The translations under genes and the position numbers were made by a program. Shown piece by piece: positions 1 to 64,000 of a DNA stretch of 64,000 bases. The notes below the pieces were generated by a model. The model searched no databases. It was not told the DNA's origin and saw nothing but the letters and a program-made list of their open reading frames with translations. Numbering within the stretch: position 1 is the stretch's first letter; each line of letters opens with the position of its first letter. The stretch is from NCBI RefSeq assembly GCF_029589435.1, contig NZ_JARRAG010000001.1:1106808-1170807 (forward strand), written 5' to 3'. This DNA is from Paludisphaera mucosa (GTDB taxonomy: Bacteria > Planctomycetota > Planctomycetia > Isosphaerales > Isosphaeraceae).

Positions 1-1482
1 GGAGTGGCCGGTTCGAACTTCCTCAACCTCGATCATCCCTATGCCGCCGACCTCGACCTCTTCGGCTCCGGCTCCCTCTTCGAGCGCCTGTGTACGGCCC
101 GCACGAAGGCGGGGGAGGAGGCGTTGGCTTCATGGCTGCTCGCTCCCTCGACGCCTGACGTCCTCTCGCGCCGACACGCGGCGGTCGTCGAGCTTCGCCC
201 CCGGCTCGACCTCCGCGAGGATCTCGAATTGCTCGGCGCCGACGTCCGGGCCGGGATCGACCCGGCTGCGCTCGCTTCGTGGGGGACGACGCCCCGCGTC
301 TTCCCGAATCGACCGATCCGGATCGTCGCGGCGCTCCTGGCGACCTTCGGCGCTTCGGCGCTCGCGTATCTGATCTACAAGCAAGATCCGCCAGCGAGTC
401 TTCTCTTCGTCCTCATGCTGCTCATCGAGGGCGTCTTCGCGCTCTGGCTCGCGAAACGCGTCGACCGCGTCCTGGCCGGGGTCGACGAGCGCGCCCACGA
501 CTTGACGCTGCTCTCGGGGCTGCTCGACCGCCTGGAGCGCGAGCCGCTGGACGCCCCGTTGCTGCGGTCGCTCCGCGAGGCGCTGGTGACGGGGGGCAGC
601 CCGGCCTCGCGGCGGATCCGATCGCTGGGGAATCTGCTCCACCTGCTGGACAGTCGCGACAACCAGTTCTTCATGCCGTTCGCCCTGGTCCTGCTCTGGA
701 AGACGCAGCTGGCGATGAAGATCGACGCCTGGCGAGCGGCGAACGGGCCGCAGGTCGCGGGCTGGCTCGCGGCGACGGGCGACTTCGAGGCCCTGTCGGC
801 CCTCGCCGCCTATGCTGCCGAGAACCCCTCCGACGTCTTCCCCGAGATCGTCCCCGGCCCGGCCCTGTTCGACGCGGCAGGGTTGGGGCACCCGCTCATC
901 GCCCGCGCCGAGTGCGTGACGAACGACGTGACGCTCGGCCTTGAGACGACCGCCCTGGTCGTGAGCGGATCGAACATGTCGGGCAAGAGCACGCTGCTGC
1001 GCGCGATCGGAGTGGCGACGGTCATGAGCCTGGCGGGAGGCCCGGTCCGGGCGTCGCGTCTACGGCTCTCGCCGCTGGCCGTCGGCGCGACCCTGCGCGT
1101 GCAGGACTCGCTCCAGGCCGGCCGCTCGCGGTTCTACGCCGAGATCACCCGCGTGCGGCAGATCGTCGACGTCTCGTGCGGGCGGCTGCCGCTCCTCTTC
1201 CTGCTCGACGAGCTGTTCAGCGGCACCAACTCCCACGACCGCCGCGTCGGGGCCGAGGCGGTGATCCGCGGCCTGCTCGACCGCCATGCGATCGGCCTCG
1301 TCACCACCCACGACCTGGCCCTGGCCGAGATCGTCGCCGGCCTGGGGCCGCGGACGCTCAACGTGCACTTCGAGGACCACTTCGAGGACGGCGTCATGCG
1401 GTTCGACTACCGCATCCACCCCGGCGTCGTGCAGCACTCGAACGCCCTGGCGCTCATGCGCGCGGTCGGGCTGGACGTCTGA
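1..1482 (+). CDS. MutS-family (domain V) ATPase with membrane helices, 5'-truncated by window
   Basis: This is the C-terminal part of a MutS-like DNA-binding ATPase of the short, membrane-associated kind that lacks the mismatch-recognition domain. Counting from the GTG at 4, the Walker A motif GSNMSGKST is at about residues 322-330, Walker B LLFLLDEL at about 397-404, followed by the family motif FSGTNSHDR and the switch histidine in TTHD near 434-437. Two hydrophobic segments lie at about 106-125 and 131-150, so the protein is probably membrane-anchored. The reading frame is open to base 1, and homologues of this type as I remember them carry about 100 more residues before the NLDHPYAADLDLFG region, so the GTG at 4 is probably an internal valine. 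Family is secure. The cellular role of these short MutS proteins is unknown, and it should not be equated with canonical mismatch repair. Confidence 0.85.
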   Translation, partial: GVAGSNFLNLDHPYAADLDLFGSGSLFERLCTARTKAGEEALASWLLAPSTPDVLSRRHAAVVELRPRLDLREDLELLGADVRAGIDPAALASWGTTPRVFPNRPIRIVAALLATFGASALAYLIYKQDPPASLLFVLMLLIEGVFALWLAKRVDRVLAGVDERAHDLTLLSGLLDRLEREPLDAPLLRSLREALVTGGSPASRRIRSLGNLLHLLDSRDNQFFMPFALVLLWKTQLAMKIDAWRAANGPQVAGWLAATGDFEALSALAAYAAENPSDVFPEIVPGPALFDAAGLGHPLIARAECVTNDVTLGLETTALVVSGSNMSGKSTLLRAIGVATVMSLAGGPVRASRLRLSPLAVGATLRVQDSLQAGRSRFYAEITRVRQIVDVSCGRLPLLFLLDELFSGTNSHDRRVGAEAVIRGLLDRHAIGLVTTHDLALAEIVAGLGPRTLNVHFEDHFEDGVMRFDYRIHPGVVQHSNALALMRAVGLDV

Positions 1483-1513
1483 GCGCCCGCCCGCGGCGGC
1501 GAGCCCGCCCGCT

Positions 1514-2860
1514 TCAGGACAGCTTTTCGAGCCTTCCCGTGCTGTCGCCGAGGCGTTCGCAGGGGACGTCCATCCGGTCGAGCATCGAGAGGTAGAGGTT
1601 GTTGAGCGGCTGCGGCGAATAGACGACGTGCCGGCCGGTGTCGAGGCTTCCACCGCCCTTGCCGACCAGCAGGACGGGCAAGTCGTCGTGGTTGTGGCGG
1701 TCGCCGTCGGAGATGCCGCTGCCGTAAACGATCATCGAGTTGTCGAGGACCGACCGTTCGCCCTCGCGGCTCTCCTTGAGGCGAACGAGCATCCTCGCGA
1801 ACTCTTCCATGTGGAAGCGGTTGATCTTGCGGATCTTGGCCAGCTTCTTGGGGTCCTTGCCGTGGTGCGAGAGGTCGTGGTGGCCTTCGGGAACCTCCAG
1901 GAACGGGTAGGGGCGGGTGCTCCCCTCGTTGCCGAACATGAAGGTGCAGATCCGCGTCGTGTCGGTCTGGAAGGCCAGGACGATCAGGTCGAACATCAGC
2001 CGGACGTGCTCGGCGTACTCCTTGGGGACGCCCGCGGGCCGCGCGGCCCCGACGTCGAGGCCCGACTTGCCGCCGTCGGCCTCGTCGGCCCGCGCGATGC
2101 GCTGCTCGATCTCGCGGACGGCCGTCAGATATTCGTCGAGCTTGCGGCGATCGGTCTGGCCGATCCGGCCGCGGAGCGACTGGGCGTCTTCGAGGACGAA
2201 GTCGAGGATGCTCCGGTCGTAGAGGCTGCGCTTGCGACGCTCGGCCTCCGTCCCCGTCCCGCCGCGGTTGCCGAAGAGTCGGTCGAACACGAGGCGCGGG
2301 TTGATCTCCTTGGCCGTCGGGGTCGTCGGCGAGCGCCAGGAGATGTTGGAGGAATAGGCGCAGCTATATCCCGAATCGCAGTTGCCCGACTGCCCGCCGC
2401 GCTCGATGCCCAGCTCCAGCGAGGGGAGCCGCGTGGCGTCGCCGAGCTTGCGGGCGGCGACCTGGTCGACCGACACGCCGACCTGGATGTTGGCGCCGTC
2501 GGTCTTCACGGGATGGACGCCGGTCAGGAAGCACGAGAGCGAACGGGCGTGGTCGCCGGGCCCGTCGCCGTGCGCCCGGGCGTTGTCCTGGGCCAGCCCC
2601 GTCAGGACGAGCAAGTCCTGCTTGAGCGGGGCCAGCGGTTCGAGGATCCAGGGCATTTGGAAGTCGCGACCTTCCGCCTCGGGCCTCCAGTCCTTCATGT
2701 GCACGCCGTTGGGGACGTAGAAGAAGCCCATCCGGCGAGGCCCCGTCGTCGCCGAGCCGCCGGGGGCGCCCGCGGCGACCATGGACTCCATCCAGGGGAG
2801 CGCGACGGCCGCGCCGGCGCCTCGCAGCAGGGCGCGTCGAGAGATCCGGGATCGGTTCAT
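1514..2860 (-). CDS. DUF1552 domain-containing exported protein
   Basis: A 448-residue planctomycete/myxobacterial-type DUF1552 protein of unknown biochemical function. The N-terminus carries a twin-arginine signal (SRRALLRG, then a hydrophobic stretch with cleavage near residue 30), so it is probably exported folded. Recognisable family segments are GFFYVPNGVHMKDW near residue 45 and the C-terminal YGSGISDGDRHNHDDLPVLL segment. It sits 46 bp downstream of the DUF1592 cytochrome gene on the same strand. DUF1592 and DUF1552 genes are usual partners in Planctomycetes, so an operon and joint action at the cell surface are likely. The start ATG gives a complete Tat signal with no room for a longer one. 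Nothing in the sequence reveals a substrate. Confidence 0.9.
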   Translation of the reverse strand: MNRSRISRRALLRGAGAAVALPWMESMVAAGAPGGSATTGPRRMGFFYVPNGVHMKDWRPEAEGRDFQMPWILEPLAPLKQDLLVLTGLAQDNARAHGDGPGDHARSLSCFLTGVHPVKTDGANIQVGVSVDQVAARKLGDATRLPSLELGIERGGQSGNCDSGYSCAYSSNISWRSPTTPTAKEINPRLVFDRLFGNRGGTGTEAERRKRSLYDRSILDFVLEDAQSLRGRIGQTDRRKLDEYLTAVREIEQRIARADEADGGKSGLDVGAARPAGVPKEYAEHVRLMFDLIVLAFQTDTTRICTFMFGNEGSTRPYPFLEVPEGHHDLSHHGKDPKKLAKIRKINRFHMEEFARMLVRLKESREGERSVLDNSMIVYGSGISDGDRHNHDDLPVLLVGKGGGSLDTGRHVVYSPQPLNNLYLSMLDRMDVPCERLGDSTGRLEKLS

Positions 2861-2906
2861 GGGTCGGCTCCTTCGTTGCCGAAGCGTTCGGAGGTCGAGG
2901 GTCCGA

Positions 2907-5252
2907 TCAGCCTTTTCGCTTCAGGAAAGGGTCGCTCTTGACGATTTCCAGCACCATGCGCGACAGACGGTACTGGCCGTCGGACACGTTCTTGACGATC
3001 TTCTCGACCGCGCACACGTCGGGCTCTTCGAGGCCGCGACCGAGCGCGTAGGTGAGCATCTTCTCGCCGAGGCAGCGGACGAACTCGGCCTTGCGGGTCT
3101 TGAGGATCGCCTTAAGCTCGGCCGGACCTCGAAACGATTCGCCCGTCGGCAGCCTGGCCGCGGCGTCGATCGGCAGGTCGCCGTCCATGTCGCGCCAGGC
3201 GCCGATGGCGTTGTAGTTTTCCAGGCCGAAGCCCGGCGGGTCCAACCGGGCATGGCAAGACGTGCAGCTCGGGTTGGCGCGGTGCTGCTCCATACGCTGA
3301 CGGAGGGTCCCCACGAGCGGCCCCTTGGAGTCGTCGGCGAGCTGGGGGACGTCGGGCGGAGGCGGCGGCGGCGGGCTGCCGAGGATCTGCTCCAGCACCC
3401 ACTTCCCACGCTTCACCGGCGAGGTCCGCGACGGGTTCGACGTCACCGTCAAGACGCTCGCCTGCGTGATCAGCCCGCCGCGCCCGCCGGGGCCGAGCGT
3501 CACCTTGCGGAACTCCGGCCCCTTGACGCCGGGGACGCCGTAGTGGGCCGCGAGTCGCTCGTTGAGGAACGAGTAATCGCAATCGATGAAGTCGAGCAGG
3601 CTGCCGTCGTCGCGCAGGAGCGAGGCGAAGAACCGTTCGCTCTCCTGCTGCATCGCATCGCGGAGCGGCTCGTCGAACGTCGGGAACTGGCCCCGGTCCG
3701 GGTTGACCGTCTTGAGGTTCCGAAGCTGGAGCCACTGGCCGGCGAAGCTCTCGACGAAGGCGTCCGATTTGGGATCGCGGATCAGCCGCTGGACCTGCGC
3801 CTCCAGGACGGCCTCCTCGTGGAGCCTGCCTTCCGAGGCGAGCTGGAACAGCTCGTCGTCGGGCATGCTGTTCCACAGGAAGTAGGAGAGTCGCGAGGCG
3901 ATCTCGTAATCGTTCAGCCGGACGCCGCCGGGTTCGTCGATCACTTTCCCCTTCCTGTCGCGCTTGGGCCGATAGAGCTCGACGCGAAAAAGAAACTGCG
4001 GCGACGCCAGCACCGCCTGGACGGCGAGCTGGATCCCGCGCTCGTAGCTCTCGCCGTTCTCCCGGGCCAGTTCCGCCAGGCGGACCAGCTTGGCGACCTC
4101 GCCGCCGGTCACCGGGCGGCGGTAGGCGCGGCGGAGGAAGCGTTCCAGGACCGCGACGGTGCAGTCGCCGATCTCCACGGGCTTCGTAGGCGTCTGAAAG
4201 ATGATCAGCTTCTGGCTGAGCGGCGGTTCGTCGCCCCGGGCGTTCAGCGGGCCTTCGATCTCGATCGCCTGGACCACGAGGTTGCGGTCGCGTTTCGCGG
4301 GTTCGGGATGGTTGGGATCCCAGAAGTCGTTGACGAAGGCCGCGGCGATCCGCGCCGGGCCCGCCGGCAGCTTCTCTTGGATCTCGTAAGTCCCGGCCGT
4401 CCCTTCGATGGCGGTCACGTCATAGCTCCGGAGCGGCTTTCCGTCGAGCTTGATCATCATCCGGGCCGGCTCGTCGCCCGCCTGCTGGCCGTAGGCCTGG
4501 ACGCGGACCGTGTAGGTCGCGTCGCGCGGGAACGCGTGGGCGACGGCGATCTCGCCGTCGGTGCTCAGGATCCGGCCGTCGTCGTTGTGGGTCGACCCGC
4601 CGGCGGCCTCCAGCTCGACGCCCTCGAAGGTCTTGATCGGGGGCCGTCCCGCGGCGCCGGCGACGATCGCGCGGCTGGCGATGGTCTCGGCCGCCGCCAG
4701 GTATTTCTCCATCAGGATCGGCGGCAGGCTCAGGACGTCGCCGATGTTGTCGAACCCGTAGCCGACGTCGTCCGAAGGGAAGTCGTCGGCCGGCTGGAAG
4801 TCGACGCCTGTCAGGTCGCGGATCGTGTTGTCGTACTCGACTCGATTAAGCCGGCGGATCGTCACCCGCCCCGGATCGACGGTCGCGCCGCAGTCGATCT
4901 TCTTGATCTCCTCGTCGACCCAGGAGGCCAGCAAGGCGACGTCCCCCTCGCTCGGCTGGGGGTTGTCCTCGGGCGGCATGACGCCTCCCGAGACGTTCTC
5001 CTTGACGCGATTCCAGGGCTTGCGACTCGCCGCGGGCGAGCCCTTGGCCATGAGCTTTACGAGATCCAGCCCGCCCTCGGACTTCTCGCCCTGATGGCAC
5101 GACAGGCAGAACTTCTCGAAGAGATTGCGGACGGGCTCGGGGGGAGCGTCCTTGGAGACTTCGGGCGGATCGGCGAGGACAGTGGACGAGGCGGGTGCAA
5201 GCGAGATCGCGAGGGCGGCCAGTCTGCGCGAGATCCCCATCGATCGAATCAT
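2907..5252 (-). CDS. DUF1592 domain-containing c-type cytochrome protein
   Basis: A 781-residue exported multidomain protein of the DUF1587-DUF1592-DUF1588-DUF1585 architecture. After a Sec-type signal peptide (MIRSMGISRRLAALAISLA) comes a haem-binding CLSCH motif with the surrounding FEKFC/HQGEKSEGG typical of planctomycete cytochromes. The DUF1587-like segment RRLNRVEYDNTIRDLTG follows, then the DUF1592 core. A second CTSCH motif in the DUF1588 part (SCHARLDPPGFGLENY) comes next, and a DUF1585 C-terminus ends the protein. An in-frame start 102 bases upstream at 5354 would hide the signal peptide behind 34 unlikely residues, so I place the start at 5252. A run of seven prolines lies before the second haem motif. 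First gene of the pair with the DUF1552 gene. Function unknown, electron transfer inferred from the two haem motifs. Confidence 0.9.
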   Translation of the reverse strand: MIRSMGISRRLAALAISLAPASSTVLADPPEVSKDAPPEPVRNLFEKFCLSCHQGEKSEGGLDLVKLMAKGSPAASRKPWNRVKENVSGGVMPPEDNPQPSEGDVALLASWVDEEIKKIDCGATVDPGRVTIRRLNRVEYDNTIRDLTGVDFQPADDFPSDDVGYGFDNIGDVLSLPPILMEKYLAAAETIASRAIVAGAAGRPPIKTFEGVELEAAGGSTHNDDGRILSTDGEIAVAHAFPRDATYTVRVQAYGQQAGDEPARMMIKLDGKPLRSYDVTAIEGTAGTYEIQEKLPAGPARIAAAFVNDFWDPNHPEPAKRDRNLVVQAIEIEGPLNARGDEPPLSQKLIIFQTPTKPVEIGDCTVAVLERFLRRAYRRPVTGGEVAKLVRLAELARENGESYERGIQLAVQAVLASPQFLFRVELYRPKRDRKGKVIDEPGGVRLNDYEIASRLSYFLWNSMPDDELFQLASEGRLHEEAVLEAQVQRLIRDPKSDAFVESFAGQWLQLRNLKTVNPDRGQFPTFDEPLRDAMQQESERFFASLLRDDGSLLDFIDCDYSFLNERLAAHYGVPGVKGPEFRKVTLGPGGRGGLITQASVLTVTSNPSRTSPVKRGKWVLEQILGSPPPPPPPDVPQLADDSKGPLVGTLRQRMEQHRANPSCTSCHARLDPPGFGLENYNAIGAWRDMDGDLPIDAAARLPTGESFRGPAELKAILKTRKAEFVRCLGEKMLTYALGRGLEEPDVCAVEKIVKNVSDGQYRLSRMVLEIVKSDPFLKRKG

Positions 5253-5374
5253 GGCGTCTCCGAGCTGGCTGGACGTGGCGGCGGGCGACGGTGCGGGCGG
5301 TCGATTCCACGAAAGTTTAACAGCCGCACCGGTCGCGGCCAATCGCGATCTCATCGACGTCTGAAGATTTTAAG

Positions 5375-5398
5375 CCTCCCGCGCCGACCGGCGGGAGG
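5375..5398 (-). terminator. Hairpin terminator after the MBL-fold hydrolase gene
   Basis: A perfect 8-bp stem CCTCCCGC/GCGGGAGG with an 8-base loop, read on the minus strand 43 bases after the stop codon at 5442. It is followed by CTTAAAATCTT, which is T/A-rich for this genome. The position fits Rho-independent termination of the hydrolase transcript before the DUF1592 gene. Confidence 0.55.
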
Positions 5399-5441
5399 AT
5401 CTCATCCCGAGGTCCCGTGATCCTACCGAACTTGATCGAGG

Positions 5442-6233
5442 TCAGAACTCGATGTTAGGGCGGCTCAACTCATCCTCCCACGCGTCCATCAGCGGCCAAT
5501 CGACCGCGCAGGTGCCGAAATCGGACATGTGCGAGTAACCCTCGAGGCGGGCGATGGTTGCGTTGAGGAGGGCTTCATCCTTGCGGAAGATGGGGCCGTG
5601 CGAGGGCAGCAGGAACTCGGCGTGCGAGTCGCGGATCCGTTTCAGGCTGGCGATGTAGTCGGGGATGTTCGACCCGTGGTGGGCGTCGATGGCTCCGACG
5701 CAGCCGTCGCGGAAGATGTTGTCGCCCGAGAAGAGCAGGTCGTCCAGGCGGAAGGCGAGCTGGCCCGCCGCGTGGCCGGGGGTGCTCCAGACCTCGAGGG
5801 TCCGGTCGCCGACCTGGATCTTCGACCCTTCGTCGATCTCGACGTCGACCTTGCATTTCGGCATGGGGATGCTGATCCCCTGGGCGTCGATGCGGGCGAA
5901 GGTGAACAGCTCGTCGCCCGACTCGATCGCCGCGACGCTGCGGGGGTGGGCGGCGATGGGGCACCGGAGTACGTCGCGGGCGCGGGCCAGGCCCTGGGTG
6001 TGGTCGACGTCGGCGTGGGTGGCGAGGATCATCTTGCACGCCGAGAAGCTGTAACCCAGCTCCCGGATGAGCTGGAGGACGTCGACCGTATCCTCCAGGA
6101 AGCCGACGTCGATGAGGACGTATTCGTCGCCCCCGTCGATGAGGTAGACGTTCACGCCCATCCTGCGACGGGCCTGATAGTTCATCTCGATGACGTTGGG
6201 GAACAGGTAGCGACGCTCGGGCATGTCAAGCAT
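5442..6233 (-). CDS. Metallo-beta-lactamase-fold hydrolase
   Basis: A 263-residue MBL-fold metallohydrolase. The metal-binding motif is THADVDHTQG at about residues 72-81, i.e. His-x-Asp-x-Asp-His, with Asp where most relatives have the second His. Further expected ligands are visible in the segments STPGHAAGQLAF, DDLLFSGDNIF and LLPSHGPIF. Substrate is not evident: glyoxalase-II-like and lactonase families share this layout. The reading frame continues upstream to 6626, but that part is arginine/proline-rich and unlike the fold, so I start at the ATG at 6233. The ATG at 6224 (MPERRYLFPN) is an equally possible start. It appears to be a single-gene transcript ended by the hairpin at 5375-5398. 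Confidence 0.8.
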   Translation of the reverse strand: MLDMPERRYLFPNVIEMNYQARRRMGVNVYLIDGGDEYVLIDVGFLEDTVDVLQLIRELGYSFSACKMILATHADVDHTQGLARARDVLRCPIAAHPRSVAAIESGDELFTFARIDAQGISIPMPKCKVDVEIDEGSKIQVGDRTLEVWSTPGHAAGQLAFRLDDLLFSGDNIFRDGCVGAIDAHHGSNIPDYIASLKRIRDSHAEFLLPSHGPIFRKDEALLNATIARLEGYSHMSDFGTCAVDWPLMDAWEDELSRPNIEF

Positions 6234-6754
6234 CCAGTCTCGGGAGGCCGCGAGGGCGGATCGGTTCGGTCTCCCGCGAGGGCGGGCACCTCGATCTCGG
6301 GCGATGGGCGTGCCCTTGATTCTAAGGCCCAGGCGACCCGGGCTCAACCCGGCCCGGCGCGAGTTTGGGGGTGTCGGACGGCGGTCGGGGAATTCAGCCC
6401 GGCGAGGCGAGGCGTCGCGGCTCGTCGGCCCGCGCGGCGACTTGACATCGGGTTGTGGGCGGGGTAGGTTGAATTTCAGGCTCAGTCGTTGGAACTTCCG
6501 TGATCGAGACGAGATGAGTTGACGACGGCGAAACCCTTCATGGGGCGATGAGCGAACCCGATCTTTGCGTGCACCGCGCCGCCGATATCCCTTTCCCCGC
6601 GTCCTGAACCCCATCCTGGCCGACATGACGGCCGTGATCGACTTCGCGGCGCGTCCGGTCGCGGCGAGGGGCTTGCGGGCCCTGCGGGGCGGGGTTCCAA
6701 TCGCGTTCCCTGGCCGGGCCTGCGTCCGAGGGGCTTTTCACGAGGTTTGCCGAA
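6234..6754. other. Divergent intergenic region, 521 bp
   Basis: Separates the leftward hydrolase gene from the rightward secreted-repeat gene. Open frames across it are arginine-rich and look like GC shadows. The only promoter-like element I see is a TTGACA hexamer at 6442-6447, listed separately. No hairpin, repeat or RNA gene is evident. Confidence 0.5.
6442..6470 (+). promoter_or_regulatory. Weak sigma-70-like promoter candidate
   Basis: A perfect -35 TTGACA at 6442-6447, a 17-base spacer and a poor -10 (TAGGTT, 6465-6470). It would drive the secreted-repeat gene from about 280 bp upstream. The weak -10 makes this tentative. Confidence 0.25.
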
Positions 6755-8326
6755 ATGATCAAGGTGTTCACCGCCGTAGGGCGCGTCGCGCCGCTCGGGG
6801 AAGGCGTCCGGTTCGGCCTGATCGCCCTGCTGGCGGGGGCGTGGATGGCAATCGTCCCGGCTCCGGTCCCGGCCCAGGAGCCCACCGCCAAGAAGGCCGG
6901 CTCGACGGCCGACGCCCCCAAGGGCGAAACACCCCCGGCCAAGGACGCCGCGAAGGCCGACGCGCCGCCCGCGAAAGATGCGTCCAAGGACGCGGCGGAC
7001 GACGACGACGCCAAGCCGGTGGTCGACCCGTTCGCCTCCCACAAGGCCGCGGCTCTCGACATTTACAAGGACCCGAACGTCGACGGGCTTCTCGATCCCA
7101 AGAAATTCCCCGAGATCCGCGCCCCGAAGGCTGCCACGGACGAACAGATCGCCCAGCTCAAGCAGATGGCGGCCAGCCCGCTCGTCGCCCCGGACGCCAA
7201 CACGATCACCGACGTCGTCAACGGCATGATCGGCCAGATGACCAACACGCGGAACATCCAGGCGGTCCTCGACCCCACGGCCGAGAAGAACCTGAAGACC
7301 GTACAGGCCGTCCAGGCCGCCACCCAGAATCTTCTGGAGCCGGTCTTCACCTCGCGGTCCGCGAAGAACGCCGCCTTCCAGACGCGGTACAACCAGATCC
7401 TGCTCCAGAAGCTGCCGCCGGTCTTCAAGCACCACCTGATCCCGCGCATCCAGGCCATGATCATCCTGGCCCAGAGTGCGAACCCCGACGCCCTGAAAGT
7501 CCTCCTCGACGAGATCAAGAGCCCGACCCAGACCGTCTGGGTGAAGCTCTGGGCGTTTCGGGGGATCACCAACATCAAATTGCTGACGAATCGGCTTTCC
7601 GCGTCCCAGGAGGCCGACGCGGCCAAGGCGATCGCGGAGCAACTCGGCAAGGGCAAGGCCTGGCCCGCGTGGGTGCAGTATCGGGCGCTTGAGTCGCTCA
7701 CGGCGCTCCGACAGGGATTCCTGCCGACCTCGCCGCGGACGGCCGACATGGCGGCGGTCGCGTTCCAGTACCTGATCGACGATGCGCTCCGCCCCGAGGT
7801 CCGGTCGCAGGCCGCCCTGGCCCTGGGCTCGATGCAGATCACCTCGGCCGTGCCCAAGTACAATTTCGAGATCGTCGCGTACGCGACGGCCCAGCTGGGG
7901 GCGTCGATCCTCGATAAGATGGTGAACAGCTTCTCAGAGAACCCGATCCGCGCCCAGCAGCTTACGACGGTCCTGGTCGGTCCCGTCTTCCAGGCGTTCG
8001 AGGGCCAGGCGGGAGTGCGGGACAGCGGCCTGCTCAATAACTCGGCGGTCACCAACAAGGCCGACATCCAGAAGTACTTCGACGCCCTGAAGCCGGTCGC
8101 CAAGGCCGCCTCGGCGTTGATCGGGGCCCCGACCGGCCAGATCGCCGCTCTCACCACGGACTTGAAGGCGAAGGTGGCCGCCTACAAGGCGTTCCTTGCC
8201 AAGAGCACGCCGGCCGAACTCAGCCTCTTCCCCAACGGGCCCACCTACGCCGCCCCGGCCGGAGAGGCCGCTCCGCCGCAGGCCGCCGCCGCCCCCAAAC
8301 CCGGCCCCGCCGGGGCCCGCCCGTGA
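6755..8326 (+). CDS. Secreted alpha-helical (HEAT-like) repeat protein of unknown function
   Basis: A 523-residue protein I cannot assign to a named family. It begins with a long Sec-type signal peptide whose hydrophobic core is near residues 20-35, ending near PAPVPAQ. A low-complexity Ala/Lys/Asp/Pro linker follows to about residue 95, which suggests a cell-envelope spacer. The rest is helical. Segments such as SPRTADMAAVAFQYLIDD and RPEVRSQAALALGSMQ have the look of HEAT/ARM-type repeats, including the typical 'RxxAALALG' pattern. A Pro/Ala-rich tail ends the protein. It overlaps the next gene by four bases (GTGA), so translational coupling is likely and the two may work together. A GAGG about 9 bases upstream of the ATG serves as ribosome binding site. 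Confidence 0.75.
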   Translation: MIKVFTAVGRVAPLGEGVRFGLIALLAGAWMAIVPAPVPAQEPTAKKAGSTADAPKGETPPAKDAAKADAPPAKDASKDAADDDDAKPVVDPFASHKAAALDIYKDPNVDGLLDPKKFPEIRAPKAATDEQIAQLKQMAASPLVAPDANTITDVVNGMIGQMTNTRNIQAVLDPTAEKNLKTVQAVQAATQNLLEPVFTSRSAKNAAFQTRYNQILLQKLPPVFKHHLIPRIQAMIILAQSANPDALKVLLDEIKSPTQTVWVKLWAFRGITNIKLLTNRLSASQEADAAKAIAEQLGKGKAWPAWVQYRALESLTALRQGFLPTSPRTADMAAVAFQYLIDDALRPEVRSQAALALGSMQITSAVPKYNFEIVAYATAQLGASILDKMVNSFSENPIRAQQLTTVLVGPVFQAFEGQAGVRDSGLLNNSAVTNKADIQKYFDALKPVAKAASALIGAPTGQIAALTTDLKAKVAAYKAFLAKSTPAELSLFPNGPTYAAPAGEAAPPQAAAAPKPGPAGARP

Positions 8327-8973
8327 GCCTGGATCGGGGCGGGGAGTCGGCCGCGGCGGACTCCCCGATCTCGGTCCCCGAGCTTCGCGACTACCATCAG
8401 ATCAACGCCGAAGTAGTCCGCCGCCTCAATCGAGGGGCCGATCGCGTACGTCTCGAAGGGCCCGCCGGGCATCGCTTGCTCCTGGCCGGGCTGACGGGCC
8501 CCTGGCGAGCCGAGATCGAGATCGCCGGCGACGCCGGGCCCGAACTGGCGGCGGGCCTGGACGCCCCGGGCCTGAGGATCGTGTGTCGGGGGGCTTCGGC
8601 CGACGGCGCCGGCGGCGGCCTTCGGCAGGGCGTGTTGCTCCTGCTCGGCCCTTCGGGAACGGCCCTGGGTTACCGTCAGGCCGGTGGCCTGCTGATCGCC
8701 GCGGACGTGGTCGGGCCCCGCGCGGGCCTGGGGATGCTCGGCGGCGCGATGGTCCTCCGGGGAAGCGTCGGTCCCCTGGCCGGCGAACGCCAGTCGGGCG
8801 GCCGACTCTTCCTGCCGTCGTCCGAAGTCGGCCCGCACTCGGGCTGGAACTCCCGAGGAGGCTGGCGTTTCGCCGACGAAGTCGATCCGATCGATCACGC
8901 CGGCAAGCGGATCCTGAAGCACGCCCTCGAGCTGCTCGATCGGCACGCGAGCCGTCCGGCGGCGGGGGCTTGA
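8323..8973 (+). CDS. GXGXG-domain protein (GltB C-terminal / FhcC-like beta-helix)
   Basis: A 216-residue protein whose central part resembles the GXGXG parallel beta-helix found at the C-terminus of glutamate synthase and in formylmethanofuran dehydrogenase subunit C. The recognisable patterns are GGLLIAADVVGPRAG, GGAMVLRGSVGPLAGE and SGGRLFLPS, each a turn with the Gly-x-Gly spacing. The N-terminus (VPELRDYHQINAEVVRRL) precedes the helix. It has no iron-sulfur or FMN motif of its own, so a catalytic role alone is unlikely. It could be a structural or partner-binding module. Translation begins at a GTG overlapping the stop of the preceding gene by four bases. Relationship to C1 metabolism is possible, since planctomycetes carry H4MPT-linked C1 genes, but nothing else here supports it. 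Confidence 0.6.
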   Translation: MSLDRGGESAAADSPISVPELRDYHQINAEVVRRLNRGADRVRLEGPAGHRLLLAGLTGPWRAEIEIAGDAGPELAAGLDAPGLRIVCRGASADGAGGGLRQGVLLLLGPSGTALGYRQAGGLLIAADVVGPRAGLGMLGGAMVLRGSVGPLAGERQSGGRLFLPSSEVGPHSGWNSRGGWRFADEVDPIDHAGKRILKHALELLDRHASRPAAGA

Positions 8974-8977
8974 CGCG

Positions 8978-9406
8978 ATGAGACGTCGATCGCTTCGTCC
9001 GAGAATCGAATCGGCCGCCGCGCTCCTGGGGCTGATCTTCGCCGGCTGCTCCGAGGAACTCGGGCCGGAGAGGATCCCGACGACGACGATTTCCGGCGTC
9101 GTCGTGGCGGCGGGCAAGCCGCTCGGTCGGGGATGGATCGAGGTCCAACCCCTCGACGGCTCCCTGGGCGATCCCGGCTCGGCCCGCCTGGGGCCTGATG
9201 GGACGTTTCGGATCGATCGCGCCCCCGTCGGCAAACTCGTCGTCCGTTTGCTCAACATCCCCATCGACCTGCCGTACGCGATCTGGCTCTTCCGGAACAG
9301 TTCGCCGATCCGGCTCGACACGCAGTCGGCGCCGGGGTCGCCGAGGACCATCGACGTCATGGAAGAGCTCTACCGCCATCGCAAGAAGATGGAACCCGCA
9401 CGATGA
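8978..9406 (+). CDS. Small lipoprotein with carboxypeptidase-regulatory-like beta fold
   Basis: A 142-residue putative lipoprotein. The hydrophobic N-terminus ends in LIFAGC near residue 24, an acceptable lipobox with the Cys as anchor. The following segment (TISGVVVAAGKPLGRGWIEVQP ... LGPDGTFRIDRAPVGKLVVRLL, shortened here) has the pattern of the small Ig-like carboxypeptidase regulatory domain common in planctomycete lipoproteins. It begins 4 bp after the GXGXG gene and overlaps the CorA gene by four bases (ATGA), so it belongs to the same transcript. Role unknown. A periplasmic ligand- or surface-binding function is the usual guess for this fold. Confidence 0.7.
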   Translation: MRRRSLRPRIESAAALLGLIFAGCSEELGPERIPTTTISGVVVAAGKPLGRGWIEVQPLDGSLGDPGSARLGPDGTFRIDRAPVGKLVVRLLNIPIDLPYAIWLFRNSSPIRLDTQSAPGSPRTIDVMEELYRHRKKMEPAR

Positions 9407-10455
9407 AGACCGTCCCCGTCGCATCCGACCGCCCGGACGTCGATTCCTCGAACTGCGCGGTTCGCATCCTCTATCGCGACGGCGCGGGGGAAATGCACCT
9501 GAAGTGGCCCGTCGATCGCCTGGCTGAGGCGATCGGCGACGAAAGGGGCACCGTCTGGGTCGACATGGAAGACCAGCCGGGCGAGCCCGACCCGCTCGCC
9601 GAATACCTGCTCCGGGAGGTCTTCCATTTCCACCCCCTGGCGGTCGAGGACGCCCTCCGCGAGTCGCACATCCCCAAGATCGACGACTGGGACGGCTACC
9701 TCTATCTGGTCTTCCACTCCAGCCGCATCGACCCGAAGACCGACGACCTGTACCTCCAGGAGTTGGACGTCTTCCTCGGGCCGAATTACCTGGTGACCTA
9801 TCATGAGGAACCGCTCGAGTTCCTCACGGAGGCCCGCCGCGCGATCGAGCGCGACCCGCGCGACCGCATGCAGCACGGTGCGGACCACTTGCTCTTCCGT
9901 TTCCTTGATCGCTCGGTCGACCAGTCGCTCGCGGCGATCGAGGTCCTTGACGAGCGGATCGACGCGGTGCAAGACGCCGTGATGGCGGACCTCGGGCCGG
10001 CGAACCTGCACCAGATTTTTCGGATCAAGCGGTCGGCGATCCAGCTCCAGAAGACCTTCGGCCCCCAGCGCGACGTCCTGAACAAGCTGTCCCGCGACCC
10101 CTACAACGTCGTGAGGGAAGAGCACCGCGTCTACTTCCGCGACGTCTACGACCACATCGTCCGCATCCACGACATCTCGGAGAGCCTCCGCGACCTCATC
10201 GCCGGCACGCTCGACACCTATCTCTCGGTGACGTCGAACCGCACCAACGAGATCATGAAGACGCTGACGATGGTCACGGTCATGTTCATGCCCATGTCGT
10301 TCCTCACGGGCTTCTTCGGCATGAATTTCTTCGGCGACACCCTCGCCTTCGAAACCCCCCTCCCCAAATACGCCCTCTTCTTCGGAACGGTCGCCATCAT
10401 GGGGCTCTCGCCCGTGGTGATGCTCGTCCTGGCGCGGCGCCGGCGGTGGTTCTGA
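9403..10455 (+). CDS. corA: CorA-family divalent-cation transporter
   Basis: A 350-residue CorA-type Mg2+/Co2+ channel subunit. The long soluble N-terminal part (TVWVDMED..., FHFHPLAVEDAL...) matches the CorA cytoplasmic funnel. The C-terminus has two transmembrane helices separated by the signature loop GMN at about 306-308, in the form FFGMNFF rather than the common YGMNF. The polybasic end (ARRRRWF) is typical. It overlaps the upstream lipoprotein gene by ATGA, indicating translational coupling. Substrate could be Mg2+, Co2+, Ni2+ or Zn2+, since the motif alone does not distinguish these. Confidence 0.92.
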   Translation: MKTVPVASDRPDVDSSNCAVRILYRDGAGEMHLKWPVDRLAEAIGDERGTVWVDMEDQPGEPDPLAEYLLREVFHFHPLAVEDALRESHIPKIDDWDGYLYLVFHSSRIDPKTDDLYLQELDVFLGPNYLVTYHEEPLEFLTEARRAIERDPRDRMQHGADHLLFRFLDRSVDQSLAAIEVLDERIDAVQDAVMADLGPANLHQIFRIKRSAIQLQKTFGPQRDVLNKLSRDPYNVVREEHRVYFRDVYDHIVRIHDISESLRDLIAGTLDTYLSVTSNRTNEIMKTLTMVTVMFMPMSFLTGFFGMNFFGDTLAFETPLPKYALFFGTVAIMGLSPVVMLVLARRRRWF

Positions 10456-10487
10456 GCGTCGACGCTTCGCGACGGCCGGGCATGGTG

Positions 10488-10493
10488 TATACT
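10488..10493 (+). promoter_or_regulatory. Possible -10 element upstream of recJ
   Basis: TATACT lies about 80 bp before the recJ start, in the only A/T-containing patch of the 118-bp gap after corA. No convincing -35 is present at the expected distance, so this is a weak call. Confidence 0.25.
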
Positions 10494-10573
10494 TGCTCCA
10501 TGCGACGCCACGCCGGTTGAGGCGTCGCGGGAGGATCTTCGGGGGCCGTTCCGAGGTCCGGAAGGGGTGAGGG

Positions 10574-12349
10574 ATGTCGACCCGATGGCGAGTCCAACCC
10601 TTTGATCGCGACCAGATCGCCGCGCTGAGCCGAGGCGCGGGCATCCCCCCGCTGGTGGCTCAAGTGCTGATCAACCGCGGGGTCCGCGATCCCGAACGCG
10701 CCCGAGCCTTCCTCGAATCCCGCCTCAACGGGCTGAACGATCCCGAGAGCCTGCCGGGCGCCGTGGCCGCGGCCGATCGCGTGGTGAAGGCCGTTCGCGA
10801 GGACCGCTCGATCGTCATCTACGGCGATTACGACGTCGACGGCGTCTGCGGCGTGAGCGTCCTCTGGGCCGCCCTGAAGCTGGCGGGCTCGAAGCGGGTC
10901 GACTATTACATCCCGCATCGGGTCCAGGAAGGGTACGGCGTCAACGCCGAGGCCCTGCGGCGGATCGCCGCCGATCATCCGGGTGCCCTGGTCGTAACGG
11001 TCGATTGCGGCATCTCGGCCGTCGCCGAGGCCCATCTGGCCCGCGAGCTGGGGCTTGAACTCATCATCACCGACCACCACACGATCGGCGCGGAGCTTCC
11101 CTCGGCCGACGTCTTGGTCCATCCCCGCCTGCCGGGGGGGTCGTATCCATTCGGCGACCTCTGCGGCGCGGCGGTGGCTTTCAAGCTCGCCTGGCAGATC
11201 TGCAAGAGCTTCGGCGACGGCAAGAAGGCCTCGCCCCACCTCCGCGACTACCTGGTCCGCTCGCTCGGCCTGGTGGCGATGGCGACCGTCGCCGACGTCG
11301 TCCCCTTGAAGGACGAGAATCGGATCCTGGTGCGGCACGGACTCGCCGGGGTCATGGGTTCGCCGACGACGGGGATGCGCGCCTTGATGCGGGTCGCGAA
11401 CTGCCTGAACCGCTCGAAGCTCACGGCCGGGACGGTGGGGTTCAGCCTGGCGCCCCGGATCAATGCGGCCGGCCGGCTGGAACGGGCCATGCGCGCCGTC
11501 GAGATGCTGACGACCGACGACGACGCGCTCGCCGACCTGATCGCCGACGAACTGAACGCCGTCAACCAGCGCCGTCAGGAGGTCGAGCGCGAGATCGTCC
11601 AGCAGGCCCAGGAGCAGATACGGTCGGAGGGGGGCCTGAAGGAGCGTGGGGCGATCGTCCTGGGCCGCAAGGAATGGCACCCGGGGGTGATCGGGATCGT
11701 CGCCAGTCGGCTGGTCGAGATCTACCACCGGCCCACGATCCTCGTGGCCTTCGGCGAGGAGTTCGCCCAGGGCTCCGCGCGGTCGGTGCCCGGCTTCAAC
11801 ATCTACGAGGCGATCCAGGACTGCGCCGAAGGCCTCATCGGCTTCGGCGGCCATTCCGCCGCGGCCGGCGTGCGGATGGCGGAAGCGCATTTCCCCACTT
11901 TCGCCGAGCGGTTCGATTCACGCTGTCGGACCCTCCTCACGCCGGAGCTGCGCGAACGCGTGCTCACCATCGACGCTGAGGTCCCGCTCTCGATGATCAA
12001 CCTGAACGTCGTCCAGGAGCTGGAGCGGCTGGAGCCTCATGGGATGGGCAACCCCCGCCCCCTGTTCCTCGCCAGCCAGGCCCGGATCGTCGGCGAGCCG
12101 AGGGCCGTCGGAGAGACGAAGAAGCACCTCCAGTTCAAGATCGGGCAGGGGGCTTCCGTCTTCAAGGCGATCGCCTGGAACCTGGCCGACAAGGGCAAGG
12201 ACCTCGCCCACGACGTCGAATGCAGCGTCGTCTTCCACCCCTGCGTCGACGAGTGGAACGGCTATCGTCGCGTGCAGCTCGAGATCAAGGACTTCGTCGT
12301 CTCGGGCCTGGCGCCGCTTCCCGTCGAGGCCGCAGCGGCCCTCGTCTGA
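10574..12349 (+). CDS. recJ: Single-stranded-DNA-specific exonuclease RecJ
   Basis: A 591-residue DHH-superfamily 5'-3' exonuclease acting on single-stranded DNA in recombination and mismatch or base-excision repair. All diagnostic phosphoesterase motifs are present: motif I IYGDYDVDGVCG (about 82-93), motif II VDCGIS (about 143-148), motif III ITDHHT (165-170) and the DHHA1 segment with GFGGHSAAAG near residue 425. An OB-fold C-terminus includes PHGMGNPRP. The length is normal for the family. The start ATG is preceded by a GGGGTGAGGG stretch. Gene sits 118 bp after corA and may have its own promoter. Confidence 0.97.
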   Translation: MSTRWRVQPFDRDQIAALSRGAGIPPLVAQVLINRGVRDPERARAFLESRLNGLNDPESLPGAVAAADRVVKAVREDRSIVIYGDYDVDGVCGVSVLWAALKLAGSKRVDYYIPHRVQEGYGVNAEALRRIAADHPGALVVTVDCGISAVAEAHLARELGLELIITDHHTIGAELPSADVLVHPRLPGGSYPFGDLCGAAVAFKLAWQICKSFGDGKKASPHLRDYLVRSLGLVAMATVADVVPLKDENRILVRHGLAGVMGSPTTGMRALMRVANCLNRSKLTAGTVGFSLAPRINAAGRLERAMRAVEMLTTDDDALADLIADELNAVNQRRQEVEREIVQQAQEQIRSEGGLKERGAIVLGRKEWHPGVIGIVASRLVEIYHRPTILVAFGEEFAQGSARSVPGFNIYEAIQDCAEGLIGFGGHSAAAGVRMAEAHFPTFAERFDSRCRTLLTPELRERVLTIDAEVPLSMINLNVVQELERLEPHGMGNPRPLFLASQARIVGEPRAVGETKKHLQFKIGQGASVFKAIAWNLADKGKDLAHDVECSVVFHPCVDEWNGYRRVQLEIKDFVVSGLAPLPVEAAAALV

Positions 12350-12468
12350 TCCGCGACACCGCGGGGCGACTTCGGGGTTAGATGATCAGCCACCTCGGCC
12401 CACGCCGGACGCCATCGCCATGGTGCGGCGTGGGGGCCGGGCGGCGTCGGAACCAAGGAGTCTTCTCG

Positions 12469-13053
12469 ATGCGATCGCGATGCGCGAATTTGGCGGGACT
12501 CGGCATGGCCCTCGGTCTAACGCTGGTCGGCCCCACGTTCGGTGATGAGCCCAAGACCGGCGCGGGCAAGCGCCTGGCCGGGCTTTTCGCGGATCTCGAC
12601 GTCGACAACGACGGCGTCCTCGATAAAGGCGAGGTCGCCGCGAGCGCGAAGCCCGCCTTCCAGAAGATCCTCGCCAAGGGCGACGCGAACGACGACGGCA
12701 AGATCGACTCCAAGGAGTTCGACGCGCTGGCCGAGAAGGTCGTCGCCGCACGCAAAGGCGAAGCGAAGACGAAGGGCGTCAAGGCTGCGAAGGCCGACGC
12801 CAAGGCGGGCGACGTGGCCGTTGGGGCTTCGGCCAAGGGCGCTGCAAAAGGCGGCGAGCGGCTCAAGGGCCTCGCCGAGCGTTTCAAGACGCAGGACGCC
12901 GACAAGGACGGCCGGTTGAGCCGCGACGAGTTCCAGGGCAAGCCCGCCGCGTTCGAACGGCTCGACGCCGATCACAACGGCTATCTGGACAAGGCCGACC
13001 TCAAGGCCCTCCGCGGCCGGCGGAAGTCGGCCAAGCCCGACGCCTCGAACTGA
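12469..13053 (+). CDS. Secreted EF-hand calcium-binding protein
   Basis: A 194-residue exported protein with a Sec signal (MRSRCANLAGLGMALGLTL, cleavage near THFGDEP-type position after residue 25). It has four EF-hand loops: DLDVDNDGVLDKGE, GDANDDGKIDSKE, QDADKDGRLSRDE and DADHNGYLDKAD. Each retains the Asp/Asn and Glu ligands of a canonical loop except the last, which ends in Asp. The two pairs are separated by an Ala/Lys-rich linker. AAGGAG at 12455-12460 is a clear ribosome binding site for the ATG at 12469, so the longer open frame beginning at 12382 is not the real start. Binding of Ca2+ in the envelope is the expected property. Partner unknown. Confidence 0.85.
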   Translation: MRSRCANLAGLGMALGLTLVGPTFGDEPKTGAGKRLAGLFADLDVDNDGVLDKGEVAASAKPAFQKILAKGDANDDGKIDSKEFDALAEKVVAARKGEAKTKGVKAAKADAKAGDVAVGASAKGAAKGGERLKGLAERFKTQDADKDGRLSRDEFQGKPAAFERLDADHNGYLDKADLKALRGRRKSAKPDASN

Positions 13054-13069
13054 CCTTCGAATTCAGGCG

Positions 13070-13097
13070 GGCCGGGAGGTGCCGAGCCCTCCCGGCC
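13070..13097. terminator. Hairpin between convergent EF-hand and ROK genes
   Basis: A perfect 10-bp stem GGCCGGGAGG/CCTCCCGGCC with an 8-base loop in the 67-bp convergent gap. No T-run on either side, so it may act as a bidirectional hairpin rather than a classical terminator. Confidence 0.5.
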
Positions 13098-13120
13098 GCT
13101 CGATCGGGCGAGATCGTCGA

Positions 13121-14104
13121 TCAACGTCCAAAGGCGTCGCGGGCGCAGCCGGCCGCACCGATGAAGCCGGCGTCGCCGCCCAGCTCGGCGTAGTCGATCC
13201 GCGTCCCCTTGGCGACGGCTGGGAAGGCCATCTTCTGGACGTGCTGGCGTATGTCTTCCAGGAAGCCCTGGCCTGCGGCGATCATCCCCCCCCCGAACAG
13301 GACGATGTCGGGGTCGATCGTGTGCAGGAGCGTCACGGTCCCGACGGCCAGGTAGAACGCCGTCTCCTTCATGAGCCGGCGTGCGGCGGGGTCGCCGGCG
13401 TCGGCGGCCTCGCTGATCGCGCGACTCGTCAGGTCGTCGGGGGGGATTTCTCGGAGCACGCTCTTCATCGAGCCTTCGGACAGCAGGTCGTGGGCCCGTT
13501 TCACGAGGGCGGTGGCGGAGGCGTAGGCTTCCAGATGGCCGTACGCCCCACAGCCGCAGCGCCGGCCGTTTTCCATCTGGACGATGATGTGGCCGCACTC
13601 GCCGCCGTGGCTGTGGCGGCCCTCGATGATCCGCCCCTCGGTGATGATCCCGCAGCCGACGCCGGTGCCGAGCGTGAACAGCACCAGGCTCCGGGTGTTC
13701 CGCCCCGCGCCGGCCCAATACTCGCCGTAGGCGGCGGCGTTGGCGTCGTTCTGGAGGATCGTCGGCTTGTCGAGCTTCGCGGCCAGCAGGTCGCGGATCG
13801 GCAGCTGGTTCCATCCCGGCAGGTTGGGCGGCTGCAGCAGCATGCCGCGCGACAGGTCCATCGTGCCCGGCGACCCCAGGCCGACGCCCGAGATCTGGTC
13901 CCACCTCAGGCCGCTGGCCTCGACGGCGAGGCGGCCGGCCTTCGCCAGATTCTCGATCCCGACCTCGGGTCCGCGGTCGGCCTCGGTCTCGATGCTGACC
14001 GACGAGAGCGGACGCCCCGTGTCCTCGACCACCCCGCTCTTGATGTTCGTCCCCCCGAGGTCGATGCCCAGGTAGAACGGCGGGCGGGGATCGAACGCGT
14101 TCAT
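13121..14104 (-). CDS. ROK-family sugar kinase (glucokinase-like)
   Basis: A 327-residue ROK-family protein, probably a glucokinase or N-acetylhexosamine kinase. The phosphate-binding motif GIDLGGTNIKSG is at about residues 13-24. VGLGSPGTMDL, the catalytic-region NDANAAAYGE and LFTLGTGVGCGI follow in the normal order. There is no helix-turn-helix N-terminus, so it is a kinase and not a repressor. The zinc loop GECGH...CGCGAYGHLEAY has His where the family consensus CxCGxxGC has the third Cys, an acceptable but uncommon substitution. Substrate cannot be read from the sequence. It is 145 bp upstream of a methyltransferase on the same strand and may be transcribed alone. Confidence 0.9.
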   Translation of the reverse strand: MNAFDPRPPFYLGIDLGGTNIKSGVVEDTGRPLSSVSIETEADRGPEVGIENLAKAGRLAVEASGLRWDQISGVGLGSPGTMDLSRGMLLQPPNLPGWNQLPIRDLLAAKLDKPTILQNDANAAAYGEYWAGAGRNTRSLVLFTLGTGVGCGIITEGRIIEGRHSHGGECGHIIVQMENGRRCGCGAYGHLEAYASATALVKRAHDLLSEGSMKSVLREIPPDDLTSRAISEAADAGDPAARRLMKETAFYLAVGTVTLLHTIDPDIVLFGGGMIAAGQGFLEDIRQHVQKMAFPAVAKGTRIDYAELGGDAGFIGAAGCARDAFGR

Positions 14105-14249
14105 GAAACTCAGCCTTTATTCAGTGGAAGCTTCGGGCGGGCGGGGGCGCGCGGACTCCTCGACGGAGGATTTCAGCTTACGACGCGGCCTTCGCTCGGT
14201 CAACTCCGCGGCGAGCGACCGAGATTCTTCGTTTTCCGTCCCGCAACGC

Positions 14250-15038
14250 TCAACCAGGCCGTTTTTTGCGGGCCAGCACGAAGATCGTATGAGGGTCCTT
14301 CCAGGGCGAGAGGCACCAGGAGATCAGCTTGAGGAGCGGGAAGGTGGCGACCGTCAGCGGGTCGATCCTGGAGCGGAAGATCTGGTGCTGAATCCAGGTC
14401 ACGACCGTCGATCCCAACGTGCCGAATCGGAGTCGGTCGACGGGCTCGAAGCCCGATTCCTCCAGGACCCGCTCGAGCTGCTCGAAGGTGAACCCGTTGC
14501 GGACGTGCCAGCCGTCCTCGAACCGAGTGACGCGGATGCGATCGGCGTTGCCCTGCCAGTCGCGGTCGGGCGTGGTGATGTAGACGAGGCCGTCCTCGTC
14601 CAGCAGGTCGTGGATCTGCCGGAGCGCCTTGGGCGCATCGAGGATGTGTTCGATGACGTCGAGCAGGAGGACCTGATCGAACCGCCCGTGTTCCGAAGGA
14701 TCGGCGGTCAGCGTCTCGAGGCTGGCGCGGCGGATGGAGAGCTGATCCTCGGTCAGGCCGAGGAAGCTGCGCATCTCCTCGCAATGATGCTTCTCCCAGT
14801 CGTGGATCGTGATGCCCAGGCACTGCGCGCCCCGTATCACGGCCTGGTGGGAGAAATAGGCGTTGCCGCAGCCGCAGTCGAGGGTGCGGACGGGCGCGTC
14901 GGCCGTGCCCGTGAGGAACAATCGACAGACCTTCGACTTGTCCCGGCTGACCCAGTTGGTGCCGGGGAACATCGCGTATTTGAGCCAGAGGCGGGCGCGC
15001 TTCGCTGCGGACAGATTCTCGGTGTAGGCGCGGAGCAC
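14250..15038 (-). CDS. Class I SAM-dependent methyltransferase
   Basis: A 262-residue methyltransferase of the UbiE/Methyltransf_11-like type. SAM-binding motif I is TLDCGCGNAYFS near residue 52. The acidic and post-motif segments are QVLLLDVIEHILDAPKALR and EDGLVYITTPD, with the IEHxxD pattern typical of small-molecule or lipid methyltransferases. The C-terminal part has a hydrophobic stretch near LLKLISWCLSP that may touch the membrane. Substrate unknown. It lies between the ROK kinase and the sigma-M16 fusion, on the same strand, with 113 bp to the latter. Glycolipid or quinone substrates are both possible. Confidence 0.85.
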   Translation of the reverse strand: MLRAYTENLSAAKRARLWLKYAMFPGTNWVSRDKSKVCRLFLTGTADAPVRTLDCGCGNAYFSHQAVIRGAQCLGITIHDWEKHHCEEMRSFLGLTEDQLSIRRASLETLTADPSEHGRFDQVLLLDVIEHILDAPKALRQIHDLLDEDGLVYITTPDRDWQGNADRIRVTRFEDGWHVRNGFTFEQLERVLEESGFEPVDRLRFGTLGSTVVTWIQHQIFRSRIDPLTVATFPLLKLISWCLSPWKDPHTIFVLARKKRPG

Positions 15039-15151
15039 GGTTCATCCCTCCATGATGTCGACTCGTGCGCGACCCTGCGGCCGCGGATGCAATCCGTTGG
15101 CTCGACAAGATAATCGGGACGACACCCCTCGGCAAGGTCAGATCCCGGCGC

Positions 15152-18100
15152 TCACCGAGCCGCCGGCGCAGGTAGGATCGCGACCGCGGCGCGTCGAGAA
15201 TCGGCGAAAATCTCGGAGGCCGCGCGGCGAAGGCTCGACGCCGTGACCCCTGCGAGAGCCGCCTTCATCCGGGCGGGATCGATCCCGAGCTGCTCGCGGC
15301 GCCCCAGCGCGAAGGCGACGCCGTAGAGGTTGGCCCCGAGCGCCTCGTCCGGCAGGTCGGACGCGCCCAGGAAGAAGCCGAACATCGAGGCGACCTGCGT
15401 TGTCTCACCGGCCGCGAGTTCTTTCCCGATCAGCCCGGAGATCCAGCCGTCCACCCGGCGCGTCGTGTCTTCCGGCGCTTCCCCATCTCTCGCGACGCTC
15501 GACGCGACCATCGCGGCGGGATCGTCGAGCAGGGGCATATGGACCTGGACGGCGGTCGTCGGGTCCATCCCGGCCGTCATCAGTCGGGCTCCCAGGACGG
15601 CATAATCCGCGTAGAGCGGGTCCGTGGGCTGTGGGGCCGAGACCGCCACGGCGGAGATGGCCGGACCTGCGCCGGTCGTCGTCGCGATCTGCGCGTGTTT
15701 GGTCGGCGTCGTGCCCGGCTCTCCCGCTCGAGGGAGTTCATCACCGGCTGGAATCGCACCGAAATGACGTTCGATCAGGGTCTTCGCCGTCGTCGGATCG
15801 ACGGCGCCGGCCAGCGCGAGGATCGCGTTGCGGGGCTTGTAGTAGCGACGCCAGCGCTCGCTGACCTCGTCGGCGGTCATCCTGGCGACATGCTCGGGAA
15901 GGCCGCCGCGGCGGCCGCCGTTCGGACTCGGTCTGACGATCTCGCGAGCATTATTCACGGCCGCGAGAGTGGGCACGCGGTCGAACATGGCGGAGACCTC
16001 TTGCAGGAGTCGGGGGCGCTCGCGATCCAGATCCGCGTCGGTGATCGTCAACGCTCCCATTCGCGCCGCCGCCTCGCGAAGCTCGGCGTCCAGATCGGAG
16101 GCCAGGGCGACGGTCGCGAAGGCCGTGTAGCGATCTCCCGTCTGGGCGTTGCATCCCGCGGGATAGCGCTGGAAGAATTCCTCGGCCGACCGGACGGGCG
16201 CCCCTCCCGCCGCGGCCGTGACGTAAACGTGTTCCACGAGGTGCGCCAGGCCTGATCGACCTTCCGGATCATGGTCGCCGCCGATGTCATAGAGGATGAC
16301 GACGGAGACCTGTGAAGCCCCGGAAACGGGACGTAACAGGACTCTCAAGCCGTTGTCCAGTCGGATGGGCGTCGTCCTCTGCGGCTGCGAATGGCTCGTG
16401 CAACCGGCGAGTCCGAGGAGCCCCGTGAAGAGAAGCAGGGGCACCGGCCTCGACTTACCGGAGGTCTTGCGTCGGTACATCAGAGTCGCCCTCGCCAACT
16501 CGATCGCCAGGGCGGCCCCCCCCAGCACCAAACCGGCCGACCGGGCGTGAATCAGGCTCCCTCTCAGGAGTTGAACGATGGGACGATCCAGCTCCGGCAT
16601 GCCGCTCGGGCCGCCGGCGAGCCAGGCGGCGGCGACGTCGCGCGCCACGGCGGTCTGATGGGCGATCGCGGCCCCCCCGAGAGCTGTCTCCCAGGCCACG
16701 GCCAGGCCTCCGAGGGCCACCCGTCGGGCCACGGCCGCCCCGCCCACGGCCAACTCGCCGACCGCCAGGCCTCCCATTGCAATGCCGCCGAAAGCCGCGC
16801 CGCCGATGGCCAGCAGGCCGCTCGCCAGTCCGCCGAAGCCGACGATGCCAACGGCGACCCCGCCGAAACTCGCGACGCCGATCGCAGTCCCACCGATCGC
16901 CACCCCGCCCACGGCCCGCGTCCCCACGGCGAGCACGACCCCGAGGGCCTCGTCGCCTACGGCGATCCAGCCTCTTGCGGAGCGTTTGGGAGCGGCCGGC
17001 TCGATCTCGACGCCGTCTCGGTCGAACGCGGGCGGGTCGCCGACCTGGACGTCGATCAGCGGCAACCCGAGGAGTTGTAGGTCGCTGCGGTAGACGCGGC
17101 CTTGGACGCGCCGTGCCATGTAGGCCATGCCCCGCCGCATCGGGCTCCGATTGGCATCGTCGACCGGAACTCGAGATTCACGGACCAATCGGATGCTGCG
17201 ACTCAGCCTCCAAACGTCCAGCAAGACCGCGACCTGGAAAGCGACCACCGCAGCGAGCCAGGTCGGCAGATACCAGCGAGTGCCGCCGCCGATCTGGATG
17301 AAGAGGAGCAGGAAGGCCAGGAAGCCCAACGAAACGAAGAGCATCCTTCGACCGAATCCGAGGTAGAGATCGCGCTCGCGGAGGGTGGGCGCGGCTTGCG
17401 CCGGCAGCCAGGCGCCGAGCCATCCTCCGGCCAGCCCGGCCAGGGCGCCGAGAAGTCCCGAGGCCGCGACGGGAACGGCGGCCGTCCGGATCATCGTGCC
17501 GCCGAATGCGGCTGCGGTCTTCGCGCTCGTGCCGGCCAGGCCGATTCCCGCCATCACGCCGGCCGTGAAGGAACGGCCGGGACGCGTGCGCCGCAGGCCG
17601 TCCTCGACAAGATCGGCGAGCCGGTCGCGGAGCAACGCCCGACCTCGGGCGAGCCGCTGTTTGACGGCGTCCACGGAGACGTCCAGCGCCGCGGCGACGT
17701 CGGCGACCGATTGGTCCTGGCGGTAGTAGAGGATGAGCGGTTCGCGGTAGAGGCTCGGGACCTCGCCCAGCGTCCGCCAGATCAGGGCCTTCTCCTCCTC
17801 TCGCAGGGCCGCCTCCGCAGGATCGAGGCCCGGCGCTTCACGGTCCGTGGCGAGCTTGCCAAGCTTCGAGGACCGCGACGCGGCCGCATGGCGGGCTGCG
17901 TTCGCACCCAGGTTTCGCGCGATGCCGCAGAGCCAGGGTCGCAGACGGGTAGGGTCGGCAAGCGAATCACGACCGCGCCAGGCGGCCCAGAACGTCTCTT
18001 GGGCGACATCCTCGCTGGTCGCGAGATCTCCGCACGCGTTGAACGCCACGCCGGAGACCAGCGATTGGTGCCGTAGCACGACCTGCTCGAACGCCTCGCG

Positions 18101-18166
18101 GCTCCCGGCGCAGGCCTGCCGCCAGAGGTCCGCGTCCGCCGTCGCCGTTTCGATTTCCGTCGTCAT
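15152..18166 (-). CDS. ECF sigma factor fused to membrane/Gly-rich repeat region and M16 zinc peptidase
   Basis: One uninterrupted frame of 1004 residues with three parts. Residues about 20-186 are an ECF sigma factor: region 2 includes SEDVAQETFWAAWRG and RPWLCGIARN, and region 4 includes LPSL/VPSLYREPLILYY and DVSVDAVKQRLARGR. Residues about 233-321 contain two or three hydrophobic helices. About 401-515 is a Gly/Ala repeat (AIGGxAxG type). After another hydrophobic helix (543-564) comes MYRRKTSGK, a lipoprotein-like signal ending LLGLAGC (Cys 589), then a roughly 410-residue M16B peptidase. The peptidase has the inverted zinc motif HLVEH at 642-646 and a candidate third ligand Glu in LLQEVSAMFD near 723. 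I start at the ATG 18166, which has GGAG six bases upstream. A GTG at 18196 is also in frame. Whether it is one protein or is also translated from the ATG at 16480 is open. Confidence 0.85.
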   Translation of the reverse strand: MTTEIETATADADLWRQACAGSREAFEQVVLRHQSLVSGVAFNACGDLATSEDVAQETFWAAWRGRDSLADPTRLRPWLCGIARNLGANAARHAAASRSSKLGKLATDREAPGLDPAEAALREEEKALIWRTLGEVPSLYREPLILYYRQDQSVADVAAALDVSVDAVKQRLARGRALLRDRLADLVEDGLRRTRPGRSFTAGVMAGIGLAGTSAKTAAAFGGTMIRTAAVPVAASGLLGALAGLAGGWLGAWLPAQAAPTLRERDLYLGFGRRMLFVSLGFLAFLLLFIQIGGGTRWYLPTWLAAVVAFQVAVLLDVWRLSRSIRLVRESRVPVDDANRSPMRRGMAYMARRVQGRVYRSDLQLLGLPLIDVQVGDPPAFDRDGVEIEPAAPKRSARGWIAVGDEALGVVLAVGTRAVGGVAIGGTAIGVASFGGVAVGIVGFGGLASGLLAIGGAAFGGIAMGGLAVGELAVGGAAVARRVALGGLAVAWETALGGAAIAHQTAVARDVAAAWLAGGPSGMPELDRPIVQLLRGSLIHARSAGLVLGGAALAIELARATLMYRRKTSGKSRPVPLLLFTGLLGLAGCTSHSQPQRTTPIRLDNGLRVLLRPVSGASQVSVVILYDIGGDHDPEGRSGLAHLVEHVYVTAAAGGAPVRSAEEFFQRYPAGCNAQTGDRYTAFATVALASDLDAELREAAARMGALTITDADLDRERPRLLQEVSAMFDRVPTLAAVNNAREIVRPSPNGGRRGGLPEHVARMTADEVSERWRRYYKPRNAILALAGAVDPTTAKTLIERHFGAIPAGDELPRAGEPGTTPTKHAQIATTTGAGPAISAVAVSAPQPTDPLYADYAVLGARLMTAGMDPTTAVQVHMPLLDDPAAMVASSVARDGEAPEDTTRRVDGWISGLIGKELAAGETTQVASMFGFFLGASDLPDEALGANLYGVAFALGRREQLGIDPARMKAALAGVTASSLRRAASEIFADSRRAAVAILPAPAAR
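16478..16480 (-). promoter_or_regulatory. Possible internal translation start for the M16 lipoprotein
   Basis: ATG inside the fusion gene, preceded by GCGAGGGCGACTCTG, which gives a modest Shine-Dalgarno at about 8-9 bases. Translation from here would produce a conventional lipoprotein M16 peptidase of about 440 residues, signal peptide KSRPVPLLLFTGLLGLAGC included. Confidence 0.4.
16622..16966 (-). repeat. Short-period Gly/Ala protein repeat inside the sigma-M16 fusion
   Basis: Encodes about 115 residues with a recurring five- to six-residue unit of the form A-[I/V/F]-G-G-x-A, for example GGVAIGGTAIG, GIAMGGLAVG and VALGGLAVA. The periodicity weakens at the C-terminal end. It resembles short-turn beta-helical or membrane-embedded glycine-zipper repeats. 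The coding DNA itself is not a simple tandem repeat. Confidence 0.7.
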
Positions 18167-18298
18167 CGCCGTCTCCAGGGATGTACCGCCTGGCACGACC
18201 GGAGGCCATTTTCCGAGGCCATCGATCTTCCATCCCTGAGTGGCACCGCGACGTGATATGGTGACAGGAATTCGGCGGCGAGTCGATCGGCGCGCGGA

Positions 18299-18332
18299 AA
18301 CGCCCCCGACGCCGGCGGGCGTCGGGGGCGTT
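18299..18332 (-). terminator. Strong hairpin after the GDP-fucose-synthase-like gene
   Basis: Perfect 15-bp stem (AACGCCCCCGACGCC and its complement) with a GGCG tetraloop, 24 bases past the stop at 18356 on the minus strand. No U-run follows. It also lies just upstream of the sigma-fusion start and would insulate the two genes. Confidence 0.6.
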
Positions 18333-18355
18333 CCGTGCGTATCGCGAGTCTCGCG

Positions 18356-19294
18356 TCAGGCGCGGGCGTCGGCCTCGGCCTTGTGCGCCATGTACCACTT
18401 GATGGTCCTGGCGAGGCCGGCTTCGAGGCTTGTGGGAGGGGTCCAGTCGAGGACGCTCTTCATTTTGGAGACGTCGAGGACCTTGCGCATGACGCCGTCG
18501 GGCTTGGTGCGGTCCCAGACGATCTCGCCGTCGAAGCGGGTGAGGCGGGCGACGATCTCCGAGAGTTCCTTGATCGACGTGCCGATGCCGGTGCCGAGGT
18601 TGAGGGGCTCGGAATAGCCGCTGGCGAGCAGGAGCGCGACACCTTCGGCCGCATCGCCTGAATAGATGAACTCGCGGACCGGGGCGCCGGTGCCCCAGCA
18701 GACGACCTGCTTCTTCTTCTCGATGACCGCGTCGGCGAACTTCTTGATGAGAGCCGCCGCGACGTGCGACCGGTATTCGCCGAAGACGTCATGCTCGCCG
18801 TACAGGTTGGTGACGATCGGCATCTGGCCGATCATGCCGGTGCCGCGGTTGTAGGCCCGCATGCCGACTTCCATCACCTTCTTCGTGAAGCCGTAGGCCT
18901 CGACCGAGGGATGGAGCGGGCCCGACCAGAAGTCGCTCTCCTTCATGTCGCCGTTGACGGAGCCGGCGTAGGCGCAGGCGGAGCCGATCGTGAGAAACTT
19001 CTTGACGCCGACCTTCGACGCGGCGTCGAGGAGGTTGACGCCCATGATGACGTTTCGCTGAAAGATCTGGACCGGCTCGGCCACGCAGATGCCCAGCCCG
19101 CCGTAGTGGGCGGCGGAATGGACGACCGTGTCGGGACGGACCTGCTCCAGGGTCCGACGCGTCGAGGAGGGGTCCATCAGGTCGAAGTCGGGGCGGCCGG
19201 GGGTGACGACGGTGTGGCCGCGCTCGCGGAGCGTCTCGGCGATGCGTCGTCCGAAGAAGCCGGTTCCACCGGTCAGCAAGATGCGGTCTGGCAT
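18356..19294 (-). CDS. GDP-L-fucose synthase-like NAD(P)-dependent epimerase/reductase
   Basis: A 312-residue extended short-chain dehydrogenase/reductase. The Rossmann motif GGTGFFG (about residues 8-14) and the catalytic YGFTK (Tyr-x-x-x-Lys) are present. The segments HSAAHYGGLGICVAEP, SACAYAG and PVREFIYSGDAAEG match GDP-L-fucose synthase/WcaG proteins best. These convert GDP-4-keto-6-deoxymannose to GDP-L-fucose for surface glycans. The frame extends upstream to 19540, but the Rossmann fold starts at MPDRILLTGG, so the ATG at 19294 is used. No GDP-mannose dehydratase is nearby, so the exact nucleotide-sugar is an inference. Transcription ends at the strong hairpin at 18299-18332. Confidence 0.85.
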   Translation of the reverse strand: MPDRILLTGGTGFFGRRIAETLRERGHTVVTPGRPDFDLMDPSSTRRTLEQVRPDTVVHSAAHYGGLGICVAEPVQIFQRNVIMGVNLLDAASKVGVKKFLTIGSACAYAGSVNGDMKESDFWSGPLHPSVEAYGFTKKVMEVGMRAYNRGTGMIGQMPIVTNLYGEHDVFGEYRSHVAAALIKKFADAVIEKKKQVVCWGTGAPVREFIYSGDAAEGVALLLASGYSEPLNLGTGIGTSIKELSEIVARLTRFDGEIVWDRTKPDGVMRKVLDVSKMKSVLDWTPPTSLEAGLARTIKWYMAHKAEADARA

Positions 19295-19514
19295 GTCCGT
19301 CCTCGCAAGCGTCCCGGCATGGGGAGCCGCCGCCTTGGAGGAGGGCTCGTCACGCGAGGGAGCCGTGGTGTTGCGTCTTGATCCAAAACCATCCCTGTCG
19401 GGCCCGGACGGGACCCGGTCGCCCTTTTCTGGACGCGGCGAAGTATAATCGAGTCGTCCCCTCGCGCCGAGACGAGTTGTCGGCGGCCGATTTCGCACGT
19501 CGGAGCCTTGTTCC

Positions 19515-20501
19515 ATGACTCGGGATCTCGCCGAATGCAACGGCTCAAGGCGGGACTGGATTTATCGTGCGACGGCGACATTAGGTCTCTCGGCGCTCGG
19601 CGTCCCGCCGCTTTGCGACCGGCTCTCGAACGCCGAGGAGCCGCCGCCGGCCGCCGGCGAGCCCGAACGGATCGCCAAAATCGAGGCCCAGGCGAAGCAC
19701 GCGGGCGTCACACCGATTGGGGTCTCCAGGACGACCCACTTCCTGGGCGTCGGCAACGCGTCGGGCCCGTTTCGCAAGCAGGCCCTGGAGATCTGCGAGG
19801 CCCTCGGCCGGGTCTTCCTGAAGCACCTACGCGACCGAGGATTCCGCGTCGTCTACCCGGATCGACGCCTGATGGTCGTGGTCCTGCGGGACGCGATCTC
19901 GTACGGCTCGCTCGTGGGCGAGGCCCCGGGCAAGGACGTCGGCGGCCACTTCGACCTGGACGCCGACCGCCTGGTCGTCTTTGATTTCCGGCCCGATCAG
20001 GGCGTCGGAGGCACGGCGGAGCGGATTAATACATTTACGCTCGTTCACGAAACCGCCCACCTGCTCACCTTCAACACCGGGCTGCTGGCGGCCGACCCAG
20101 AGCCTGCGAAGTGCATCACGGAGGGCCTCGCCACCTATTTCGAGATGTGGCGGCTGGCCTCGAAGGCGCCGGTCGGGCGAATCAATCAACCCCGACTGAT
20201 CGCGATCCGCGACGCCTTGAAGGCCGGCGAACCGTGGATCTCGACGAAGAGCCTGATGACCGAGGACGCGCTCTTCGACGACCCCAAAACGGCCCAGCTC
20301 GCCTACGGACAGAGCTGGCTGATGATGTACCACTTGCTCTCATCCCGCTCGATCTGGCCGAACGTGGTCGACTACCTGGCCGACTTACGGACGAATGGAC
20401 GCGGCGGCCGCGTCGCGATGCTTGAGAAGCATCTGGGGCCCATCGCGACGCTCGACGATCGGCTCCGGACTCTAGGCCGGGATCTGGTTCGCGGCCTCTG
20501 A
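19515..20501 (+). CDS. DUF1570-like exported metalloprotein (HExxH)
   Basis: A 328-residue protein with a zinc-metallopeptidase-like site. LVHETAHLL carries HETAH (HExxH), and about 25 residues later comes ITEGLATYFE, whose Glu is the likely third ligand in the gluzincin manner. This arrangement is typical of DUF1570 proteins of planctomycetes. The N-terminus has SRRDWIYRATATLGLSAL, a plausible twin-arginine signal, so export is expected. The preceding part (RVFLKHLRDRGF ... RRLMVVVLRD, shortened) matches the family's N-terminal lobe. It is convergent with the secA-like gene, with a gap of 14 bp. Peptidase activity is predicted from the motif only. Confidence 0.75.
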   Translation: MTRDLAECNGSRRDWIYRATATLGLSALGVPPLCDRLSNAEEPPPAAGEPERIAKIEAQAKHAGVTPIGVSRTTHFLGVGNASGPFRKQALEICEALGRVFLKHLRDRGFRVVYPDRRLMVVVLRDAISYGSLVGEAPGKDVGGHFDLDADRLVVFDFRPDQGVGGTAERINTFTLVHETAHLLTFNTGLLAADPEPAKCITEGLATYFEMWRLASKAPVGRINQPRLIAIRDALKAGEPWISTKSLMTEDALFDDPKTAQLAYGQSWLMMYHLLSSRSIWPNVVDYLADLRTNGRGGRVAMLEKHLGPIATLDDRLRTLGRDLVRGL

Positions 20502-20515
20502 CGTCGGACGAGTAC

Positions 20516-22465
20516 TCAGCCCAGGACGGGGTTGAGACCCATGTTGGTGCGCATCTCGGCCCGCTGCTTTTCGTAGTGCATGAGGAGCTTGCGGTCCCGG
20601 AAGTGCTGCCGCTCCTTGCGCTGCTGGGCGTTGACGAAGAACCGGCGCCAGCGGGCGTTGGTCAGCTCGCCGCGGCCGGCGAGGCGGGCGCGGATGCGCC
20701 GGGCGGGCTTCTCGCCGAAGGATTCGACGATCTCGTCCTCCAGGCAGACGAAGAACTGGCATCGGCCCGGGTCGCCCTGGCGGGCGGAGCGGCCGGCGAG
20801 CTGGCGGTCGATCCGCCGCGACTCGTTGCGCTCGGTGCCGATGACGTGCAGCCCGCCCAGGTCCGCCACGCCCTCGCCGAGCTTGATGTCGGTTCCGCGA
20901 CCGGCCATGTTCGTCGCCACCGTCACCCGCCCCTTCTGGCCGGCCTGGGCGACGATCTGGGCCTCGATCTCGTGGTTCTTGGCGTTGAGCACCTGGTGCT
21001 CGATGCCCGCCTCGGCGAGCAGGGCGCTGAGGTGCTCGGACTTCTCGATCGACCGGGTGCCGACCAGGACGGGCGCACCCATCCGGTTCCACTCCACGAT
21101 CTGATCGGCGACCGCCTGGAACTTCTCCACCTCGTTCGAGTAGACGCGGTCGGGGAGCCAGATGCGGGCGCAATGGCGGTTGGTCGGGATCTTCATCACG
21201 CCGACCTTGTAGATCCGCCGCAGCTCGGCCGCGTCCGAGGTCGCGGTGCCGGTCATGCCCGCGAGCTTCTTGAAACGCTTGAAGAAGTCCTGGACGGTGA
21301 CCCGCGCGGCGGTGATCGTCTCGAGCGTGATCTCCAGCTTCTCCTTGGCCTGGATCGCCTGATGCAGGCCGTCCTGCCACTGGCGGCCGGGCATCATGCG
21401 GCCGGTGAACTCGTCGACGATGACGATTTCGCCCTCATGGATCACGTAGTCGCGGTCGCGAAGGTAGGCGATCTGGGCGCGAAGGGCCCGCTCGACGTAC
21501 TCGTAAAGGGTGTCGACCGTCAGCATGACGAACGACGGGTGGGCCGCGCGCGATTGCACCTTGCGGCGGCCGGCCGCGCTCAGCTCGGCCTTCTTCTCGA
21601 TCGGGTCGTACTTGTAGTCCTTGATACGTACGAGCGTCGCGGCCAACTGGTCCGCGCCGTAGTAGGCGGAGGCCTCTTCCTGGGTCGGCTGGTTGTTGGC
21701 GCCGATGATGAGCGGCGTCCGGGCCTCGTCGATCAGGATGCTGTCGGCCTCGTCGACGACGGCGAAATTGTGCGTCCGCTGGACCGGCGTCTCGGCCTCG
21801 AGGTGGTTGCCCTGGCCGAGGAAGGCCTGCTCGAACGACTTGCGGTGGGTGTCGCCGAGCTGGAGCCGCTTGAGCTCGTCGCGGAGGAAATCGAAGCCCA
21901 TCTCCTTGCTCGTGCCGTAGGTGATGTCGCAATTGTAGGCCTTGCGACGCTCCTGGTCGGCCATACCGGTCTGGATGCAGCCCACGGTCATGCCCAGGTG
22001 GCGGTAGACCTGGCCCATCCACTCGGCATCGCGGCGGGCGAGGTAATCGTTGACCGTGACGACGTAGACGCCCTTGGCCGGCAGGGCGTTCAGGAACGCG
22101 GGCATGGTGGCGACGAGCGTCTTGCCTTCGCCCGTCTCCAGCTCGGCGATGCAACTGTTGTGGATCGCCACGCCGCCCACGACCTGGACGTCGAACTGAC
22201 GCTGGCCGATCGTTCGCTTCGCGGCCTCCCGGGTGAGCGCGAAGGCCTCGGGGAGCAGGACGTTCAGGGAGTCGCCCTGGCGTGAACGGAGGCGGAGGTT
22301 GTTGGCCTTCTCCCGAAGCTCGGCGTCGGTGAGCGGTTCGAAGACGGGCTCGAGCGCGTTGACGCGCTGGACCTGCACGGCGTACGAGGCGAATCGGCCG
22401 GCCGTGGTCGGCCCGGCGAGCCGGGACACCTGGTTGATCCATCCCACGCCGAGTCGGCTTGCCAT
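20516..22465 (-). CDS. Short SecA-like translocase ATPase lacking the C-terminal helical domains
   Basis: A 649-residue SecA-family ATPase. Walker A is TGEGKTL (about 111-117), the DEAD-type Walker B is VVDEADSILIDEART, and the preprotein cross-linking domain segment includes VDEFTGRMMPGRQW. NBD2 motifs follow: MTGTATSDAAE, VLVGTRSIEKSE, TNMAGRGTDIKLG and QLAGRSARQGDPG. The protein stops soon after LEDEIVESFG with a short basic tail. The helical scaffold and wing domains and the zinc C-terminus of a normal 800-1000-residue SecA are therefore missing. The frame reaches upstream to 23434, but SecA homology begins at MASRLGVGW, so the ATG at 22465 is used. Last gene of the run with murB and the ftsQ-like gene. 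I suspect a specialised second SecA, not the housekeeping one. Confidence 0.85.
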   Translation of the reverse strand: MASRLGVGWINQVSRLAGPTTAGRFASYAVQVQRVNALEPVFEPLTDAELREKANNLRLRSRQGDSLNVLLPEAFALTREAAKRTIGQRQFDVQVVGGVAIHNSCIAELETGEGKTLVATMPAFLNALPAKGVYVVTVNDYLARRDAEWMGQVYRHLGMTVGCIQTGMADQERRKAYNCDITYGTSKEMGFDFLRDELKRLQLGDTHRKSFEQAFLGQGNHLEAETPVQRTHNFAVVDEADSILIDEARTPLIIGANNQPTQEEASAYYGADQLAATLVRIKDYKYDPIEKKAELSAAGRRKVQSRAAHPSFVMLTVDTLYEYVERALRAQIAYLRDRDYVIHEGEIVIVDEFTGRMMPGRQWQDGLHQAIQAKEKLEITLETITAARVTVQDFFKRFKKLAGMTGTATSDAAELRRIYKVGVMKIPTNRHCARIWLPDRVYSNEVEKFQAVADQIVEWNRMGAPVLVGTRSIEKSEHLSALLAEAGIEHQVLNAKNHEIEAQIVAQAGQKGRVTVATNMAGRGTDIKLGEGVADLGGLHVIGTERNESRRIDRQLAGRSARQGDPGRCQFFVCLEDEIVESFGEKPARRIRARLAGRGELTNARWRRFFVNAQQRKERQHFRDRKLLMHYEKQRAEMRTNMGLNPVLG

Positions 22466-22626
22466 GGTGCTTCCTCTGACTTCGCCTGGATTTCCGACCT
22501 GAAGGTCCGCCGCGTCCGACGCCCCGCCCGGGGCCGGGACGGATCCCGCCGTAGGAATAGGACGTCCGACGGCGACGCCTTCCCAGGAAAATCCTCGCCA
22601 TCCGCCGGGATCGACGCGCGACGCCC

Positions 22627-23640
22627 TCACGGGTTGGCGGCGGAGGCGGCCCGGATGTAGCTCAGCCCGGATCGGCCGAAGGTCCAGTAGTCGCGCGGGC
22701 GCTCCGGCTTGAGCCCGCCGTCCTGCGCCCGCTTTGCCAGCATGTCCCATTTCTCGGCGGCCGACGGTTCGCCCGGCTGTTCGTCGCCCGGCCCTCGGCC
22801 CCACAGGATGAAGGCCCCCGGCGTGGTTTGGACGAACCATCCCCGATTCAGCTTCGGGTCGTCGTGGATCGCCAGGACCTGGAGCGAGGGCTCGGCGACC
22901 GCCTCGGCCTCGCGTCCAGGCTCCAGGAAGAACCCGGCGAGCTTCGCCGCCTGGACGATCCCGCGATCGACGGCGGCTCGCTCGGGGGTTTTCGCCGTCT
23001 CTGTCCTCCAGATCTTGCCGACGCGATCCTTGTCCGGGAGCGTGAGTCCGTGGACCTGGATGGAGATCAATCGACCGAGCCGTTCGGTGTCGATATCCTG
23101 CTGCGGCAGGATGCAGCCTTCGCGGTCCAAAACGACCTGGTCGGCGGCGGTGACCTGGACCCTGGCGACGGGGATGCGGTAAGCCAACCGCACCACCAGT
23201 CCGCGAGGTGGGAATGCGATCGACTCGACCCGCTCGACCCAGGGGAAATGCTTGAAGACGTCGCCGATTCGATCCGGGTCGACGTCCAGGACGGGGAGGA
23301 CCTCGGGCTCGTTGGCGTTCCGGCGGACCCGATCCAGGAAGGTCGCAGCCCCGCCCCGGAAGCACGACGGGGGGGGGACGGGCAGCTCGATCCGATCGAA
23401 ACGGAGCTGATACCGAGGCTGCTTGTGGAGCCACGCCACGGCGGAGGACACGGCGTGTCCGCCCGCATAGGCGAGGACGGCCAGGATGCAGGCGGTCAGC
23501 ACGCAGGCCGTGGCGAGTCTGCGGACGTCGAGCCGGCCGGTGGTCCGGACGAATTCGAATCTGCGGGGGCGAGAGGGGACCTCCGGGGCGTCGTCATCGC
23601 CGTCCGACGCGACGATCCGGGGAATGTCGCGGTAGTTCAT
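22627..23640 (-). CDS. FtsQ-like single-pass membrane protein
   Basis: A 337-residue protein with a cytoplasmic N-terminus of about 40 residues, one transmembrane helix (about 42-65, ACVLTACILAVLAYAGG) and a periplasmic part. In that part, DPDRIGDVFKHFPWVERVESIAFPP followed by LVVRLAYRIPVARV resembles the POTRA and beta domain of FtsQ/DivIB. Position next to murB supports this, since ftsQ follows murB/ddl in many cell-wall clusters. The start ATG at 23640 has GGGAGGAG about 8 bases upstream. An in-frame start at 23739 is less likely. Planctomycetes lack FtsZ, so a divisome role is not assured. Sequence similarity is weak and confidence is moderate. Confidence 0.6.
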   Translation of the reverse strand: MNYRDIPRIVASDGDDDAPEVPSRPRRFEFVRTTGRLDVRRLATACVLTACILAVLAYAGGHAVSSAVAWLHKQPRYQLRFDRIELPVPPPSCFRGGAATFLDRVRRNANEPEVLPVLDVDPDRIGDVFKHFPWVERVESIAFPPRGLVVRLAYRIPVARVQVTAADQVVLDREGCILPQQDIDTERLGRLISIQVHGLTLPDKDRVGKIWRTETAKTPERAAVDRGIVQAAKLAGFFLEPGREAEAVAEPSLQVLAIHDDPKLNRGWFVQTTPGAFILWGRGPGDEQPGEPSAAEKWDMLAKRAQDGGLKPERPRDYWTFGRSGLSYIRAASAANP

Positions 23641-23740
23641 ATCCCCGGCTCCTCCCTGATCGGCCGGCGCGCGACGACCCGGCCGCGGTGGACGGCCGGC
23701 GAACTCCCTCTCGCCCACTCCCGTCCCGAATGTCCCCATG

Positions 23741-24676
23741 CTACCAGATCTGGAGTTGCAGTTCCAATTCGTAGCCGAACTGCTGCCAGACTCGCTGCTG
23801 GATCTGGTCGATCAGGTGGAGGACGTCGTCCGACTTCGCCCCGGGGTGGGCGATGATGAAATTGGCGTGCCGGTCGGAGATCTCGGCCCCACCGTGACGC
23901 GTCCCCTTCATCCCCGCCTGATCGATGAGCGCCCCGGCGGAGATGTCGGCGGAGGGGTTCTTGAAGATGCAGCCCGCCGACTGGTGGCCGTAGGGCTGGT
24001 TCTCTTTCTTGACGATCCAGATCCGCCGCATGCGCCGGACGACCGACTCGGGGTCCTCGCGGGAAAGCTCGAATTCCGCCGACAGGATCACCGGCTCGTC
24101 GAGGTTCGATTCCCGGTCGACGAAGCTGAGGTCGTCGCGCTCCCGCTCCTGGACTTCGAACGAGGAGTCGAGAACCGCGACGCGACTCACGTACGGTCCG
24201 ATGGCCCCCTGTCGACTGCCGGCGTTGCCGCGAAGCGCCCCGCCCACGGTCCCCGGAATGCCGGTAAGAATCTCCAGGCCGGCCAGGCCGGCGCGGGCGG
24301 CCTGCGAGATCAGGGCCGTGAGCGGCACTGCGGCCCCGACGGAGATCCGTTCGTCGACGATCGCGACGTCGGAGAAGAAGGGGCTCTCCATGTGGACTAC
24401 GAGTGCGTCGACTCCCTCGTCGCGCACCAGGACGTTCGTCCCGCCCCCGAGGAGTCGGAAGCCGATCCCTTCGTCGTTCGCGCGGCGCAGGACGGCACGC
24501 AAGTCCTCGATAGTGCGAGGTTTGGCGAAATAAGCGGCGGGTCCGCCGAGCCGGAACCAGATCAGCGGGGCCAGCGGCTGGTTCTCGGCGACGAACTCCC
24601 GGAATTCCTGGAAAGGATGCTGCAAGCGACGAACCCCAACTGGCGACCGAACTCTCCCGAATATGATCGGGCGCAT
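23741..24676 (-). CDS. murB: UDP-N-acetylenolpyruvoylglucosamine reductase MurB
   Basis: A 311-residue FAD enzyme that reduces UDP-GlcNAc-enolpyruvate to UDP-MurNAc in peptidoglycan synthesis. Diagnostic segments are RLGGPAAYFAKP, LLGGGTNVLVRDEG (FAD-binding), ILTGIPGTVGGALRGNAG and QSAGCIFKNP, containing the proton-donor Ser. The C-terminus has KGTRHGGAEISDRHANFI with the catalytic Glu region GGAEIS and lacks the extra loop of type I enzymes, so this is type II. The ATG at 24676 is preferred to that at 24703, though either is possible. Its presence agrees with a peptidoglycan wall in this planctomycete. It sits between the zinc-ribbon gene and the ftsQ-like gene, same strand. Confidence 0.95.
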   Translation of the reverse strand: MRPIIFGRVRSPVGVRRLQHPFQEFREFVAENQPLAPLIWFRLGGPAAYFAKPRTIEDLRAVLRRANDEGIGFRLLGGGTNVLVRDEGVDALVVHMESPFFSDVAIVDERISVGAAVPLTALISQAARAGLAGLEILTGIPGTVGGALRGNAGSRQGAIGPYVSRVAVLDSSFEVQERERDDLSFVDRESNLDEPVILSAEFELSREDPESVVRRMRRIWIVKKENQPYGHQSAGCIFKNPSADISAGALIDQAGMKGTRHGGAEISDRHANFIIAHPGAKSDDVLHLIDQIQQRVWQQFGYELELQLQIW

Positions 24677-24764
24677 GGTAGCCTTAAGGCGTATGACCGT
24701 CAAGCGCGCGGCGAGGACGGTCGAAGGGGCCCCGCTTCAACCCTAACCAGGAGAGGCTCGCGGC

Positions 24765-25520
24765 TCATCGGGGGCCGGTCCCAGGTTTGGCCACCTTCGC
24801 CAGATCGGCCACGCGCGAGTCGCGGAAGGCCTTTAAGGTCCGGCCGCCGTCGAGCCGCCATCCCGACTGGTCGTCGCCCGAGAGGATCATCGTGACCTCC
24901 ACGGCGCCGCCGATTTTCATGTTCGTCGAGACGTCGGGGACGGCGAACCCCAGGCGGCCTACCGGCTGATCGGGACGGATCGAGGCCACGACCTCGGAAA
25001 GTCCGGGGCCGGGGGCTTCGGGCTTGACCGTTAGCTCGACAGTTGGAGTGGCCGACTGCAGGTCGCCGTGTTCCCGAAGCTCGGGCAGGATCGCCTCCGA
25101 GAGTTCCGCGGCCGCGTCGCCGGTGCCCGAAACAGAGAGCTTGCGAAGCGTCGGCACGTCGTTGCGGACCAACGCGTGGGCGATCTTGACCGCCTGATCG
25201 TCGCGGCTCAAAGGTCGAGGCCCGCGCACGAGCGGACGGGCGACCCAGATCAGGAGCACGAGGACGGCGGCGAGGGCGACCTTTGGCACGATGGATTTCA
25301 ATCGGGCGACCCAATGATCCACCTCTTCCTCGACGTGATCGAGGGCGTGGACCGGGTCCGGATGGTGCATCGCCCCCTTGGCGAGGTCGGGGGGAGGCCC
25401 CGCTACGATCTTCCCCGCGGAAGTGAGGTGGAAGCTCTTGAGGCACTTCTTGCACAGGAGGCGCGTGTCGACCTTATCCTTGGGGACACGACCTTCGGCG
25501 CCGCACGAGGGGCAATGCAT
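24765..25520 (-). CDS. Membrane protein with N-terminal zinc ribbon
   Basis: A 251-residue protein of unknown function. It starts with a zinc ribbon of two CxxC pairs (MHCPSCGAEGRVPKDK ... LLCKKCLKSFHL, shortened), of the MJ0042-like type frequent at planctomycete N-termini. After an acidic/His-rich linker comes one transmembrane helix (VPKVALAAVLVLLIWVARPLV, about residues 90-110), then a soluble domain of about 130 residues with no family I recognise. The ATG at 25520 places the ribbon at the very start, so the longer frame to 25634 is rejected. It heads the murB-ftsQ-secA-like run and is divergent from the YfhO-like gene. The ribbon resembles that of the kinase at 27965-30607. Confidence 0.7.
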   Translation of the reverse strand: MHCPSCGAEGRVPKDKVDTRLLCKKCLKSFHLTSAGKIVAGPPPDLAKGAMHHPDPVHALDHVEEEVDHWVARLKSIVPKVALAAVLVLLIWVARPLVRGPRPLSRDDQAVKIAHALVRNDVPTLRKLSVSGTGDAAAELSEAILPELREHGDLQSATPTVELTVKPEAPGPGLSEVVASIRPDQPVGRLGFAVPDVSTNMKIGGAVEVTMILSGDDQSGWRLDGGRTLKAFRDSRVADLAKVAKPGTGPR

Positions 25521-27964
25521 CGAAACCACGACGGTCCTCCTCTCCCTTCGAGCGTCGAACGTCTTCGAGGATTTCGCGTTGCGTCCCCATTTATTACGAT
25601 ACGGGCTACAGGGGCCGTTGTGTCTTCCCAGCAAAATATTCAGGTTTCCTTGAATCTTAAAGACGTCGTCGTCGCGTGCGCGACGTCCCGATCCACCGCA
25701 CGGCGGAGCCGAGGTTGAACACGAAGAAATTCCGACTCGATGCGCCCAACACCGCCTGCTTCTGGACCTTGGCGCTCGCCGCGGCCCTGCTCTCGGGACT
25801 TCTGGTCGGCGTCGAGCCGGTGGGCGGCGACCCCGACCGCATGTATCGGCCGATCAAGGCCGAGCTGGCGCGGTCGCTGGCCGAGGCGAGGCTGCCGTTC
25901 TGGTCCGACCGCGTGGGGCTGGGCTTCCCGCTCGTGGCCGAGAGCCACGCGGCGGCGTTCTACCCGCCCAACCTGCTGCTCTACCGTTTCCTCTCCGTCC
26001 CCTTCGCCTATCGCCTTTCGATGTTCCTGCACTACCTCTTCATGGCGGGTGCAACCTACGCCTACGCCCGTCGCCTGAAACTCACTCCCTACGGAGCGAG
26101 CCTGGCGGCGCTGAGCTTCAGCTTCTGCGGGTTCCAGTCGATCCATTCGAGCCACGAGTGGTCGTACCACGCCTTGCCGTACCTGCCGCTCTGCCTGCTG
26201 TTGGCCGAGCGGATCATGGCCGAGGGCCGCGTGCTCCCGGTCGCCGGGCTGGGCCTGGCCTACGGCCTCCAGTTGACGGTCGGCCATTTCCAGGTCCAGT
26301 CCTGGACGGCGGGGCTCGTGCTGGCGACGGGGATCTGGCGGACGCTGGAGTCTCCTCGACATATCTTACGGGTGCTCGGAGTCATCGCGGGACTTGCCTG
26401 GGGGGCGGCGATCGCGGCGGTCCAGCTCGGCTCGAGCTGGGAACTGGCTCGGTTCGTCGGCTACGACGATCGGCCGTTCCTGGAGCTGGCCTTCTTCGGA
26501 TTTCCCCCGGCCCACTGGGCCGAACTCGTGGTCCCAAGCTGGCTGCGCGGCATACCCGGCGGCCCCGAGGCGAATTACTGGTACGCGCTGGGGACGACCG
26601 GCTACGAAGCTTGCCTGTACATCGGCACGATCCCGCTCATCTTCGCGTTCGTGGGCCTGCTCTCGAAGGGCGGCTCGGCCATGCGATTCTGGATCGGCGT
26701 GACGCTGGCGACCTTCATCCTGGCCGTCCTGCCCGGCGTCTGGCTGCAGGGCTTCGAGTGGGTCGCCTCGCTCCCGGGGATGGGGCTCTTCCGGGCGCCG
26801 GGCCGGTTCCTGGCGCTCACGAGCCTGGGACTGGCGCTATTCGCCGGGCATGGCCTCGATCGTGGCGGGAGTCGCGTCCTGGCGTGGACGGGCCTGGCGC
26901 TCGCTCTGGTCTTCGCCGCGACTGGTGCCTGGTGGGTCGTCTCCTGGTCGTGGCGGCCGGACCACGTGCGGGAACTAGGGGGCGACCGCCTCCTGATCCG
27001 GCTTGCGATGGCCGGGGGCGCCTGGTTGATCGCGGCGATCCTGGCCGCGGCGTGGCTACGCGGGCGGGTCCCCGCGCAGGTCTTGCTCGTCGCCACCGCG
27101 GCCGAGCTGGGCGGGCTCTATTACACTTCGACGACGGATTGGGGCTGGGCCGTGCCGGTCCCGGGGTCGAGCCCTATACTGAAGCGGCTCGCCGCGGAGA
27201 AGGACGTCGGCAAGGTCGCCGGCCTGCTCAGCGACATCCCCTTGCGGTTCGGGATGGCCCCGCTCTTCCCGTATACCGGTTTTGCAGCCCCGCCTCCCCA
27301 TCGCTATTTCTCCGCCTTCACCCAGCGCAACGTACCCATGAACAGCCCGCTGACGGCCGCGACGTCGCCGGGCTATTTCTTCTATCAACACACCGACTTG
27401 CTTTCAGGATACGGAGCGACGCACGGCGTGTGGGACGGTCCGGTGGATTCGCCCTCGGTCGAGATGATCGTGCAGCAGCGAGACGAAACTCTCGATCGTC
27501 TCGTCAACCGGCCGGCCGGCGCGCCCGCTCATGCGTCGTGGCGACTGTACCGGATCAAGGACGCGGCACCCTTCGCTCGCGCGGTCGGGCGAGCGGGAGA
27601 CCCCTTTGCACCAATAATTGAGGGCCGATCTCAGAAGTTCGCCTATCCCTTTGCACCCCCGGACGCCACTCGCTCCGAGGTCACTTCGTGGGATGGCCGA
27701 ACCGCGATCGTCGATCATGACGGGTCGTGCGCGGTCGTCTTGAATCGGATGTTCTACCCCGGCTGGACTTACACCATCGACGACGGTCGCGAAGAGCCCG
27801 TCAGCCGCAACTCCTTCTTCGTCCAGACGGCCCAGGTCCCCGGCGCTGGGACCCATCGAGTGACGTTCACCTATCGACCATCGTACCTTGTCCCGACGGC
27901 GATGTTGAGCGCCGGTTCCCTCTTGCTGGCCCTCGCGATATTGGGATGGGGAGCGTACCGACGA

Positions 27965-30607
<2,643 letters not shown>

Positions 30608-30647
30608 CAACGCAAGAACCCTCCGCGGCACGCCCTCCGGCGTCGCC

Positions 30648-31706
30648 TCACGATCCCCATGGGCCTTCGACGCTAGTACGCTCCCGCGAGGATTCCAGGG
30701 CCGCCTCGAGGACTCGCACGACTTCGCGCCCTTGCTCGGCGGTCACGGCCAGGGGCTCGTCCCGAGTCAGGTGCGCCGCAATGTTCGCATAGAAGCCGTC
30801 CCAGTGCGATCGCACCGAGGGCAACCGCCGTCGGATCGTCTTCGGATCGCGGGTGGCCGGATCGGGGTCGGCGGCCGTGGAAAGCAGGCCTTGCTGGCTC
30901 TCGGACTCGTCCGCCCGATCGATGTCGCCTCCGCGAAGCGCGTCCTCCTGCGGATCGACCCCGAACTTGACGTATCCGCCTTCGGTCCCCACGACCCACC
31001 ACCGGGGTCGGTCGATGCGGCAGATGCGGCTCGTCTCGGCCTGGAAGATCGCCCCGTCGAACTCCAGGATGATCCGGCCGTGTCCGCCGATGTCGACGCC
31101 GTCCCAGGGGCTCTCGAACAGCCACGACGTCAGCCGTCGACAGGGACCGAGCCCGAGCTGGAGCGCGTGATCGACCATGTGCGCGCCCCAGTCGTGGAGG
31201 ATCGTCCCCGACGCCCCCAGCTCGCCTCGCCAGCCTTGCGGGGCCTTGAAGCGGCACACCGCGCTCTCGAATAGCAAGGGCCGGCCGATGGTTCCTTCGT
31301 CGAGGATTCGCCGGATGGTCGCGAAATCCCAGTCCCAGCGCCGGTTGTGGAAAACCGAGAGCATCCGACCCGAACGGTCGCGGGCGGCGATCATCCGATC
31401 GGCGTCGGCGGACGTCAAGGCCATGACCTTGTCGACGACGCAGTGCCGTCCCGCGTCCAGCGTCTTCACCGTCATCTCGGCGTGGACGTCGTGTGGCGTC
31501 GCCAGGACGAGCAGCCCGACCGCGGGATCGTCCAGCGCCTCGTCGAGGCCCGAGAACGTCTTCACGCCGCGCTCGGCCTCGGCCCGCTCCCGGACCTCGG
31601 GTTTGCGTGCGACGACGCCGTAGAGCCTCAGCGCGGGCTGCCTCTGGATGAGCGGGCTGTGCAGCTCACGGCCCGCCATACCGTATCCGACGACCACCGT
31701 GTTCAT
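30648..31706 (-). CDS. Gfo/Idh/MocA-family oxidoreductase
   Basis: A 352-residue NAD(P)-dependent oxidoreductase. The Rossmann motif is VVGYGMAGREL at residues 5-15. The family EKP/DKP-type lysine appears as VVDKVMALT near residue 92. The C-terminal beta-sheet domain has HDWGAHMVDHALQL, with the His/Asp pair that usually lines the sugar site. The segment GMAGRELHSPLI is reminiscent of YhhX/YdgJ-type scyllo-inositol or glucoside dehydrogenases. These enzymes are strongly expanded in planctomycetes. Substrate is unknown. The kinase gene follows after 40 bp, but the functional link is unclear. Confidence 0.88.
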   Translation of the reverse strand: MNTVVVGYGMAGRELHSPLIQRQPALRLYGVVARKPEVRERAEAERGVKTFSGLDEALDDPAVGLLVLATPHDVHAEMTVKTLDAGRHCVVDKVMALTSADADRMIAARDRSGRMLSVFHNRRWDWDFATIRRILDEGTIGRPLLFESAVCRFKAPQGWRGELGASGTILHDWGAHMVDHALQLGLGPCRRLTSWLFESPWDGVDIGGHGRIILEFDGAIFQAETSRICRIDRPRWWVVGTEGGYVKFGVDPQEDALRGGDIDRADESESQQGLLSTAADPDPATRDPKTIRRRLPSVRSHWDGFYANIAAHLTRDEPLAVTAEQGREVVRVLEAALESSRERTSVEGPWGS

Positions 31707-32113
31707 GAAGCCGGGCCCGGGGGAGGATGCAAACCCGTCGCGCGATCGTCGCCCGACGCGATCCCTGATTCTAGTATTCCCGACGCCGCGATACGACGCG
31801 AGCCCTGGTCGCGACGATCGGCCGAACCCCGAGGAAATTCATTGCTGCGTCGCCGGAGATCATTTTCCGCAGGCAGTTCGGTCTCCTACATCGGGAGCGG
31901 TTGATTTGACCACGGAGCCGCGAATCGGAATAATACCCTTTCGCCCCGCACGCCTCTCCCGGTCGGTCGCGGAATCCCATCCGCCTGCGGGGCCATGCTC
32001 GATACGCCGCCGACGCCGGTTCGACACCGTCGACGTCGGAGCCCGACGATCCGGGCGATCCCGCCAGGAGGATCGAGGAATCGTCGGGTCTTGAACCTGG
32101 AAAGGGAGACGCG
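31707..32113. other. Divergent intergenic region, 407 bp
   Basis: Lies between the leftward oxidoreductase and the rightward aminotransferase. It contains one good sigma-70-like promoter (31906-31934), which would leave a 5' leader of about 170 bases. I looked for a riboswitch-like fold in that leader and found none that I could support. Frames crossing it are arginine-rich and unconvincing. Confidence 0.5.
31906..31934 (+). promoter_or_regulatory. Sigma-70-type promoter for the aminotransferase operon
   Basis: TTGACC (-35, five of six) at 31906-31911, 17-base spacer, AATAAT (-10, five of six) at 31929-31934. It lies in the only A/T-rich patch of the gap and is oriented towards the aminotransferase gene. 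Confidence 0.6.
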
Positions 32114-33412
32114 ATGGTCGCACTGCATCGAGACGAGCCCCGGATCCTCGGGCCCGTGCCCGGTCCCAAGAGCGAGGCCTGGCTTGAGCGCGACGACCGC
32201 TTCATGTCCCCGTCCTACACCCGCACGTACCCCTTGGTCGTCCGTCGCGCCAAGGGGGCGATGATCGAGGACATGGACGGCAACCGCTTCCTCGACTTCA
32301 CGGCCGGGATCGCGGTGACGAACGTCGGCCATTCCCATCCGAAGGTCGTCGAGGCGATCGTCCGCCAGAGCAAGCGGCTGATCCACATGTCGGGCACGGA
32401 CTTCTACTACGCCCCCCAGATCAAGCTGGCGGAGCGGCTGGCGGACATCGCGCCCGGGAACACCGCCAAGCGGGTCTTCTACACGAACAGCGGGGCCGAA
32501 TCGATCGAGGCCGCGCTGAAGCTGTCGCGCAAGCATACGCGTCGCCCGCGCGTGATCGCGTTCCTCCGGGGATTTCACGGCCGGACTTACGGGGCGATGT
32601 CGCTCTCGGCCTCCAAGCCGCTCCACCGCCAGGGCTTCGCGCCCCTGGTCGCCGACATCCACCACGCGACCTACAACGACCTGGCCAGCGTCGAGCAACT
32701 GTTCAAGACGGTCTGCTCGGCCGAGGAGACGGCCGCGATCTTCGTCGAGCCGATCCAGGGCGAGGGCGGTTACATCGTCCCCGACGAAGGCTTCCTGCCG
32801 GGGCTCCGCAAGATCTGCGACGAGCACGGCATCCTACTGGTCGTCGACGAGATCCAGTCCGGGTTCGGTCGGACGGGCAAGATGTTCGCGTGCGAGCACT
32901 GGGGCGTCGAGCCCGACATCCTCTGCCTCGCGAAGGGGATCGCCAACGGCCTGCCTCTGGGCGCGATCGTCGCCAAGGCCCACGTCATGGACTGGCCCCC
33001 GGGCAGCCACGCGTCGACGTTCGGCGGCAACCCCGTCGCCTGCGCCGCGGCCCTGGCGTCGATCGATCTCATCGAGGCGAAATACGCCCGCAACGCCGTC
33101 GTCCGGGGCGCCCAGCTCGTAGCGGGTCTCAAATCGCTGGCGGTCGCGAACCCCATGATCCGCGAGATCCGCGGCAAAGGCCTGATGATCGGCATGGAGA
33201 TCCAGGACGAGTCGGGCTCGCCGGCCGCCGGCTTACGCGATCAAATCATCGACTGCGCCTTCTACCGCGGCCTGCTGCTGCTTCCTTGCGGCCCCAGCAC
33301 GGTACGTTTCTGTCCCCCCTTGTGCCTCTCAAGGCGGCAGGTCGATATCGGCCTGGACCTGGTGGGGGCGGCCCTCGCCGACGTGCAATCCGTCGACAAG
33401 GCGCAGCTCTGA
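32114..33412 (+). CDS. Class-III PLP aminotransferase (4-aminobutyrate/acetylornithine type)
   Basis: A 432-residue PLP-dependent omega-aminotransferase. Visible fold-type I features are TNSGAESIEAALKLSR (phosphate-binding, about 124-139), RGFHGRTYGAM, the cofactor Asp in VVDEIQSGFGRTG (about 245) and the Schiff-base Lys in LAKGIANGLPLGA (about 274). The length and motifs fit GabT/ArgD-like enzymes. Ornithine, GABA, lysine-derived or beta-amino acids could be substrates, and the exact one is not decidable by eye. It is 24 bp upstream of the next gene, so the pair is an operon, driven by the promoter at 31906-31934. A succinate-semialdehyde dehydrogenase gene lies 20 kb away, too far to infer linkage. 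Confidence 0.92.
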   Translation: MVALHRDEPRILGPVPGPKSEAWLERDDRFMSPSYTRTYPLVVRRAKGAMIEDMDGNRFLDFTAGIAVTNVGHSHPKVVEAIVRQSKRLIHMSGTDFYYAPQIKLAERLADIAPGNTAKRVFYTNSGAESIEAALKLSRKHTRRPRVIAFLRGFHGRTYGAMSLSASKPLHRQGFAPLVADIHHATYNDLASVEQLFKTVCSAEETAAIFVEPIQGEGGYIVPDEGFLPGLRKICDEHGILLVVDEIQSGFGRTGKMFACEHWGVEPDILCLAKGIANGLPLGAIVAKAHVMDWPPGSHASTFGGNPVACAAALASIDLIEAKYARNAVVRGAQLVAGLKSLAVANPMIREIRGKGLMIGMEIQDESGSPAAGLRDQIIDCAFYRGLLLLPCGPSTVRFCPPLCLSRRQVDIGLDLVGAALADVQSVDKAQL

Positions 33413-33436
33413 ACCATCCGCGGAAGGAGAATCGAC

Positions 33437-34852
33437 ATGTCGCTCGCGACAGAGCCCGAGAAGGCCGCCCCGTTCCAGTGGCGGCGCTGGCCCGACACCG
33501 AGGCGCTCGTCAATGAGCTGACGCGTCAGGCCCTGGACGGCCATGCGTTCGCTCGGGCGCTAGCCGAACGCTTGATGCCCGAGACGGGCACCATCTTCCA
33601 GAACTGGCTCGACCATTTCGTCGTGGCCGCGCCGGCTTCGTTCGCCAATCGGCTCACGACGCTCGGCTTCGAGCGGACGGCCGACACGCACGGCGTCGGC
33701 GTCCCGGTCTATGCACATCCGGGCGGCGTCTTCCCCCGGATCGCGGTCGCGCCCAGGTCGGCGGGCGGTGCGGAAGGCGTACGGGACGTCGGGATCAAGG
33801 TCGAGTCGGTCGCCGCCTTTTCGGGGGCGAACGACCTCGGCCTGACGGTCCGGGGATATCCGATGGGCCCGCTCCGGACCGCACGATTGCCGGGCGAGCG
33901 CGTCGATCTCGTCGTCGTCGAGCGTCGGGCCTACATCGGCTTCGAGAACTTCCCGACCGAGGCCGCCCGAGAGGGCCGGATGAAGCCGCACGCCGCACGC
34001 GAGGCCCTCGCGGCCCGCGACCTCTGGATCGCCCGCCGCCGCCGCTTCGACGACGACGCTCAGGGGTTCGCCGAGACCGAGGCCCTCGTCGACCAGGTGA
34101 TCGAGACGGCCGGCTCTCGCGACCTGGCGTGTCATCTCATCTTCGAAGTCGAACGCGACTACTGGCAGTCCCGCAACCGCGCGGCGCAGGTTCAGAAGGC
34201 CCGGCAGGACCGATTCGGGCTCGGCTGGGCGAATCACGACCACCACACGTTCCGCAGCTCCCGGCGTTTCTTCCCAGACCTCATCCGCATGTTTACGAAG
34301 CTCGGCTTCTTCGTCCGCGAGAGCTTCCACGCCGGCGAACATGCGGGCTGGGGGGCGCAGGTCCTGGAGCATCCCATGACCGGGATCGTGATTTTCGCCG
34401 ACCTCGACCTCGCCCCCGAAGAGGCGACCCAGGACTTCGCGCATCAGTCGCTCCCCGACCTCCCCAGGCCGGGGACCGTCGGCCTCTGGGTCGCACTCCA
34501 CGGGGAGTCGATCCTCGAGGCCGGCATGCACCACCTGGAGGCCCAGTTCGAGTTCGACGCCCTCCGCGACGGCCTCAATGCGGAGGCGGGCATCGAGACG
34601 ATGAAGCCCTTCTCCGACTTCCCGTTCCTGCGCCAGGCGTTCACGGCCGGCGAACGCTGGCCCGTCTCGGCACGCCGGGCCGATCGGGCCCTCGACGCGG
34701 GCTGGATTACGCAGGAGCAGCGCGACAAGTTCGTCCGCGACGGGACGATCGGCAGCCACCTGGAAAACCTTCAGCGTCGCGAAGGCTACAAGGGCTTCAA
34801 TCAACAGGCCGTCAGCGCCATCATCGCCGCGACCGATCCGCGGCTGCATTGA
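33437..34852 (+). CDS. Unrecognised protein with VOC/HglS-like metal-site pattern
   Basis: A 471-residue cytosolic protein that I do not recognise with certainty. Two stretches look like vicinal-oxygen-chelate half-modules: NWLDHFVVAAPASFANRL with His near 60, and GWANHDHHTFRSSRRFFP with His 267-270, followed by QVLEHPMTGIVIF with Glu near 311. A His-His-Glu set with this spacing is the pattern of VOC dioxygenases and of the DUF1338 2-oxoadipate dioxygenase/decarboxylase (HglS), whose genes can neighbour aminotransferases of lysine degradation. That link is a hypothesis, as overall similarity is not clear to me. No signal peptide or membrane segment. AAGGAG lies just upstream of the ATG. Second gene of the aminotransferase operon. 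Confidence 0.55.
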   Translation: MSLATEPEKAAPFQWRRWPDTEALVNELTRQALDGHAFARALAERLMPETGTIFQNWLDHFVVAAPASFANRLTTLGFERTADTHGVGVPVYAHPGGVFPRIAVAPRSAGGAEGVRDVGIKVESVAAFSGANDLGLTVRGYPMGPLRTARLPGERVDLVVVERRAYIGFENFPTEAAREGRMKPHAAREALAARDLWIARRRRFDDDAQGFAETEALVDQVIETAGSRDLACHLIFEVERDYWQSRNRAAQVQKARQDRFGLGWANHDHHTFRSSRRFFPDLIRMFTKLGFFVRESFHAGEHAGWGAQVLEHPMTGIVIFADLDLAPEEATQDFAHQSLPDLPRPGTVGLWVALHGESILEAGMHHLEAQFEFDALRDGLNAEAGIETMKPFSDFPFLRQAFTAGERWPVSARRADRALDAGWITQEQRDKFVRDGTIGSHLENLQRREGYKGFNQQAVSAIIAATDPRLH

Positions 34853-34869
34853 GCGACGGGAAGGGCCCG

Positions 34870-34916
34870 ACGAGAAAAGGAAAAGGGCGTCGTCGCCGTC
34901 ATGGCGAGACGCCCTT
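34870..34916 (-). terminator. Terminator of the exported-cytochrome operon
   Basis: Long hairpin at 34883-34916: a nine-bp stem AAGGGCGTC/GACGCCCTT continued by TCGCC/GGCGA after a single-base bulge, five-base loop. On the minus strand it is followed by TTTTCCTTTTCTC, making a good Rho-independent terminator 28 bases past the stop at 34944. It may also stop the convergent aminotransferase operon. Confidence 0.75.
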
Positions 34917-34943
34917 GAAACTTGGTTCGCCGATCGATGTCGC

Positions 34944-37298
34944 TCAGGGAGTGGCGATGGCCAGTCCGGCCTTGCCTTGAGGATTGCGACTCTTCTCCGC
35001 GGAGAGGAGGTCGATTTCGACCTTGAGGGCCGCGGCCCTCGCCTGGGCGGCGGCGGCCGGATTCGCCTTGTCGGCGAGAGCCTTGTCCGCACCGGCCTTA
35101 GCGGCATTGGCCTGATCGAGCTTGCCCTTCAGGTCGGCGACGACCGCCGTGGCCGCCTGGGCCCCGGCGCGGGCCTCGGCGAGTAGCTTGTCGGTCTCGG
35201 CCTTCTCGGCTTCCAGCCGCTTGACGGCGTCCGCGGCTGCGGCGAGCCCGAAGGCGGCGGCCTTCGCTCGAAGCTGCGCCGGCGCGACGCCCTGAGGCGC
35301 GGCGGCCTTGACGGCGACGGCCTGCTTCACGGCCGTCCCCGCGGCGGAGCGTCCGGCGCCGGCGGCGGCGAGGGCCTGGATCAGCTCGCCGGCCCGCTGG
35401 GCCTGGCGACCGAGTTCCTCGGCGGCCTTGGTCGCGGCATCGGGATCGGCTGCGTTCTTGAGGGCCTCGGCCGCGGCGGCGAGCACCACGTCGTGCGCGG
35501 CCTTCTCCGCGAGGGCCTTTTCGACGGCCGATTTGGAGGCCTCCATGGCCCCGGCCGCGGCTTTCTCGCCGGCCTCGGCGTCGACGACCGCCTTCTCGGC
35601 CGCGGCCTGGCCCTCGCGGGCCTGGGCGGCGATCTGCTCGGCCCCCTGGGCCGTGAGGGCGGCGTCCTGAACGGCGGCTGACTTGGCGTTCGTGGCGGCC
35701 TCCCGCTCGGCGACCAGGGCGGCCTGCTTGGCCGAGGCCTGCTCGGCGGCCGTGAACGCCGCCTGGGCCTTGGCCTGGATGTCGGCGGCACCGCCGACGG
35801 CGGCTTGGAGGGAGGGGAGTTCCTTCGCGAGTGCTTCCGCCTCGGCCGTGGATGCGGCCATCTGCTGACGGGCCTGATCGATTCGGACGGCGATCGGCGC
35901 GGGGTTGGGGGTCAACGTCGCCAGGCGATGACCGTCCTTGACGTCCCACAGCCGAATCGCCCCAGACCAGTCGGAGCCGGCGACCACGCCCGCGTCATGG
36001 CTCAGGGCGACGGCCAGGGCCAGGTCGCCGAACGGTTCCAGGTCCAGCGTCTTGCCGCCGTTCGCGTCCCAGATCCGGACGACGCGGTCGCGCCCGGCGG
36101 TGGCGAGGCGGCCGTCCTTCGCGAACTGGACCGCGGCGACGCCCGGCGGGTGGGCGGCGATGTTCTTGATCGCCTTGCCCTCGTTCATCTCCCAGAGCTT
36201 GACCGTCCCGTCCTCGCTGGAAGACGCCAGGACGTTCGAGTCGAGACGCCACGAGACGTCGGTGATCGCCGTCGTGTGGCCTCGAAGCTCGAGATATTCG
36301 CGACCCGTCGCGGCTTCCCAGACGAACAGGCCGCTGTTGCGGTCCCCGGTCGCGAGCAGCACGCCGTCCGGGCTGAATTCCAGGGCGGTGATCCAGTCGG
36401 TGTGCTTCTTGATCTCGAACTGCTGCGATCCGTCGGCGGTGCTGTAGACGCGGACGATCCGGCCCGGCCCTCCCAGCGCGACCTGGCTCTGGTCCGGGCT
36501 GACGTCGGCCGCGAGCACGGCGTCGTACTCCTTGCCGACCTCGAAGACCCGCTCGCCCGTCTTGACGTTGAAGCCGACCGCGATCCCCGACTGTCCGCCC
36601 CGGCCGCCGCCGACGAGCAGGACGTCTCCGCCGCGGCTGAACTTCAGGACGTGGATCGTCCCCTCCGGGAACGGCAGGACGCCCATCAGGTGGTGATCGG
36701 TCGTCCGGTAAAGCAAGACTTGCTTATGCCCGCCGACCGCCAGCAGGGGAGCCCAGGGGCTGGCCGCCAGGGCGACGACCGCGCCCGGCCGGGCGTCGGG
36801 GGTGAACGGCTCGGTCGCCAGTTCGACGGGCATGGCCGGCTCGCCGGCCGGCTTTCCGAGGGCGGAGGGGTCGAGCTTTAACTCCATCTTCGGCTTGGCC
36901 TTGGTCGCCACCTTGCTCCCCGACGTCTCGAGCGCTCCCCCTTCGATCCACTTGCGCACGATCTCGATCTCGGCGTCGGGGATCTTGCCCGCGTTGGGGG
37001 GCATCTTGGGCTCTTCGGTCTGGAGGATCGACGCGAGCAGCGAGCTCGAATCGGGATCGCCGGGCTCGATGACCGCGCCCGAGCCGCCCCCCTGCATGGT
37101 CCCGCCGAACGTCTCCAGGTTCAGGCCCCCCTTGGCCTTGTCCGGGTTGTGGCAGGAGCCGCATCGGTTCCGGAAGATCGCCGCGACGTTGTCGGCGAAC
37201 GTGACCTTCGCCCCGCCGTCCTCGGCCCGCGCCGGCGAGGCCGTGACGACCAGGGCGGATGTCGCGAGGAGCAGGATCATAGTGGATCGGGGTCGCAT
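34944..37298 (-). CDS. Exported cytochrome c - WD40 - coiled-coil protein
   Basis: A 784-residue exported protein. After a Sec signal (RSTMILLLATSALVVTASPARA) comes a planctomycete-type cytochrome segment with CGSCH at 46-50 and NPDKAKGGLNLETF. WD40 repeats follow from about 165 to 470, visible as WITALEFSPDGVLLATGD, TDVSWRLDSNVLASSSEDG and GVAAVQFAKDGRLATAGRD. The last 290 residues are an Ala/Glu/Lys-rich helical region likely to form a long coiled coil. This tail is nearly free of aromatic residues. It is the last gene of the four-gene operon starting at 43841 and is followed by a terminator. The combination suggests a surface or periplasmic scaffold with a haem, and the ligand is unknown. 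Confidence 0.88.
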   Translation of the reverse strand: MRPRSTMILLLATSALVVTASPARAEDGGAKVTFADNVAAIFRNRCGSCHNPDKAKGGLNLETFGGTMQGGGSGAVIEPGDPDSSSLLASILQTEEPKMPPNAGKIPDAEIEIVRKWIEGGALETSGSKVATKAKPKMELKLDPSALGKPAGEPAMPVELATEPFTPDARPGAVVALAASPWAPLLAVGGHKQVLLYRTTDHHLMGVLPFPEGTIHVLKFSRGGDVLLVGGGRGGQSGIAVGFNVKTGERVFEVGKEYDAVLAADVSPDQSQVALGGPGRIVRVYSTADGSQQFEIKKHTDWITALEFSPDGVLLATGDRNSGLFVWEAATGREYLELRGHTTAITDVSWRLDSNVLASSSEDGTVKLWEMNEGKAIKNIAAHPPGVAAVQFAKDGRLATAGRDRVVRIWDANGGKTLDLEPFGDLALAVALSHDAGVVAGSDWSGAIRLWDVKDGHRLATLTPNPAPIAVRIDQARQQMAASTAEAEALAKELPSLQAAVGGAADIQAKAQAAFTAAEQASAKQAALVAEREAATNAKSAAVQDAALTAQGAEQIAAQAREGQAAAEKAVVDAEAGEKAAAGAMEASKSAVEKALAEKAAHDVVLAAAAEALKNAADPDAATKAAEELGRQAQRAGELIQALAAAGAGRSAAGTAVKQAVAVKAAAPQGVAPAQLRAKAAAFGLAAAADAVKRLEAEKAETDKLLAEARAGAQAATAVVADLKGKLDQANAAKAGADKALADKANPAAAAQARAAALKVEIDLLSAEKSRNPQGKAGLAIATP

Positions 37299-37355
37299 GG
37301 CGTCGAGCCTCTCGGGGGGACGGACGTTTGACGTCGAGCGCGGGGGCTTGTCGGA

Positions 37356-39887
37356 TCAATGGTTGAACAGGAATTCACGACTGTTGAGCAGGGCCCAGAA
37401 CACGTCGCCGAGGGCCTGGGCCTGGTCGGGGGCCTGGGCGACGACGGGGGTCAACTTGGCCAGTTCCTCCGCGGACGGCTTCCGCGAGAGGCAGCGGAGG
37501 TACAGGTCGGCGAGCCGCTCCTCGGCGGTGGGCTTCGCCTTCATCAGCTCGGCGATGACGCCGCCCTGCTGGATCTTGGCGTTGACCGTGTCGCCGTTGA
37601 GCAGGTGCAGGGCCTGCGAGAGAGTCGGCTCCATCTTGACCTCGCAGGAGCAGGCGGTCTCGCGAGTCGCCCGGCCGAAGGTGGTCAGGAAATAGGTCGA
37701 GCTGTTGCCGTCGGCGATCTGCACGGCCCGGGCGCCGACCGGAAGGCCCTGGAACTTGTCCTTCGTGTTGGTCACGGCGCTGATCGCGTCGAGAAGGTTC
37801 TCTGCCTTGATCCGGCGGACTTGGGCGTGGGCGAAATTGCGCTCGTCGCCGGCGTTGCTGTCGTTGCGATGGGTCGACCGCTGATAGGCCCGCGAGGTGC
37901 AGATGTCCTTGACGAGTGTCTTCAGGTTGTACTTGCTCTCGGTGAACCGCTTGCCGAGGGCTTCGAGAAGCTCGGGGTTCGACGCAGGGTTGCTGACGCG
38001 GAAGTCGTCGACCGGCTCGACCACGCCGGTGCCCATGAAATGGGCCCAGACCCGGTTCGCGAACGAGGATGCGAACCAGGGGTTTTGTGGTGAGGCGAGC
38101 CACTTCGCGAGGATCACGCGGCGGTCCTTGCCGGCCACGTCGGGGACTTCGCCGCCCAGGAACTTGGGCGGCATGACGCGGCCGCCGACGGGGTGGTTCA
38201 TCTCGCCGCCGCCGGAGTTGAAGACGATCAGCTCGCGGTAATCCTCGCCCTGCTTGCGACCGATCTGCGAGAAGAAGGCCGCGAAGCTGTAGTAGTCGTC
38301 CTGCGTCCAGCGATCGAACGGGTGGTTGTGGCACTGGGCGCACTGGATCCGCATGCCCATGAAGACCTGGGCCACGTTCTCGGTGAGCGGCAGGGTCTCG
38401 GTCGTGGTCTGGTAGAAGTTCGTGGCGGGATTCTTGAACGTGCCGCCGTTGGCCCCGAGCAGCTCCTGGACCATCTGGTCCATCGGCATGTCCTTCGAGA
38501 GCTGCTCCACGAGCCAGTTGTAATACAGGAACATCGATTTGTAGCTGACCGTGAGCGTGGTCCGGATCTGGAGCAGCTCGGCCCACTTGCTGACCCAGAT
38601 CTCCGAGAACTCCTTGCGCTGGAGCAGCTCGTCGACCACCTTGGCCCGCTTGTCGGGGTCGGTCGAGGCCATGAAGCGCTCGAATTCCGGCACCGTGGGG
38701 GGGACGCCGACGACGTCGAGGTAGACCCGCCGGACGTAAGTGCCGTCGTCGCAGATCTCGGACGGGGCGATGCGGAGCTTGCGGAGCTTGTCGGCCACGA
38801 GCTCGTCGATGTAGTTGCCGGTCGACTCGTCCGGATAGGCGAACTGCAGGCCCTTGGGCAGGACGATGAACTGGGAGCCGACCGTGTAGGTCTCGAACCG
38901 CGCCATCACGAACGCTTCGCCGCGTTCGCCTGCCTTGATGAGCCCGTCCTGGCCGACCGCGACGGAGGTGTCGTTGTTCGTCAGGAAGACGGCCCGGCCC
39001 GTCACGTCGCGGTCGGTGCCGTCGGAATACCTGGCCAGGACGGTCAACTGCTGGATCGACCCCTTGCCGTCGAGCACGCCGGTCTTGGGATAGATCTCCA
39101 CGCCGACGACCTTGGGGAGCTTGGAGACGTCGTCGTTCGGGGCCCCGACGGTGATCCATTCGTGGACCGTGCGATACAGGTCACTGTCGACCTCGAAGCG
39201 CTTGCCGCCCGAGTGCTGGACGGAGCCGACCGACTTTTCGAGGAGGGTGCTGTCGGCGGGTAGGGCCGTGTTGATGCGGCGGCCGACCATCTCGCGGGTG
39301 AGGCGGAAGTAGTCCCCCTCGGGATCGAAGCCGAAGAGGGAGATGCGGAAGCCGTCCTTGCCCCTCGCCGCGCCGTGGCAGCTGCCGGTGTTGCACCCGG
39401 CGCGCATGAAGACGGGCATGACGTCGAGTCGGAAGCTGAGCGGCTCGGAGACCGCCGCCTTGGCGACCTTGACCGGGATCGTCGCCGACTTGCCGCCGAA
39501 GGCGACCGCCAGGCTCGTCTCGCCGTCGGCCTTGGGGCGGAAGGTCGCACCGTCGCGGACGACCAGGGTCGGGTCGGCCGGGGTGAAGGTCGCGTCGCGC
39601 GTGAGGTCGCGGGTCAGGCCGTCGGAGTACATGCCCTGGACGACGAGCGACTGCTGGTCGCGCGCCGTGTTGAGCTGGATCGCGGCCGGATAGACCTGGA
39701 TCTCGACCAGTCCGGCGGTCGGCGTCGGCTCGGGGGCGAACGGCTCGTCCGGCAAGGCGGCCAGCGCCGAGGGCTTCGGGGCCGTCGTCTCGCCGGCGCT
39801 CGCGAAGCTCAGCGTCAAGCCGCAGAGGACGAGAGTCGCCAGATGCTTCCGCAACGCCCGAGACGGGGCGACGGTCGACTGGATCAT
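37356..39887 (-). CDS. Big2-DUF1549-DUF1553 exported cytochrome-like protein
   Basis: An 843-residue protein. A signal peptide (HLATLVLCGLTLSFASAG) is followed by a bacterial Ig-like (Big2-type) domain about 60-140. The motif GCNTGSCHG near 164-172 is the Cx4CH form usual for this family. A second Ig-like part spans about 262-345. DUF1549 (about 358-560) contains RRVYLDVVGVPPT and a CAQCH haem motif in QCAQCHNHPFDRW. DUF1553 ends the protein with NRVWAHFMGTGVVEPVDDF and TSRAYQRSTHRN. The frame runs upstream to 40511 through arginine-rich sequence. I start at the ATG 39887, preceded by AAGGAC. It lies 68 bp after the PPC-domain gene and 57 bp before the WD40 cytochrome gene. Function unknown despite its abundance in planctomycetes. 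Confidence 0.9.
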   Translation of the reverse strand: MIQSTVAPSRALRKHLATLVLCGLTLSFASAGETTAPKPSALAALPDEPFAPEPTPTAGLVEIQVYPAAIQLNTARDQQSLVVQGMYSDGLTRDLTRDATFTPADPTLVVRDGATFRPKADGETSLAVAFGGKSATIPVKVAKAAVSEPLSFRLDVMPVFMRAGCNTGSCHGAARGKDGFRISLFGFDPEGDYFRLTREMVGRRINTALPADSTLLEKSVGSVQHSGGKRFEVDSDLYRTVHEWITVGAPNDDVSKLPKVVGVEIYPKTGVLDGKGSIQQLTVLARYSDGTDRDVTGRAVFLTNNDTSVAVGQDGLIKAGERGEAFVMARFETYTVGSQFIVLPKGLQFAYPDESTGNYIDELVADKLRKLRIAPSEICDDGTYVRRVYLDVVGVPPTVPEFERFMASTDPDKRAKVVDELLQRKEFSEIWVSKWAELLQIRTTLTVSYKSMFLYYNWLVEQLSKDMPMDQMVQELLGANGGTFKNPATNFYQTTTETLPLTENVAQVFMGMRIQCAQCHNHPFDRWTQDDYYSFAAFFSQIGRKQGEDYRELIVFNSGGGEMNHPVGGRVMPPKFLGGEVPDVAGKDRRVILAKWLASPQNPWFASSFANRVWAHFMGTGVVEPVDDFRVSNPASNPELLEALGKRFTESKYNLKTLVKDICTSRAYQRSTHRNDSNAGDERNFAHAQVRRIKAENLLDAISAVTNTKDKFQGLPVGARAVQIADGNSSTYFLTTFGRATRETACSCEVKMEPTLSQALHLLNGDTVNAKIQQGGVIAELMKAKPTAEERLADLYLRCLSRKPSAEELAKLTPVVAQAPDQAQALGDVFWALLNSREFLFNH

Positions 39888-39955
39888 CACGAAGGCGTCC
39901 TTATCTAGGTCCGGGTTGGATCGTCGGGTGTTCCGGGCGTCGGTTCGGGCGGACC

Positions 39956-42424
39956 TCATGGGGTGCCTGCCTGCTTCTGCTTGGCGTCGAGCCGCAGCTT
40001 CTCCAGCCGGCTCAGCGGCTTGGCGGGGGCTTCGGCCGGCGGCGGCGCTGCGGCCGGGGCCGGGGCGGCCGCGGGGGCCGGTGCGGCGGCCGGGGCCGGC
40101 TTGGGGGGCAGGGGGGCGTCGATCTGGAGCGTGCCGGTCCCGATGTTGTGGACGATCGGTTCGCCGTCCTGGACGACCACGACCTGGCAGAACAGATTCG
40201 CGTGCTTGCCGACCGGCGAGGCGGGGTCGGTCTTGATGTGGTACGTCAGGTCGGTGCTGTCCTTGGTGATCTTCTTGACGTCGGTCGTCGCCTTGTTGGG
40301 CAGGCCGACGAGCATCACGGTCGCTTCGCCCGCGAAGTCGACGTTCTTGGCGACCGCCACGGCCATGTCGACTTCCTTGCCCTGCTCGACGCCCGCCGCC
40401 TGGAAGGTCAGCCCCAGGTAAGGCGCGGCGACGGTCAAGTCGGCGAGCTGCGAGGAGACCATGATCGGCCCCGTGGGGCCGGAAGACGAGCCGTTGACGA
40501 CGATCTTCCAAGTTCGCAGCTCGGCGTTGCCGTCGGCGTTCATTGGGATGACGGCTTCGTCCTGGCCTTCAGGAATCGCCACGCCGCCGCCCGAGCCCAC
40601 GCCCGGGGGATTCCAGGGCAGGGAGACGGCGATCGCCGCCTTGAAGTCGGGCTTGCGGATCGCCTTGACCTTCAGGCCCATCTGGCCGCTTCGCACGAGG
40701 GGCACCTTGGGCTGGACGATCTCGATCGCGTAGGGGGCTTCTTCGGTCACGGCCACCGCCAGGCGGTCGATGCTCCGCGACCACATGATGATGCCGTTGT
40801 TGTTCGGGGCGAGAACGAAGGCCGAAAGGGTGTTGAACTCGGATCGGACCGGCACCTTGGGGTCGGCCGCCTTGCCCGAAACGTCGACGAGCGCGCCCGC
40901 GGGGGCGGCGTCCGGCTTCGCCTTGAAGAGGACCGGCACGAGGGCCTGGCTGGCGGCCAGCGCCGGGGCTTCCATCTCCACGCCCGGGGGCAGACCGGCG
41001 GCGTTGAAGACCACGTCGCCGCCGAAGTCGGCCCGGCTCCCCTGGATGAGGATCGCCTGGCGACCTCCCTTGGGCACGCTGACGGCCATGACGCCCGTGC
41101 CGAGCATGATCTGCTCGGCGGGGGTCGACACGGTCAGTTTGGGCTCGGGCGGGGAGATCTCGATCCGGTAGACGTAGTCGGGTCCGCCCTTCTTGAGCTG
41201 GTCGACGATCGAGACGACGTATTCGCCATCCTCGGGGAGCGTCTGGCGGAAGTAGCTGTCGGGACCCACGGCGTCGTCGCTGCCGGCAAATGCGCCTCCC
41301 CCCTTCTTGGCGAGATAGAGGACCGCGTCGATCGGCGAACGGATTTGCCGGCCGAAGACCTTGAAGTCGAAGACCTGGCCTTTCTTGCCGGCGAAGACGT
41401 AATGATCGGCGTCGCCCGCCTTCTCCAGCACGCCGTTGAGGGCGGCGGGGGCGGTGAAGGGGGTGGCCGTGGCCTGGTCGTCGTTGGGCTCGACTTCCAT
41501 CGCATTGTCCAGGTTCACGAGCCGGAACGCATTGGGGTAGGGCGAGAGCCCCTTCTCGTCCTGTCGCTGGACGCCCCAGCCCAGCCGAGCCTCGGTCGGC
41601 AGGGCGACGTCCGACTTCGCTTCTCCGGCCGGGTCGCCGATCCAGCGGACGGCGACCGTCTGCCCCGGTTTGCCGCCGGGAGGCATGACGCCGGTCGAGC
41701 GGGGGAAATTGCCGACGTGCAGCCGGTAGAGGCAGGAGCCGTTGCCGGCGTAGGCGCTCTCTCGGACCTGGACGATGTACTTCCCGTCCTCGGGGGCGAG
41801 GATCGAGGCGAAGCCGTCCTGCCAGAGCAGGGCGGCGTCGTCGCTCGACGCCAGCTCGAACCGCTTCGCGTTGAGGATCGCGACGTATGGATCGAAGAGG
41901 ATGATCCCCAGCCGCATCCCCTCGACCTCGACCGAGACCCGCTCGCCCTTCTTCGCCTCCACGACGAAGTAGTCGACGTCCTCGTTCTCGGCGACGCCGT
42001 TGACCACGACGTTCATCGGGATGGCCTGGGGGGCTTCGAAGGCGTTGTTGGGCTCGACCTCGACGACCTCCGGCATGGCCCCGACGCTGAATCCTCGCAG
42101 CTCGCTCACGCCGGTCGCCGTGCGGACGCGCAGGTCGTGGAAGCCGAGCGGCGAGTCGGGGGCGATCTGGACCTTGGCCTTGAAGCTGTTGTCGTCGACC
42201 TTGGTGATCGCGGTCGCGACGACGCCGGGCTGGTAGAAGAGCACTTCCTGGGCGTCGCCCAATCGCGCCCCCGAGAAGACGACCTCCACCTCGGTTCCGC
42301 GCCGACCGCCCATCGGCCGGACGGCTGTGAGGCTGGGCGATGAGGCCGTCGCGGTGGTCGCGAAGGCGACGATCAGCGTCAGGACGACGGCCGGGAGGGA
42401 GGGGCTCAGGCGGGCTCGGCGCAT
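39956..42424 (-). CDS. Exported PPC-domain protein with Ala/Pro-rich tail
   Basis: An 822-residue exported protein. The signal peptide PAVVLTLIVAFATTATA is followed by an IPT/TIG-like segment (VRPMGGRRGTEVEVVFSGARL). Pre-peptidase C-terminal (PPC) beta-sandwich domains come next, recognised by VEVEPNNAFEAPQAIP and MEVEPNDDQATATPFTAPA with the following 'D-Y-F-V' and 'D-H-Y-V-F' strands. The C-terminal 50 residues are a Pro/Ala repeat followed by a basic helix (LSRLEKLRLDAKQKQ). No catalytic motif is visible, so a binding or adhesive role is likely. The frame runs upstream to 42505, but the ATG at 42424 gives a proper signal sequence. It lies 109 bp after the DUF1501 gene. PPC proteins commonly accompany DUF1501/DUF1549 genes in planctomycetes. 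Confidence 0.85.
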   Translation of the reverse strand: MRRARLSPSLPAVVLTLIVAFATTATASSPSLTAVRPMGGRRGTEVEVVFSGARLGDAQEVLFYQPGVVATAITKVDDNSFKAKVQIAPDSPLGFHDLRVRTATGVSELRGFSVGAMPEVVEVEPNNAFEAPQAIPMNVVVNGVAENEDVDYFVVEAKKGERVSVEVEGMRLGIILFDPYVAILNAKRFELASSDDAALLWQDGFASILAPEDGKYIVQVRESAYAGNGSCLYRLHVGNFPRSTGVMPPGGKPGQTVAVRWIGDPAGEAKSDVALPTEARLGWGVQRQDEKGLSPYPNAFRLVNLDNAMEVEPNDDQATATPFTAPAALNGVLEKAGDADHYVFAGKKGQVFDFKVFGRQIRSPIDAVLYLAKKGGGAFAGSDDAVGPDSYFRQTLPEDGEYVVSIVDQLKKGGPDYVYRIEISPPEPKLTVSTPAEQIMLGTGVMAVSVPKGGRQAILIQGSRADFGGDVVFNAAGLPPGVEMEAPALAASQALVPVLFKAKPDAAPAGALVDVSGKAADPKVPVRSEFNTLSAFVLAPNNNGIIMWSRSIDRLAVAVTEEAPYAIEIVQPKVPLVRSGQMGLKVKAIRKPDFKAAIAVSLPWNPPGVGSGGGVAIPEGQDEAVIPMNADGNAELRTWKIVVNGSSSGPTGPIMVSSQLADLTVAAPYLGLTFQAAGVEQGKEVDMAVAVAKNVDFAGEATVMLVGLPNKATTDVKKITKDSTDLTYHIKTDPASPVGKHANLFCQVVVVQDGEPIVHNIGTGTLQIDAPLPPKPAPAAAPAPAAAPAPAAAPPPAEAPAKPLSRLEKLRLDAKQKQAGTP

Positions 42425-42533
42425 GATCAGGGCTCTCGGGGTGGGGTCGAGCTGTGGAACGCGGAGCGTTTCAGGAGGGTCGTTCCACGGAGGCGGGGAA
42501 TTCAACGTCGAACTCCCCGCCCGCGGGAGGATT

Positions 42534-43841
42534 TCAGGCGAGGAGTTCCTTGACGACCTTGCCGCCGTCGACGATCTCGATCGGGCGGTCGCCGGGGGCC
42601 ATGAGTTCCTTGTCGGCCACGATCCCCATCATGTGGTAGACCGTCGTCGCCAGGTCTTCCGGGCCGATCGGGTCCTTCTCGGGCTCCGTGCCCGTGGCGT
42701 TCGAGGAGCCATAGATCTGGCCCGCCTTGGAGCCGCCGCCCGCGAGGACCACGCTGAACACCTTCGGCCAGTGGTCGCGACCGCCGTCCTTGTTGATCTT
42801 GGGGGTGCGGCCGAACTCGCTGGAGACCATGACGAGGGTCCGGGCGAGCAGGCCCTGACGATCGAGGTCGCGGATCAGGGCGGCGAACGCCTGGTCGAAG
42901 GCCGGCATCTGGCCCTTCATGCCCGGGACGATCTGGGCGTGGAGGTCCCAGCTTCCATATTCGAGGTTCACCATCCGGACGCCCGCGGCTACCAGCCGCC
43001 GGGCCAAGAGCATCCGCTGGCCGGCGGGGTTTCGGCCGTATTCGTCGCGGATCGCGTCGGGCTCGGCGTTGATGTCGAACGCCTCGCGGGCCTTCTGCGA
43101 GCTGATCAGGCTGTAGGCCCGGTCGTAGAAGGTGTCCATCGCGGTGATGTTGTCGCTCTTCTCACGCTCGTGGAAGTACGAGTTCACGGCGTCGAGCACG
43201 GTGCGGCGCGCTGTGAATCGGGTGTCGTCGATGCCGTTGGGCAGGTTCAGGTCCTGGACCCGGAATTTCTTGGACGAGGGTTCGCTCCCCAGGCTGAACG
43301 GCGAGAAGGCCGAGCTGAGGTAACCCGTCCCGGCGTACACGTTGGGCATCCGGGGGATGCAGACGTACGGCGGGAGGTTGTTCTTGGGGCCGTACTCGTG
43401 CGAAATCACGCTGCCGAAGCTGGGGTACTGGAGAGCCGGGCTGGGGCGATAGCCCGTGAACATATTGTGCGTGCCGCGCTCGTGGGCGGCCTCGCCGTGC
43501 GTCATCGAGCGGATGACCGTCAGCTTGTCGGCGAGCTGGGCGGTCTGGACGAGGGTCTCGCTGAACCGCTCGCCGTCGAGCTTGGTCGGGATCGAGCCCA
43601 TGTCGCCCCGGTACTCGACGGGGGCGAAGGGCTTGGGATCGAAAGTCTCCTGATGGGCGATGCCGCCGGGCAGGAAGATGTGGATCACCGAGTCGGCCGT
43701 CGGCTTGATCGCCTCATACGTCTTGAGATCGGCCCTGGCCTGGCTCCGCAGGAGGTCGGCGAGCGTCAGGCTCCCAATCCCGAGAGCGCCGACCGTGAGG
43801 AAGCCTCGACGACTCATCGGCCCTCGACATCCAGTCGTCAT
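42534..43841 (-). CDS. DUF1501 domain-containing Tat-exported protein
   Basis: A 435-residue DUF1501 protein, a family related to sulfatase/alkaline-phosphatase folds. The N-terminus MSRRGFLTVGALGIGSL is a textbook twin-arginine signal. Family segments are VIHIFLPGGIAHQETFDPKP, SMTHGEAAHERGTHNM, LEYGSWDLHAQIVPG and VSSEFGRTPKINKDGGRDHWP near 320, with candidate metal ligands (Asp, His, Glu) at the same places as in sulfatases. Upstream of the ATG 43841 is AAGGAG at 8-base spacing. The frame could extend to 44045 but without a signal sequence. It is the first gene of the operon with the PPC, DUF1549/DUF1553 and WD40 cytochrome genes. Hydrolase activity is inferred from the fold only. Confidence 0.92.
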   Translation of the reverse strand: MTTGCRGPMSRRGFLTVGALGIGSLTLADLLRSQARADLKTYEAIKPTADSVIHIFLPGGIAHQETFDPKPFAPVEYRGDMGSIPTKLDGERFSETLVQTAQLADKLTVIRSMTHGEAAHERGTHNMFTGYRPSPALQYPSFGSVISHEYGPKNNLPPYVCIPRMPNVYAGTGYLSSAFSPFSLGSEPSSKKFRVQDLNLPNGIDDTRFTARRTVLDAVNSYFHEREKSDNITAMDTFYDRAYSLISSQKAREAFDINAEPDAIRDEYGRNPAGQRMLLARRLVAAGVRMVNLEYGSWDLHAQIVPGMKGQMPAFDQAFAALIRDLDRQGLLARTLVMVSSEFGRTPKINKDGGRDHWPKVFSVVLAGGGSKAGQIYGSSNATGTEPEKDPIGPEDLATTVYHMMGIVADKELMAPGDRPIEIVDGGKVVKELLA

Positions 43842-44047
43842 ACGCGAGTCTCCTTCAACGGAACGTGGGTGGGAAGAATAGGTTGGAGCGACGGCTGGGG
43901 CGAACGGCGGCTTGCCGAGACGCCAGGCGGTCGGCGTACGATGGCGGGCGGGCGACGAGGTCGAAACGCGAGCAGTCTCGCCACTCCTCCCGCTGGCCCT
44001 CGATAGGACCGGGATGAGAGCGATCATGCCTTGTAGCGGGTACAATT

Positions 44048-44075
44048 ATTATCAAACAAGCCAGACGTTCTGCAA
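44048..44075 (-). promoter_or_regulatory. Candidate promoter of the DUF1501-PPC-DUF1549-WD40 operon
   Basis: On the minus strand TTGCAG (44070-44075), a 16-base spacer and GATAAT (44048-44053), the latter matching five of six bases. It lies in an unusually A/T-rich patch and would leave a leader of about 200 bases before the ATG at 43841. Confidence 0.4.
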
Positions 44076-44129
44076 GATGCTACGGCGTCGAATCACCCGT
44101 CGTTGGCGCGATTTCCGAAATTGACGGCA

Positions 44130-44160
44130 TGAACGGACCCATGAACGGGTCAGGCGTTCA
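44130..44160 (-). terminator. Hairpin after the glucoamylase-family gene
   Basis: Two stacked stems, TGAACG/CGTTCA outside and GACCC/GGGTC inside, with a three-base bulge and six-base loop, starting 12 bases past the stop at 44173. No clear T-run, so only a probable terminator. Confidence 0.4.
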
Positions 44161-44172
44161 CCTGGACCCCGA

Positions 44173-45735
44173 TCAGCGTTTGATTTCGGGGACGTTCCGA
44201 GAGAGCCTCGTGAGCTGAGGCTGGAAATGATGAGCGGTGGGGTAGCGCCCCGGGGCGCCGGCGGTAAATTCCTCGACGGCGACCAGGGGGCGGATCGCCT
44301 TCTCGACGGGCCCGGTCGTGAACGCTTTCTGCATGAAGTCGTCGGCCAGCTCGTTGGCGATCGCGGCCATGATCATCCCCTGGTCGAGCGCCAGGACGTA
44401 GCCCGAAACCATCCCTGAACTGACGTCGACGGAATCCTGGAACCCCAATGGGCCGTAGACCGGGAATCGATCTTTCAAGGCGTAGATGTTGTCCATGGCC
44501 TCGCGGGGGGCGAAGGGCAGGGCCAGGAAGGCCGCATGCGGCGTGACGACGCCGTGGATCGAGCCGGTGGTGAGGGTGGCCATGTGTGGCGGCAAACCCC
44601 AGGCGGCGTCGAATGAGAGATAGCCGTCGGGATTCGTTCCCAGGCCCTTGACGCCGTAAACCTCGTAACCCCCCGTCGGCCGGAACGCGGGGGAGAATCC
44701 CCAGTATCCGTACTTCATCTCGCGGAGCCCGTGCTCGATCTGACCCCGAACGTACAGCGGATGGTTCACCCCCCAGCTGTTCGGCGCCCAGGCGGCTTCG
44801 GGGACGAAGAGCGTGACCATCAACGCCTCGAACATGCTGCCGCCCCAGCTTGGCACGACCCGCATGTCCAGATAGTTGTAGGCCCCTTCGAAGACCTTTA
44901 CGCCCTTGTACTCGCGGATATCACCGGTCGGGGTCTGCTCCTGCGGAGCGACCTCGGTGGGCAGGGTCCGATACATTCGGTAGTAATGGTCGGGGGGGAG
45001 CTGGCCGCGGGCGATGGCGATGTAGCTCGCCATCCGCGCCTCGGTGTTCAGCATGCCGTAATGGCCGTAGAACGAGTTTTCGTCGACCCAGTAACCGACC
45101 CGGAGCAGGCCGGGCTGGTGGATGGGGTCGTGGTCGTCGTAGAAGTCGTATAGGAACCCGAAATCCATGGCGTCGAGCAGCCGATTCGCGCTGGGGGCGA
45201 GGTCCGGCCGGATGTTGACGACCATCATGAGCGCCATAGCCATCCAGGCGTTGTCGACGGTGGAAATCAACGGCCGTCGCGGCGACGCATCGACGGGCGA
45301 AGCGGACAGCAGTTTGCCGCTCCGGGGGTCGATGTCGTTGGCGAAGAAGCCGTGGGGGCGATTCATGGCTTCGAGGGTCTGGATGGTCCGGGTCAGCCGT
45401 TCCCGCGCCTCGTCGTGCGAGATGATCTCCAGCCGTTCGGCCGCGATGACGCTCCAGATGTAAGCCGCGATGTTCGTCGGCGTCGTCTCCGGGACCGGCT
45501 CGCGCCAGCCCGGGCCTTCGCGGTGGACGCGATCCGAAGGGAGCCCGCTCGGAAACGCCAGCTTCTCCATCGATCGCCAGGTGTCGGCCGCGTAACGCCG
45601 CAACTGGACCCGATCCTCGGCGGTTAGGACCGTCGCGCGTTCCTGAGCCCGGGCCGAGGTCGGGGCGAGACCGCCCACGAGGCAGGCGAGCAGGAGAAGG
45701 GCGGACCGCGAAACGGGAGCGGGCGATCGAGTCAT
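44173..45735 (-). CDS. Exported glucoamylase-family (DUF3131-like) protein
   Basis: A 520-residue exported protein. The signal peptide SALLLLACLVGGLAPTSARA is followed by an (alpha/alpha)6-barrel-type domain. Segments such as TPTNIAAYIWSVIAAERLEII, STVDNAWMAMALMMV, SWGGSMFEALMVTLFVPE and GLGTNPDGYLSFDAAWGLPPHMATL resemble the 'glucoamylase' family PF10091/DUF3131. Members include beta-1,2-glucanases (GH144), so alpha-glucan activity should not be assumed. Acidic residues in NEARMASYIA-like and FEGAYNYLDMR segments are candidate catalytic ones. The ATG 45735 gives a proper signal sequence with GAGG upstream. It has its own promoter at 45840-45868. Substrate unknown, likely a polysaccharide. 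Confidence 0.75.
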   Translation of the reverse strand: MTRSPAPVSRSALLLLACLVGGLAPTSARAQERATVLTAEDRVQLRRYAADTWRSMEKLAFPSGLPSDRVHREGPGWREPVPETTPTNIAAYIWSVIAAERLEIISHDEARERLTRTIQTLEAMNRPHGFFANDIDPRSGKLLSASPVDASPRRPLISTVDNAWMAMALMMVVNIRPDLAPSANRLLDAMDFGFLYDFYDDHDPIHQPGLLRVGYWVDENSFYGHYGMLNTEARMASYIAIARGQLPPDHYYRMYRTLPTEVAPQEQTPTGDIREYKGVKVFEGAYNYLDMRVVPSWGGSMFEALMVTLFVPEAAWAPNSWGVNHPLYVRGQIEHGLREMKYGYWGFSPAFRPTGGYEVYGVKGLGTNPDGYLSFDAAWGLPPHMATLTTGSIHGVVTPHAAFLALPFAPREAMDNIYALKDRFPVYGPLGFQDSVDVSSGMVSGYVLALDQGMIMAAIANELADDFMQKAFTTGPVEKAIRPLVAVEEFTAGAPGRYPTAHHFQPQLTRLSRNVPEIKR

Positions 45736-45839
45736 CGCACCACCTCGGGAAGAGGGTCTCGGTCGGTGCGGGGAATCCGCGGCGATGCCCCACGAACTCG
45801 TTCGGACGTAGCCTCGGAGGGGCGCTGCCTCTATCAACT

Positions 45840-45868
45840 ACTATATTCAAGTTAACGTATCGTGACAA
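45840..45868 (-). promoter_or_regulatory. Sigma-70-type promoter of the glucoamylase-family gene
   Basis: On the minus strand TTGTCA (45863-45868, five of six), a 17-base spacer, TATAGT (45840-45845, five of six). Expected start site near 45833, about 100 bases before the ATG. Confidence 0.65.
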
Positions 45869-45935
45869 TTTCTCCGGCAGATTTCATGCGAGCTATGATG
45901 ATCGCATGCGACACCTGCGGGCGCACAACGGCTGG

Positions 45936-45960
45936 CCCTGGCGTCGCCCCCTAGCCAGGG
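45936..45960 (+). promoter_or_regulatory. Hairpin upstream of the MetE-like operon
   Basis: Inverted repeat CCCTGGC/GCCAGGG with an 11-base loop about 190 bp before the MetE-like gene. It could be a leader structure or operator. It does not match a SAM or cobalamin riboswitch pattern that I can recognise. Confidence 0.3.
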
Positions 45961-46150
45961 TTACAGTCAACGGAGTGTCGTGCCCAACCGCCTTGAGCGC
46001 GCGAGCGATCCTTCCTTCCCGCACAGGCCGTATATCGGCCGGCGAGACGGATCGACTCGTCGTATGTCAGCCGCGGGCTCGCACCCCCGCTTACTGATTG
46101 GATCGTCCGGCCCGTGGCGGATCTTGAGGAACTTGTAGAAAGGGTGAGGA

Positions 46151-47179
46151 ATGGCGGATCGCCTGATCCCCGCCACCGTGATCGGGAGTTGGTCCTTCCC
46201 TGGCTGGTACGAGAAATTCGTGCTCGACGTCAAGGAGCACCCCGAGCTTTACGGCCCCGTCGACCGCGAGGAAGCCGTCCGGGACGCCGTTCGCCTGGCC
46301 GTCGACGACCAGCTCCGCGCGGGGCTCGATCGCATTACCGATGGCGAGATGCGCCGTGTCGACTTCAATCTGGGTTTCTATGAGTATCTGGGCGGCCTTG
46401 AGCCCTTGAGGAAAGCGCGGAATTGGGGGGCTCCGGCCCACGATCAGCGGGATCGCTACCGATGCGTCGCACCCCTGACGGCCCCCGACGGACTCGGCGT
46501 CGTCACGGAGTACCATCGTCTTCGCGAGTATGTCGACGTGCCGGTGAAGACGCCCGTCCCGGGCCCGTTCACCCTCGCGGGCTGTATCGAGGGCGGCGAG
46601 GTGTATCGCGACCGACAGTCGATCGCCGAGGCCCTGATCCCGATCGTGACGGCCGAGCTGAAGGCCCTCGTCGCGGCCGGCGTCGACTTCATCCAGCTCG
46701 ACGAGCCAAGCTTCGCTTGCCACCCCGATGCGCCCGACTATTTCCTCGACGTCATCGGTCGCACGGTCGAGGGGGTCGACGCCTACATCAGCATGCATAT
46801 GTGCTTCGGGAACTACCGGGCGCGCGCAGTGGGTCGGAGGTCGTATCGCCCTCTCTTCCCGCACATCGGTCGCGCGAAGGTCGACCAGCTCGCGCTCGAG
46901 TTCGCCAGCCGCGAGATGGCGGAGGTCGAGATCCTCGCCGAGCTTCCGGCATCGATGGACGTGGCGGTGGGGCTGGTCGACGTGAAGAACACCTGGGTCG
47001 AGCCGGCCGAGTTGGTGGCCGAGCGACTCCGCCAGGTCCTGAAATACGTGGGACCGGAGCGGGTCTCGGTGACGCCCGACTGCGGCTTCTCGCAGACGTC
47101 ACGGCATGTCGCGGTGGCCAAGTCGCGGTCGCTCGCCGAGGGGGCCGCGTTGGTCCGTCGCGAGCTGGACCGTTCCTGA
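46151..47179 (+). CDS. MetE-like cobalamin-independent methyltransferase
   Basis: A 342-residue protein corresponding to the catalytic C-terminal domain of MetE only. The zinc ligands expected for activation of a thiol are all there: HMC in SMHMCFGNY (His216, Cys218), a Glu near 250 (LALEFASRE) and Cys311 in TPDCGFSQ. The substrate segments GVDFIQLDEPSFA and VPGPFTLAG also match. Full-length MetE is about 750 residues, so the folate-binding N-terminal half is missing. Such short forms in bacteria and archaea use other methyl donors, often a corrinoid or methylthiol. AGGA of GTGAGGAATGG is the ribosome binding site. First gene of an operon with the lactonase and xylulokinase genes. Confidence 0.85.
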   Translation: MADRLIPATVIGSWSFPGWYEKFVLDVKEHPELYGPVDREEAVRDAVRLAVDDQLRAGLDRITDGEMRRVDFNLGFYEYLGGLEPLRKARNWGAPAHDQRDRYRCVAPLTAPDGLGVVTEYHRLREYVDVPVKTPVPGPFTLAGCIEGGEVYRDRQSIAEALIPIVTAELKALVAAGVDFIQLDEPSFACHPDAPDYFLDVIGRTVEGVDAYISMHMCFGNYRARAVGRRSYRPLFPHIGRAKVDQLALEFASREMAEVEILAELPASMDVAVGLVDVKNTWVEPAELVAERLRQVLKYVGPERVSVTPDCGFSQTSRHVAVAKSRSLAEGAALVRRELDRS

Positions 47180-47202
47180 GTCGTCGAGGCGGGGTGAGCG
47201 CC

Positions 47203-48048
47203 ATGATCGAGCCCGTCCGCAAGGGGGCCGAGCTTGTCCGGGAGATCGAGGAAACCGTCGCGCCGCCGACCGGGGTTTTCGTCTGGTGGACCGGACAGAG
47301 CGGTTACCTGATCAAGTCGGCCCAGGGGCTCCTGGCCGTGGATCTCTATCTTTCGGAACACCTGAGTCGCAAATACCAGGACACCCCTCGCCCCCACGTT
47401 CGGATGACGACCTCGCCCTTGAACGGCGAGGATCTGAGGGACGTCGACTTGATGCTCGCGAGCCACAAGCATTCCGACCATCTGGACCCCGGCACGGTCC
47501 CGGCCCTCCTCGCGGCCTCGCCTTCGGCCATGTTGGTCCTTCCCGAAGCGATCCGGGGACATGCGACGGGACTGGGACTTGCCGAGGACCGACTCATCGG
47601 GGTCGACTCCGGCTCGGAGGTCCGTGGCGCGGGCTTTCGCGTCCGAGCGATCCCCTCGGCCCACGAGGAGTTCGACCGCGACCCCTCAGGCCGTCATCCG
47701 TACCTCGGGTTCATCATCGAGGCGGCCGGCCTGCGGCTCTACCACAGCGGCGATACGCTCGCCTACGAAGGACTAGCGGAGGCCCTGGGCGGCGAGCGTT
47801 TCGACGTGATGTTCCTGCCGATCAACGGCCGTGCGCCCTCGCGCGGCGTTGCCGGGAACATGAGCGCTGCCGAGGCCGTCGACCTTGCGGCGCGGGTCCG
47901 TCCTCGATATCTCGTTCCACACCACTATGACATGTTCACCTTCAATACAGTCCCGGTGCACGAGTTCGAGGATCAGGCGCGTCGCCTGCCGGCCGGGGTC
48001 GAGCCGAAGGTGTTGAAGTGCGGCGAGCGCTGGGAGATTCAGCCGTGA
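47203..48048 (+). CDS. UlaG-like MBL-fold lactonase/hydrolase
   Basis: A 281-residue MBL-fold protein closest to L-ascorbate-6-phosphate lactonase UlaG. The metal motif SHKHSDHLD (HxHxDH, residues 88-93) follows the UlaG-type segment FVWWTGQSGYLIKS. Later ligands are in AIPSAHEEFD, LYHSGDTLAYEGL and VPHHYDMF. The GRAPSRG stretch and the FNTVPVHEFEDQ end are typical of the subfamily. The frame is open from 46423, but that part is antisense-like shadow of the MetE gene. The ATG at 47203 follows GGGGTGAGCGCC. It begins 23 bp after the MetE-like gene and overlaps xylulokinase by four bases (GTGA), so the three genes are one operon. A sugar-acid lactone substrate is likely. Confidence 0.85.
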   Translation: MIEPVRKGAELVREIEETVAPPTGVFVWWTGQSGYLIKSAQGLLAVDLYLSEHLSRKYQDTPRPHVRMTTSPLNGEDLRDVDLMLASHKHSDHLDPGTVPALLAASPSAMLVLPEAIRGHATGLGLAEDRLIGVDSGSEVRGAGFRVRAIPSAHEEFDRDPSGRHPYLGFIIEAAGLRLYHSGDTLAYEGLAEALGGERFDVMFLPINGRAPSRGVAGNMSAAEAVDLAARVRPRYLVPHHYDMFTFNTVPVHEFEDQARRLPAGVEPKVLKCGERWEIQP

Positions 48049-49586
48049 GCGTCACCATCGGCATCGACGTCGGGACGTCCGGGACCAAGACGCTGGCGAT
48101 CGACGAATCGGGAAAGATCCTGGCGTCGGCCTCGTCGGAGTATCCCTGCTCGCACCCGAGGCCGGGATGGTCGGAGCAGGACCCGGAACTCTGGTGGACC
48201 GCGACGCGGGAGACGCTCCGATCGGTGCTGGGCGCGGGCGCCTTCGCCGCGTCGGACGTCGCGGGCGTGGGGCTGAGCGGCCAGATGCACGGCTCGGTCT
48301 TCCTCGACGGCGAAGGCCGGGTCGTGCGCCCGGCATTGCTCTGGAACGACCAGCGGACCGCCGCCGAATGCGCCGAGATCGAGGAGCGTGCCGGCGGCCG
48401 CGAGGCCCTGATACGCATGGTCGCCAACCGGGCCCTCACCGGCTTCACGGCCCCGAAACTGCTGTGGGTGCGCAAGCATGAGCCGGCACTTTGGGAGGGA
48501 GTCCGTCAGGTCCTGCTCCCCAAGGACTACATCCGCTACCGCCTGACCGGCACGTATGCCACCGAGGTCAGCGACGCCTCGGGGACGCTCTTGCTCGACG
48601 TCGCCAATCGCCGGTGGAGCCGCGAGCTGTTGGAGAAGCTTGATCTCGACCCCTCGCTGCTCCCGCCCTGTTACGAGAGCCCCGAGGTCTCGGCGACCGT
48701 GAGCGCGATCGGGTCCGAGGCCACGGGCGTGCCCGAGGGCGTGCGGGTGGTCGGCGGCGGCGGCGACCAACCTGCGGGGGCCGTCGGCAACGGGATCGTG
48801 CGGCAGGGCGTCGTCTCGGCCACCATGGGCACCTCGGGCGTGGTCTTCGCCCACTCCGACCACCTGGGATTCGATCCCCAGGGTCGTCTCCAGCGCGGCT
48901 GCCATGCCGTCCCCGGCGCGTACCACGTTATGGGCGTCGTGCTCGCGGCAGGCGGCAGCCTGCAATGGTTCCGGAATGAGCTGGGCAAGGCCGAGGTCGC
49001 CCACGCCAAGTCGCTCGGCATCGACCCTTATCAGGTGCTGACCGCCGAGGCCGCCCTCGCGGGCCCGGGGGCCGAAGGCCTTTTCTTCCTGCCCTATTTG
49101 ACCGGCGAGCGCTCGCCCCACTTCGACCCCGACGCGAAAGGGGGGTGGATCGGCCTGACCGTCCGCCACGGCCGCCCCCACATGATCCGCGCGGTGCTCG
49201 AAGGGGCGACCTTCGCTATGCGCGACAGCCTCGAGCTGATCCGCGACATGAAGGTGGCGATCCAGCAGATCCGCGTATCCGGCGGCGGCGCCCGGAACGC
49301 CCTCTGGAAGCAGATCCAGGCAGACATCTACGGCGCCGACGTCCACACGATCAACGCCAGCGAGGGCCCGGCCTACGGCGCGGCGCTCCTGGCTCAGGTC
49401 GGCACGGGCGGATTCTCAACGGTCCCGGAGGCCTGCGACGCCGCGATCATGACCGTCGAGAGCACCAGCGTTGATCCCCAGGTCAAGGCGTACTACGATC
49501 GGGCGTACAAGGTCTACCGGGGCCTGTACGAGCATTTGAAGGGTTCTTTCCGGGAGATCAGCGCGCTGGTGGCCGAGGGCCTCTAG
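48045..49586 (+). CDS. xylB: Xylulokinase
   Basis: A 513-residue FGGY-family carbohydrate kinase. IGIDVGTSGTKTLAID (phosphate 1), GLSGQMHGSV with LWNDQRT (substrate region), VVGGGGDQPAGAVGNG and TMGTSGVVF (phosphate 2), and RVSGGGARNALWKQI (adenosine motif) are all present and match XylB better than glycerol kinase or gluconokinase. It phosphorylates D-xylulose to D-xylulose-5-phosphate. The start is a GTG that overlaps the stop of the lactonase gene by four bases. The neighbouring lactonase suggests a pentose or ascorbate-like catabolic route, but no isomerase or transporter is in the window to confirm this. Confidence 0.95.
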   Translation: MSVTIGIDVGTSGTKTLAIDESGKILASASSEYPCSHPRPGWSEQDPELWWTATRETLRSVLGAGAFAASDVAGVGLSGQMHGSVFLDGEGRVVRPALLWNDQRTAAECAEIEERAGGREALIRMVANRALTGFTAPKLLWVRKHEPALWEGVRQVLLPKDYIRYRLTGTYATEVSDASGTLLLDVANRRWSRELLEKLDLDPSLLPPCYESPEVSATVSAIGSEATGVPEGVRVVGGGGDQPAGAVGNGIVRQGVVSATMGTSGVVFAHSDHLGFDPQGRLQRGCHAVPGAYHVMGVVLAAGGSLQWFRNELGKAEVAHAKSLGIDPYQVLTAEAALAGPGAEGLFFLPYLTGERSPHFDPDAKGGWIGLTVRHGRPHMIRAVLEGATFAMRDSLELIRDMKVAIQQIRVSGGGARNALWKQIQADIYGADVHTINASEGPAYGAALLAQVGTGGFSTVPEACDAAIMTVESTSVDPQVKAYYDRAYKVYRGLYEHLKGSFREISALVAEGL

Positions 49587-49620
49587 CCGGCAGTCCACGG
49601 CCCTCGCCAGGAGTCTCCGT

Positions 49621-51753
49621 TTGGCTCGCAAATCCCGAGCGCCGCAGCGATCGGAAGTCGTCCCGCCGTCGGATGGTCGGGAGCCGCCCGAGGCGAGCGA
49701 GCATCAAACCGGACCCGAGGGCCCGCCCCGCGACGTCCGGAGGTTTTTTTGGATCGGCCTCGCCGTCGTGGCCCTGCTGGGCCAGCATCTGGGACTGGCC
49801 GAGCGGAGCCTGCTCACGGAGAACCCGACGGTCGACGAGGTCGTGCACATGCCGGCCGGATTGACGTACTGGGACCAGCACACCTTCCGGCTGTACCATC
49901 ACAACCCGCCCCTGGTGAAGATGGTCGCGGCGCTGCCGGTCTGGCTCGCCGGGCCGGTGCTGGCGCCCCTCTACCAGCGAAAATCCTGGAGCGAACGCGA
50001 CCCTTCGCAGGCGAATTTCGCTCACGACTTCGCCTACGTGAACGCCGACCGCTACTTCGAGCTGTTCGACCTGGCGCGGATGGTGATGCCGCTCTTCTCG
50101 ATCATCGGAGGCCTCGTGGTCTTCGCCTGGTCCTGCCGCCTCTACGGCGCGGGCGGGGGGCTGCTGAGCCTCGCGCTCTGGGTGTTCTGCCCGAACATAC
50201 TCGCCCATGGTCGGTTGGTGACCTCGGACGTCGGTTCGACGGCCTTCGGCGCCGGCGCGACGTATCTTTTCTGGCGATACCTGCGCGATCCTCGCTGGGG
50301 ACGCGCGAGCCTGGCCGGCGTGGCGCTGGGGCTGGCCCAGCTCACCAAGTTCAGCATGCTGCTGCTCTACCTCGTCTGGCCCTTCCTCTGGCTGATACGC
50401 CTGGTCGTCGCCCCGGCGGTCGAGACGTGGTCGCTTCGAATCGGTCGGGGTGTGGTTCACGGGGCCTGGGTCGTGGCGCTGAGCATCCTGACCATTGACG
50501 CAGGCTACATGTTCGAAGGCGTCGGCAGGCCGCTGGGGAGCTTCGAGTTTGCGAGCGGGAGCCTGACGAAGCCTCCGCCCGGCGGCCTGAGGACGGCCCC
50601 GCCGACCAGGAATCAGCTCTACGCCTGGATCTGGCCGTTCGCGCAGAACCGATTCCGGGGGACCTTCCTGGAGAACCTGCCCGCGCCGCTGCCGGAGCAC
50701 TATCTCCTGGGTTTCGACGAGCAGAAGATCGAGGCCGACGGCATCCCGCTCCGCTTCATCCAGGCCTGGAACGCCCTGAACGCCGGCGACAGGAGCGGGG
50801 CCCTCGCCCTGGCCGGCTCGTCCGACCGTTCCGTGGCCGGGTACAGCGTGTATCTTAACGGCGTCCTTCGGGGCTCAGGATGGTGGTATTACTATCTGGC
50901 GGCGCTCGCCTACAAGGTCCCAGAGGGGTCCTGCCTGCTGCTCCTGACTTCGATCGCTCTCCTCTTCGTCGCCCGGCGTTCGCGAGAGTCCTGGGTGGAC
51001 GAGATCACGCTCTGGACGGTCCCAACGGCCATCTTGCTGGCGATGAGCGTCCTGACCGACATCAACCTCGGCCTGCGATACATCCTGGCCGTCTTCCCGT
51101 ACCTCTACATCCAGGCAGGAAAGCTCGTCCCCTTCGTCGAGTCGCTCGCCGGGCGGAGTCGAAGTTTCGGCCGAACGGGATTGATCGCCTGCGTGGGGCT
51201 CACGGCGCTCTCCTCATTTGCGATCCATCCCGATTATCTGGCGTACTTCAATCACGTCTCCGGCGGCCCCGACCGCATGCCCGCGAGGCTGATCGACAGC
51301 AACCTGGACTGGGGCCAGGACCTCGTCGGCCTGCGCCGATGGTGCCGAGAGAACATCCCCGACGAGCCGATCGGTCTGGCCTACTTCGGCCAGATAAATC
51401 CCGGCATCTTCACGCTGCGGGGCGACGGATTCGATTGGTTCCTGCCGCCGATCCGGCCCGGCCACGTCGACAGAATGGATCCCGCGTCGCCTGCGCGGCT
51501 GCTCGGCCCCGCCAGGGAACTGAAGCCCGGCTGGTTCGCGGTGAGCGCTTCGCTCGTCTACGGCCTGGGTTGGCGGCTCTACGATCCCACGCCGTTTCTC
51601 AACGAGGCCTGGTCCCCGTCGTGGAACGCCAAGGACGATCCGTTCGGCTATTTCCGACTCTTCGAGCCGGTCGAGCGCATCGGTCACTCGATCTTGATCT
51701 ACAAGCTGACCGCCGGGGACGTCGCCCGCGCGGCCCAACTTCTCAAACCGTAG
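49621..51753 (+). CDS. GT39-like membrane mannosyl/glycosyltransferase
   Basis: A 710-residue integral membrane protein of the PMT/GT39 GT-C class. The first luminal loop has the Asp-Glu pair in NPTVDEVVHMPAGLTYW followed by HHNPPLVKMVAALP, the catalytic loop of this class. About nine to eleven hydrophobic helices follow. The C-terminal soluble part (IDSNLDWGQDLVGLRRW ... IGLAYFGQINPG, shortened) is common in planctomycete members. The start is TTG at 49621 with AGGAG seven bases upstream. No closer ATG exists. It transfers sugars from a polyprenyl-phosphate donor to proteins or lipids outside the membrane. The acceptor is unknown. Its 3' end overlaps the convergent methyltransferase gene by 11 bp. 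Confidence 0.8.
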   Translation: MARKSRAPQRSEVVPPSDGREPPEASEHQTGPEGPPRDVRRFFWIGLAVVALLGQHLGLAERSLLTENPTVDEVVHMPAGLTYWDQHTFRLYHHNPPLVKMVAALPVWLAGPVLAPLYQRKSWSERDPSQANFAHDFAYVNADRYFELFDLARMVMPLFSIIGGLVVFAWSCRLYGAGGGLLSLALWVFCPNILAHGRLVTSDVGSTAFGAGATYLFWRYLRDPRWGRASLAGVALGLAQLTKFSMLLLYLVWPFLWLIRLVVAPAVETWSLRIGRGVVHGAWVVALSILTIDAGYMFEGVGRPLGSFEFASGSLTKPPPGGLRTAPPTRNQLYAWIWPFAQNRFRGTFLENLPAPLPEHYLLGFDEQKIEADGIPLRFIQAWNALNAGDRSGALALAGSSDRSVAGYSVYLNGVLRGSGWWYYYLAALAYKVPEGSCLLLLTSIALLFVARRSRESWVDEITLWTVPTAILLAMSVLTDINLGLRYILAVFPYLYIQAGKLVPFVESLAGRSRSFGRTGLIACVGLTALSSFAIHPDYLAYFNHVSGGPDRMPARLIDSNLDWGQDLVGLRRWCRENIPDEPIGLAYFGQINPGIFTLRGDGFDWFLPPIRPGHVDRMDPASPARLLGPARELKPGWFAVSASLVYGLGWRLYDPTPFLNEAWSPSWNAKDDPFGYFRLFEPVERIGHSILIYKLTAGDVARAAQLLKP

Positions 51754-52639
51754 GCTTGCGACTTACGTAGACCTGGGCGAGATCGTCGTCGCGGACGGGC
51801 CCGAAACGGGTCTCCGTCTCAAAACCCGCGTGTGCGAGCCAGTCGGGGAAGTCCATCCCCAACTCGGTGAAGACGGGGTAGCCCACGTCCCCGCCGGGAT
51901 GTCGGATCGGCGTCGCCAGGTCCTCGATCGAGCCGTCGCGCCGGAGCCGGGCTCGCGGGAACGTTTCGGCGAAGTGGGGCGAGACGGGTGCCGTGAAGAC
52001 GTGCAGGCCGCCGGGGACGAGGACGCGGTGCACCTCATCGAGGGCCCTCGCCAGGTCGGGGACGTGCTCCAGGGTTTCGGAGGTCAGCACGAGGTCGAAA
52101 CGGTCGTCCTCGTAGGTCAGTCGGGCGAGATCCTCGTGACGCAGTCCCTTGACGTAGGCCCCGGGGTGGGCGTTGGGGATGTAGTCGGAGGGGTGGAAAC
52201 GGGCGAGGTTCTCCAGGGTCTCGTGGATGCCGTCGATCCGATTGATCTCGGCGATCCGCATGGCGCCGGCCTCGTCGCTGCGGGCCCATGTCCGGAGGTC
52301 CGGGGCGCGACGCCCGTCGGTGGGGTAGAGGTCCAGAAGGACCTCGGCCATCCTCCGGGCGCGGAGCTTCGCGCCGCAGCCGGCGCAGTCGCACGACTCC
52401 TTCCGCGCCAGGGCCTCGGCCTGCCGCCTGGTGAGCCCCCACAATTCAACGAGTCGGGCGGGGATCACCCGACGTCGGTAGAACATGTAACGCTTCTCAC
52501 CGCAGACGGAGCAGCGTTCGGCACGTCCGCACGCCATGGCCGAGGCGTAGTCGCGGGCCAGCCAACCAAGCCGGTGGGCTTCGTTCCAGGCGGCCACCAG
52601 CGGGCCTTTCACGGGGTGGGGGAGGGGGATTTTGCTCAT
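51743..52639 (-). CDS. SAM-dependent methyltransferase with Cys cluster
   Basis: A 298-residue protein whose C-terminal half is a class I methyltransferase: FDLVLTSETLEHVPDLARALDEVHRVLVPGGLHVFTAP is quoted only in part, with the LEHV and PGG elements of the Methyltransf_11 family. The N-terminal 100 residues hold Cys pairs (ERCSVCGEKRY and ESCDCAGCGAKLRAR) that probably bind zinc. Motif I of the SAM site is not obvious (IPNAHPGAYVKGLRHED), so the family resemblance rests on the later motifs. Such proteins with an N-terminal zinc ribbon occur in surface-glycan gene sets. It is convergent with the GT39-like gene, overlapping 11 bp. Confidence 0.75.
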   Translation of the reverse strand: MSKIPLPHPVKGPLVAAWNEAHRLGWLARDYASAMACGRAERCSVCGEKRYMFYRRRVIPARLVELWGLTRRQAEALARKESCDCAGCGAKLRARRMAEVLLDLYPTDGRRAPDLRTWARSDEAGAMRIAEINRIDGIHETLENLARFHPSDYIPNAHPGAYVKGLRHEDLARLTYEDDRFDLVLTSETLEHVPDLARALDEVHRVLVPGGLHVFTAPVSPHFAETFPRARLRRDGSIEDLATPIRHPGGDVGYPVFTELGMDFPDWLAHAGFETETRFGPVRDDDLAQVYVSRKPTV

Positions 52640-52770
52640 GTGTCGCTGGGTTGCGGCGGGCTCGCGCAGGCTTGACCGCCGCGTGGAGGTCGATTACGAT
52701 CGATTCATGCGTCAAGAAGGATGCGGCACGCGGTAAAGTCCGATTTGACGACAAATTAGGGCGAGGATCA

Positions 52771-53940
52771 ATGGCCTACGCGACGACCGTCCAGCGCCAC
52801 AAGACGAAGGAGATCGGGATCGGCGACCTGCCGGTCGGGGGGGACAACCCGATCCTGGTCCAGTCGATGACCACGACCAACACGTTCGACGCCGAGGCCA
52901 CCCTGGCCCAGATCCGACGTCTCGAAGAGGCCGGATGCGAGGTCGTCCGCGTCACCGTCCCCAAGAAAGAGGACGTCGAGGGCATCAAGGCGATCCGCGA
53001 CCAGATCAAGATCCCGCTGATCGCCGACATCCATTTCGACTACCGGATGGCCCTCGCCTGCCTCGAAGCCCGCACCCCGTCGGGCCGCCGCGCCGTGGAC
53101 AAGATCCGGATCAACCCCGGGAACATCGGCGGTGAGGAACGCTTCAAGGAGGTCGTCCGCAAGGCCCGCGATGCTGGCGTCCCCATGCGGATCGGCGTCA
53201 ACTCGGGGAGCCTCGAGAAGGACCTGATCGAGAAGTACGGCTTCCCGTGCCCCGAGGCGATGGTCGAGAGCGCCCTGCGGCACATCGAGACCGCCGAGGC
53301 GCTCGGCTACAAGCAGATGATCGTCAGCCTCAAGGCCAGCCACGTCCCCACGGCCGTCGCCTGCTACTCCGAGTACGCCGCGAAGGCCGACTACCCGACC
53401 CACGTCGGGATCACCGAGGCCGGTTCGAGGGAATACGGCACGCTCAAGAGCGCCGCGGGCATCGGCTCGATCCTCCTCCGCGGCATCGGCGACACGATCC
53501 GGGTCTCGCTCCTGGGCGACCCGGTCCCCGAGATCGACGCCGGCTTCGACATCCTCCGCGCCTGCGACCGCCGCGTGACGAAGCCCGAGGTCGTCGCCTG
53601 CCCGACCTGCGGCCGGCTGGACATCGACCTGGAGCGGATCGTCGCCGAGGTCGAGGAGAAGATGAAGAACCTGACCAATCCCCTCCGCATCAGCATCCTC
53701 GGCTGCCTGGTCAACGGCTTCGGCGAGGCCAAGGAGGCCGATCTCGGCATCGCCGCCGGTTCCGGCAAGGGGATCATCTTCAAGCGCGGGGTTCCCATCC
53801 GCCACGTCCTCGAAGCCGACATGGTCCAGGCCCTCCTTGAAGAAGTCGAGCGGTTCGAGGAAGCGACCGTGCCCCTCGCCTCCTTCGTCGAGAAGGAAAA
53901 GAAGAAGCAGGCCAAGTCGGGCCTCCCCGTCCTGAACTGA
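52771..53940 (+). CDS. ispG: 4-hydroxy-3-methylbut-2-enyl diphosphate synthase (IspG/GcpE)
   Basis: A 389-residue [4Fe-4S] enzyme of the non-mevalonate isoprenoid pathway, converting MEcPP to HMBPP. Diagnostic segments are VGGDNPILVQSMTTTNT, GCEVVRVTVP, IPLIADIHFDYRMAL, KIRINPGNIGGEERF and SLKASHVPTAVACY. The cluster cysteines are in ACPTCGR and LGCLVNGFGEAKEAD. A long open frame begins at 52651, but homology starts at the ATG 52771 with GAGGA upstream. Length is that of the classical bacterial form. Single gene with a strong hairpin after its stop. Confidence 0.96.
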   Translation: MAYATTVQRHKTKEIGIGDLPVGGDNPILVQSMTTTNTFDAEATLAQIRRLEEAGCEVVRVTVPKKEDVEGIKAIRDQIKIPLIADIHFDYRMALACLEARTPSGRRAVDKIRINPGNIGGEERFKEVVRKARDAGVPMRIGVNSGSLEKDLIEKYGFPCPEAMVESALRHIETAEALGYKQMIVSLKASHVPTAVACYSEYAAKADYPTHVGITEAGSREYGTLKSAAGIGSILLRGIGDTIRVSLLGDPVPEIDAGFDILRACDRRVTKPEVVACPTCGRLDIDLERIVAEVEEKMKNLTNPLRISILGCLVNGFGEAKEADLGIAAGSGKGIIFKRGVPIRHVLEADMVQALLEEVERFEEATVPLASFVEKEKKKQAKSGLPVLN

Positions 53941-53965
53941 GCTAACCGCCAGCGACGACATGCCT

Positions 53966-53995
53966 GACGCCCCGGGGCCGATCCCCCGGGGCGTC
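53966..53995 (+). terminator. Hairpin after ispG
   Basis: Perfect 12-bp stem GACGCCCCGGGG/CCCCGGGGCGTC with a six-base loop, 25 bases past the ispG stop, in the 69-bp gap with the convergent dehydrogenase gene. It is followed by CGACTTTCG, a weak T-run, and could act in both directions. Confidence 0.65.
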
Positions 53996-54009
53996 CGACT
54001 TTCGAATCC

Positions 54010-55488
54010 TCAGGACTGACGGAGGCCGACGGCGACGTACTTCGTCTCGAAGTACGCGTCCAGTCCCTCGCTCCCCAGCTCGCGGCCGAGGCCTGACTCC
54101 TTCATTCCACCGAACGGGCATTGGGGGGTCGCCGGGATCGGATCGTTGATGCCGATGATCCCCGCCTCGAGGCCCTCGGCCATCCGGGTGGCGACGGTCA
54201 GGTCGTTGGTGAAGACGTAGGCCGCGAGGCCGTAGGGCGTGGCGTTGGCGGCGGCGATCACGTCGTCGAGCTTGTCGAAGTCCAGGATCGGCATCACGGG
54301 TGCGAAGGGCTCGTCGGTCATCAGCTTCATCGTGCCGTCGACGTTCGTCAGGACGGTGGGCTCGAACCAGTACCCCTTGTCGAACCTCGACGACCGGCCG
54401 CCGCCCGTACGAATCCGGGCGCCCTTATCGCGGGCGTCGTCGATCAGCGCCTGCGTCTTGTCGAGCGCACGCGATTCGACCATCGGCCCGACCTGCACGC
54501 CCTCCTCCAGGCCGTTGCCGATCTTGAGCTTGTTCGTCAGCTCGACGGCCGCTTCGGTGAAGTCCTTGATGATCTCGTCGTGGACGTAGAACCGGGAAGG
54601 CGCGATGCAGACCTGGCCGTTGTTCCGGAACTTGCCGATGACCGCCGCTTGGGCGACCTGCTGGACGTCGGCGTCGGGGAAGACGATCAGCGGCGCGTGA
54701 CCGCCGAGTTCCAGGCTCAGACGCTTCACTTGGTCGGCCGAGCGGCGAAGCAGTTCCTTGCCGACCGCCGTCGAGCCCGTGAACGAGATCTTGCGCACCG
54801 CGGGATGCTCGAACAGGGCGTCCGCGAAGGGCTTTGGCGGGCCGATGACGAGGTTCGCGACGCCCGGGGGCAGGCCGGCGTCGGCGAGGCACTCGAACAT
54901 CAGGATCAGGGTGAGCGGAGTCTGGTCGGCGGGACGGCTGACGACCGTGCAGCCGGCCGCCAGCGCCGGGGCGATCTTCCGGCTCGGGAGCGCAGCCGGG
55001 AAGTTCCAGGGGGTGATCGTGCCCACCACGCCGACGGGATGCTTGATCGTATAGTAGCGCTTGGCGACGTTCGTGGGGGGGATGATGCGGCCGTAGGCTC
55101 GCTTGGCCTCCTCGGCGAACCACTCGAACGTCTCGGCGGCGTGGAGGGCCTCGGTTTTCGCCTCCAGCAAGGGCTTGCCTTGCTCCATCGTCATGGCGCG
55201 GGCGATCAAGTCGGCCCGCTCGCGTATCAGTTCGGCGGTCTTCTTAAGGATCCTCGCGCGATCGTAGGCCGACGACGCCTTCCAGGCGGGGAAGGCCCGC
55301 GCCGCGGCCACGATCGCCACGTGGGCCTCGTTCCCCCCCGCGTAGGCCACCTCGGCGATGGTGGATTCATCGGCCGGGTTGATCACGGCCAGCGTCTTGC
55401 CGTCGTCCGCGTCGAGCCAGGCGCCGTCGATGTACATGCGGGTGGGAAAGTCCTGCTTCGCGGACGGGCTCGACGCGTTGGCTGCCAT
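54010..55488 (-). CDS. gabD: NAD(P)-dependent succinate-semialdehyde dehydrogenase family protein
   Basis: A 492-residue aldehyde dehydrogenase. The fold markers are GTITPWNFPAALPSRKIAPAL, ISFTGSTAVGKELL, SLELGGHAPLIVF (catalytic Glu) and FRNNGQVCIAPSRFYVHD with the catalytic Cys. The order and spacing match GabD/SSADH, and the C-terminal PFGGMKESGLGRELGSEGLDAY is also characteristic. It oxidises succinate semialdehyde to succinate, or related semialdehydes such as glutarate semialdehyde. The ATG at 55488 fits the family N-terminus (DFPTRMYIDGAWL), so the longer frame to 55587 is not used. No aminotransferase is next to it. The class-III aminotransferase lies 20 kb upstream. Confidence 0.92.
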   Translation of the reverse strand: MAANASSPSAKQDFPTRMYIDGAWLDADDGKTLAVINPADESTIAEVAYAGGNEAHVAIVAAARAFPAWKASSAYDRARILKKTAELIRERADLIARAMTMEQGKPLLEAKTEALHAAETFEWFAEEAKRAYGRIIPPTNVAKRYYTIKHPVGVVGTITPWNFPAALPSRKIAPALAAGCTVVSRPADQTPLTLILMFECLADAGLPPGVANLVIGPPKPFADALFEHPAVRKISFTGSTAVGKELLRRSADQVKRLSLELGGHAPLIVFPDADVQQVAQAAVIGKFRNNGQVCIAPSRFYVHDEIIKDFTEAAVELTNKLKIGNGLEEGVQVGPMVESRALDKTQALIDDARDKGARIRTGGGRSSRFDKGYWFEPTVLTNVDGTMKLMTDEPFAPVMPILDFDKLDDVIAAANATPYGLAAYVFTNDLTVATRMAEGLEAGIIGINDPIPATPQCPFGGMKESGLGRELGSEGLDAYFETKYVAVGLRQS

Positions 55489-55783
55489 GATGAATCTCTC
55501 GGGTTGCTCGTTAAGACGCACCGGAACGACGCTCGCTCGGGGGTGGTTCTCTGCTGCCACGATACGGCCCGGCGTCGGGTGGCACAACGTCGGGCGATCC
55601 CGTCATGGAGTGGGCGTGGACTGCTTCGATCGCTACAACCGGCATTTTCGCCGTCGCAATCCTTCGTTTCCCGTCAACGGTTGGAGCCGGATCAACCGAT
55701 TTCTTTGGTGTTCCGTGACTTCCTGGTAATTCCGGGCGCAGGCCAGGACGGCCCTTCGCCAAGGTAGACAAGGCGGGTGACGC

Positions 55784-56392
55784 ATGGATGCGGTCTGGGG
55801 GAATTCCGGCTCGATCGTCCGGCGACGTTGCCGGCTGGCTCTTGCGACGGCTCTGCTCGCATGGCCGGTCGCGACCGCCGGGGCCGCCCCGATCCGGTGG
55901 ACGCCGCGCGGGCGTCTGGCGGCCCAGGAGATTTCGCCGGCGGCTACGACAGCCACGCCGGGGGCCTGGGCGTCTTTCCTCGCGGCGGGCCCGTCGACCT
56001 GGGCCTCAAGACCTTCCCCGCCCTACACGACGGCCGTTCGGCTCGCGGTCCTGCGACTGATCAACGGCGACCCGACCGTCGCGGCCGCCAGCCCTTTGAT
56101 CGAGTACCTGGTCTGGCGGCGGAACCTGAACGTCGCCCGGTTCGACGCATATCATCCCTACGTCGGCCCTCGGCTGCCGCAAGGGTTGATCCCGCCGATC
56201 TCCCAGGTCGTCCCTCCGCTCACTCCGCCGACGAACATCCCGACCGCGCCCGTCGAGCCGCCGCTGCTCCCGCCGGTGCCGAACGTCGTGCCGCCCAGCG
56301 TCCCCGAACCGTCGGCCCTGGTCGTGATCGTCGCCGGGGCCGTTGGGGCCCTCGAGATAAGGCGCCGGCGGGAAACGTCGCAGGCGCGCTGA
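55784..56392 (+). CDS. Small secreted protein with PEP-CTERM sorting signal
   Basis: A 202-residue protein of unknown function with a sorting signal at each end. The N-terminus RCRLALATALLAWPVATAGA is a Sec signal peptide. The C-terminus has VPEPSALVVIVAGAVGALE followed by a basic RRRR: the Pro-Glu-Pro motif, transmembrane helix and Arg cluster of PEP-CTERM proteins processed by exosortase. The middle is Pro-rich with no recognised domain. An ATG at 55784 is the start. PEP-CTERM proteins are tied to extracellular polysaccharide, which agrees with the glycan genes downstream. No exosortase (EpsH/XrtA) is present in this window. Confidence 0.8.
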   Translation: MDAVWGNSGSIVRRRCRLALATALLAWPVATAGAAPIRWTPRGRLAAQEISPAATTATPGAWASFLAAGPSTWASRPSPPYTTAVRLAVLRLINGDPTVAAASPLIEYLVWRRNLNVARFDAYHPYVGPRLPQGLIPPISQVVPPLTPPTNIPTAPVEPPLLPPVPNVVPPSVPEPSALVVIVAGAVGALEIRRRRETSQAR

Positions 56393-56511
56393 GCGTGGGC
56401 CCTTTTTGGTACACTCGCCTACCCCGCCAGGCGGACGGTGAACCCTCCCCTTGACGGCCGCCTCTATTCTCATGGCAGAGGCTTCGCGACCGACAAGGCA
56501 AGGACCGGGCA

Positions 56512-58101
56512 ATGGACGAGCAGCAGCGCTTCTACATCACGACGGCCATCGACTATCCCAACAGCCGCCCCCACATCGGCACCGCGTTCGAGAAGATCGG
56601 CGCCGACGTCCAGGCGCGGTTCCGGCGGATGGAAGGGGCGTCGGTCCATTTCCTGATGGGTAACGACGAGAACACCAACAAGGTCACCATCCGAGCCCGG
56701 GAACTCGGCCTGGAGCCCAAGGCCTACGTCGACGACATGGCCCGCCAGTTCCAGGACGTCTGGCGCGCCCTGGAAATCTCCAACGACGACTTCATCCAGA
56801 CCAGCGAGCAGCGCCATCACGTCGGCTGTCGCAAGTTCATCCAGGCGGTCTACGACGCCGGCGACATCTACAAGGGCGTGTACGCCGGCCACTACTGCAT
56901 CGGCTGCGAGTCGTTCAAGACCGAGAAGGAGGTCGCCGAGGCCGGTGGCCGATGTCCCAACCACCCCAACACGCCGCTCTCCTGGGTCGAGGAGGAGAAT
57001 TACTACTTCCGGCTCTCCGCCTACCGCGATCGGCTTCTGGCCCACTATGCGGCGAATCCCGACTTCATCCAGCCGGAGAGCCGTCGCAACGAGATCCTCA
57101 GCCTGGTCGAGGGCGAGCTGAAAGACGTGGCGATCACCCGGAAGGGGTTCACCTGGGGCATTCCCGCCCCGTTTGACGCCGACCAGACGATCTACGTCTG
57201 GTTCGACGCCCTGCTCAATTACATCACGGCCGTCGGCTACGGGAGCGACGAGGAGCGGTTCGCCCGGCTCTGGCCGGCGGACGTCCACGTCATCGGCAAG
57301 GACATCACGCGATTCCACTGCGCCCTCTGGCCCGCCATGCTGATGTCGGCCGGAGTGGCCCTGCCGCGCAAGGTCTTCGGCCACGGCTTCGTCTATCGCA
57401 AGAACGAGGAGACGGGCGAGGTCGAGAAGCTCAGCAAGAGCCTCGGCAACGTGGTGGAACCGATGGACCTGATCGAGAAGTTCTCGGCCGAGGCCTTTCG
57501 CTATTACTTCATGAGCCAGTGTCCGTTCGGCGGCGACGGCGAGTTCTCGTTCGAACGCTTCGCCGACGCCTACAACAGCGGCCTCGCCAACAACCTGGGG
57601 AACCTCTACAGCCGAATCCTGACGATGTGCCTGAAGTACTTTCAGGGCGATCTCGGCGACGTTTCGGGGATGGACAGGACGGTCTGGCGTCGGGGGCTCG
57701 ACCTCCGGGCGTTGGCGGAGACCCTCCGCGAGCGGATCGGAACGCTCGACTACGCGACGGCCCTCCAGCGAATCTGGCTGGAGGTCATCGATGCCGCGAA
57801 CAAGTACATCCAGGAGACTGAGCCCTTCAAGCTGGCCAAGACGGACCTCGAAGCCACGCGAGTCGTCCTGGCGAACCTCGCCGACTGGATGCGGGTCGCG
57901 GCCGTGCTGATCAAGCCTTTCCTCCCGAGGACGGCCGAAACGTTCTACCAGGCCTTCAATTTCGAAACGCATCAGGCCTGGGCGAGCGTCTCGTATGGAA
58001 CGGCCGCTGTCCCCTTCGCCGTCGTGGACTCGCTCCACGTGACAGCCCCGATCATCAACGCCAAGCCGGCCCCGCTCTTTCCCAAGGTCGACGCCCGCTG
58101 A
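56512..58101 (+). CDS. metG: Methionyl-tRNA synthetase
   Basis: A 529-residue class I aminoacyl-tRNA synthetase. The HIGH motif appears as PHIGTAFEKIGAD (about 21) and KMSKS as KLSKSLGNVVEPMD (about 310). The zinc-binding knob has CIGCESFKTEKEV followed by GGRCPNHPN, i.e. the one-zinc knob form. Segments YVWFDALLNYITAVGY and GKDITRFHCALWPAML are conserved. It lacks the C-terminal dimerisation (tRNA-binding) domain of E. coli MetG, which makes it the short form. The ATG at 56512 follows a purine-rich CAAGGCAAGGACCGGGCA stretch. Essential housekeeping gene. Confidence 0.97.
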   Translation: MDEQQRFYITTAIDYPNSRPHIGTAFEKIGADVQARFRRMEGASVHFLMGNDENTNKVTIRARELGLEPKAYVDDMARQFQDVWRALEISNDDFIQTSEQRHHVGCRKFIQAVYDAGDIYKGVYAGHYCIGCESFKTEKEVAEAGGRCPNHPNTPLSWVEEENYYFRLSAYRDRLLAHYAANPDFIQPESRRNEILSLVEGELKDVAITRKGFTWGIPAPFDADQTIYVWFDALLNYITAVGYGSDEERFARLWPADVHVIGKDITRFHCALWPAMLMSAGVALPRKVFGHGFVYRKNEETGEVEKLSKSLGNVVEPMDLIEKFSAEAFRYYFMSQCPFGGDGEFSFERFADAYNSGLANNLGNLYSRILTMCLKYFQGDLGDVSGMDRTVWRRGLDLRALAETLRERIGTLDYATALQRIWLEVIDAANKYIQETEPFKLAKTDLEATRVVLANLADWMRVAAVLIKPFLPRTAETFYQAFNFETHQAWASVSYGTAAVPFAVVDSLHVTAPIINAKPAPLFPKVDAR

Positions 58102-58239
58102 ACCGGACTTCGCGAATTTGCCTGAAAGCGGTAAAGTCGTCATGCCTGGAGGTCGAGGGCGTCGAAACGGATGAAGCATCGTCGCTCGACCGGGCGGCCG
58201 TAGGTCGTGCGCCACTCAAGGATGTTCGAGGTGGACGTC

Positions 58240-59838
58240 ATGGATGAACCGAAACGCAAGCTCGTCGTCCTCTTGTGCATGCATCGCAGCGGATCGAGCC
58301 TCACGGCGAACATCCTGCACAAGCTCGGCATGTCGCTCGGGCCGTTCGAGCTGATCGCGGCGGCCCCGAGCAACCCTTACGGGCACTTCGAATCGATCCC
58401 TTTCCACTCGCTGAATCGGCGCATCCAGGAGTGGGCCTACGGCTTCGCCGACGACGTGCCCGACGACCCCAGGGTTCTCGCCCGGTTCCTTCAAGAGCGC
58501 GCCGCCTGGCCGACCGATCGGGCTCTGCCGGAGGAGTGGGTTGACGAGGCCGAACGGATCACGCGCGTCCTGATCGAGAGCGGGCCCGTCTCGGGATTCA
58601 AGGATCCCCGCACGGTCCTCGTCTGGCCGTTCTGGCGGAAGGTGTTCGAGCGGATCGAGAACGTGCAGATCGTGGCGGCTTCCCTGCTGCGATCCCCGCA
58701 TGAGATCGCCATGAGCCTCTGCACTCGAAGCCGGGGCAACATGCCCTACTGGAACGCGCTCGACGTCGTCGGCGTCCACCTGGATCGGATGAAGGTCGTG
58801 GCGGACGAGCAGGCGGCGACCTCGCACGTCGTCCGGTTCGGCACAGCGAGCTTCTGGGACGATACGAAGCAACTCGCCGAAGCCTGCGGATTGCCCTGGA
58901 ACGACGCCATCGTCCGTAGCGTCTACGACCCGTCCTGCGTCCACCATCAGCCGGCCGCCGTCGCCCACGCGTCTCAAGTCACCCTGAACGCGTTGGGAAG
59001 CGACGCGTGGGCCGACGTCGACACCGCCGCGAACGCCGAACGACTCGCCGCCGACGCGCGGAAGTACGAATCAACCACCCACTCCCAGTTGACCTCGACG
59101 CGAAACGAGCTTGGCAAGACGATCGTCCAGCTTCGCCAGGCGGAGCATGCTTTCAATGAAGCCAATGCGCAGGTAAACGAGCAGGGATTGAAGTGCGTCC
59201 TGATGGAACGCGAGGTGACCGCGACCCAGCAAGCCCTCGCCGAGAGCGAGAAAGGGTTCCAACTCGCCCGCACCTGTCTCGAACAGACGGAAAAACACCT
59301 GGCCCGGGTGATGGAGACGCTCGTCTCGAACCAGGAACGACGCGTCCAGGCGGAGCAGATGCTCGCCCACACCCAGGGCGTGCTCGCGTTCACCGAGCAG
59401 GCCCTGGCGGAATCCCAACGACGCGTGGCCGACGCTCATGACCATCAGGAGCGGCTCCTCACCAGCTTCCAGCAGACCTATCAGACCGCGCAGGCCGATC
59501 ACGACCAGGACCGCCGGCGATGGCAGGCGGATCGCGCCCGGGCGGAGGAAGTCCGGCAGGCGGATCGCGCTCGGGGGGAGGAAGTCCATAATCAACTGGT
59601 TGAGCTGCAAGAAACGATGGTCCGCAAGGAACAGCAATTGGTGCGTTCGCTGGAACGCGAGGAGAAGCGCTGGCTTGAGAACGTCGCGCTTCGACGGCGA
59701 ATCGACAAGTTCGAGTCGAACGCGCTCATCGGCGTCGCCGTGAAGGGGCGTCGACAGATCAAGCAGTTCTGGCTGAGGCTTCGTCACACGGGCCCGAACG
59801 GCGAGCCAAGGTCCACTCGGGTCGATCGGCCGATGTGA
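58240..59838 (+). CDS. Sulfotransferase-like protein with long coiled-coil tail
   Basis: A 532-residue protein. The first 260 residues are a sulfotransferase-family fold: the 5'-phosphosulfate loop is MHRSGSSLTANILHKLG at about 14-30 (HRSGSS is the PAPS P-loop), and the 3'-phosphate region is near SGFKDPRTVLVWPFW and LLRSPHEIAMSL. Residues about 270-500 are a continuous Gln/Glu/Ala-rich coiled coil (QALAESEKGFQLARTCLEQ, and so on). The C-terminus is basic. The ATG at 58240 has GAGG about 8 bases upstream. An in-frame ATG at 58207 is possible. It is followed by wecB (convergent, 8-bp gap) and probably modifies a surface glycan, though the acceptor is unknown. Confidence 0.8.
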   Translation: MDEPKRKLVVLLCMHRSGSSLTANILHKLGMSLGPFELIAAAPSNPYGHFESIPFHSLNRRIQEWAYGFADDVPDDPRVLARFLQERAAWPTDRALPEEWVDEAERITRVLIESGPVSGFKDPRTVLVWPFWRKVFERIENVQIVAASLLRSPHEIAMSLCTRSRGNMPYWNALDVVGVHLDRMKVVADEQAATSHVVRFGTASFWDDTKQLAEACGLPWNDAIVRSVYDPSCVHHQPAAVAHASQVTLNALGSDAWADVDTAANAERLAADARKYESTTHSQLTSTRNELGKTIVQLRQAEHAFNEANAQVNEQGLKCVLMEREVTATQQALAESEKGFQLARTCLEQTEKHLARVMETLVSNQERRVQAEQMLAHTQGVLAFTEQALAESQRRVADAHDHQERLLTSFQQTYQTAQADHDQDRRRWQADRARAEEVRQADRARGEEVHNQLVELQETMVRKEQQLVRSLEREEKRWLENVALRRRIDKFESNALIGVAVKGRRQIKQFWLRLRHTGPNGEPRSTRVDRPM

Positions 59839-59846
59839 GGGACGCC

Positions 59847-60986
59847 TCAGACGGCGACGGCCGCCGGAGCCTCGACCACCAGCTTGCGATGGAGGATCGT
59901 GGCGATTCGAGCGGCCGCGCGACCGTCGCCGAACGGCGAGGTCGCATCCGTCGTGCGGGCCGGCTGGCGCGGTTCGGCGAGCCGTCGCGTCCCTTCGTGC
60001 AGGATGGCGGCCGGATCGTCGCCCACGAGCTTCGCGACGCCGCAGTGGACGGCTTCCTCGCGTTCGCTCACGTCGCGAAGGACGAGCACGGGCGTCCGCA
60101 GGGCCGTGGCTTCCTCCTGGACGCCGCCGCTGTCGCTGAGGATGAACGCGGCCCGCTTCATCGCGGTCACGAACGGCCCGTACTCCAGCGGGCTGATCAG
60201 CCGGACCCGATCCAGCCCGCCCAGTGCGGCGCGGACGACGGGCTCCACCCCCGGATTGGGATGCACGGGCCAGAGGAATTCCACGTCGGGATGTCGATCG
60301 TGGAGCTTCCGGATTCCCTCGCAGATCCGCGTCAAGGGCTCGCCGAGGTTTTCGCGGCGGTGGACCGTGACCAGCACGAACCGCGAATCGGGGTCGAGTC
60401 CCTGCAAGGGGACCTCGCGATCGGCCGCCATGAAGAGGGCGTCGATCCCCGTGTTGCCCGTCATGTGAATCGACTCGGGCGGGATCCCCTCGCGCAGGAG
60501 GTTGGACCGAGCGGCCGAGGTCGGTGCGAAATGCAGCGAGGCGAGGTGGCTCGCCGCGACGCGGTTGGCCTCCTCAGGGTAGGGGGCGTCCAGCCGGTAC
60601 GTTCGCAACCCGGCTTCGACGTGCGCGAAGGGCGTTCCCAGCATATAGCTGGCCAACGCGGCGGCGAGGACCGTCGTCGTGTCGCCCTGCGCGACGACGC
60701 AGTCGGGCTCTTCGCGACTTAGGGCCGCATGCAGCGCGACGACCAGGCGGTTGCTCAGGTCCGCCAGGGACTGTCCGGGCCGCATCACGTCCAGGTCGAC
60801 GTCCGGGCGAACGTCGAAGAAATCGAAAATCGGCCTCGCCAGATCCCTGTGCTGGGCCGTGAAGATGAGCCGACACCGGGCCCAGGGCTGATCGCGCAGG
60901 GCCCGGATGATCGGCGCGGTCTTGATGGCCTCTGGACGCGTCCCGACCACGAACACGACGTTCCTGCGGCGCTCGCTGGGATCCAT
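59847..60986 (-). CDS. wecB: UDP-N-acetylglucosamine 2-epimerase (non-hydrolysing)
   Basis: A 379-residue enzyme interconverting UDP-GlcNAc and UDP-ManNAc, used for enterobacterial-common-antigen-type and other surface glycans. Markers are VVFVVGTRPEAIKTAPII (residues 9-26), VVAQGDTTTVLAAALAS, EAGLRTYRLDAPYPEEANR, HMTGNTGIDAL, TVHRRENLGEPL and SDSGGVQEEATAL. The hydrolysing form would show a fused ManNAc kinase, which is not present. Length is normal. The start ATG at 60986 lies upstream of a CCATGGAGGG-type stretch (GGAGG on the minus strand). It follows the glycosyltransferase gene by 56 bp on the same strand and may be cotranscribed with it. Confidence 0.95.
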   Translation of the reverse strand: MDPSERRRNVVFVVGTRPEAIKTAPIIRALRDQPWARCRLIFTAQHRDLARPIFDFFDVRPDVDLDVMRPGQSLADLSNRLVVALHAALSREEPDCVVAQGDTTTVLAAALASYMLGTPFAHVEAGLRTYRLDAPYPEEANRVAASHLASLHFAPTSAARSNLLREGIPPESIHMTGNTGIDALFMAADREVPLQGLDPDSRFVLVTVHRRENLGEPLTRICEGIRKLHDRHPDVEFLWPVHPNPGVEPVVRAALGGLDRVRLISPLEYGPFVTAMKRAAFILSDSGGVQEEATALRTPVLVLRDVSEREEAVHCGVAKLVGDDPAAILHEGTRRLAEPRQPARTTDATSPFGDGRAAARIATILHRKLVVEAPAAVAV

Positions 60987-61042
60987 GAGCCTCCCTCCAT
61001 GGGGTCGATCTTCGTGGATGTCGATCTCTCGGCGGAGGACGT

Positions 61043-62242
61043 TCAGTCGGCCTTCGCAAGCCGTTTAATGGCGGCCCGGACCGATCGGTATGCCTTCACG
61101 GCCGGCTCGGGCGCGTGCGCCCGGATCACACGGCGGAGGTTGGTCGCTCCGGCCGGCTCGGACGAGGGCTCGGGAGCGGACTCCGCCGCTGCATCGACGA
61201 CCGGCAGGGCGGGAGGCGTCTCGGAGTAGGTGCGGTACCAGTGGCGATAAGAATTCTCGGGAGCCGAGTCGTCGAACGGGTCGGGGAAATACGTCATCAG
61301 GTCATCACGCTGGCGATACGTGAGTCGATGTGCGTCCTCGACCTTGGCCCCGCTCGCGTAGCGCGTGTAGCGGCAGGGGATCTTGCCGACCGTCGACTGG
61401 CCGTGGCGTTCGCACTGGTCGATGTACCACTCGCGAAAGTCGTAGAGCACCGGGCTGTGCGACCCGTAGCGATCCAGCATCATGAGCTGGGCGCCGCTGT
61501 CGAAGCCGGAGAAGTGGTAGAACACCAGAGGCCGACCGTTGATCGCGATGTCGTACGGCGACCGGCCCGTGGCGCGGCGATGGCTCAGGTTCCAGGTCGA
61601 GACGTTGTACTGGGGATCGCGAAGGATCTTGATCCCATCGAAGATCGCGGGGGCCAGGTCGATCCAACGCTGGTCGGTGAACAGGCCGGAGGGCACCTCG
61701 TCGTAGCACCAGCGGCTCAGCCGATCGGCCCACCAGTCGATGAATCGGCGGCCGTTCCGGTCCATGCGGACGGCGAGGAAGCCCAGGTTGTAGATGCCGT
61801 GGCGCAGGCAGGTGTGCTCGTTGTCGACCATCGCCGTCGGCTCGGTCTCGGGCTCGATCGAGTGCGGCGTGAGCAGAACGCTGTCCGCGTCGAGGGCCCG
61901 TTCGAGATCGTCGAGCCGGTTGCTGACGATGATGTCCGGGTCGAAGTAATAGATGCGTTCGGCCCCGTGGACGTCGGCGATGTGCTGGAACGCCGCGCCC
62001 TTCACGGCCGTGCACAGCTCGACGATGCGGTGGCGGAAGATGAAACGCGAGAGGTTGGGGATCGGCAGGTCGCGGATGTTGATGATCGAGTCGAAGGCCT
62101 CGGTGATCCGGCTCGGACAGTCCGGCATGTCGTCGGACAGGACGAGGTGGAACGTCGCCTCGGGATGCACGCGCTTGACGGAGTGGGCCAGCGAGGCGGC
62201 CTTCGGGAGGTAGTTGGCCGTGATGCTCGTGAAGACGTGCAT
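61043..62242 (-). CDS. GT8-like glycosyltransferase
   Basis: A 399-residue glycosyltransferase of the GT8/glycogenin-like type. The nucleotide-binding Asp-x-Asp is DPD at about 101-103 in RIYYFDPDIIVSN. SLAHSVKRVHPEATFHLVLSDD and YNLGFLAVR also match the class. The C-terminal 100 residues are polar with a Pro/Glu/Ser-rich part and a basic helix. Two ATGs, 62248 and 62242, are near AAGGA. Only 62242 has the right 6-base spacing, so it is chosen. The frame reaches upstream to 62887 without coding character. It is preceded by a promoter with a palindromic spacer at 62487-62515. Donor sugar is unknown. Confidence 0.8.
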   Translation of the reverse strand: MHVFTSITANYLPKAASLAHSVKRVHPEATFHLVLSDDMPDCPSRITEAFDSIINIRDLPIPNLSRFIFRHRIVELCTAVKGAAFQHIADVHGAERIYYFDPDIIVSNRLDDLERALDADSVLLTPHSIEPETEPTAMVDNEHTCLRHGIYNLGFLAVRMDRNGRRFIDWWADRLSRWCYDEVPSGLFTDQRWIDLAPAIFDGIKILRDPQYNVSTWNLSHRRATGRSPYDIAINGRPLVFYHFSGFDSGAQLMMLDRYGSHSPVLYDFREWYIDQCERHGQSTVGKIPCRYTRYASGAKVEDAHRLTYRQRDDLMTYFPDPFDDSAPENSYRHWYRTYSETPPALPVVDAAAESAPEPSSEPAGATNLRRVIRAHAPEPAVKAYRSVRAAIKRLAKAD

Positions 62243-62486
62243 GGGCATTCCTTTGCACCAGTAAGGATTTGGGCCTCGCGCCGCGGGCGGAGCGATGAGC
62301 CATCGTCGCGGATCCCATGTGGGGATCCGAGGCGGGCGGATCCGTCCTGGACCGCCGCATCTCTTGTCGACGAGCCGCACAAGCTCTCGCGGCGGAGGTC
62401 GAGATCCGTCGCCGTTCGCGGGAAAAATGCCCCGACGACGCACATGATCACGCGTCCGCTCGCCGACCCAAGCTCGCGGCCGCGTG

Positions 62487-62515
62487 AATTTAAAGGGTTC
62501 CGACCCTTCTGTCAA
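62487..62515 (-). promoter_or_regulatory. Promoter with palindromic spacer upstream of the GT8-like gene
   Basis: On the minus strand, TTGACA (62510-62515, perfect -35), a 17-base spacer and TAAATT (62487-62492, four of six). Sixteen of the 17 spacer bases are the palindrome AAGGGT-TCCG-ACCCTT. Expected start near 62480, leader about 240 bases. This is the best promoter in the window. Confidence 0.65.
62493..62508. promoter_or_regulatory. Operator-like palindrome inside the promoter spacer
   Basis: Perfect 6-bp inverted repeat (AAGGGT/ACCCTT) with a four-base centre. A dimeric repressor bound here would block RNA polymerase. As RNA it would be a weak TCCG tetraloop hairpin, but it lies upstream of the predicted start, so a DNA operator is more likely. 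Confidence 0.5.
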
Positions 62516-62925
62516 TCGATGGAGGAAAGGCCTGAGGCCGATTTCATCCGACTCGCGCGCCGGCGTCGCGGCGGATCGCATTCCACACAGCGCGCCGATC
62601 GGGCCGATCCCGCCTCGCCTTCCCAATAAGGCTGTAGCCGCGCGTCGAAAGGGGCCGAAAAAATGATGACGGTTGAAGAGCGCGGACTCGGTCCGGACTC
62701 TGTAAGCTCGGGAATCCCCGATCCGCGTCGAGAAGGAACTCGACCCATCGGCCGGAATGCCCGACTTCCGGCAGCTCGACGAATCGTCCATCGAGGCCTT
62801 GATCGGGTCGCGAGGCCGGAGCCGAAATACGACGGCCCGTCGGGCTTCGGATTGACAAGGGATGGGCGTACTGTCATTAAGTCGCACTGACTCAGGAGCG
62901 GGCGTCCCCGACTCGACGGGCCCAT

Positions 62926-62934
62926 TGCTAAAAT
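62926..62934 (+). promoter_or_regulatory. Possible extended -10 promoter of the partial gene
   Basis: TGC followed by TAAAAT (five of six) about 100 bp before the ATG at 63038. No -35 is visible. The extended TGn element may compensate. Confidence 0.3.
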
Positions 62935-63037
62935 GAAGAAGCGTTAATTCTTGCGGCAGGGCGTCGCCAAGCCACGTCGCGACAGCGGCTTCTTCGGGTG
63001 GGCTGGCTCGAGAGAGGACCCGAGGAGCGTGAAGGAC

Positions 63038-64000
63038 ATGGACGTCTCGTTCTACTTGTCGGAAGCCTCATTCTGGACGCCCGACCACGCTTTCGAGCCG
63101 CTCTCCCACAGTCCGTTCAGCCCGATTGCATACTGGCTGGTGGACGTTCTGCGGCCGAGCCAGATCGTCCAGCTCGGCGGCCGCGAGCCGGGCGTCTACT
63201 TTTCGCTCTGCGAGGCCGTACGACGGCTGAACCTCGACGCTCGGTGCCTGGCGATCGAACCATCGACCGCCGCCGGCTCGGGAGCGGCCTTCCTGGAGGC
63301 CTCTCTGAGGCGTGTCCGAGAGGCCCACGATCGATCCTACGGGACGATCTCGAAGTTGCTCCGAATCGACCCCGACGAGATCGTCGACGCGATTGAGGAC
63401 GGGTCGATCGACCTCTTCCACGCATCGACCCCCGCGGACGTCGAGCATCTCCTGGTCGACTTCAAACTCTGGCGGCCGAAGCTCTCGGACCGCGCCGTGA
63501 TCCTGCTTCCCAAGACGTGCATACAGGGCCGGACGCTGGGTTCTTACGCGAGCTTCCATGATCTTTCGCGAAACCACCCCGCCTTCGAGTTCACGCATGG
63601 CGAGGGCCTCGGGTTGATCGCGGTCGGTCGTGAGATCCCCGATCGACTCAACCCGCTCTTCGAGGCCCACAAGTTCCCAGGCCGCAGGAATGCCATCCGG
63701 GCGGTTTACGCACGTCTCGGAAAGAGCCTCGGCGAAAGCCTGGCGTCGTCTGCCGGACGAGGTGAAAACTTCGATCGGGAAGCGATCCTCGACCTCGGGG
63801 TCTTCGAAGCCGAGGGTCGTCGCCCCGAGACGTGGCGAAGCGAGTTCGCAGCCGAGGAAGAGAACCTCGCGCTTCGCGAGGAGCTCGACATGCTCCGCGA
63901 GGAACTCGCGGGCCTCGACGAGAACCATCAGGACATCGCCCGGGAGCACGCGGACCTCGGTCGCGAGAATCCCTGGCTTCGCCGCGACCTGGCGCATTTC
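63038..64000 (+). CDS. Degenerate Methyltransferase_24-like protein, 3' end beyond the window
   Basis: The first 321 residues of a protein that runs off the right edge. Residues 1-200 resemble the N-terminal methyltransferase-like domain seen in multi-domain surface glycosyltransferases: SFYLSEASFWTPDHAF, PIAYWLVDVLRPSQIVQLGG, RVREAHDRSYGTISKLL, DGSIDLFH, FKLWRPKLSDRAVILL. The SAM-binding motif, usually ELGTxxG, reads QLGGREPG, and the acidic/His segment, usually LLHIDGxH, reads LFHASTPA. The domain is therefore probably inactive. From about residue 270 it is rich in Glu/Leu and likely coiled coil. I place the start at ATG 63038, although a GTG nine bases upstream is possible. It may be a large surface-glycan enzyme or scaffold. 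Confidence 0.65.
   Translation, partial: MDVSFYLSEASFWTPDHAFEPLSHSPFSPIAYWLVDVLRPSQIVQLGGREPGVYFSLCEAVRRLNLDARCLAIEPSTAAGSGAAFLEASLRRVREAHDRSYGTISKLLRIDPDEIVDAIEDGSIDLFHASTPADVEHLLVDFKLWRPKLSDRAVILLPKTCIQGRTLGSYASFHDLSRNHPAFEFTHGEGLGLIAVGREIPDRLNPLFEAHKFPGRRNAIRAVYARLGKSLGESLASSAGRGENFDREAILDLGVFEAEGRRPETWRSEFAAEEENLALREELDMLREELAGLDENHQDIAREHADLGRENPWLRRDLAHF

Follow-up and report, generated by a model that had tools for sequence, protein, structure and literature searches.

The window analysed here, a 64,000-nucleotide stretch of the Paludisphaera mucosa genome, carries on its minus strand a fused gene (15152–18166) that joins an ECF sigma factor, membrane helices, a predicted β-solenoid repeat and an M16B-type peptidase. 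It is a single frame encoding 1004 residues, running from an ATG at 18166 to a stop at 15152 with no internal stop codon, and third-position GC is at least 0.65 in each 40-codon block across the sigma/M16 junction. An upstream GTG at 18196 is an alternative start, which would add 10 residues. All features described below lie on the same strand as the gene.

The N-terminal half matches Sigma70_r2 (PF04542; residues 30–93; 17888–18079; E = 3e-10) and Sigma70_r4_2 (PF08281; residues 128–179; 17630–17785; E = 1e-10), both above the curated Pfam cut-offs, and the fused protein also matches NCBIfam TIGR02937 above cut-off. Neither Pfam nor NCBIfam gives a match to sigma region 3, and by fold this half is matched best to RpoE, AlgU, SigW and similar ECF sigma factors. 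Judged by sequence, the N-terminal half is an ECF sigma factor with regions 2 and 4 and without region 3. The sigma domain is followed by three hydrophobic helices (residues 231–257, 262–293 and 299–330; 17177–17476) predicted by hydropathy and by an AlphaFold model, in which the first has a pLDDT of only about 50–86. A Gly/Ala-rich repeat (residues ~396–507; 16646–16981) is predicted by AlphaFold to form a β-solenoid with a pLDDT of about 83–95; its elements recur at lower confidence in a second, poorer model (pLDDT 67.8). No convincing relative of the repeat was found among PDB sequences (best E = 0.74), and when the sigma half was searched by fold, the matches listed were models of sigma factors, RNA polymerase and other transcription proteins, with nothing for the repeat. 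Within the extension, Pfam at E ≤ 1 detects neither a zinc-finger nor a FecR-type anti-sigma domain. A fourth hydrophobic helix (residues 529–563; 16478–16582) coincides with the point at which unfused sigma relatives end (..LMYRR..).

The peptidase domain (residues 596–1004; 15155–16381) matches Peptidase_M16 (residues 611–727; E = 2e-6) and Peptidase_M16_C (residues 763–862; E = 9e-10), both above the curated Pfam cut-offs. The zinc-binding and catalytic motif HLVEH (residues 642–646; 16229–16243) is intact, and the third zinc ligand, which the initial annotation had proposed as a likely Glu, is Glu723 (15998–16000), 77 residues past His646. Each of the 22 copies examined from the peptidase subfamily retains the HxxEH motif and this Glu (14 copies, 7 more from other classes and the frame-broken L035). 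The AlphaFold model and Foldseek indicate a two-domain M16B subunit of ~400 residues. The fold resembles the Sphingomonas M16B proteins 3AMI and 3AMJ (Foldseek E = 3e-22 to 3AMI) and the sequence resembles M16B PA0372 (4NNZ; E = 2e-18), although these are free enzymes without a sigma fusion. The zinc ligands and the modelled fold mark the C-terminal half as a putative M16B peptidase. M16 enzymes typically close around peptides that are short or unfolded and are not known to cut membrane-bound linkers. Pfam and the translation also bear out the overall description in the initial annotation, namely one frame with sigma regions 2 and 4, hydrophobic helices, a Gly/Ala repeat and an M16B-type peptidase.

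The fused open frame is present in five of the six genomes examined of the window's genus, the other carriers being G001, G002, G003 (Paludisphaera soli JC670, L026) and G005, while the sixth (G004) has the sigma half only. The initial annotation had asked whether relatives conserve the fusion and had named a missing stop codon or sequencing error near 16480 as a possible artefact; a lost stop or error in one assembly is ruled out by the same frame in five genomes. Across the genus, the junction segment is only 21–40% identical to that of the window, a variability close to that of the linker joining the sigma regions. In another genus, two genomes have a fusion with a different junction, and three more peptidases of the subfamily are fused to another kind of ECF sigma factor (B-type; G021, G045 and G055) through a linker with a hydrophobic segment, whose mean hydropathy over 19 residues is 2.06 in G021, 1.93 in G045 and only 1.33 in G055. 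In total, the subfamily has 13 copies within the bacterial family, of which 10 are fused to an ECF sigma factor, two are adjacent to one and one (in G014) stands without a sigma gene, so the fusion recurs in the family and homologues are not always encoded as separate genes. In G009, the sigma and peptidase genes are separate with a stop/start overlap (TGATG), and in G055 an 88-nt gap lies between a sigma gene and an unfused peptidase gene; both arrangements look like the operon that preceded fusion. Outside the family, in the stretches fetched, no ECF sigma gene is joined to or directly neighbours any of eight copies found by profile search or L035; the sole ECF gene there lies 4.6 kb from one of them. 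The sigma half occurs in 37 genomes of the class, 28 of which showed no subfamily peptidase in the same sample, where only four candidates per genome were scored. Fusion as a trait of the whole family is excluded, as each half also occurs alone.

Phylogenetic trees place G004 within the fused clade (AU p = 7e-5 for the five fused genomes forming a clade that excludes G004), which indicates that G004 lost the peptidase and rules out that it represents a primitive unfused state. A weak 23-residue match after the G004 stop (E = 0.026) may be a remnant or chance. The 28 of 37 genomes in which no copy was found, G004 included, imply that signalling by the sigma factor does not need the peptidase. 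In the sigma tree, G009 groups with the fusions of the other genus (A2; support 97/95), and in the M16 tree G009, G055, G014 and the A2 fusions are grouped (82/89); an earlier M16 tree with distant outgroups was discarded because of long branches. A constraint that keeps the fusions of the window's genus (A1) and A2 together survives the AU test (p = 0.10 for M16 and 0.23 for sigma), as do constraints uniting A1 with B (0.22) or every fused M16 copy (0.053). Two separate origins of fusion inside type A are likely, though not proven, and within the family the peptidase was apparently joined to an ECF sigma factor on more than one occasion.

An ECF-promoter-like element, TGTCAC-N15-TGCCAC, is located 73 nt upstream of the ATG (18240–18266). 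Among 24 genes examined from this sigma family, some of them closely related, 14 have the element YGTCAC-N15-YGCCAC upstream under a strict definition and 18 under a loose one, and it occurs at fixed spacing in all six genomes of the genus. In the window's genome, 15 other ECF genes all lack it, and it is also missing before the three B-type genes. This distribution points to self-activation, the sigma factor itself probably reading the element. An exact scan of the window's genome gave eight matches versus three for a reversed control, and a stricter exact motif gave two to seven matches in each of nine genomes, 37 in total, eight of them at the sigma gene; in G002, the site before this gene misses the stricter pattern at the last base. 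These exact motif scans established no second target and gave no support for a wider regulon; the one match common to four genomes of the genus lies within a conserved coding frame. Frame length cannot sort coding from non-coding matches, as even the sites at the sigma gene are overlain by frames of 141–539 codons.

Unfused copies of the subfamily have hydrophobic, export-like starts in 12 of 12 cases, as judged by eye, and these signals, together with the hydrophobic segment before M16 in the B-type fusions, suggest that the peptidase lies on the outer side of the membrane. Such a topology is provisional: Lys/Arg counts put both ends of the 262–330 hairpin on the cytoplasmic side, so that the repeat or helix 231–257 must span the membrane against simple rules.

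We consider it about an even bet (probability roughly 0.5) that the protein is a self-regulated, membrane-tethered ECF sigma factor with an exported M16B-type peptidase as its outer domain. An exported peptidase, formerly encoded by the next gene of the operon, would have been taken up by the sigma factor. The sigma domain would be cytoplasmic, with the helices and solenoid anchoring it at the membrane, and the peptidase would act outside on cell-envelope peptides. Since transcription of the gene probably depends on its own product, the peptidase would be made within a narrow positive loop, and the peptide load on it may alter the state of the tethered sigma factor. Release, if any, would be by other proteases, by analogy with IutY (see below), and not by the M16 domain. 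A bolder version, in which the protein is a one-component envelope sensor where peptides in the M16 chamber signal through the solenoid and helices to the sigma factor and raise both sigma factor and peptidase, is doubtful; here the repeat could be a membrane-spanning β-solenoid. ECF sigma factors usually sense the outside via a separate sensor, protease and anti-sigma factor; in contrast to this relay of separate proteins, a zinc peptidase with an intact site and a sigma factor here share one chain. That the same peptidase was joined to two different sigma factors indicates a functional link between peptidase and sigma factor, and whether the peptidase is a sensor of the sigma factor becomes testable by point mutation.

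A feature absent from the initial annotation is an embedded lipoprotein-type signal, MYRRK...LLGLAGC (residues 563–589; 16400–16480; lipobox Cys589), identified by eye in a region of low AlphaFold confidence. In the window's protein, a separate peptidase start at Met563 is conceivable, but P. soli lacks this Met (..RILYRR..). It is possible, if unlikely, that the chain is a polyprotein cut before Cys589 into a membrane-bound sigma factor and a free lipoprotein peptidase, fusion securing equal amounts and one promoter with no later physical link. Bacteria offer a precedent in the cytochrome b/c1 polyprotein, which is cleaved at an internal signal; a lipobox is seen by eye inside the chain in four of the five genus fusions (LAGC, FSGC, LAGC and LAGC), the positively charged MYRRK precedes a hydrophobic core, and the unfused G009, G055 and G014 copies have a lipobox Cys at the same place. 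However, the Cys is lost in G002, the G040 and G041 fusions have neither signal nor hydrophobic helix at the junction, and no lipobox was seen in the B-type linkers, so fusions persist where lipobox cutting is impossible. Under the tethered-sigma reading, signal peptidase II may also cut at Cys589 in the four genus fusions that keep the lipobox.

Passive loss of a stop codon between overlapping genes, leaving a house-keeping envelope peptidase merely co-expressed and without a signalling role, would agree with the gene overlap in G009 and with the halves that occur alone (the peptidase in G014, the sigma half in G004 and most other genomes that have it); yet at least two joinings took place, involving different sigma factors and junctions, and the frame is open in five species despite the divergent junction segment, which makes this account improbable. 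The relay proposed in the initial annotation, in which an outside signal makes the peptidase cut its own chain or a partner and free the sigma factor, is highly improbable and gained no direct support despite the intact zinc ligands, as the best topology puts the peptidase and the sigma domain on different sides of the membrane, substrates are enclosed within the M16 fold, and unfused sigma proteins work without it.

Proteolytic release of a membrane sigma factor is itself known from IutY of Pseudomonas putida (ECF243), a membrane anti-sigma factor fused to a sigma factor, activated at the membrane and released by Prc and RseP (PMC8999054). Like the window's protein, IutY combines an ECF sigma factor, a membrane anchor and a further part in one chain; its extension is an anti-sigma factor and not an enzyme (PMC8999054). 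ECF52 (SCO4117) and other ECFs with transmembrane extensions share the order sigma–TM–outer domain, whereas SCO4117 is described there with a carbohydrate-binding outer domain and a zinc-finger domain, and no peptidase (PMC8999054). The ECF41 proteins also have a C-terminal extension and a self-contained locus with a very narrow target set, and their promoter, TGTCACA-n16-CGTC, resembles the element found here, TGTCACC-N14-YGCCAC; unlike that of the window's protein, their extension is soluble and SnoaL-like, with no membrane part or peptidase (PMC3426412). The planctomycete ECF-WD40 proteins (ECF57) have a similarly large C-terminal extension, with a WD40 propeller where the window's protein has the peptidase. 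In agreement with the initial annotation, which knew of no sigma–protease fusion, no sigma–M16 fusion is described in those parts of the literature that were searched. The peptidase joins the list of outer domains on long planctomycete ECF proteins. The window's genome also has long ECF proteins that combine a hydrophobic segment with other outer domains; of 15 scanned, two carry DUF1559, four carboxypeptidase-regulatory-like domains (one also with redoxin) and one WD40, whereas eight have no Pfam outer domain.

The single open frame running from 18166 to 15152 on the minus strand of the window (1004 codons and a stop) encodes sigma-70 regions 2 and 4 at the N-terminus and both M16 domains at the C-terminus, each scoring above its curated Pfam cut-off. 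Three hydrophobic helices (residues 231–257, 262–293 and 299–330) lie between the sigma and M16 domains, as do a Gly/Ala-rich repeat (residues about 396–507; 16646–16981 of the window) and a fourth hydrophobic helix (residues 529–563). A stretch resembling a lipoprotein signal, with Cys 589, follows helix four at the junction. The AlphaFold model of the whole protein has a mean pLDDT of 83.7 and a pTM of 0.51, with pLDDT below 50 at the junction (567–593) and at residues 211–236. The repeat, modeled as a β-solenoid, is very hydrophobic and pentad-like, and no convincing sequence relative of it was found in the PDB. The surrounding charge pattern suggests that the repeat may span the membrane or be embedded in it. 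Among PDB entries, M16B subunits resemble the peptidase domain both in fold (3AMI, E 3e-22) and in sequence (4NNZ, E 2e-18). Its expected zinc ligands and catalytic glutamate are H642, E645, H646 and E723. Equivalents of these residues are kept in all 22 copies of its subfamily (14 aligned, seven from other classes, and the frame-broken copy on stretch L035), which bears out the intact HLVEH motif and likely third glutamate ligand of the initial annotation.

The joining of sigma factor and M16 peptidase in one frame, first read from the window alone, is real, as the same frame is kept in five of the six genomes of the genus (Paludisphaera soli JC670 among the six). The other four fused proteins are 54–59% identical to that of the window over about 1000 residues. 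The junction segment (508–595) is only 21–40% identical, and is thus about as variable as linker 94–124 (16–48%), while region 2 (65–77%) and the peptidase N-domain (69–73%) are better kept; no stop codon enters this variable segment in the fused genus frames. In the sixth genome, G004, the sigma protein terminates in MYRRRRA-stop, and no subfamily copy was found at E ≤ 1e-50. In the sigma tree, G004 is nested among the fused proteins, and grouping those five to its exclusion was rejected (AU p 7e-5). Therefore, G004 lost the peptidase.

A profile search of 45 Isosphaeraceae genomes identified 13 subfamily copies in 12 genomes (E ≤ 1e-50), 10 of them in one frame with an ECF sigma factor, so that two-domain homologues recur in the family. 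Five belong to the genus of the window (type A1) and two to another genus (type A2; G040 and G041). The A2 proteins have neither the fourth helix nor the signal sequence, and their repeat is connected to the peptidase by a plain linker. The remaining three (type B; L040:190–2370, L092:6357–8582 and L094:318–2537), from G021, G045 and a second copy in G055, come from genus g17 and Singulisphaera acidiphila (G055). They consist of a different ECF sigma factor followed by a hydrophobic segment, a linker and the peptidase; the hydropathy of the segment is clear in G021 (2.06) and G045 (1.93), and weak in G055 (1.33). Since type B has a different sigma part from type A, the two stem from separate joining events. 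Trees and differing junctions make A1 and A2 look separate as well, a single origin of both being unrejected. In two of the 13 cases the peptidase lies directly behind a sigma gene, with a stop/start overlap (TGATG) in G009 and an 88-nt gap in G055, and G014 has a lone copy in the neighbourhood that holds both genes in its sister G055.

Outside the family, profile searches with four candidates scored per genome, in genomes drawn from larger groups, yielded eight copies (one in 397 class genomes and seven more in 392 phylum genomes); a ninth, the frame-broken L035 copy, did not come from those searches. In the fetched stretches (four sigma queries, E ≤ 1e-3), an ECF sigma gene neither joins nor directly neighbours any of the nine, and the link to sigma factors thus seems to have arisen within this family. 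An ECF gene lies 4.6 kb from the copy in G416. The G197 copy (L095:5738–8391) belongs to a run of genes that also includes one for a DUF2089 helix-turn-helix protein and one lacking any Pfam match.

The sigma halves form a separate family: at E ≤ 1e-60 and with three candidates scored per genome, a profile of this half matched 37 of 397 class genomes, mostly as unfused frames of about 490–740 codons. Seven of these genomes have the peptidase fused and two have it next door; in the other 28, no subfamily copy was found in the same sample (four candidates scored per genome). By eye, relatives on L087, L088 and L089 have further predicted membrane helices replacing the repeat. That most of these genomes lack the peptidase and that G004 lost it speak against an essential part in signalling; that every copy seen keeps the zinc site and that the peptidase was joined to two kinds of sigma factor speak against an idle one. 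From its sequence, the peptidase could be the output, the sensor or both.

An element, YGTCAC-N15-YGCCAC, precedes the gene with identical spacing in all six genus genomes. It occurs in 14 (strict) or 18 (loose) of 24 sigma-family genes with upstream sequence, several with uncertain start codons and some being close relatives. In the window's genome, 15 other ECF genes have neither form in front of them; the three B-type genes (G021 with just 189 nt of upstream sequence) and the solitary peptidase gene of G014 also lack the element. A similar sequence, TGTCACA-n16-CGTC, is reported for the ECF41 promoter (PMC3426412). Because this ECF-like promoter travels with one sigma family, the sigma factor is best read as activating its own gene. 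The window contains one occurrence (0.02 expected), and its genome eight exact matches, compared to three for the reversed control. A slightly stricter pattern gave 37 matches in nine genomes, eight of them the sigma gene, and one in the control (in G055); the G002 sigma gene misses this pattern at the last base. These scans established no regulon beyond the sigma gene; one match, common to four genus genomes, sits within a conserved coding frame.

Most likely, the peptidase was at first exported and co-transcribed with such a self-activating membrane sigma factor, and fusion of the two genes would have turned the enzyme into the sigma factor's outer domain. Each of the 12 unfused copies (L035 included) has a start that by eye is hydrophobic and export-like; at the position of Cys 589, a lipobox cysteine occurs in the G009, G055 and G014 copies, and the G434 copy also has one. 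The weak point of an outer peptidase is the charge pattern: lysine and arginine counts in 24 proteins (2–6 and 3–6 flanking the 262–330 hairpin, 0–2 within it and 1–2 before helix 231–257) would put both hairpin ends inside. A cytoplasmic position is likewise suggested for the LMYRR-type tail that follows helix four (its count was lost to gaps in the unfused rows), and visual inspection of relatives that have helices instead of the repeat gives the same picture. With hairpin ends and tail inside, either the repeat would have to cross the membrane or helix 231–257 would cross against the charge rule; the mean hydropathy of the repeat over 19 residues peaks at 2.0 for the window's protein and at 2.35 for one relative. 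Helix four and the signal between repeat and peptidase in A1, and neither in A2, give two crossings or none, so that peptidase and repeat end share one side of the membrane. In type B, the single hydrophobic segment, if inserted, would place the peptidase outside.

The weightiest alternative is a polyprotein that signal peptidase II may cut at Cys 589. The lipobox is kept in four of the five A1 fusions, but this explanation fails for A2, B and G002, which all lack it. The self-cleavage relay of the initial annotation has nothing beyond the intact zinc site in its favour.

An outer peptidase domain, new in kind, fits a general design of ECF sigma factor, membrane segment and outer domain, since different outer domains are found on further long ECF proteins encoded in the window's genome. 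Among 15 scanned (18 fetched stretches minus three dropped), each with a hydrophobic segment beyond residue 190 (best 19-residue mean 1.5–2.3), two have DUF1559, four carboxypeptidase-regulatory-like domains (one with a redoxin) and one WD40, while no Pfam outer domain was found in eight. L115:2272–4131 and L122:2037–4268 join ECF sigma factors through a hydrophobic segment to DUF1559 (SBP_bac_10). One 1110-residue frame, L120:1131–4460, runs from an ECF sigma factor through a hydrophobic segment and carboxypeptidase-regulatory-like domains to an AhpC/TSA redoxin domain at the C-terminus. ECF sigma factors of Tuwongella immobilis are reported to have been recovered from detergent fractions (PMC8567305), which fits membrane attachment of such proteins. 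A sigma–M16 fusion was not found in the accessible portions of the literature searched; the 2021 ECF re-classification may list a covering group. Near the fused gene, a 328-residue frame at 19515–20501 of the window (plus strand) contains an HETAH motif and is possibly another zinc protease.
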